The translations under genes and the position numbers were made by a program. Shown in pieces: positions 1-33,649 of a stretch of DNA of 33,649 nucleotides. The stretch is from Candidatus Mediterraneibacter tabaqchaliae (GTDB lineage Bacteria; Bacillota; Clostridia; Lachnospirales; Lachnospiraceae), in assembly GCA_019120595.1 (NCBI GenBank), contig DWUV01000144.1, positions 1 to 33,649 on the forward strand. The letters are read 5' to 3'. Positions within the stretch are counted from its first letter, which is position 1. Every line of letters starts with the position of its first letter. The notes under the pieces are model-generated. The model saw only the letters and a program-made list of their open reading frames with translations. It searched no databases and had not been told where the DNA came from.

Positions 1-131
1 AGAGCGCATAAATTTAGAAGGTTCAAAACGCCAAATAGACAGGAAAGGGGAGGTCTGCGCTTTTCCAGGCAGGAAGGGCAAAAACAGACGGATTACCTGG
101 ATATTTCTCTGAAACCAGTGATAAAAAAGGG
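1..131. repeat. Exact 131-bp direct repeat of window end (33519-33649)
   Basis: Direct base-by-base comparison of the two ends. Confidence 0.97.
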
Positions 132-173
132 TATGCCGTATGAGGAATTTCATTCCTCATGCGACAGCCCCTT
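1..173 (+). mobile_element. IS1182-like insertion sequence, right end (last codons of transposase, 3' region, subterminal hairpin, right IR)
   Basis: 1-131 identical to 33519-33649; hairpin ATGAGGAAT-TTC-ATTCCTCAT (140-160); right IR GCGACAGCCCCTT (161-173). Confidence 0.85.
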
Positions 174-184
174 ACTCAGTGCTT

Positions 185-845
185 CATTTTTCCGGCGCAG
201 CCCCAAAAGGGGCTTACTGGTTTGCTTTGACTTTCCACTACCACTCCAAGTGGTTTATTTCTTGTGTTTCTTCACCGGCTCACCCGTAAACGGGTCGATA
301 TACTCTACTAATGACATCTGATCGTATTCTAAATCCTCTTTTAATTGATTCTGAATATACTCTTTAATTGCAGCCGTATTCTTCCCTACAGTATCTACAT
401 AATATCCTCGGCACCAGAAATGTCTATTTCCATATTTATACTTTAGATTCGCATGCTTTTCAAATATCATGAGCGAACTTTTCCCCTTCAAATACCCCAC
501 GATTTCTGATACAGAATACTTCGGCGGTATCCTTACCAGCATGTGGATATGATCTGGGCAGCATTCTGCTTCTATGATTTCTATTCCTTTCCTTCTGCAT
601 AGCGTTCCCAATATCTGCCCCACATCGGCTTTTATTTGTTTGTAGATTACCTGTCTGCGGTATTTCGGTGCAAAAACGATGTGATACTTGCATTCCCATT
701 TCGTATGAGCTAAACTATTTACGTCCATTCTTAGGACCTCCTGTGCTATTTTATTTGTGGTTTTGCAGACCCACTTTTATTCTAGCACAGGAGTTCATAC
801 TTTTATCTAAAGATCTGCCCTCCCCCTGCATAGCAGGGGGTTCAT
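185..845 (-). mobile_element. IS200-like element (tnpA only), approximate boundaries
   Basis: Y1 transposase ORF flanked by end-type hairpins: CCCCCTGC-ATA-GCAGGGGG (822-840) and AGCCCC-AAAA-GGGGCT (199-214). No tnpB seen. Confidence 0.7.
255..728 (-). CDS. tnpA: IS200/IS605 family transposase (Y1 HUH, TnpA)
   Basis: KYHIVFAPKYRRQVIYKQ, CCPDHIHMLVRIPPKYSVSEIVGYLKGKSS, GNRHFWCRGYYVDTVG; HUH motif (HIH) and catalytic Tyr region. Confidence 0.93.
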   Translation of the reverse strand: MDVNSLAHTKWECKYHIVFAPKYRRQVIYKQIKADVGQILGTLCRRKGIEIIEAECCPDHIHMLVRIPPKYSVSEIVGYLKGKSSLMIFEKHANLKYKYGNRHFWCRGYYVDTVGKNTAAIKEYIQNQLKEDLEYDQMSLVEYIDPFTGEPVKKHKK

Positions 846-864
846 TTTTACTGTTACACAAACG

Positions 865-913
865 GAAAAAATCGCTGCACCCCAGTAAATACAAGGGATA
901 CAGCGATTTTTTC
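865..913. terminator. Bidirectional intrinsic terminator
   Basis: Perfect 13-bp arms GAAAAAATCGCTG (865-877) / CAGCGATTTTTTC (901-913), T-tract either way. Confidence 0.7.
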
Positions 914-1170
914 TTCCAATAACTGTCAAAGACAGGATTTTACCCGAAAATGCCTTGACAGACAACATTTTCCCCTAATTTTTCCGGATCGCATAGAACA
1001 CAGCCGTGCCATTCGGGAGACCGCACTGATGTGCTGATCGAGGCTGCCGCCGTTTTCCTCATTAACAGGTGCTCAATTCATCCGGCTGACCGGTTGAAAA
1101 ATCATACAGGCACGTTTTTCTCGCCCGTACAGCCTGGTTACCTAACTGTTTCGGTCATAGAATAATAGTC

Positions 1171-1225
1171 TTGACATCTGTGTGCAACTATTATATAGTT
1201 ACAATATACAGTTGAACTGTATATT
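1171..1225 (+). promoter_or_regulatory. Sigma-A-type promoter and putative PadR autoregulatory operator
   Basis: TTGACA (1171-1176), 17-nt spacer, TATAGT (1194-1199); perfect palindrome AATATACAGTT-G-AACTGTATATT (1203-1225) just downstream. Confidence 0.65.
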
Positions 1226-1313
1226 TGTGCTGTATATATCTTTGACTCCCCGGCAGGGACAAAGTATTTATAAAAGTTAAATGATAAGTATTTACAAGAG
1301 GAGTTTGTTTTCG

Positions 1314-1625
1314 ATGAACAGAAATAAATATCTGCCGCTCACAGAAACCACATTCTATATATTAACAGCACTGCTGGTTCCCGGACACGGATACGCAGTC
1401 ATGCAGAAGATAGAAAATCTCAGTTCCGGAAAAGTACGGGTCGCCGCCGGAACGATGTACGGAGCTCTCGAGAATCTCCAATCACAAGGACTCATTGCTC
1501 CCGTCCCCGGTCCGGACAAAAGACGCAAACTGTACCAGACGACCCCTTTAGGGCGGGAAATCCTCCATTCAGAAGCAGAGCGCCTGAGATATCTCGCGGG
1601 TGTTGCCGACAGACTAAAACTGTAA
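1314..1625 (+). CDS. PadR family transcriptional regulator
   Basis: MNRNKYLPLTETTFYILTALLVPGHGYAVMQKIENLSSGKVRVAAGTMYGALENLQSQGLI is PadR winged-helix; internal ATG at 1314 chosen as start. Confidence 0.9.
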   Translation: MNRNKYLPLTETTFYILTALLVPGHGYAVMQKIENLSSGKVRVAAGTMYGALENLQSQGLIAPVPGPDKRRKLYQTTPLGREILHSEAERLRYLAGVADRLKL

Positions 1626-1730
1626 CACATAATATTTTTATACTTTTTCATGATGATTTACGTTTACCTGCTGCGTCCTGCAGCCGGAATTCAAATATGA
1701 GTTTGGAAAAAGGAAGGAGAAGGCAAGATT

Positions 1731-2411
1731 ATGGTCAAATATCATATTCCCTCTATTGACCTTGAAAAAGAAGAGAACTGGATCAACAGATACATTCGGC
1801 AGGGATGGAGATTGAAACGGATTAGTTTTCTTCGATATGAATTCATTTCTAAAAAAACTGATACCGCACTAAGACCAGGTGAAACCGAGCCGGATGAGAA
1901 CGCATTTCTTGTCCGCTGCGACGCGCGAAGCTTTAAAACCAGAACGGATTTCCAGGAATATATTACATTTCTTCTGGACGCCGGATGGAGACACATCAAA
2001 GGAGACTGGAAGCAGGATACTCACTATTTTGAGCGGATCAGCCCCAATGCATCAGAAGAGCTTTTCTCCGATGATGCCTCAAAAGCCGCCCGCTATATGC
2101 GGCAGGCAAAAATATGGCTTGCCTCGCTCTTTGTATTGGCCGCCTGTTCCTTTTCCTGCTTTTTGTCAATGCCATTTCACCTTCAGGATCTGCTCAATAT
2201 AAAAGCACAGTATCTGACGCCCGGGCTCTGGCAGATGGAAGGGATCGAGTTCTGGTCTGCACTGATTTTTGAAACACCGTTTGCACTGATAAGGAGCGGC
2301 GCATTGAACCTTTTAATACTGGCTCTTGCACTGTTTACCCTTGTTCTTCTGCTTTACTGCATAGCAAGAGCATACACTTTGTCCCGAAAGGTAAGTAAAT
2401 CGGTAAAGTAA
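1731..2411 (+). CDS. DUF2812 domain-containing membrane protein
   Basis: N-terminal EKEENWINRYIRQGWRLKRI...FLRYEF, two C-terminal TM segments; adjacent to padR, the usual PadR-DUF2812 pairing. Confidence 0.8.
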   Translation: MVKYHIPSIDLEKEENWINRYIRQGWRLKRISFLRYEFISKKTDTALRPGETEPDENAFLVRCDARSFKTRTDFQEYITFLLDAGWRHIKGDWKQDTHYFERISPNASEELFSDDASKAARYMRQAKIWLASLFVLAACSFSCFLSMPFHLQDLLNIKAQYLTPGLWQMEGIEFWSALIFETPFALIRSGALNLLILALALFTLVLLLYCIARAYTLSRKVSKSVK

Positions 2412-2414
2412 ATC

Positions 2415-2473
2415 AAATGCCGGCAGCATCCTGGCATGGACTCTCGATGTCACGCCTTCTGCTGCCGGCATTT
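2415..2473 (+). terminator. Intrinsic terminator between DUF2812 gene and era
   Basis: Perfect 14-bp arms AAATGCCGGCAGCA / TGCTGCCGGCATTT. Confidence 0.65.
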
Positions 2474-2528
2474 TCTGGCTTTTCCCTTACTTTCTATCTT
2501 CTTTTTCGTTCTCTTTTATCGTTCTCTT

Positions 2529-3425
2529 TTATTCGTCTTCCCGATATCCGAAGTTCTTCATCAGGTAATCGCTGTCTCTCCAGTTTTTCTGCACCTTTAC
2601 CCACAGCTTTAAGTTGACCCGGCAGTCCAGCAGGCGCTCGATCTCATATCTCGCCGTACTGCCGATCTTCTTGAGCATAGCGCCCTGCTTCCCGATGATG
2701 ATCCCTTTGTGGGAATCCCGCTCGCAGATGATCGTGGCGTCAATGTGCATGACTTTTCGCTCCATCTTCATGCGGTCGATGGCGACCGCGATCCCGTGGG
2801 GGATCTCTTCATTCAGGCAGTGCAGCGCCTTTTCCCTGATCAGCTCCGCCACAATCTGCCGCTCCGGCTGGTCAGTCACCGTATCCTCGTCATAGAACTG
2901 CGGGCCGTATGGAAGATATTTCATGATCACCTTCACCAGCTCATCCGTATTGTCTCCGCTTCTCGCAGACACGGGCACGATCTCAGCGAAATCATATTCC
3001 TTCCGGTACATGTCGATCGCCGGGAGCAATTCCTCCTTTTTCACCATGTCGATCTTGTTGATGACAAGGATGACAGGCGTTTTCACCTTCTTCAGCTGGT
3101 CAATGATATGCCGCTCGCCCGCGCCGATAAACGTAGACGGTTCTACCAGCCAGAGCACCACATCCACCTCGTTCAGTGAACGTTCGGCAATGTTCACCAT
3201 ATATTCTCCCAGCTTGTTTTTCGCTTTATGGATGCCCGGCGTGTCCACAAACACAATCTGCCCCTCTTCTGTTGTCAGGACCGTCTGGATCCGGTTGCGG
3301 GTCGTCTGCGGCTTATTAGACGTGATCGCGATCTTCTGCCCGATCAGATGATTCATTAATGTAGATTTCCCCACGTTCGGCCTGCCGATCAGTGTGACAA
3401 AGCCGGATTTGTACTTTTCGTTCAT
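2529..3425 (-). CDS. era: GTPase Era
   Basis: GFVTLIGRPNVGKSTLMNHLIGQKIAITSNKPQTTRNRIQ, DTPGIH, NKID, C-terminal KH domain (IICERDSHKGIIIGKQGAMLKKIGSTAR). Start MNEKYKSG preferred over the upstream ORF start. Confidence 0.97.
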   Translation of the reverse strand: MNEKYKSGFVTLIGRPNVGKSTLMNHLIGQKIAITSNKPQTTRNRIQTVLTTEEGQIVFVDTPGIHKAKNKLGEYMVNIAERSLNEVDVVLWLVEPSTFIGAGERHIIDQLKKVKTPVILVINKIDMVKKEELLPAIDMYRKEYDFAEIVPVSARSGDNTDELVKVIMKYLPYGPQFYDEDTVTDQPERQIVAELIREKALHCLNEEIPHGIAVAIDRMKMERKVMHIDATIICERDSHKGIIIGKQGAMLKKIGSTARYEIERLLDCRVNLKLWVKVQKNWRDSDYLMKNFGYREDE

Positions 3426-3442
3426 AGCATCTCCTTTTGTGC

Positions 3443-3459
3443 AAGGGGTCAGACCCCTT
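3443..3459. repeat. GGGGTCWGACCCC palindrome, copy 1
   Basis: AAGGGGTC-A-GACCCCTT between the M16 stop and the era start; shares core with 14885-14907. Confidence 0.6.
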
Positions 3460-3479
3460 TTCGGTAAGCTGTCAGACAA

Positions 3480-6400
3480 TTAACTCAATGTCCTCACTTC
3501 CCCAAACATTTCTCTGCATTCTTCGATTTTTTCTTCGCTTCCGATGACGCAGACCTGTTCCGCGTCCAGCATTGCCCTGAGCACTTTTGAAAGCGCACGG
3601 ATGTCGCTCTGTCCTGCTGTCAGGATCTGTTCTCTTTCTTCGCGTATCATTTCTTCTGTCACATGGTTCATGTACAGGTTCATGGAGCGGCTGCCTTTTG
3701 CCGCCGGGTTCATGGGGCGGTCGATATTGCTGATGGTGCCGATGATAAATTTGTTCATGTCGCGGTCATCTACATTGAAATTCTCCAGGTAGTCCACAAC
3801 GCCCTCATAAATCTCCATGGTTTTCTCCAGGTTCGGGTCGCGGTAAGAGATCAGGTACCCCTCTCCGATGCGGTTGAAATTGCTCATGCATCCGTACGCG
3901 CCGCCTTTGACGCGGATGTTCTGCCAGAGATAATCATAGCTTAAGATCACTTTCAGGATCTGCAGCGCCCCGGTGTATTCCGCCCCGCCGTCGATAAAAT
4001 TTCCGGCTCTTGCGACGTACTGTACTTTGGAAGAGGTCTTGAACCCCTCATTGCGCTTCCTGCAGTGGATCACACACGAAGTCTTCGGATCTCCATCTGC
4101 TGCCGCCTGCAAGTCTCCTGTCCGCGCTCCTTCTCCCGCCTGCACGCCTTCTCCTGTCTGCACACCTGCCGACGCCTCTGTCCCGCAGCGGTCATTCAGG
4201 CTGTCCTTCACCGCGCCGAACGCCGCCAGCATCGGTTCCAGCCCCTGCTCCGCGGACGTATAGCTGACCATCAGGTTGTCCGCGCGGAAGATCTTCGCGG
4301 AGATTTCTTTCAGGTTCCGGATCAGTTCTGCTTTATGTCCATCGAAATCTTCTTCGATCGCTTTCACCACTTCATAAAATCCGATGCCGTCCGTATCATC
4401 CTTGAACTTGGCGATGGGCGATGTGTATGACAGGGCACGCAGCGCAGCCGTCGTATGTCCCGAGGAGAGGAAAGACATCTGGAGCCTGGACCTGAGCATG
4501 GCGATGATCTCTTTTAACCGCTTTTCGTCATCCAGCTTTGATTCCATCAGGATCTCCCGCATCATGGAGAAGAGCACGTCCATCTTGGGGTACAGCGCCT
4601 TTCCTTTCATCTCAAACGTGGCGCGGAATTCTTTTTCTTTTACCTTTGTGACATCCGGGTACAGCTCCAATGATGTACCGATCCCGCCGGTATGGACGTT
4701 GATCTCGTTAAACAGCGCGCCGTATTCATAATTCGTTGTGTCAATGATCCCGAGCACGCTCTGGAGGATGCCCACATAGGGCAGCTTCTCTTCCGAGATG
4801 CCGGACAGGTCGAACATAAGCGTCGCGTATCCGATGCCGTTCGTCTCCACATTGTGATGCATCATCTTCACTCCGCCTGCATCCATCTCCGTATTATAGA
4901 TCGGCGCAGTCTCCCTGGAAATGTCCTCCCGCCTGAGCACCGGGATCTTCGCCAGGTCCTCCGGCGCAGACTCCTCTTCCTGATATGCTTCCAGCTCTTC
5001 CGTTGCCTGCACGAGAGCTTCCACCTCTTCCGCGGACAGGCTCTCTTTATACGCTTTCAGTCTGTCTGCCAGCTCCTTGTCCATACGGGCGGTGCGCCCT
5101 TTTTCCGGGCGGATGATCACCACAGCTCCGTGCGGGTTGTCCAGCAGCCAGGTGCGGATCAGCCCCTCAAAATAGCCGGTATCCACCTGTTCCTTTAAGA
5201 ATTCAAAAGTCGGGATCGCTTCCATATGGATAAACGGCTTCTCTTCATCATAAAGCCAGCTGTCAAAGAGCTGGAGCCCATACATCAGCCCCCTCGGATA
5301 ATTGCCGAAATCCGCCTCGCGGAAACGGAATTCATAGTAATTGATCCCCGCGCGCAGCGCCTTGTGATCGATGCCGTTGTCCGCGATCCCCCGCAGTGTC
5401 TCTTCGATCACCCGGATAAAGTCTTCCTTCTGCTCCATGTTCGCATTCTTTGAGATCACAGAGAAGATCGGCTGATAGACCCCATTGTCATAAGAGCCCA
5501 TGATATCCTTTCCGATCCCCGCGTCAAGGAGCGCTTTTTTCAGAGGAGCGCCGGGCGCTGACAGGAGCGCATAATCCAGGATCTGGAACGCCAGATACAA
5601 CTTTTCATCCAGAGAAGTGCCGATCACCTTATTGTACGAAAGGTAGGTATTATCCGCCTCATTTTCATCGCTTGCTATGGAATATTCCTGGACGATCTCC
5701 TTCATCTCAGCGAACGGCTCCTGATACCGGATCTGGGAATCCACCTGGATCTGATCAAAATCTGACAGATATTTCTCATCCAGCCACCTCAGCTTTTCTT
5801 CCATATCCATGTCCCCGTAGAGATAGATGTAGCTGTTGGACGGATGATAATATTTCCTGTGGAAATCAAGGAACTGCTCGTAAGTCAGTTCCGGGATCAC
5901 CTCGGGATCCCCGCCGGACTCATTTGCATAGGAAGTATCCGGGAAAAGAGAGTTCAGGATCACCCGGTCCAGCACGCCCTCCGGCGAGGAGAACGCTCCC
6001 TTCATCTCATTGTAGACCACGCCGCTGATCTCCAGGTCCGCGTCCGCGCTGTCCAGTTTATAGCTCCATCCCTCCTGGCGGAATGTCTTGTCGCTCTGAT
6101 AGATGTTCGGATAGAACACCGCGTCCATATACACATGCATCAGGTTCTGGAAGTCCTTGTCATTGCAGCTCGCCGCCGGGTACACGGTCTTATCTGGGTA
6201 GGTCATTGCATTTAAAAATGTATTCAGCGAACCTTTCACCAGCTCCACGAACGGATCCTTCACCGGGAACTCCCTGGACCCGCAGAGCACGGAATGCTCC
6301 ATGATATGCGGCACTCCCGTGCTGTCTGAGGGCGGTGTCCGGAAGCCGATGGCAAACACCTTGTTCTCGTCGTCATTTTCCATAAGAAGGACTCTTGCCC

Positions 6401-6503
6401 CGCTCTTTTTGTGCCGCAGCAGCACGCCGCGGGATTTCAGGTCCGCAAGGTCCTTATCCTGTATCACTTCATAGGATGTAAGGTCATATATGCTCATATC
6501 CAA
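3480..6503 (-). CDS. M16C family metallopeptidase (presequence protease/Cym1-like)
   Basis: HxxEH motif in TGVPHIMEHSVLCGSREFPVKDPFVELVKGSLNTFLNAMTYPDKTVYPAAS; ~1000 aa two-half architecture. Confidence 0.93.
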   Translation of the reverse strand: MDMSIYDLTSYEVIQDKDLADLKSRGVLLRHKKSGARVLLMENDDENKVFAIGFRTPPSDSTGVPHIMEHSVLCGSREFPVKDPFVELVKGSLNTFLNAMTYPDKTVYPAASCNDKDFQNLMHVYMDAVFYPNIYQSDKTFRQEGWSYKLDSADADLEISGVVYNEMKGAFSSPEGVLDRVILNSLFPDTSYANESGGDPEVIPELTYEQFLDFHRKYYHPSNSYIYLYGDMDMEEKLRWLDEKYLSDFDQIQVDSQIRYQEPFAEMKEIVQEYSIASDENEADNTYLSYNKVIGTSLDEKLYLAFQILDYALLSAPGAPLKKALLDAGIGKDIMGSYDNGVYQPIFSVISKNANMEQKEDFIRVIEETLRGIADNGIDHKALRAGINYYEFRFREADFGNYPRGLMYGLQLFDSWLYDEEKPFIHMEAIPTFEFLKEQVDTGYFEGLIRTWLLDNPHGAVVIIRPEKGRTARMDKELADRLKAYKESLSAEEVEALVQATEELEAYQEEESAPEDLAKIPVLRREDISRETAPIYNTEMDAGGVKMMHHNVETNGIGYATLMFDLSGISEEKLPYVGILQSVLGIIDTTNYEYGALFNEINVHTGGIGTSLELYPDVTKVKEKEFRATFEMKGKALYPKMDVLFSMMREILMESKLDDEKRLKEIIAMLRSRLQMSFLSSGHTTAALRALSYTSPIAKFKDDTDGIGFYEVVKAIEEDFDGHKAELIRNLKEISAKIFRADNLMVSYTSAEQGLEPMLAAFGAVKDSLNDRCGTEASAGVQTGEGVQAGEGARTGDLQAAADGDPKTSCVIHCRKRNEGFKTSSKVQYVARAGNFIDGGAEYTGALQILKVILSYDYLWQNIRVKGGAYGCMSNFNRIGEGYLISYRDPNLEKTMEIYEGVVDYLENFNVDDRDMNKFIIGTISNIDRPMNPAAKGSRSMNLYMNHVTEEMIREEREQILTAGQSDIRALSKVLRAMLDAEQVCVIGSEEKIEECREMFGEVRTLS
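4117..4170 (-). repeat. Coding 18-bp degenerate tandem repeat (3 units) in the M16C gene
   Basis: CCTGTCCGCGCTCCTTCT / CCCGCCTGCACGCCTTCT / CCTGTCTGCACACCTGCC; encodes GVQTGEGVQAGEGARTG. Confidence 0.7.
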
Positions 6504-6652
6504 ATCTCCTTGTTCTTTTTCTGTTCACAGGATGCCGTTCAGGATCCGCTCTGCACCGTGCATATCCGGATCTCTTCCACGCATCGCTCTATTAGTATAG
6601 CACTATCTTCACATGTTTAAAAGACGAGCATCTCGGTTTTCAACATTTCTTC

Positions 6653-6691
6653 CGTTGACTTTCGATATTCCAGAGATTACAATTCGGATAG
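6653..6691 (+). promoter_or_regulatory. topB promoter within a repeated ~39-bp sequence (copy 1)
   Basis: TTGACT (6655-6660), 17-nt spacer, TACAAT (6678-6683); nearly identical to 12533-12571. Confidence 0.7.
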
Positions 6692-6729
6692 CAGAATTTA
6701 AAAACATCGATCGAAACGGAGAATTTGAG

Positions 6730-8946
6730 ATGAAGCATCTTGTCATTGCTGAAAAACCTTCCGTCGGCCGCGACATCGCGCGGGTACTCGGCTGCGGAAA
6801 GAAAAACAATTCCTGTATGGAAGGAGAAAAATACGTTGTCACCTGGGCGCTTGGCCATCTGGTCACGCTGGCCGATCCGGAAGAATACGGCAGTCAGTAT
6901 AAGACCTGGAGCATGGATACACTGCCCATGCTTCCCGATCCCTGGAAGCTGGCCGTCATCGGCCAGACCGCCCGCCAGTACCGCGCCGTAAAAGAACAGA
7001 TCTTCCGCAGGGATATATCTGATATCATCATCGCCACCGACGCCGGACGGGAAGGCGAGCTGGTCGCCCGGTGGATCCTCGAGAAGGCCGGGAATAAAAA
7101 GCCGGTGAAGCGTCTCTGGATCTCATCCGTGACCGACAAGGCGATCCGGGAAGGCTTCGCTCACCTGAAGCCGGGGAAAGATTACGAAAATCTGTATCAT
7201 GCCGCCGTGGCCCGCGCAGAATCCGACTGGGTCGTAGGCATCAATGCCACCCGTGCGCTCACCTGCAGATATAACGCCCAGCTTTCCTGCGGCCGGGTAC
7301 AGACCCCCACCCTGGCAATGATCGCAGCCCGGGAAGAAGAAATTAAAAAGTTTGTTCCGAAATCTTATTATGGATTAAGAATCTCTTGCAGAGGAATTAC
7401 TTTTATCTGGAATGACGCGAAATCCAACTCAGACCGGACCTTTGATAAAGCCCGGATCGAGGCCGTCCAGAAAGCGGTACGCGGGAAAGAACTGCATGTC
7501 ACGGAGATCCGGAAGAAATCAAAGAAATCCTTCGCCCCGGCGCTTTACGACCTGACCGCGCTGCAGCGGGAAGCGAACCAGCGGTACGGATATTCTGCCA
7601 AAGAGACGCTGAACATCATGCAGCGCCTGTACGAGAATCATAAGGTCCTGACCTACCCGCGCACGGATTCCCGCTATCTCACTTCCGATATCGTGCCCAC
7701 ACTGAAAGAACGGCTTCAGGCATGCGCCGTCGGCCCTTACAGAAAGACCGCGGCACAACTTGCCAGGCATGACATCCGGGCGGATAAATCTTTTGTCAAT
7801 AATGCAAAAGTATCGGACCATCACGCCATTATCCCGACCGAGCAGTTCATCCGCCTGGAGCAGCTGTCAAACGAAGAGCGCAGGATCTACGATCTGGTCG
7901 TCCGCCGGTTCCTTGCCGTCCTCTCCCCGGCATGCGAATACGAGGAGACAACCCTGACCGGGTCGATCGGAAACGAAACATTCCGCGCAAAGGGAAATGT
8001 GATCCTGAAGGCCGGATGGCGGGAGATCTATGGCTCCGGCTGGCAGGATCCGGAGTCGGATGATGAAGAAGGCTTTGAAAATGACCCGGCAGACAGCCTG
8101 CTCCCCGGATCAGCATCCATCCCATTTAAAGAAGGGGCGGACCTTGCGGCAGACGCCATCCGGATCACGGAGGGACAGACCAGACCGCCCGCTTATTTTA
8201 CCGAAGGCACCCTGATCGCAGCCATGGAAAATCCGGTGCGCTACATGCAGCACCAGGACCGCACCCTGGCCCGAACCCTCGGAGAGACCGGCGGTCTCGG
8301 GACCGTCGCCACCCGGGCCGACATTATCGAGAAACTTTTTGCCGGCTTCCTCATGGAGAAAAAAGGCAGCGAGATCCACCTCACCTCCAAAGGGAAACAG
8401 CTCCTCTCTCTGGTGCCCGCAGACCTGAAAAGCCCTGAGCTTACCGCCCAGTGGGAACTGCGCCTGAAAGCCATCGCCCAGGGAAAAGAGTCCGATAAAA
8501 AATTCATGTCCGAAATCGAAACTTACACCCGGTCACTGATCAGCCAGATCAAGAATGCGGACGGAACATTCCGGCACGATAACCTGACCCGGCATAAATG
8601 CCCACAGTGCGGGAAGCTCATGCTGGAAGCAAACGGGAAACACGGAAAAATGCTCGTCTGCCAGGACCGCGAATGCGGATACCGGGAAACCATCTCCCGC
8701 CGCACCAACGCCCGCTGCCCGGTCTGCCATAAGAAAATGGAACTGGTCGGAAAAGGGGACGCCCAGCGGTTCGTCTGCTCCTGCGGACACAAAGAAAAAC
8801 TGAGCGCTTTCCAGGAACGGAAAAAGAAAGAAGGGAAAGGTGCAGGCAAACGGGATGTGGCCGCCTATATGCGGAAGCAGGAAAAAGAAACGAACGCGCC
8901 GATCAACAACGCGTTCGCAGAAGCTTTTAAAAACCTGAAGTTATAA
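6730..8946 (+). CDS. topB: DNA topoisomerase III (type IA)
   Basis: MKHLVIAEKPSVGRDIARVLGC, ATDAGREGELVARWIL, active-site region LTYPRTDSRYLTSD, C-terminal Cys4 zinc motifs. Start at 6730 because the promoter lies inside the longer 6613 ORF. Confidence 0.95.
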   Translation: MKHLVIAEKPSVGRDIARVLGCGKKNNSCMEGEKYVVTWALGHLVTLADPEEYGSQYKTWSMDTLPMLPDPWKLAVIGQTARQYRAVKEQIFRRDISDIIIATDAGREGELVARWILEKAGNKKPVKRLWISSVTDKAIREGFAHLKPGKDYENLYHAAVARAESDWVVGINATRALTCRYNAQLSCGRVQTPTLAMIAAREEEIKKFVPKSYYGLRISCRGITFIWNDAKSNSDRTFDKARIEAVQKAVRGKELHVTEIRKKSKKSFAPALYDLTALQREANQRYGYSAKETLNIMQRLYENHKVLTYPRTDSRYLTSDIVPTLKERLQACAVGPYRKTAAQLARHDIRADKSFVNNAKVSDHHAIIPTEQFIRLEQLSNEERRIYDLVVRRFLAVLSPACEYEETTLTGSIGNETFRAKGNVILKAGWREIYGSGWQDPESDDEEGFENDPADSLLPGSASIPFKEGADLAADAIRITEGQTRPPAYFTEGTLIAAMENPVRYMQHQDRTLARTLGETGGLGTVATRADIIEKLFAGFLMEKKGSEIHLTSKGKQLLSLVPADLKSPELTAQWELRLKAIAQGKESDKKFMSEIETYTRSLISQIKNADGTFRHDNLTRHKCPQCGKLMLEANGKHGKMLVCQDRECGYRETISRRTNARCPVCHKKMELVGKGDAQRFVCSCGHKEKLSAFQERKKKEGKGAGKRDVAAYMRKQEKETNAPINNAFAEAFKNLKL

Positions 8947-8997
8947 AACATAATCGTGCACCACAATATCTTCGCCGCAATATTATAAGGGATGTCT

Positions 8998-10617
8998 TCA
9001 TCGGAGCATCCCTTCTTTTATGATCTCTTCCCCGTTTCCTTTAAAATACGGGATCGAGTGCGATGTATTTGCAGACGAAGCGAGCAGATGGATCTCTCCT
9101 TTCCGGATACCGCAGGCCTTTGCCAGAGGGTTTCTGGAAAAGCAGACGTACTGGATCTTCCGGTATCTCACGATCAGGTACGTCCTTGCGAAATACCCTT
9201 TCGCCAGCTTCAGGAAGTCGTTTCCCGCCAGCGAGCCATCCGTCAGATATTTCAGGATCATTCCCGCCGCCAGGCAGAATTCAAGCGCTGCTGCCCCCGC
9301 GGCTGCCCAAAGGGCATATTCCGGCATCGCGGAAGCGCACACTGCCGCGCAGGCTGCCACGATCACCGTATAGATCAGCGCCGGGACAGACCATGCCGCC
9401 CAGACAGAGGAAGGCTGGCGCTCCACCGCCGCGCCCGCCGCATCCAGAAACTCCGGGAGCAGGGCTGTCAGCCGCTCATTCAGCTTCGCTTCTGTCGAAT
9501 ACAGGATGAGGAAGGAATTCTTCTCATCATTGTCATCGCCCATCCCCACATTGACGATCTCCGCCATGTACCGTTTCCCGAGACGCGCGACAAAGGACTG
9601 CTTCAGCCGCAGCGCCTGTATCTTATCCACAGGGACCGTGTACTCCACTTTCTTGAAAAATCCGTATCGGATATAGATCTTATCCCCGCGCCGTTTCGCA
9701 CGGAAATCATAATACCTGACAAAGTCTTTGACCGTATCCCACAGGGCGGACGCAACGATCAGGGCTGCCACAAGAACACCTGACGCCGCGCCGATCAGTG
9801 TCTGAGCTGCATCCGGGCTTCCCACGATCCGGAATACCGTGCCCACCGCCCCGGCGATACCGAGTATGATGACCGCTACAGACAGGATATTCACCGAGAA
9901 TAATCCATGCTGCAGGATATCGGCCAGATCAGAGCGCACGTCATAATCCTCAGTCTCAGCCGCATCCCCGGCCGGCGTCATCCCCGCCTCTCTCAGGGTC
10001 TCCCCCGGCGCGCCCGCTGCCGCCTGCTGCGCAGAAAAACCCTTCCCGGCTCCCGACTCCGCGTCACGGATCCGCCTCGTCACCTCCTGCTTAAACGCCA
10101 GGGCTTCCGCCTTTTTCAGGACGATCCTCACATCCGTGCTGTCCGCGGTGGAGCGGCTGTTTGTATCCAGCTTGACCTTGCACGTTCCCAGGAGCATCTC
10201 AAAGAGATTCTGCTCAGTATTAATATTGGAAATATTCCGGATGCCAATGGTATTTTTCTTTTTATTCAAAGTGTTCCTCTCGATCACGACCGCGTTGTCC
10301 TGGAGAGATATGTAAGTCTTTGACCAGACGGCAAACTGGAGCGCGATGACAGCGAGGAAAAACAGGATCAGTCCCAGATTGACCAGCAGCCATTTCCCGT
10401 CCATAAATTCCAGCCCTGACTCCATCAGTTCATCGATATTCTCCAGCAGGGACGGGACCAGCACGATCAGAAGCGCGATCAGAAGCCCGCCTGTCTGCTC
10501 CGCGATGATAGAAATGTGATTGCGGAACCGCATGCCCTGTGTTTTCTCTGTCTGTTTCTTCTCTGTCTTCGCCTCCGCCTGTCCGCCTGACGGATTTTCT
10601 TTGTCTTTCACATTCAT
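8998..10617 (-). CDS. PH domain-containing membrane protein (bPH2, YdbT-like)
   Basis: Repeated TM pair plus bPH2-like segments (VIERNTLNKKKNTIGIRNISNINTEQNLFEMLLG; YIRYGFFKKVEYTVPVDKIQALRLKQSFVARLGKRYMAEIVNVG). Confidence 0.85.
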   Translation of the reverse strand: MNVKDKENPSGGQAEAKTEKKQTEKTQGMRFRNHISIIAEQTGGLLIALLIVLVPSLLENIDELMESGLEFMDGKWLLVNLGLILFFLAVIALQFAVWSKTYISLQDNAVVIERNTLNKKKNTIGIRNISNINTEQNLFEMLLGTCKVKLDTNSRSTADSTDVRIVLKKAEALAFKQEVTRRIRDAESGAGKGFSAQQAAAGAPGETLREAGMTPAGDAAETEDYDVRSDLADILQHGLFSVNILSVAVIILGIAGAVGTVFRIVGSPDAAQTLIGAASGVLVAALIVASALWDTVKDFVRYYDFRAKRRGDKIYIRYGFFKKVEYTVPVDKIQALRLKQSFVARLGKRYMAEIVNVGMGDDNDEKNSFLILYSTEAKLNERLTALLPEFLDAAGAAVERQPSSVWAAWSVPALIYTVIVAACAAVCASAMPEYALWAAAGAAALEFCLAAGMILKYLTDGSLAGNDFLKLAKGYFARTYLIVRYRKIQYVCFSRNPLAKACGIRKGEIHLLASSANTSHSIPYFKGNGEEIIKEGMLR

Positions 10618-11096
10618 TCGCTCTCACCTGCCCTCTGCCCTGCGGCGATCTCATTGATCCTCCTGCGCAGGGTCTCCGCGATCTGCTCTGCCCGCTCCTC
10701 CTCGAGAAATTCCAGCGTTACATCGCCGCCCCCTGTAGTCACGATCACCTTTGCCACGCCGAACATCTGGTCGATCGGCCCTTTCTTTGTCTGCAGCTTG
10801 TGCAGGCGCTCGATCGGGACAATGTTGCGTTTCACGAACAGGTACCCTTCTATGATGTCAATGCATTCGTCATTGATGCTGTACCGGTAGCGGTTGTAGC
10901 GGAAATAGGGGCTGACCGCGACGTCAAAAAGGATCAGCACGGCAAGGATCAGCGAGATCCATTTCCCTGCGGTCAGATCTTCGGGAAAGATCCAGAAATA
11001 ATCCACCGCGCCGATGACCGCCAGGACGACTGCGCCGGTGATGATCCCCGCCACATACATACAGTACAGAGCACGTTTCGATAAGTTCTCATACAT
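10614..11096 (-). CDS. PH domain-containing protein (bPH2, YdbS-like)
   Basis: YRYSINDECIDIIEGYLFVKRNIVPIERLHKLQTKKGPIDQMFGVAKVIVTTGGGDVTLEFL; 4-bp overlap with the downstream partner. Confidence 0.87.
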   Translation of the reverse strand: MYENLSKRALYCMYVAGIITGAVVLAVIGAVDYFWIFPEDLTAGKWISLILAVLILFDVAVSPYFRYNRYRYSINDECIDIIEGYLFVKRNIVPIERLHKLQTKKGPIDQMFGVAKVIVTTGGGDVTLEFLEEERAEQIAETLRRRINEIAAGQRAGESE

Positions 11097-11131
11097 TGTT
11101 GTTTCCTCCGTTTCTGCGGAAATAAAAGGCG

Positions 11132-11172
11132 TCCCGCATATTGTACTATGAGTTTAATACAATAATACGGGA
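11132..11172 (-). terminator. Probable terminator after enolase-like gene
   Basis: Imperfect ~14-bp inverted repeat (minus strand TCCCGTATTATTGTA...TACAATATGCGGGA) followed by T-rich tract. Confidence 0.5.
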
Positions 11173-11186
11173 TGTCACTCCTTCTG

Positions 11187-12464
11187 TCAATCTCTTTCTG
11201 TCTCCGGCCCTTCCATCTTTTCCCCGATCCGGAGCAGACGGTTATACTTCGACGTCTGCTCAGAGCGGCAGGGCGCTCCTGCCTTGATCTGACCGGCATT
11301 GAACGCTGCCGCGATATCTGCGATAAAGGGATCCTCCGTCTCCCCCGGGGAGCGGGAGATCACTGTACGGTAACCTGCTTCCTGCGCTGTCCTGATCACT
11401 TGAAACACGCCGCTCAGCGTACTGATCCGGTTCGCCCTGACCAGGACTGCATTCGCCGCGCCCAGGCTGCGGCCCTTTTTGATCCGCTCTGCATCTGCGG
11501 CAAAAAGCGCGTCTCCCACAAGCTGCACCCGGTTTCCCGCCCGTTCAGTCAGGATCCGCCAGCCGTCCCAGTCTTCCCGGTCCAGAGGGTCTTCTATGGA
11601 ACAGACCGGGAACTCGGATATCAGCTCTTCATAATATCGTATCCTCTCTTCTGTCGTCCATACCTGACTTTGCTTCTCCACGCCCGGTGCGTACGCCTGC
11701 CGGTCCGGGTCATCCCCCTCCGGCGCCGATGCGCCAAGGGCAAACCACAGATCTTTTCCCATGCGGTATCCCCGCCGCTCAGCAGCGTCCCGGATCATCC
11801 GCAGAGCTTCCCGCACGTCCCGGACCGCCGCGGAAAGCGCGCCATCCTCTCCCGCGGCAGCGAAATATCCTCTGTCTTTTAAAACATGTTGCAGAGAATG
11901 ACAGACTTCGGTGCACATCCGGAGCTGCCCGCAGAAAGACCGCCCCTCCCTTGCCGGAACGATCATAAACTCCCGGATGCCCGGCTGGCTGTCCCGGCAG
12001 GATCCCGCATTCATTATATTCATCACAGGCACCGGCAGATTCACTGCCCGCACGCCGCCCAGGTAACGGTACAGCGGAAGCCTCAGCGCCTTGCCGGCTG
12101 CACGCGCCGCCGCTATGGAAACGCTCAGCAGGGCGCTGTTCTCCGGATCTCTTTCCCCCGGTCCGCCTGCTGCCCGGAGCAGCGCCCGGTCGATCTCCGC
12201 CTGGCAGAATACATTCCTGCCGATGATCTCCTCCGCGGCCCTGCTGTTTATATTTTCCACCGCCTGCCTGATCCCGCACTCCCGACCTCTGCCGCCCTCG
12301 CCCGGCTCTGATGCATTATTCTGCCTGCCGGAAGCTCCTGATGGCACTGACGCCCTTCCGACCACATCCTCCCCGGCCAGCACCTCTGCCTCAATGGCAG
12401 GATTCCCTCTGGAATCCAGTATCTCTCTCGCGTATACGTCCCTGATCAAAAGCTGCCTCTCCAT
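11187..12464 (-). CDS. Enolase-like protein with substituted active site (probable pseudoenzyme)
   Basis: Full-length enolase homology (VYAREILDSRGNPAIEAEV, VPSGAS, LPVPVMNIMNAG, IREFMIVP, CSIEDPLDREDWDGW, LVGDALF, PGETEDPFIADIAAAFNAGQIKAGAP, KYNRLLRI), with key catalytic residues replaced. Confidence 0.9.
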   Translation of the reverse strand: MERQLLIRDVYAREILDSRGNPAIEAEVLAGEDVVGRASVPSGASGRQNNASEPGEGGRGRECGIRQAVENINSRAAEEIIGRNVFCQAEIDRALLRAAGGPGERDPENSALLSVSIAAARAAGKALRLPLYRYLGGVRAVNLPVPVMNIMNAGSCRDSQPGIREFMIVPAREGRSFCGQLRMCTEVCHSLQHVLKDRGYFAAAGEDGALSAAVRDVREALRMIRDAAERRGYRMGKDLWFALGASAPEGDDPDRQAYAPGVEKQSQVWTTEERIRYYEELISEFPVCSIEDPLDREDWDGWRILTERAGNRVQLVGDALFAADAERIKKGRSLGAANAVLVRANRISTLSGVFQVIRTAQEAGYRTVISRSPGETEDPFIADIAAAFNAGQIKAGAPCRSEQTSKYNRLLRIGEKMEGPETERD

Positions 12465-12532
12465 GCTCCGTATCCTCCTGCCCTGTAAAATCTGTGTGTG
12501 ATATAGTTTCTCCCCAGTCCGCCGCCTTAATG

Positions 12533-12571
12533 CGTTGACTTTTTAGATTCCAGAGATTACAATTCGGGTAG
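12533..12571 (+). promoter_or_regulatory. yitT-family gene promoter within repeated ~39-bp sequence (copy 2)
   Basis: TTGACT (12535-12540), 17-nt spacer, TACAAT (12558-12563); SD CAGGAGG 12577-12583 before ATG 12589. Confidence 0.75.
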
Positions 12572-12588
12572 AGGGACAGGAGGCCAAT

Positions 12589-13431
12589 ATGAAAAACAGA
12601 TTCCAGTATTTTTTCATGCTGACATTCAGCACCCTGCTGATCGCAGCCGGGACTTATTTTTTCAAATTCACAAATAACTTCACATTCGGAGGCATTACGG
12701 GACTTGCTGTGCTCGTGGCAAAAACCGGCGCCATCTCCGCCGGGGATTTCAACCTGATCATGAGCATGATCCTCCTGGTGATCGGACTGGTCATCCTCGG
12801 AAAAGGATTTGCCGCAAAAACCGCATACTGCAGCATCCTCCTTTCTGTCGCCCTCTCGGCGATGGAACGGTTTTTCCCGATGGACGGCCCGTTTACCGAC
12901 CAGCCTATGCTGGAGCTTTGCTTTGCCATTGCGCTTCCGGCGCTGGGTTCCGCCATCCTCTTTAATATCGGGGCTTCCAGCGGAGGCACGGATATCATTG
13001 CCATGATCCTGAAGAAATATTCCAGCTTTGATATCGGGCGCGCCCTGCTCGTATCGGACGCGCTGATCACAGGGGCAGGATTCTTTGTATTTGATATAGA
13101 GACCGGACTGTATTCGCTTCTCGGCCTGGCGATCCGTTCTTTCATGATCGATACTTTTATCGAGAGCTTTAACCTGTCCAAATACTTTAATGTCGTGTGC
13201 GACCACCCGGAGCCGATCTGCGACTTCATCGTTCACACTCTGGGGCGCAGCGCCAGCGTCTGCCATGCAAAAGGCGCTTATTCCGGCAAGGATAAATATA
13301 TTATCCTGACTGCACTGAACAGAGTCCAGGCAGTCAAGCTGAGAAATTATATCCGCGAAAATGACAAAGAAGCCTTTATCCTGATCTCCAATACAAGCGA
13401 GATCATAGGCAAAGGCTTCCATAGTGTATAA
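12589..13431 (+). CDS. YitT family membrane protein (YitT/DUF2179)
   Basis: FGGITGLAVLV, ILFNIGASSGGTDIIAMILKKYSSFDIGRALLVSDALI, C-terminal DUF2179-like GAYSGKDKYIILTALNRVQAVKLRNYIRENDKEAFILISNTSEIIGKGF. Confidence 0.93.
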   Translation: MKNRFQYFFMLTFSTLLIAAGTYFFKFTNNFTFGGITGLAVLVAKTGAISAGDFNLIMSMILLVIGLVILGKGFAAKTAYCSILLSVALSAMERFFPMDGPFTDQPMLELCFAIALPALGSAILFNIGASSGGTDIIAMILKKYSSFDIGRALLVSDALITGAGFFVFDIETGLYSLLGLAIRSFMIDTFIESFNLSKYFNVVCDHPEPICDFIVHTLGRSASVCHAKGAYSGKDKYIILTALNRVQAVKLRNYIRENDKEAFILISNTSEIIGKGFHSV

Positions 13432-13452
13432 GTATGCAGTTATCCGCTGTAT

Positions 13453-13944
13453 CTACAGCCTGTGGTAATGGGGGATGATATCTTCATAATGCCCGTCTTT
13501 CATCAGAAAGCCGCCCGGTATGGTCCCAAGCTGCACAAAGCCCAGCTTTTTATAAAGTCTGAGGGCGTATGTGTTGCTGCTGACCACCGCGTTAAACTGA
13601 AGGATACGGAATCCGAGCTCTCTTCCTTTTCGCATACAGTGTTTTACCAGGATTTCCCCTATATGCTGTCCCCTCATGTCTGAGCGCACTGCGTAGCTGG
13701 CATTGCAGATATGTCCGCACCGCCCGACATTATTGGGGTGCAAGATATAGAGCCCCAGGACTTGTCCTGTTCCTTCATCGCGTGCGATCCCTGTAAAAGA
13801 CTGTTCTTCAAAAAACAGATGGCCGTTCTCCCTGGTCAGGGGTTCTGTCTGCGGAAATGCTACCCCTTCCTCTACAACCTGATTCCAGATCATAACCGCG
13901 CTCCCCAGATATTTGATTTCATATGGCTTTATCCTGATATCCAT
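13453..13944 (-). CDS. GNAT family N-acetyltransferase
   Basis: GLYILHPNNVGRCGHICNASYAVRSDMRGQHIGEILVKHCMRKGRELGFRILQFNAVVSSNTYALRLYKKLGFVQLGTIPGGF. Confidence 0.92.
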   Translation of the reverse strand: MDIRIKPYEIKYLGSAVMIWNQVVEEGVAFPQTEPLTRENGHLFFEEQSFTGIARDEGTGQVLGLYILHPNNVGRCGHICNASYAVRSDMRGQHIGEILVKHCMRKGRELGFRILQFNAVVSSNTYALRLYKKLGFVQLGTIPGGFLMKDGHYEDIIPHYHRL

Positions 13945-13974
13945 TTTCTTCCTCTCCCTGCATAGTGATGTTCA

Positions 13975-14679
13975 TCAGTGGAAATAATGGTCTCCGATCT
14001 GTATTCCCCAGTTTCCGTTTCCGAAATAGAGGCAGCTGCCGACCGGGTTGCTTCCCGCAATTGCATCCGCAGCAGCCTGCCTTGCGGTCTCCGAATAGCT
14101 TCCGCTGGCAAGTACGGAATCCAGCCATCCCGTCATTGCAGGTCCGAACTGCCCGGACTGATAGATAACGTCCGTGATCGTATTCGGATATGCCCCGCTC
14201 TTTACCCGGTTCATGACCACCGCACCCACAGCGACCTGCCCCTCATAAGGCTGATTGCCTGCCTCGCAGTAGATCAGCGCGGCGAGCAGTTCCTGCTCGG
14301 AAGCCGCCACACTTGCAGCCTGTGCCTCCGCTGCCGCCTGGGCGGCCGCTGCCTCTTCCGCAGCCCTAGCTTCCGCCGCTGCCTGCTCCTCCGCAAGACG
14401 CTGCGCTTCTTCCGCCGCTCTGCGCTCTTCTTCAACTTTGATCAGATACGCCGTATGTGCTGCGTTGACCGCATCCTTCGTATCCTGTACAGCCTCCCCG
14501 CTGATCCCGCCTACGGTCTCAGCAGGATCCCACTGAAAGATCTCATCCCGAATGTACGTACTCTGTTCTGCATTTCTGTCATTTTCTGCCGCCAGACTGG
14601 TAAATCCTGTAAGCAGCAAGGCACTCGCCGCTGCTGCATACAGAGACAGCAGGACGCGCCTGTTGTAATTATGTTTCAT
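13975..14679 (-). CDS. Secreted cell wall hydrolase (SleB/CwlJ-like, Hydrolase_2)
   Basis: Signal peptide, Ala/Glu-rich coiled coil, C-terminal ELLAALIYCEAGNQPYEGQVAVGAVVMNRVKSGAYPNTITDVIYQSGQFGP. Confidence 0.9.
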   Translation of the reverse strand: MKHNYNRRVLLSLYAAAASALLLTGFTSLAAENDRNAEQSTYIRDEIFQWDPAETVGGISGEAVQDTKDAVNAAHTAYLIKVEEERRAAEEAQRLAEEQAAAEARAAEEAAAAQAAAEAQAASVAASEQELLAALIYCEAGNQPYEGQVAVGAVVMNRVKSGAYPNTITDVIYQSGQFGPAMTGWLDSVLASGSYSETARQAAADAIAGSNPVGSCLYFGNGNWGIQIGDHYFH

Positions 14680-14782
14680 ATACTCCTCCTCTAACCTGTT
14701 GCAATATCATTACGATATCTTTTAAAATATATGCATATATTTAAAATAATATTACAGATATTACAAAAGTGTTACGGGTGGC

Positions 14783-14811
14783 ATTATAATACAGGATTTT
14801 CCGTTTGTCAA
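14783..14811 (-). promoter_or_regulatory. Sigma-A-type promoter for the SleB-like hydrolase
   Basis: Minus strand TTGACA-17-TATAAT; leader of ~97 nt containing an 18-bp palindrome at 14725-14742. Confidence 0.7.
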
Positions 14812-14884
14812 CTTTTTTATTTACTTCTTTTTTCCACTTTCTTTATTGTACTTTTTATTCGGTCTCTCTGCTGTAATCAAAAAA

Positions 14885-14907
14885 TGAACGGGGTCTGACC
14901 CCGTTCA
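14885..14907. terminator. Terminator after ribU gene (GGGGTCWGACCCC palindrome, copy 2)
   Basis: TGAACGGGGTC-T-GACCCCGTTCA, perfect 11-bp arms; T-tract on both sides. Confidence 0.75.
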
Positions 14908-14922
14908 CATTTTTTTCACACT

Positions 14923-15489
14923 TTATCTGCGCAGGAAGTTTGCGATCCTTTTATACAGGACAAATGTAACTGCCCCGTTGATCCCTGCCTTGATCACATT
15001 AAATCCTACGATAAAGGGCATCAGATCCCAGACCGCGCTCGCCGGGACTCCCATGAACATCGGCGTGATGACCATGTTCGCGCCCATCATTACGACTGCC
15101 ATCGCCGCCATACCGCATACGAGTGCGATCACAGCTGTCTTTCTCGTCTTATTCCTGCTGTAGCTCCCGCCTGACACTGCTACGAGCACGCCTGTGGCGA
15201 TCACATGCATCAGGATGCCGTAGAGTCCGCTGCCCGCGCTCACTGTCAGTCCCTGCACCACGGACGTGACCACTGTCAGGACGAGCCCCGCCAGCGGGCC
15301 GAAGGCAAATGTGCCGATCAGGATCGGGATGTCCGCCGGATCATACTCCAGGAACGATACGACCGGGAAGATCGGGAAGTGGATCAGGTACACCAGTGCG
15401 ACCGAGATCGCCACCATCACTCCCATTTTCACGACTTTCAGTGTTTTGTTTGCTGCTGCCAGATTTTGCTGGCCTGTGTGTTCTGTCAT
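14923..15489 (-). CDS. ribU: ECF transporter S component, riboflavin type (RibU-like)
   Basis: FLEYDPADIPILIGTFAFGPLAGLVLTVVTSVVQGL is RibU-type; FMN riboswitch upstream supports substrate. Confidence 0.88.
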   Translation of the reverse strand: MTEHTGQQNLAAANKTLKVVKMGVMVAISVALVYLIHFPIFPVVSFLEYDPADIPILIGTFAFGPLAGLVLTVVTSVVQGLTVSAGSGLYGILMHVIATGVLVAVSGGSYSRNKTRKTAVIALVCGMAAMAVVMMGANMVITPMFMGVPASAVWDLMPFIVGFNVIKAGINGAVTFVLYKRIANFLRR

Positions 15490-15573
15490 ATTGAACCTCT
15501 CCTTCTTTTGAGCTCCTTTCCCGGAGCTTCATATTATGAAAAAGGAACTTCTTCCAAGGAGAGACAGCGCCGC

Positions 15574-15609
15574 AGAAAAAAGCCCCGGACATTCATGTCC
15601 GGGGCTTTC
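15574..15609 (-). terminator. Intrinsic terminator of riboswitch expression platform
   Basis: AGCCCCGGACAT-TC-ATGTCCGGGGCT followed (minus strand) by TTTTTT, between aptamer and ribU. Confidence 0.85.
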
Positions 15610-15669
15610 AGTTCTTCCTCTGCGAAGCTGCTTACGAAACAACTGCGAACTGCGTTCCGATAAGTATGT

Positions 15670-15800
15670 TCTCTTCTCTCATCCAGACTATACTGTCGGT
15701 ACCGGAATCCCCTCATATGAGAGTCACCGGTTCAGCCGCACATCGTGCGGGTCGCGGACTATACCGCCGGTTGGGACTTGCACCCGACCCCGAAGACTTT
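15670..15800 (-). ncRNA. FMN riboswitch (RFN element)
   Basis: Minus strand reads CTTCGGGGTCGGGTGCAAGTCCCAACCGGCGGTATAGTCCGCGA...GGATTCCGGTACCGACAGTATAGTCTGGATGAGAGAAGA, matching RFN conserved blocks. Confidence 0.96.
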
Positions 15801-15878
15801 ATTCCTTTTACCAGTCTACTATAACTCTTTCGAAACGCGATTTCAAGAGTTTTGTTAAAAAACCGATCAGGCCAAAGC

Positions 15879-18800
15879 TTATCTTGTCCTTCTGTTTCTC
15901 CTGCGCGCTCTTCTGACAACTTTTGCCCTGAGGCTCATCATTGCCATTACAGCTGCGCCCGCAGCGCCTGCCACGATGATCATGATCACGATCGGTGCCG
16001 CGTCTCCTGTCTGTACTGCTTCCACAGTCGGGCTTCCTGTTGTGCCTGTATTTCCTGAGCCTTCGCTGCCGGAACCGGATGCTTTCTCTGTCCGGACTGT
16101 GATCACTGCTGATTCCGAAAGATTTCCGGCTTCATCATAAGCCCTTACGCTGATCTCGTATCCTGTATCCGCTTTCAGGTTTTTGATGACTGCCTCTGTG
16201 TCAGCCACTTTTCCGATCTCCAGGCCATCTACATAGATCACGTACCCTGCCACGCCTTTATTGTCTTTCGACGCGGACCATTTGACTGTGACTGTAGAGG
16301 AAGTAACCTCTTTGGCCTCGAGTTTCTCGGGAGCAGTGGGTGCTTCTGTATCCACATCCGGCTCAACCGCTGATCCTTTGACTGTCACCGTACATTCTGC
16401 CTTTAATCCAGCTGCATTCGATACAGTGATAACTGCTTCTCCTGCTTTCAGTCCTGTGACGTTTCCAAAACTGTCAACAGACACTGTCTCCGGATCGGAT
16501 GAGCTCCACACGAGACCTTTGAGCAGCGTCCCCTCTTCGTGTCCCACTTCAAGGGCAATCATTTCTCCAACGCTGATCTCCGCGTCTTCCAGAGAAGCGG
16601 AATCCGCTACCTTCTGGATTTCAAACGGAACTACTTCCTGAAGGCTTGCAAAATTATAGCCGCCCTGCTCAACATAGATTACAAGATATTTTCCTGTCAG
16701 CGTCTCCGGGAACTCCGTCGTCACCCACGCTCCGGATGTATACAGTTCATCCGGCACTGTAATGGACTCGCTCGCATAGACCTCATTATTATCTGCATCC
16801 AGGATCACATAACGGTACTGGGAAATCCTTCCGTTTATATTACCGTCATTTCTCTGGAGGAAGTTAAATCCGCCAAAGGAAACCGTGTCCCCAAGATCGA
16901 TCGTAAGGATCGCCGGATTGTCCGGGCTTACATTAAATCCTGTGGTGCTCCAGTTGGAGTGCCACCTTGTTGAAGTATTCCCATCGACTGCATACGCTGC
17001 CGTACCAGTCTCCTCTGTGTTCGCTGTCGCGGACATCTCAAGCTGGTCTGCGATCTCCACGATCACCCGATCGGTCACTGTGATCGCAAACTCTGCGATG
17101 GTTTCTTCACCCACTGTACCCGTGATCGTCACTTTACCTGCTCCGATCGCTCCGATGGTGAGAGTCTCCTGATCGAAATCTACGACTCCTTCATCGCCAG
17201 TGCATGTCCACTCTACTTTCTCAAGGTTGCTTCCGTAGATCGCTGCCGTCTCGCCCTTGTACAGTTCTGTCTTGTCAATGCTTGCCGCAACGGCATCCTC
17301 ATCCACTGTGATCACCAGGTTGTCGAGGATAAAGTCGTTCTGGCCGGTTGCAGTCGCGCCTGTCGCACGGCTGCCGTTCTCATAGAGACCGATCCATGTC
17401 TGGCCGCTGCCGCTTCCGATCACCTGCATCGTTACATGGCCTGTATTCGCCTCTCCGCCGCCGGTCTTCTGTGCAAGGTACTGGTCTTCCGATGGCAGTG
17501 TATATGTCGTGCCGTCTCCGACTACCATGGCGTATGCCCTGTCCGGTCCTGACTGATAGTCAAACTCAACCGTGTAGACCTTACCCGGCTCGAAGCGGAA
17601 ATTCTGCGGGATCGTCTGGTAGATGATCCCCGTATTCGCGCCGTGATGCTTCAGCGACCACTCGCCGTCAATGACGTCATCTGTCGCTTTCTTGTTCTGC
17701 CATCCTGCCTGTGTATATGGAGCGTGGAGTTCTGCCAGATGGGTTACCGGATCGGAAACACCCTGGGCTGAGCTGAGCACAAACGGATACAGACCCTGGA
17801 CAACAGATTCGAAATCCTGTTTAAAGCTACCGTTTTCATCAAAATTATTCAGCGTGATCTCTACGATACGGATATCATCCATATATGTGGATCCCGGTCC
17901 TGCTTCCCTGAAAAGAGTCAGGTTCGCGGTCGGTCCTTCCGCTGTAAAGGATACCTGCATGCGCTGCATGTTCGTACCGTGCTTCTGGTCGCTCTTTACA
18001 TAGTTGGCCGCGATCGACCTCATCGTGTAATTGGAAACGCTGCTGCTTCCTGTATTGACAGCGATCTCCGCCTTTGAATCACTTGCATTGTCCACATATA
18101 CTTCCGCCACATATTCCACGCCTGTCTTAAGCCCGGAAATCTGAGTCGTTACTGCCACATCCGCTGACGGGCTGTTGAACGCAAGCCTCTGGTCTCCTGT
18201 GGAAGCTTTTTCTACCACCACTGCCGGATCATCGATATCTCCGATCCAGTCAGCCCCGTCAAGGGATTCGCCTGCGCCTGCATAGCCGTTGAAGCCCGGA
18301 TCTGTCACATACTGGTCACCGAAGTCATCTTTGAGTGTCTTTGATGCCTCGCCTTTCAGAACAACATAAGCTGTCTCTGCCTCTGCTGTCAGAGTGATCT
18401 GACCGTTCTCAACCGGAACATTTACAGCCTCTCCTCTGCCCTGGTCAGACAGCGGATATACGACTACATTCGCAAGTCCTGCCCAGTCGTCCTGGAGCTC
18501 CCATGTCGTCGTGCCGCCTTCCAGGTTCCAGTGATACAGCTTCTCTTCGCCTGTCTCATCATCTGTCCACGGAAGCAGGTACTCTACATCGTCAAGAACC
18601 TTTTTGCCATTGAGAGTGATCGTACGCTCAATATAGCTGTCCGCTCTCTGCTCTTCGTTTCTTGTCACTACTACAGTGTCGTTGTCATCATTCTTCAGAG
18701 TGATCTGCTTCTCCTGGTTGCCTACCGGAGACTCCCCGTCCTCGTAGTCTTCCCAGTCAGTCACATAGTAGTGCTGCAGGAACTTTGTCGGAAGGTTCTC

Positions 18801-21800
18801 TGTGAATGTCTCTCTAATGTACTTGTTGAAATCCTGGTCTCCGCCCCAGCCTTCAAAGCCATACAGCCTGAATCCGCCGAGCAGCGGGTTGTCCGCCGCG
18901 CCGCCGAAGGACGGGTAGTTGATGACCTGGACGTCTCTCTGGTCATTGCGGATGAAACGGATGATCTCACTGTTGTATCCCTTTGTGGTATTGCCGCCGT
19001 AAGCCGCGTCTGTCGCCCAGTGGGACCATGTGGAGTCATACTCGCCCTCGTACGGGAACTCTGTCGTGAATCTCCATCCGAGAGAATTGATCTGCTCAGC
19101 GATCCTTCTGGTCTCCCAGGCATCCTGGTACCATACATCCAGATAGATGAAGTCCATATTGTCTTCCAGCCCTGCTGCATACTCTGCGATCTCATCCATC
19201 GTCGCGTTGAGTGTTCCTTCGGACTCTCCGACATACTCGCCCTTATCCCAGTCTCCGCTGTAGAAATCAGTCTCATTGATACGGTCGAACAGCTGCACCA
19301 TTCTCTTGTATCTTGCCTGGCTTCCGAGATCCCACAGCTTGTCGATGACATAGGACTGATCCAGCCATCCCCAGCCGTTTCCGGAACCGTTGGATACCAT
19401 TGTGTTATTAAATGACTTGGACTCCGGATAGGACTCCTGCGCGTTGATATGGATACCGATCTCTGCGCCGTAATCATGAGCGATCCTGATCAGTTCCTGG
19501 AATCCTTCCACGCCGCCTTCCCTGTCCGCAATGTGCGCGTACTCAGAGTTCGCGGAGTCATGTCCCTCGCTTCCGTATCCCTTCAGCATAACTGCCTGCG
19601 GAAGTCCGTCTGTCGCGAGGTAAACTTTCTTGATATTGTCTGCTGTCGTCATGTACGGATTGGATACCATACTTGCAAAGTTCATGACAATGCGGTAATT
19701 GACAAGATTTTTGATATCCTCTGCATCCTGCGGGACATTCATGATGTCGCGGAATGCCAGAGCGCCGTCATTCCAGTCAAGGTCGCCGTCTTCGTTCATA
19801 TCGCCTGCGATGCAGACTTTCGCGCACGGAAGCTCGCTTACAGGATACTCATAATCGCTCTTTTTCTGAGCGTTCGCGTCTCCGTCTTCATAATACCATT
19901 TTGCGCTTGCAAGGCTCATGGTATCTGCGCCGCTGTTCAGGACGACTCTTTCATCGCCTTCGATCTCGGAATTGCTCCAGAGGCCGGCGCTTAAGTTCCC
20001 GTTTGTGAGGAATGCATAGAGGTATCCGTCTGTTGTTGACGGGTTGAACCCTTTCTCCCATGTGATCTCTTTGTCGCCGTTTGTGACTGTAGAGTTGGAT
20101 GCTTTCGCGCCGTTAAACACCGCGTCTGCCTCTACCGCGTCCACGGAGATAAGATTGAGCTGCGGGATGTCGATCGACGCGATGTCAGCGCATCCGTCAT
20201 TCTTCGTAAGCTCTGTCACTTCCCATGTCAGGTCGTTGTCATCCACACTGATCTTCACTGTCATGGACAGATCGATCGCTTCTTCTTCATCCGCCAGGGA
20301 CATGCTGTATGTCTGTGATGTTTTATCATTTGTTACTTTTACATTTTCCGGTGTGATCGCAGCGCCGTTGATCATGATCTCACTGAGCTTCGTCTCCTGC
20401 GCGCGGAAGATCGTCTCTTCTTTATCTTTCAGCACGTATCTTGCCACGAGCGGGAAGTCTTTCCCCACATACACTGTCATGTAGTCAGATGCGATGGAGT
20501 CATAATCCTCAAGATCGATCGGTGTCTTCTCCTCCAGCTGGATATCGAATACATTCGCTCCGCCTTCTTCTACTGTCACCGTCTCTTCATATGCCTGATA
20601 TCCCGGCGCGGTTGCTGCCACATTGTACTCTCCGACTTCAAGAGCTGCAAATGCGTATGTACCGCTCGCGTCTGTCTCGGAAGCATTTACGCCGAAACGG
20701 ACGGTTGCGCCCTGGATGGGTTCGCCGTCTGCGTTCTTCACTGTTCCGGATACATCCTCAACAGCTGTGTAATATGTATCCGTCACCTGTCCGTTACGCT
20801 CTGCGCACCAGTCCCAGTTATCTTCCATGCAGTCTGTACCGTTGACTTTCAGATCGGCAAACTCGACTTTTGTCGCGCCGTTTGTCTTAACGCCGAATTT
20901 TCCCGTGCCGTTCAGCTGCTCTGCAAGTGTGAGCAGGTTCGGCGCGGACACGCTTGTCCTTGTGCCGTTCACGGAGACCGCAAGCTGCTCCCTGGAAAGA
21001 GAGATCTCGATCGTCATCTCCTCGCCCGTCTCAGGAGCCGGGAGGCCTGCAAGCTGCGGATAGCTTCCGCTTCCGTTCAGGTTGTACTGATAGTACCACT
21101 TGCTGGATGAATCATATCCGATATAGAGCCAGTTGCTGTCATTCTTATACATATAGAAGATACCAAAGTTATTGCTGTTAACCGGACGGAATGTAAGGGA
21201 CAGCGTACCGTCAACCGGCATTGTCCTGTCCTGATCCAGCAGAAGCGCCGGAGCCGCTGTATTGGCGTTTCCGTAGGCATGCCCGCCGCCGTTATTGGAA
21301 CCTCCCTGTACGGTGATCCATTTTCTTCCCTTCTGATCCGGGTCCGGTGTATCCCCGCCTTCGCCGTCATCGCCGACTTCTACGGATACAGACGGCTCCC
21401 AGGTCTGTCCTTCTGCGTCTTCTTTGTACAGAGACCAGTTCCTGTAGTCATCCGCCGTATACTCGCGTTCGCCGACAACAAGGTCCGCGAAATAAATGTC
21501 CGTATAAGACGTGCTGTATGTAGCTGCTCCGAAACCGATCTGTCCGGCCTCATCTTTCAGTGAATTAAAAGATGCATCCGTAACCGATGCGGTTCCTGAC
21601 TCTCCGCTTGTCGTATTGTTTACCGTAAGCTCAAGTCCGCTGTCCTTATAACTTCCGGAAAACTCCACGACATCGTTCTGGTTCAGGGCCGGAAGCCCTG
21701 ACAATCCGGGATATGCACTTGCCCCGTCTGCCGCATACTGGACAAACCAGTTGTTCGACATCCCGTCATATGCGATGAATGACCAGTTGTTATCATCCAC

Positions 21801-22088
21801 ATATTTGTTCACAAAGCGGAAACGGGTGTCATCTTTCGTGCTTCCCACTTTCAGCGTAAAGCTGAAGTCTTCGCCTGTAACATCTGTGTTATCCGACAGG
21901 ATAAACGCTTCCGGCGTTGCTCCGCCGAAATGTGCATTCGCATTTCCGCTGCCGGACTTTAAGTGCGCCATCTCTTTCATGATCGGCGCAGCAAGCACTT
22001 CCAGCGACGGAAGATATGCCATTACGGTGGTGACCACCATAGCGGCAGCCAGCATCACAGATGCCAGGCTTTTCCATGCTCTTTTCAT
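15879..22088 (-). CDS. GH101 endo-alpha-N-acetylgalactosaminidase, multidomain, surface-anchored
   Basis: Signal peptide; two N-terminal concanavalin-like modules; CnaB/carboxypeptidase-regulatory-like repeat (SGTVKNADGEPIQGATVRFG); GH101 core MDFIYLDVWYQDAW...GWRFTTEFPYEGEYDSTWSHWATDAAYGG; F5/8-type CBM32 (DGNTSTRWHSNW); Big_2-like Ig; FN3; C-terminal QTGD-TM-Arg tail. Confidence 0.92.
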   Translation of the reverse strand: MKRAWKSLASVMLAAAMVVTTVMAYLPSLEVLAAPIMKEMAHLKSGSGNANAHFGGATPEAFILSDNTDVTGEDFSFTLKVGSTKDDTRFRFVNKYVDDNNWSFIAYDGMSNNWFVQYAADGASAYPGLSGLPALNQNDVVEFSGSYKDSGLELTVNNTTSGESGTASVTDASFNSLKDEAGQIGFGAATYSTSYTDIYFADLVVGEREYTADDYRNWSLYKEDAEGQTWEPSVSVEVGDDGEGGDTPDPDQKGRKWITVQGGSNNGGGHAYGNANTAAPALLLDQDRTMPVDGTLSLTFRPVNSNNFGIFYMYKNDSNWLYIGYDSSSKWYYQYNLNGSGSYPQLAGLPAPETGEEMTIEISLSREQLAVSVNGTRTSVSAPNLLTLAEQLNGTGKFGVKTNGATKVEFADLKVNGTDCMEDNWDWCAERNGQVTDTYYTAVEDVSGTVKNADGEPIQGATVRFGVNASETDASGTYAFAALEVGEYNVAATAPGYQAYEETVTVEEGGANVFDIQLEEKTPIDLEDYDSIASDYMTVYVGKDFPLVARYVLKDKEETIFRAQETKLSEIMINGAAITPENVKVTNDKTSQTYSMSLADEEEAIDLSMTVKISVDDNDLTWEVTELTKNDGCADIASIDIPQLNLISVDAVEADAVFNGAKASNSTVTNGDKEITWEKGFNPSTTDGYLYAFLTNGNLSAGLWSNSEIEGDERVVLNSGADTMSLASAKWYYEDGDANAQKKSDYEYPVSELPCAKVCIAGDMNEDGDLDWNDGALAFRDIMNVPQDAEDIKNLVNYRIVMNFASMVSNPYMTTADNIKKVYLATDGLPQAVMLKGYGSEGHDSANSEYAHIADREGGVEGFQELIRIAHDYGAEIGIHINAQESYPESKSFNNTMVSNGSGNGWGWLDQSYVIDKLWDLGSQARYKRMVQLFDRINETDFYSGDWDKGEYVGESEGTLNATMDEIAEYAAGLEDNMDFIYLDVWYQDAWETRRIAEQINSLGWRFTTEFPYEGEYDSTWSHWATDAAYGGNTTKGYNSEIIRFIRNDQRDVQVINYPSFGGAADNPLLGGFRLYGFEGWGGDQDFNKYIRETFTENLPTKFLQHYYVTDWEDYEDGESPVGNQEKQITLKNDDNDTVVVTRNEEQRADSYIERTITLNGKKVLDDVEYLLPWTDDETGEEKLYHWNLEGGTTTWELQDDWAGLANVVVYPLSDQGRGEAVNVPVENGQITLTAEAETAYVVLKGEASKTLKDDFGDQYVTDPGFNGYAGAGESLDGADWIGDIDDPAVVVEKASTGDQRLAFNSPSADVAVTTQISGLKTGVEYVAEVYVDNASDSKAEIAVNTGSSSVSNYTMRSIAANYVKSDQKHGTNMQRMQVSFTAEGPTANLTLFREAGPGSTYMDDIRIVEITLNNFDENGSFKQDFESVVQGLYPFVLSSAQGVSDPVTHLAELHAPYTQAGWQNKKATDDVIDGEWSLKHHGANTGIIYQTIPQNFRFEPGKVYTVEFDYQSGPDRAYAMVVGDGTTYTLPSEDQYLAQKTGGGEANTGHVTMQVIGSGSGQTWIGLYENGSRATGATATGQNDFILDNLVITVDEDAVAASIDKTELYKGETAAIYGSNLEKVEWTCTGDEGVVDFDQETLTIGAIGAGKVTITGTVGEETIAEFAITVTDRVIVEIADQLEMSATANTEETGTAAYAVDGNTSTRWHSNWSTTGFNVSPDNPAILTIDLGDTVSFGGFNFLQRNDGNINGRISQYRYVILDADNNEVYASESITVPDELYTSGAWVTTEFPETLTGKYLVIYVEQGGYNFASLQEVVPFEIQKVADSASLEDAEISVGEMIALEVGHEEGTLLKGLVWSSSDPETVSVDSFGNVTGLKAGEAVITVSNAAGLKAECTVTVKGSAVEPDVDTEAPTAPEKLEAKEVTSSTVTVKWSASKDNKGVAGYVIYVDGLEIGKVADTEAVIKNLKADTGYEISVRAYDEAGNLSESAVITVRTEKASGSGSEGSGNTGTTGSPTVEAVQTGDAAPIVIMIIVAGAAGAAVMAMMSLRAKVVRRARRRNRRTR

Positions 22089-22127
22089 AACATTCTCCCT
22101 TCTTTTTTATTTTTATTATTTATTTCC

Positions 22128-22159
22128 GGCTGATCCGTACTTTTGTACGTCTCAGCCGT
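22128..22159. other. Stem-loop in the GH33-GH101 intergenic region
   Basis: CGGCTGA-TC-CGTAC-TTTT-GTACG-TC-TCAGCCG; a second stem GCGGGGGCC-ATCC-GGTCCCCGC lies at about 22172-22193. Confidence 0.55.
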
Positions 22160-22220
22160 TATGATTCGGAGCGGGGGCCATCCGGTCCCCGCCCCGGTCA
22201 TAACCTGGTATGACGGAGAT

Positions 22221-25200
22221 CTATGCTCTCCTGTTCTGTCTGCGGAGGACTGCCGCCGCAGCTGCTGCCGTGCCTGCTGCCAGCATCAGGATGATCCAGC
22301 CGTATCCCGCTGTATCCCCTGTCTTCACTGCCTGATCCCCTGCATCATTTTTGTCGTCGGAAGCGGACGGCTTTCCGTCTGCCGGTTTATCTTCCGATGG
22401 TGTCTGCGGTTCGTCTTCCGGCGGTGTCTGCGGCTCGTCTTCCTGACCGCTCAGGCTCATTGCCTCTTCCGCTTTTTCTATCAGTTCTGCCGCATCTTCT
22501 GCGGAAATCTCGTCTGCATTGATCGCTTCCCAAAGCGCATCCCTGATCTCCTTCACCTGGGCGAGCTGTTCTTCGCTCAGGCCTGTCAGGTCTTTCTGTC
22601 CCAGAGACTCCTCAAGTCCTGTCATCTCCAGGATCTGTTCTTCTGTTGCCTTCAGGACAAGGCCGGCGTAAGCTTCTTCCAGGGCTGCTTTCTGATCCTC
22701 TACCTGCTGTTCGGTCTGCGGGTCATTGAGTACCTTTTCTGCATTTTCAAGCGCTGTCTTCATCGCTTCCGCCCCTTCGCTCATATAAGCGGAGAGATCG
22801 CCAAGCTCTGCTTTCAGGCTTTCATACAATGCCTTCAGCCCTCCCGTATCCGGTCTGACCTCCACATCTTCAGCCGCTGCCGCCAGATCTCCGATCATGG
22901 CCTTTACATCGGCCGGGGCTGCTGTGCCTGCTTCCAGCATCTCTGCCGCCCTGCCCAGAACATCCTGCAGAGTATCCCATGCGCCGTTCGGCAGGTACTG
23001 ATCTGTCGTCCACCCGGAATAGAGATCATACAGCGTCTTAAGTTCCGACATATCCGCCTTCAGTGCAGTCCTTGCATCTGTCAGTCCCTGTATTGCCTCA
23101 GCCACTTCGTCTGCGGCCGCATTCTCATCCGCCAATACCTCTTCTGCTCTGCCGAGAGCCTGCTCATACTGCTCCCAGCTCTCTTTGTCATATCCGTCTT
23201 CTGCTAACGGGTCTGTAACCGTATACTGTGTCCACAGATCCCGAAGAGCCTCTTTGTCTGCTTTTTCCACCAGACTTCCGGTCCGGAAAACAAGCGCAGC
23301 GATCAGGTCCGTCACTTCCCTGGATGACTCTGCATCCTGCAGTTTCGGCTCATTCTCATTCATCCACGCCTCAAATGCAGCCCATGAATCCGGTGTATAC
23401 TCTGCTTCCTGCTTCCTGATCTCATCAAAACGGGCTGCTGCCCTTGAAATATCTGTGAGCGCTTCCTGCGCGTCCTTCAGGTTATCTGCTGTCCGGTCGA
23501 TCAGGCTCTGGGATGCCGGCATCTCCGAATCCAGCACTGCGTTTGCCGCTGCCAGCGCTTCCGCATAAACAGACCACGTAACGTCAGAATAATCTTCTTC
23601 TGCCAGATCTGCCGCCCCGTCTGCAAGCGCCTGTAATTCCTCTGTATTTCCCGGTATGATCACCCCATCGCTGTACTCATGGAGCTTAAGCTCCGCAAGG
23701 GAACAGCTTTCCGTACCGGAACTGTATGCCTCATACGCGACAAAGCGTACATACTGCGCCTCCACAGGCACAAACTCGATCTCCTGCCATGCCTTAGTAT
23801 CAGCCAGTGTACCGTGGGCAGCTTCCGTAAATTCCGTACCGTCTGTACTTACTTCAATGCCGTATTCCTTAATGCGTCCGCTGGAGCTGTTCTGGCGCGC
23901 AAGATAATCTACTTTATAGATCGTCTTTGCTTCCGGAAGTTTCAAAGTCACGGACTGGGGAAGAGTGATCTCATCATTCCCCCATGTGGAATGCCAATAG
24001 GTAGCCGGGTTTCCGTCTATCACGTTGACAGCCGCTCCGTCAGTATTTTCCGCTGTGCTGCTGCTGTGCTGTGTAGTATATGTGACCTCTGTCCCTGCAA
24101 GATCGATCTCCGTGTTGGCAAACAGGACCATCGCTGTCAGCGCCGGGCTCATACCCTGGATATTTTCAAGCATTCCGTTCTCCAGGTCCGGCCCTGTCAG
24201 CCTCAGGATGCCGACAGTTCCTACCGGCACCGCAACTGTGAATACTACCGTATCCGTACCGGATCCGCTGACATAATCTGCTGTGATCTCCTCTGATCCC
24301 ATTGTCAGAGTGAGCTGCGGTTCTCCGGCTGCCATGATCACCTGGTCAAATGTCAGGGCGATCTCTGCCGTGCCTTCCCCTCTGATCTGTACGTCATGCG
24401 ATACGAGCTGCGGGGCATCCATCTCCTCAGGCGTCACTGTGCCTGCCTTGAGATAATTCTCATCAAACTCGAAATATTTCAGGCGCATTGATCCGTCTGT
24501 ATCATCCTCATACATAATGGCAAATTTCGGATTTTCAGGATCTGCCGCGCTGTCTGTAAGCGTCAGGCAGGAATACGCAAATTTTTCATCCGCGCCGTTG
24601 ATTTCGCGGTTGTAATCCCAGCTGATGCTTCCGTCAGCCTGTACCTGTCCGAGATACATCCTTCCGTTCATACGTCCATTGCCGCTTGCATTGCTCAGGA
24701 GCACCCACTCGGTCCCATCCGCCTTGGTGTAATGGATCACGGAAAGCTGACAATAGTTTTCCTTGATTTCAATCGTATCTGCGGAAGCCCATGTCGCGCC
24801 GCCGTCTTTGCTGACCGCCACGTATACTTTGCTGCCGCTGCAGTTTGTCCTCATAAAGAGAAGCACGTCGCCGTTATCCAGCTGGACCGCCTGCGATTCC
24901 GTAAGCATACCGCCGCTGTTCATCGTCGCACGGTCATTCCCTTTGACAGTCTGCGGTGATTCTCCCAGATGCCATGTCTGTCCGTTATCGTCACTGTATA
25001 TTACTGCAGACGACTGGGAACTTCCTACATTTTTATTTGCCGTGTAGACCGGCACTACCAGCCTGCCTTCGTAGTCCCCTGTATGGAGCTGGATCCCCAC
25101 TCCGGGGCCTGTGCCGAAGAATACGCACCATTCCGGTTTTACCTGCGGTGTGATATCCACCGGGTCTGACCAGGTCTTACCGTCGTCGTCCGAAGTAACC

Positions 25201-27125
25201 AGCCAGAGATAGCTCGTATTCAGCACTCTGAGTTCCCCGGCATCCGGACCGCTCTTCATATAGATATTGCCCCGATACTCACCGTCTTTATAGAGATTGC
25301 CTTTCTCCTGCAGGGAGACTCCTGCGGCATACGGATATACGATGACCGTATAGCCTGTATCCTCTCCGTTATTGTCCAGCACATGGCCGATCCCGTCTTC
25401 CACATCGGAAATATAACCATACTCTTCTTTTTCTTCCGGGTTTGTATACAGGATCTGACAGTCAGCGCCGTCCACCTTTTTATAGCCGACCCCCGGCTGG
25501 ATCAGGTTTGTATTCATAAGGCCGCTGCTCTCCGGGAACATATCCACAAAGGCAAAGATCCTTCCCGACTCCTGCTCCTGCACTGTCGCCATATCTATCG
25601 TAAATGCGGCTGAACCTCCGTTATTCGGCAGGTCGATCAGGGTAACCGAATCCGCGAACTGAGTTTCCCCCGCTTCCTTCCTGCGCACCACAGCATCGAT
25701 ATTTCCGGCGTCCTGTGTCCCTGAATTCCTCTCATCTATAAACGCGAGCTGGGTCCCTTCCTGCGTGGTAAGCAGGGACGGGATCCTGTACTGGGAATTT
25801 TTATATCCCGGGTAGAACAGGTCGATCGTCTCAGACTTGTACGCGTTCTCCATATCCAGTTCCGGTTCTGCGGTCCACTGGGTAGCGGCATGATATTTTT
25901 CAACAGTCTCTGCCGTAAACACTTCGCTGTAAACAGACACTTCGTCTATTACACAGGGATGATACCATATGCCGCTCACACTGTCTCTGATAACTCCTCC
26001 CAGTGTCATCGTATCCAGATCACTGAGCGAGGCGAAGAACTCTGTTTTCTCTGACGCAGCCGCCAGCTTCCCGTCTACGTAAAGCTTTGTATCTGTTTCG
26101 CCGAACACCCATGTCAGTGTGTGCCAGTATGTATCATTGATACTGATCGCTTCCCCGTCCGCATAAGTACTCGCAGAGAAACTGTTAAGATGGGCATTCG
26201 CCTGTCTGAGTTCTAATCCCACGGTATTATTGTTTACATAAAATGCCGCGTAAGTCGCATCGGTTGTGCCCGTCGAACGGTCTGACAGACTGTAGAGCCC
26301 TGTCAGGCCGCTGTCAGCCGCATTCATCCGATAACGGATATTCACTGTTCCGTTTGACAGTCCGGCGACATCTGACAGCCCCTCTGATACATCCTGCGGC
26401 GCTCCTGCCGTGAGATCCACTCCCCGGACCTCATAAGCTGTATCCGCCTTTGTCTGGTCAAATGCATCCACATATTCCGTCACATTTTCAGCCGTAAACT
26501 GTTCTTCATAAACAGAAATCTCGCTTATGCTCAGATCATGATGCCAGTTCGTCCCGCTCCGCAGCAATCCGCCGACAGCCATTGCATCCGCACCCGCGAT
26601 GGATGAGAAAAATGCTGTAGTGGATGCTTCCGCCGCCTTGGCTCCATCTACATATAATATAGTAGATGTATCTCCGAACACCCATGTCAGTGTATGCCAG
26701 TCCGTGTCATTGACATCCTGGTCTGCTGCTGTAAATGTGTTGAGCTGTGACCCGCCGCTCCTCAGTTCCAGCCCTACTGTGCTGTTATTCACATAGAACG
26801 CAGCATATGAGGCTCCCTCAGACTGATCCGACACTGAATAGAGCGCTGTCAGGCCTGAATTAGGCGCTGCCATCCGATACCGGATGTTGACAGTGCCATG
26901 CTCCAGCGCGGAAACACGTTCAACCGAAGCAGACACATCCTGCACATCAGCAGCTTCCAGACCGCTCACCTCATATACCGGCTCTGCGGCTGACAGATCC
27001 GCCGCACTGGCCGGAAGGATCGACTGCGGAACCAGCATTGCCGCAGCAAGTATCGCCGCCAGCAGTTTTCTTCGTTTCTTTTTCACTTGCTTTTTCCACC
27101 TTTCCTCCAATACCGATTCCAGCAC
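22221..27125 (-). CDS. GH33 exo-alpha-sialidase, tandem CBM40-like, CBM32, FIVAR repeats, surface-anchored
   Basis: YRIPSLL motif; IDERNSGTQDAGNIDAVVRRK; Asp boxes SDDDGKTW, SDDNGQTW, SKDGGATW; two sialidase N-terminal lectin-like modules; CBM32 (DGNPATYWHSTWG); FIVAR-like helical repeats; KTGD-TM-Arg tail. Confidence 0.93.
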   Translation of the reverse strand: MLESVLEERWKKQVKKKRRKLLAAILAAAMLVPQSILPASAADLSAAEPVYEVSGLEAADVQDVSASVERVSALEHGTVNIRYRMAAPNSGLTALYSVSDQSEGASYAAFYVNNSTVGLELRSGGSQLNTFTAADQDVNDTDWHTLTWVFGDTSTILYVDGAKAAEASTTAFFSSIAGADAMAVGGLLRSGTNWHHDLSISEISVYEEQFTAENVTEYVDAFDQTKADTAYEVRGVDLTAGAPQDVSEGLSDVAGLSNGTVNIRYRMNAADSGLTGLYSLSDRSTGTTDATYAAFYVNNNTVGLELRQANAHLNSFSASTYADGEAISINDTYWHTLTWVFGETDTKLYVDGKLAAASEKTEFFASLSDLDTMTLGGVIRDSVSGIWYHPCVIDEVSVYSEVFTAETVEKYHAATQWTAEPELDMENAYKSETIDLFYPGYKNSQYRIPSLLTTQEGTQLAFIDERNSGTQDAGNIDAVVRRKEAGETQFADSVTLIDLPNNGGSAAFTIDMATVQEQESGRIFAFVDMFPESSGLMNTNLIQPGVGYKKVDGADCQILYTNPEEKEEYGYISDVEDGIGHVLDNNGEDTGYTVIVYPYAAGVSLQEKGNLYKDGEYRGNIYMKSGPDAGELRVLNTSYLWLVTSDDDGKTWSDPVDITPQVKPEWCVFFGTGPGVGIQLHTGDYEGRLVVPVYTANKNVGSSQSSAVIYSDDNGQTWHLGESPQTVKGNDRATMNSGGMLTESQAVQLDNGDVLLFMRTNCSGSKVYVAVSKDGGATWASADTIEIKENYCQLSVIHYTKADGTEWVLLSNASGNGRMNGRMYLGQVQADGSISWDYNREINGADEKFAYSCLTLTDSAADPENPKFAIMYEDDTDGSMRLKYFEFDENYLKAGTVTPEEMDAPQLVSHDVQIRGEGTAEIALTFDQVIMAAGEPQLTLTMGSEEITADYVSGSGTDTVVFTVAVPVGTVGILRLTGPDLENGMLENIQGMSPALTAMVLFANTEIDLAGTEVTYTTQHSSSTAENTDGAAVNVIDGNPATYWHSTWGNDEITLPQSVTLKLPEAKTIYKVDYLARQNSSSGRIKEYGIEVSTDGTEFTEAAHGTLADTKAWQEIEFVPVEAQYVRFVAYEAYSSGTESCSLAELKLHEYSDGVIIPGNTEELQALADGAADLAEEDYSDVTWSVYAEALAAANAVLDSEMPASQSLIDRTADNLKDAQEALTDISRAAARFDEIRKQEAEYTPDSWAAFEAWMNENEPKLQDAESSREVTDLIAALVFRTGSLVEKADKEALRDLWTQYTVTDPLAEDGYDKESWEQYEQALGRAEEVLADENAAADEVAEAIQGLTDARTALKADMSELKTLYDLYSGWTTDQYLPNGAWDTLQDVLGRAAEMLEAGTAAPADVKAMIGDLAAAAEDVEVRPDTGGLKALYESLKAELGDLSAYMSEGAEAMKTALENAEKVLNDPQTEQQVEDQKAALEEAYAGLVLKATEEQILEMTGLEESLGQKDLTGLSEEQLAQVKEIRDALWEAINADEISAEDAAELIEKAEEAMSLSGQEDEPQTPPEDEPQTPSEDKPADGKPSASDDKNDAGDQAVKTGDTAGYGWIILMLAAGTAAAAAAVLRRQNRRA

Positions 27126-27463
27126 TCCCCTATATTTATCTATTTTTCTGGCATTGAAATTTTATTTCCCCTTATTTTTAGTTATTATATATTATCCAAA
27201 TACTATTAACAATGGGATTTTTGTAAATATTGTCAAAAAGACCATAATTTGCAAAAAGTTCAAAATATATCTAAAATATTTTTCTTACCCTCTGCGTGTT
27301 TTCGCCAAAATACATCCTAATCCGACAAAAACGCCGGATTCACATTTTTTTATCTGTTTGTTCATAATCCATTCAAAACTTCATCACACTTTTTACACAA
27401 CTCTTCCTTATACTAAAGTTGTTCTTGAAGAAGAACACTTTTTCATAAACTTTTTCCCCCTTT

Positions 27464-27486
27464 GAGTCACGTAAACAACGTGACTC
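27464..27486. other. Perfect stem-loop in the intergenic region upstream of the sialidase
   Basis: GAGTCACGT-AAACA-ACGTGACTC, 9-bp stem. Confidence 0.5.
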
Positions 27487-27585
27487 TTCCTTTTTATAAA
27501 CCGAAGTTCCATGGATTTTGTAAACGGAAGTTAAACAGAAATGCGGCATGGCTGCCGCTGTGCAGGATTCGATACAGATAAAAAA

Positions 27586-27613
27586 GAGAGGATATCCGCT
27601 GCGATATCCTCTC
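27586..27613. terminator. Bidirectional intrinsic terminator
   Basis: GAGAGGATATC-CGCTGC-GATATCCTCTC, A-tract before and T-tract after. Confidence 0.75.
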
Positions 27614-27654
27614 CTTTTTTATCCGCTGTATCTGACAGATCTGCGGTCCCGCGC

Positions 27655-28188
27655 TCACTCCATGAGCCTTCCCCGCATCTTCCCCCATATATACGCCTGC
27701 ACATACTCATACGCCCTGTCATAGATAAAGAGCGCCGCCTGCCCTCCGATCAGGACGGCAGCCATCATGGCGTCCGTCACCGCCCGCGCAAAAAGCAGGT
27801 CCCGGAAAGCGACTGCAATGGGGATGTAAACGATATTAAAAACAACATACTTTGCAGCCCAGAAAACCGCTCTCCGCCCCGCGATCCCGGGGTGCTTTCC
27901 CAGCCATCTCCAAACCGCCTCTATGCCCCAGATATAGAATCCCATTGCCGCAAATGTAAGCACATAGAATTTATTCGGCGCAGTGATCAGCCCGAGCAGC
28001 ACTGCCGCGATATAAAACGCAGCGCCTGCCCTCAGGCCGTATTCCCGGACAACGATCCCCACGAAATAGGACGCCGCCGCCAGCAGGAACAGTGTGCTTG
28101 TCTCAATGATGCTCCCCAGCGCCATAAAAACAACAGACAGCGCCAAAAGAAGGCCGCCGAACGCCAAAGTCTTTGCTTTTACATGCAT
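27655..28188 (-). CDS. Hypothetical multi-pass membrane protein
   Basis: Hydrophobic ORF starting [29 protein letters not shown]; overlaps the end of the J-domain gene. Confidence 0.75.
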
Positions 28189-28826
28189 GAACAAAGATCC
28201 CCTCCCATACATTCGCAGAGCGTGTCCGCGCACCACAGGTCACAGCACAGATTTCCCGTGCCGCAGGAACTGCCGCCCATCCCGTATCCCGAGCCGTACC
28301 CGCTGTTCTGGTATCTCCGGCTGTTGAATTCCAGCTGGTTTAAGAGCTGGCGGTACTGGAGATTGTTCGGCTCCATATTGACCGCCTGTGCCGCATGGTC
28401 CCTGGCCAGCACGTTGTTGCCCAGCCCCGCATTGGCGCAGCCGCTCAGATAATACCACAGCGCGGACCGTTCCGGCACCTGGTCCAGGGTATTGAGCGCC
28501 TCACGGAACCGCCTGCTGTTGATATAGTTCACCGCTGCCTGGAGCCTGGGGTCAGCCTGGGCGTTCTGATAGCCGCCGGATGAGCCGCCGGAGCTTCCCG
28601 CGCCGCCGTAGGAATAGCCGCCGGAGCCGCCCGACTGTCTCTCACGCATGATCGTATCGTACGCTTCCTGGACTTCCTTGAATTTCTCCTCCGCCAGGTC
28701 TGCAAGCGGATTGTCCACATTAGCGTCCGGGTGGTATTTTCTTGTCAGGTCGCGGTACGCTTTCTTTATCTCATCATCCGATGCGCTGGGTGAAACGCCG
28801 AGCACATCATATGGGTTTTTCGCCAT
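28179..28826 (-). CDS. J-domain protein with TPR-like middle and Cys-rich C-terminus
   Basis: [40 protein letters not shown] (HPD motif); C-terminal [28 protein letters not shown]. Confidence 0.92.
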
Positions 28827-29658
28827 TATTCTGATCCTCACTTTTCTTCATCTGTATCTTATTATAACGATTCCAGACTCCATCATACAATATATTGCGT
28901 AAAATGTCCACATCCATAAGACACGGGAGCCGCTCGAATTCCGCTGTGCTCTCCGCGATCATCATGCAGAGGATCTGTTTTATCCTCTCCTCATAGTCTT
29001 CCCTGGCGCTGAGCCTGCGCAGGGGATTGTATCTGCCCTTCTCCAGATCCCCGGGGAGGTCTTCATAGGCATCCATCAGATAGATAAATTTCCCCATGTA
29101 AAAGCCCATCTTCCGCAGGTTTCTCTCCCAGGCGTCCTCCCGGTACACGAAGAGTTCTTCCATCAGCTTCCCGAAACACCCTGCCGTCCGGTCGATATCC
29201 GTGCTCTCCTCCCGCTCGCACTGCGCCAGTTCTTCCAGGGCGGAGCGGATCGCGCTGCTCTGTCTGGGATACTGCCTGATGATCTTCTCCGCCTTTCCCC
29301 GCACCAGACTTTTGGCAAGGAAGCTGCTCACCTTTCTCTCATCCTGCCAGTCGTCTTCCATATGATAATACGCCAGGAGGACATTCATCGCCGCCGCGTA
29401 TGATGTGATCTCATTTTTCAGCATCAGCTGCTTCTTCACCGGGTGCACCTTGCAGCGGTGCCTTTCCGCCTCCGCCGTGCTCTCATACAGGGAGGTAAGC
29501 AGGATGACGGCAAACGTCATGTCATAAGTCAGCGTCATCTGTCCCATAAATCCGTAGTCCTCTTTCAGAGCGCGGCAAAGCCCGCAATAGTAAGCCTTAT
29601 ATTTTTTCAGATCCTTTACTTTCAGCTCCGGCTCATATATCGTCACATAACCAAACAT
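28807..29658 (-). CDS. DUF5685 family protein
   Basis: [36 protein letters not shown] start is typical of this family as I recall it; adjacent to the J-domain gene. Confidence 0.75.
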
Positions 29659-29665
29659 CTTTTTC

Positions 29666-29737
29666 TCCTGTCAATATTCCCGTAAATACTCCCGGTAATA
29701 CTCCTGTCAGTACTCCCGTCAGTGCTCCTGCCGGTCA
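29666..29737. repeat. Six degenerate tandem 12-bp units
   Basis: tcctgtcaatat/tcccgtaaatac/tcccggtaatac/tcctgtcagtac/tcccgtcagtgc/tcctgccggtca, read directly. Confidence 0.85.
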
Positions 29738-29749
29738 AACGGGAACCGA

Positions 29750-30910
29750 TCATTCCAGCGGACCTCCGCCAAGATCACTTTCCACCCCCAGTTGTCTGCA
29801 GACCGTATCCGCCACACAGGCAAAGCTGTCCCTGACGCCGTAATCCCTTCCCCCGGGGATGCTCTTACTGTACATCAGAAGAGGCACGTCTTCCCTTGTA
29901 TGGTCAGTGGTCTTTGTGTACGCCGGATCACATCCGTGGTCCGCAGTGATGATCAGCAGATCGTCCGTCCGCATCTCCTGTATGAATCCGGTCAGGAAAC
30001 CGTCAAAGTCCGTAAGAGCCTGCGCGTATCCGTCCACGTCTCTCCTGTGTCCGTACAGCATGTCAAAATCGACCAGGTTTACAAAACACAGGCCCGAAAA
30101 ATCCCTCCCGCTGATCTCCCTGAGTTTCTCCATGCCGTCCGCATTCCCTGATGTTTTGCAGGATTCTGTGATCCCTTTTCCGTTAAAGATATCACGGATC
30201 TTCCCGACAGCGATCACGTCTTTCCCGTGGTCTTTCAGAAGATCCAGCATGGTCGGCGCCGGCGGCGACAACGCAAAATCATGGCGTCCGGCAGTCCGCG
30301 TGAAATTATCCGCAGAGGTGCCCGCAAACGGCCTGGCGATCACGCGCCCTACCGCCAGGTCCCCGGTCAGCAGCTCCCTCGCTGTTTCACAGTACGAATA
30401 GAGCTGTTCCACGGGGACGACCGCCTCATTTGCCGCGATCTGGCAGACACTGTCAGCACTCGTATACAGGATCAGGTTCCCGGTCCTCAGATGTTCCTCT
30501 CCATACTTTTTTATCACTTCCGTCCCGGAATAAGGCCTGTTGCAAATGCACTTCCTGCCGGTCCTCTTCTCAAACTCTTCTACAAATTCCGCAGGGAACC
30601 CATCGGGGAAGACAGGCATTGCCTGATCGCTGATGATCCCGGCCAGCTCCCAGTGCCCGATGATGGTATCCTTGCCCCGGCTCTTTTCCCTCAGCCGTCC
30701 GTAACTGCCCGCCGGCATCCCCACAGGCTCCCCGCAGGCCACGCCGCTGATATTAAACAGCCCCAGCTTCCGCAGGTTCGGGCAGGAAAATTTTCCGCTT
30801 TTTGCCACGCTCGCCAGTGTATTGGTATTTTCATCCCCAAAGTCCGCGGCATCCGGAGCCGCTCCGATCCCAAAACTGTCCAGTACGATCAAAAAGATTC
30901 TTTTCATCAT
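29750..30910 (-). CDS. deoB: Phosphopentomutase
   Basis: RIFLIVLDSFGIGAAPDAADFGDENTNTLASVA, GKDTIIGHWELAGI, YTSADSVCQIAANEAVVP, ITADHGCDPAYTKTTDHTREDVPLL. Confidence 0.97.
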   Translation of the reverse strand: MMKRIFLIVLDSFGIGAAPDAADFGDENTNTLASVAKSGKFSCPNLRKLGLFNISGVACGEPVGMPAGSYGRLREKSRGKDTIIGHWELAGIISDQAMPVFPDGFPAEFVEEFEKRTGRKCICNRPYSGTEVIKKYGEEHLRTGNLILYTSADSVCQIAANEAVVPVEQLYSYCETARELLTGDLAVGRVIARPFAGTSADNFTRTAGRHDFALSPPAPTMLDLLKDHGKDVIAVGKIRDIFNGKGITESCKTSGNADGMEKLREISGRDFSGLCFVNLVDFDMLYGHRRDVDGYAQALTDFDGFLTGFIQEMRTDDLLIITADHGCDPAYTKTTDHTREDVPLLMYSKSIPGGRDYGVRDSFACVADTVCRQLGVESDLGGGPLE

Positions 30911-31090
30911 TTTCTATCACTTCTTTATTTTTATTCTTGTTGTTTTCAATCATTTTATCGCAGCCGGCTTACTTATGCAAGATTCCGATTTGCGCGGCGA
31001 GTGCGCATGCGGGCGGCGGTTAAGTATGAACAGTAACCCGCCGCGCACTGACGGCCATTTCAGCCTTGGATGAAATCATTTTCCGCGTTA

Positions 31091-31145
31091 ATTGTAAACT
31101 GTTTTTCGTATTATGGTTGACATTTTGCCGTCATTCCCTTATACT
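31091..31145 (+). promoter_or_regulatory. bioY promoter overlapped by a BirA-like operator
   Basis: TTGACA (31117-31122)-17-TATACT (31140-31145); ATTGTAAAC-N16-GTTGACATT (31091-31124) resembles the Firmicute BirA box and covers the -35. Confidence 0.75.
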
Positions 31146-31231
31146 TTGGGCACAGTGTACTTCGGATCCGCCGGCTTCTCCCGGGGACCTTCCAGGAGAC
31201 CGGGGCATCCGGGACTTATAGATCAAAAGAG

Positions 31232-31891
31232 GTGTATCTGATGACGAAACCAACTGAAACCCTGTCTGAACAGGCAAAGACGCGCACACGGCAGATCACT
31301 CTGACCGGGCTCATGACCGCAGTGCTCTGCATCCTGGGGCCATTGTCCATCCCGCTCCCGGTGAGTCCTGTCCCGATCACACTCACCAACCTGGCTGTCT
31401 TTTTCGCCGTTTACCTGCTTGGAGTGAGACAGAGCACAGTCTGTCTGCTTGTCTATCTCTGCCTCGGCACTGTCGGGCTCCCCGTCTTCTCCTCCTTCAG
31501 CGGAGGACCGGGCAAGGTCGCAGGGCCAACGGGAGGATACCTGGTGGGATTCCTCTTCCTGGCGCTCATCCAGGGCTTCCTGATGAAAGCCTTCCCCGGA
31601 AAGAACACCGCCGCTGTCCTGGGCATGATCCTGGGTATGGCCGTGTGCTATCTCTTCGGGACCGCCTGGCTCGCCGTACAGATGGGGCTTACTTTTGGAT
31701 CAGCCCTCGCCGTCGGCGTGCTGCCTTATCTGGCAGGCGACGCGGTGAAGATCCTCATCGCGGCCATCGCAGGGCCGAAACTGTGCGCTGCAGTCAAAAG
31801 GGGCTGTCGCACTAAGCAATTAGTGCGATGGCCTCTTTCCTCTTCAAACAAACCAAATGCCGGGCTAAACAAAGCCCGGCAAAAGGTGTAA
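31232..31891 (+). CDS. bioY: Biotin ECF transporter S component BioY, C-terminus replaced by IS-encoded residues
   Basis: TLTGLMTAVLCILGPLSIPLPVSPVPITLTNLAVFFAVYLLG, GGPGKVAGPTGGYLVGF; BioY homology ends about GPKLCAAVK, the rest (~30 aa) lies in the IS left end. Confidence 0.92.
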   Translation: MYLMTKPTETLSEQAKTRTRQITLTGLMTAVLCILGPLSIPLPVSPVPITLTNLAVFFAVYLLGVRQSTVCLLVYLCLGTVGLPVFSSFSGGPGKVAGPTGGYLVGFLFLALIQGFLMKAFPGKNTAAVLGMILGMAVCYLFGTAWLAVQMGLTFGSALAVGVLPYLAGDAVKILIAAIAGPKLCAAVKRGCRTKQLVRWPLSSSNKPNAGLNKARQKV

Positions 31892-33649
31892 AATATAGTT
31901 ATGGAAAAATCAAATATTTTACAAAAAGATTATACCTTGAATCAAAACGGTTATCAATTAAAACTTCCATTAAATATTGATTGCATCATACCGAAAGACG
32001 ATTCTGTGCGGCTGCTGAGTCAGTTTGTGGAGGAGATGGATTTGTCTGACTTATATTCGACGTATCAGAGGATACCCGAAAATCCGTCACCGCGCACCAT
32101 CCTTAAGGTTGTGCTTTATGCGTATATGAATGGGGACTTTTCTTCCCGCGATATGGAGAAGGTCTGTCGCAGGGATATTAACTTTATGTATCTGCTGGAA
32201 GGCGCCCCTGTGCCCGACCATGCGACTTTTGCACGTTTCCATACCCTGCATTTCGCGCTGTGCTCGAAGAAGATCCTGGCAGCTGTCACAAAGTTCCTTT
32301 ACAGTATTGGGGAGATTTCGGGAGAAGATATTTTTATCGACGGAACGAAGATCGAGGCCTACGCGAATAAATACACTTTTGTCTGGAAAAAGGCAACAAC
32401 AAAGAATATGGAAAAACTTCTGAAGAAACTTGCGGCCTTTGTAGAGTCCTGCGAAGAAATGTATGGCCTGAGGATTGTTTACCAGAATAAAGTCACCGTA
32501 AAACATTTGAAAAAGCTCAGAAAAAAGCTGTACAGGCTGAAAGTGGAAGAAGGGATTGAGTTTGTACACGGGACAGGGAAAAGGAAATCCCCATTGCAGA
32601 AAAGTATTGAAACACTGGAGCAATATTTGGACAAACTAAAAGAATATACCCAGAAACTTTATGTTTGCGGAGACAGGAACAGTTATTCAAAGACAGACCA
32701 TGATGCGACTTTTATGAGGATGAAAGAAGATGCTATGGGGAATGGGCAGCTCAAAGCCGGGTATAACATCCAGCATGGTGTAGACTCTGAATATATTACC
32801 TGGCTAACAGTAGGGCCGCAGCCTACGGACACCACAACGCTGATCCCTTTTTTCAAAGATCTGGAAGAATATGTAGATAACTTCAAATACAAAAGAGTAA
32901 CAGCGGATGCTGGATATGAGAGCGAAGAGAATTACGCTTATCTGGAGAAAGAAAAGAAAGAGGCATTTATCAAGCCTGCTAATTATGAGATTGGGAAAAA
33001 GCGTTCTTATCAAAACGACATCGGCAGAGCAGAAAATATGAAATATGATCCGCAGGAGGACACCTACACCTGCCACAACGGAAAAAGACTGAAAGTCAGT
33101 AAGATAAAGAAAGAAAAAACCAAAACAGGATACGAAAGGGAAACGACTGTTTACAGCTGTGCAGACTGCAGCGGGTGCCCATACAAAAAAGAATGTATCA
33201 AAGGGAACCACAGTAAAGTTCCATTCGAAGACAGGACGAAAAATTTGTATGTTTCCCGGAAGTTCAACCAGTACCGAAAGGATGACCTGGAGAGGATCAG
33301 AAGCGAAGAAGGGATTCTGCTGCGAGTGAACCGGAGTATCCAATCCGAGGGAAGTTTTGGAGATTTGAAAGAGGATACAGGTTTCCGAAGATTTCGGTAT
33401 CGAGGGAAAGCGAATGTAGAAGCGCAAAGTATTCTGTTGGCAATTGCGCATAATATCAGGAAACTGCATCAAAAGATTCAAAGTGGGAAAACAGGAACAC
33501 ATCTGTTTGCGTTAAAGAAGAGCGCATAAATTTAGAAGGTTCAAAACGCCAAATAGACAGGAAAGGGGAGGTCTGCGCTTTTCCAGGCAGGAAGGGCAAA
33601 AACAGACGGATTACCTGGATATTTCTCTGAAACCAGTGATAAAAAAGGG
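31798..33649 (+). mobile_element. IS1182-like insertion sequence, left part (left IR through transposase to window end; right IR is at 161-173 at the window start)
   Basis: Left terminal IR AAGGGGCTGTCGC (31798-31810) is the exact reverse complement of GCGACAGCCCCTT at 161-173. Subterminal hairpin TCGCACTAA-GCAA-TTAGTGCGA (31807-31828). Encodes a full DDE transposase. Last 131 bp identical to window 1-131. Confidence 0.85.
31901..33529 (+). CDS. IS1182 family transposase
   Basis: 542-aa ORF; DDE-type transposase features (SPRTILKVVLYAYMNGDFSSRDMEKVCRRDINFMYLLEG, DIFIDGTKIEAYANKYTFVWKK, TADAGYESEENYAYLE, C-terminal GSFGDLKEDTGFRRFRYRGKANVEAQ). Confidence 0.9.
   Translation: MEKSNILQKDYTLNQNGYQLKLPLNIDCIIPKDDSVRLLSQFVEEMDLSDLYSTYQRIPENPSPRTILKVVLYAYMNGDFSSRDMEKVCRRDINFMYLLEGAPVPDHATFARFHTLHFALCSKKILAAVTKFLYSIGEISGEDIFIDGTKIEAYANKYTFVWKKATTKNMEKLLKKLAAFVESCEEMYGLRIVYQNKVTVKHLKKLRKKLYRLKVEEGIEFVHGTGKRKSPLQKSIETLEQYLDKLKEYTQKLYVCGDRNSYSKTDHDATFMRMKEDAMGNGQLKAGYNIQHGVDSEYITWLTVGPQPTDTTTLIPFFKDLEEYVDNFKYKRVTADAGYESEENYAYLEKEKKEAFIKPANYEIGKKRSYQNDIGRAENMKYDPQEDTYTCHNGKRLKVSKIKKEKTKTGYERETTVYSCADCSGCPYKKECIKGNHSKVPFEDRTKNLYVSRKFNQYRKDDLERIRSEEGILLRVNRSIQSEGSFGDLKEDTGFRRFRYRGKANVEAQSILLAIAHNIRKLHQKIQSGKTGTHLFALKKSA

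Follow-up and report, generated by a model that had tools for sequence, protein, structure and literature searches.

Enolase is among the most conserved of the metabolic enzymes. The mammalian sperm-specific Eno4 is an additional enolase paralogue with a specialized role; like the gene reported here it is an extra paralogue, but it comes from an unrelated organism and is likened by description only. The nearest precedent that we found is BmEno2/BmEnoC of Lepidoptera, an extra enolase of independent origin with an altered site, in which a metal-ligand Asp is replaced and the active-site Glu, Lys, and His are changed to Ser, Arg, and Asp (PMC5237310). BmEno2/BmEnoC is eukaryotic and expressed in testis (PMC5237310), while the gene studied here is bacterial. 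A search of open-licence papers turned up none on a bacterial pseudo-enolase; that bacteria maintain such proteins thus appears to be undescribed in the literature covered.

The window analyzed here is a stretch of 33,649 nucleotides from Candidatus Mediterraneibacter tabaqchaliae (contig DWUV01000144.1), whose genome (G000) is an assembly of 2.7 Mb in 236 contigs and is 84% complete. The pseudo-enolase ORF lies on the minus strand at 11187..12464 (425 aa, stop included), and a Shine-Dalgarno sequence AGGAGG (12474..12479, minus strand) precedes the ATG with a 9-nt spacer. The protein matches both enolase domains of Pfam end to end (Enolase_N 3.8e-31; Enolase_C 2.6e-74), and the NCBIfam model eno (TIGR01060) gives 398 bits against an equivalog cut-off of 300. 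The best solved relative is 1iyx (E 5e-104, ~44% identity), and the solved enolases align across residues 6-417. AlphaFold2 predicted a complete enolase fold (pLDDT 83.7, pTM 0.85), with a confidence below 50 mainly at residues 46-60 and 156-159, both of which lie in catalytic loops, and at residues 262-265, and Foldseek matched the model to enolases with TM of about 0.87-0.90. By sequence and predicted fold, the protein is a full-length member of the enolase family; the two Pfam domains, TIGR01060, and the model agree with the claim of the earlier note that the fold-defining segments are present from end to end. Similar to the bacterial enolases (TIGR01060; PF03952 + PF00113; 1iyx, 1w6t), it is a full-length two-domain protein with the dimer residues kept, whereas in contrast to an enolase of the 1iyx/1w6t type it is without the catalytic base, the acid, one metal ligand, and the phosphate-binding triplet. 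Because TIGR01060 scores this apparently dead protein over the equivalog cut-off, automated naming would call it phosphopyruvate hydratase, which makes the gene an annotation trap.

The active site was scored at 12 catalytic/metal positions in yeast numbering, with the residue roles taken from PMC5237310 and, for Escherichia coli, from PMC6863902. Seven positions are lost in the window protein (H159C, E211D, D246G, K345R, H373R, R374S, and S375P), and five are kept (S39, E168, E295, D320, and K396). By alignment, with all coordinates on the minus strand, C156 (11997..11999) replaces the catalytic-loop His (yeast H159), D207 (11844..11846) replaces the general-acid Glu (E211) in the context GEDGAL, G244 (11733..11735) replaces a metal-ligand Asp (D246), R343 (11436..11438) replaces the catalytic base Lys (K345), and R371-S372-P373 (11346..11354) replace the His-Arg-Ser triplet (H373-R374-S375). 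The catalytic set H159, E168, E211, K345, H373, and K396 is thus reduced to E168 and K396, and in the metal-site set S39, D246, E295, and D320 only D246 is changed (to Gly). The seven substitutions would therefore remove the general base, its partner acid, one of the three acidic metal ligands, and the phosphate-binding triplet, and with the five residues that are kept the site is destroyed yet not wholly erased. Judged by its residues, the protein would not be an active phosphopyruvate hydratase. The five motif changes on which the earlier note had based its reading of a dismantled site (NAGSCRDSQ, GEDGAL, ALGASAPEG, VLVRANR, and SRSPGETED) are all present in the window sequence, and the alignment at the structure level placed no replacement catalytic residues elsewhere.

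The same genome encodes one other enolase besides the window copy. This is a separate canonical eno, the presence of which the earlier note had proposed as a check; it lies at G000:C24:12656-13894, is 44% identical to the window protein, and has all motifs intact. With the fold kept, the catalytic residues lost, and an active-type paralogue elsewhere, the window protein would be classed as a pseudoenzyme.

The paralogue is carried by 55 of the 58 genus genomes, being catalytically intact in 23, nearly intact in 1, and dismantled in 31. It was not detected in the remaining three (G049, G037, and G021), so at least these three genomes can do without the gene, provided that their assemblies are complete. 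The 55 genomes hold 56 copies, as G014 carries two: 24 copies have all 12 positions, the copy of G050 is without E211 only, and 31 copies are without three or more. G014 is a bin of 75% completeness and 5% contamination, and its two intact copies (L035, L037) stand in different syntenic contexts; this MAG probably combines two species. Searches in other families of the order usually gave a single enolase. In G034 (L050), an assembly of 98% completeness, a canonical enolase was not found and the sole enolase detected is of the intact paralogue type; this suggests that a genome can manage with the intact type alone.

In most genomes, the paralogue has a divergent YitT gene and usually a bPH_2 pair beside it, with era and topB nearby, and with neighbors this alike the paralogues can be treated as positional orthologues. 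In the window, the conserved divergent neighbor, a YitT-family membrane protein gene, is located at 12589..13431 on the plus strand, and the two bPH_2 (bacterial PH domain) genes, which are the usual downstream neighbors, at 8998..11096 on the minus strand, both being assigned by family match and synteny. A promoter-like TTGACA-17-TATTAT for the bPH_2 genes is found at window 11162-11190, and the TGA that ends the pseudo-enolase lies within its -35 element. A function via an operon with bPH_2 is unsupported, because the bPH_2 genes have this promoter-like site of their own and in G010 and G040 eno persists with no bPH_2 found next to it. Mis-binning as the cause was also rejected, since the flanking genes match those of same-genus genomes by sequence and order. 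Furthermore, dismantled copies are present in assemblies of one and five contigs and are therefore not only a MAG artefact. Elsewhere on its minus strand, the window contains two very long ORFs, 15879-22088 (2069 aa) and 22221-27125 (1634 aa).

The history of the loss was read from a tree of the paralogue copies that was built with the catalytic motifs masked. Five changes between the intact and the broken state are needed on this tree (bootstrap 4-5), at least three of them forced by well-supported branches, which points to about five independent losses of the catalytic site in the genus. The window copy forms a clade with those of G043 and G038 (100/99), and this clade is nested with the intact G014a and the nearly intact G050 (100/99); G052, G001, and G008 are long-branched and their placement is of little certainty. 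The intact second enolase of the genus (the orthologues of G014a, G050, and G010) shares its locus with the window gene, is 61-66% identical to it, and is its direct sister lineage, with an active site that is complete, apart from E211 in G050, where that of the window is dismantled. The ancestor of the window gene was probably an active second enolase; with the canonical enolase present, this second copy would have lost catalysis in the lineage of the window and independently in others. Which of the two enolases, paralogue or canonical, is the older resident of the family was left undecided by a wider tree that is without a known root.

After the first loss, the sister lineage of the window went further, and all 12 positions are lost in G043 and G038. 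The replacement residues at the same positions differ between lineages, and the metal ligands are lost in varying combinations. The earlier note had looked to a recurrence of the same substitutions in orthologues with dN/dS below 1; the dN/dS values were as anticipated (see below), but no one set of substitutions recurs, and intact copies persist. It had also left the choice between a non-glycolytic role and a new substrate. An enzyme with a new substrate would be consistent with the kept enolase fold and with the retention of S39, E168, E295, D320, and K396 in the window; however, such an enzyme should have a replacement site in common, and the differing residues and metal ligands, the loss of all 12 positions in G043 and G038, and the deletion of much of the barrel in ten copies make it very improbable. 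Since there is no single recurring set of substitutions, the copies are unlikely to share a new substrate, and of the two options in that earlier proposal the non-catalytic role is the more likely.

Selection was measured as pairwise maximum-likelihood dN/dS with a likelihood-ratio test (LRT) against 1. The values were 0.283 for window-G043 (LRT 76.8), 0.294 for window-G038 (LRT 70.1), and 0.415 for G043-G038 (LRT 15.3). As these three copies belong to one clade and have lost sites in common, their dN/dS covers evolution after the first losses. Random decay of the orthologues, which the earlier note had regarded as speaking against its reading, is not what these values (0.28-0.42, all significantly below 1) describe. 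The remaining dismantled pairs gave 0.11-0.38, apart from one saturated pair, the 0.11 being found among forms of 222 aa. The intact pairs, including the sister lineage of the window, gave 0.03-0.13, and the controls (neighboring genes and canonical eno) mostly 0.02-0.12, the few higher control values coming mainly from bPH_2 or from pairs with almost no differences. Segment-wise dN/dS on short segments is noisy and was left out of the argument. In neutral simulations, 425 codons stayed free of stops in 0.25% of the runs at 0.2 substitutions per site and in 0/2000 runs at 0.3 or more. The dN/dS and the simulation together indicate that the paralogue is constrained, though clearly relaxed. Between the window and G043, 38% of the residues differ in the paralogue as against 3-7% in the control genes compared; dS is also higher in the paralogue (0.97) than in the controls (0.17-0.67), so that relaxed constraint alone leaves part of the difference unexplained.

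The main rival explanation bears on these same numbers and holds that a redundant gene is in slow neutral or near-neutral decay, in which stops have yet to accumulate. The dN/dS is 3-10 fold over that of the intact copies and controls, large deletions occur in some copies, and three genomes are without a detectable copy, all of which would fit such a decay. However, the reading frame is uninterrupted in each of the 31 dismantled copies, a Shine-Dalgarno sequence is visible in 27 of them (counted by eye), the dN/dS after the loss is significantly below 1 and goes down even further in the shortest forms, and retention is structured by domain. With open frames and such dN/dS, decay without function is disfavored and we consider it unlikely; the ORF appears instead to have been kept by purifying selection since the loss, as in a pseudoenzyme.

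Among the 31 dismantled copies, the dimer residues R8 and E20 (yeast numbering) are kept in 31/31, E417 in 30/31, and R414 in 24/31; of the catalytic residues, K345 is kept in 10% and S375 in 5% or less. R8 and E417 presumably pair across the dimer as they do in the yeast enzyme. In the window protein, codons 6-38 (12351..12449, minus strand) form the N-domain strands b1-b3, a part of the dimer interface, and keep R13 (yeast R8) and E25 (E20), while codons 402-418 (11211..11261, minus strand) form the last helix (a12), which also belongs to the interface, and keep R412 (R414) and E415 (E417); the interface elements are those of PMC4667285, placed for the helix with the predicted fold. The dimer of Staphylococcus aureus enolase is formed by strands b1-b3, a5, and a12 (PMC4667285), and E20 and R414 have been named as residues that allow the homodimer (PMC9452966). 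Helix a5 has no special retention in the dismantled copies. For columns that are invariant in the intact copies, the retention was 0.79 in the interface versus 0.57 in the barrel (p 1e-5), and 0.75 in the rest of the N-domain, which is not significantly different from the interface, so the "interface" is not separable from the "whole N-domain"; the interface strands double as the N-domain core. Nearly all enolases have R8, E20, R414, and E417, which are therefore uninformative on the partner.

Ten dismantled copies have lost barrel segments in frame and are 222-361 aa long, and in all ten the deletions have left the N-domain and the C-terminal helix in place. The short BmEnoC, in contrast, keeps the C-terminal half (PMC5237310). 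The 222-aa form of G031 (L099:5980-6645) still matches both enolase Pfam domains and is predicted (pLDDT 87.9, pTM 0.87) to fold into the N-domain, a half-barrel of four strands, which by order are b1, b6, b7, and b8, and the last helix; over its own length, it matches enolases at TM of about 0.8.

With the N-terminal domain and the last helix retained as the dimerization surfaces of enolase, dimer formation is the most likely way in which the protein acts. We infer that it would pair with another copy of itself or with the canonical enolase and would serve in the pair as a binding or regulatory subunit. On the sequence and model evidence, the gene probably encodes a pseudoenzyme that is retained by selection as a folded protein and acts via dimerization or binding. 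A scaffold of an RNA-degradosome-like complex, or a moonlighting protein displayed at the surface, would also make use of a retained fold in the absence of catalysis, and moonlighting is established for enolase in general (PMC4667285; PMC8928124). Neither was pointed to by any test here, no partner gene was found at the locus, and little of the barrel surface would remain in the short forms, which leaves both roles improbable. If the paralogue were a decoy for an enolase-binding phage protein, its fast evolution would be explained, and a solved anti-CRISPR complex contains enolase (PDB 9no4, titled Csm/AcrIIIA2/enolase complex). However, Csm3-like genes passed the family cut-off in only 2 of the 58 genus genomes, that of the window not among them; the link to a type III anti-CRISPR is thus not supported, and the decoy is the most far-fetched of these explanations.

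For the proposed dimerizing pseudoenzyme, the related species offer at one locus a graded series of intact, nearly intact, dismantled, and half-size copies, which makes non-catalytic functions of enolase (moonlighting) testable with the chemistry already removed by nature. More speculatively, one enolase of the genus could have been converted several separate times to a dimerizing regulatory or structural pseudo-subunit, ending in the half-barrel minimal form of 222 aa. If true, this would be a natural series at one locus from an active enzyme to a minimal pseudoenzyme.

A third protein of the enolase family, 27-29% identical to the window protein, was observed in L080, L081, L082, and L083 (e.g., L081:5989-7263), and TIGR01060 calls it eno too. 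It carries H159Y, E211S, and H373G and keeps the metal ligands, K345, and K396. In L081, its gene is placed directly between genes for glycerate 2-kinase (DUF4147/MOFRL) and glutamate dehydrogenase, with PreA-like and OCD-family genes nearby; this may be a catabolic cluster in which the protein has a glycerate phosphate as its substrate.
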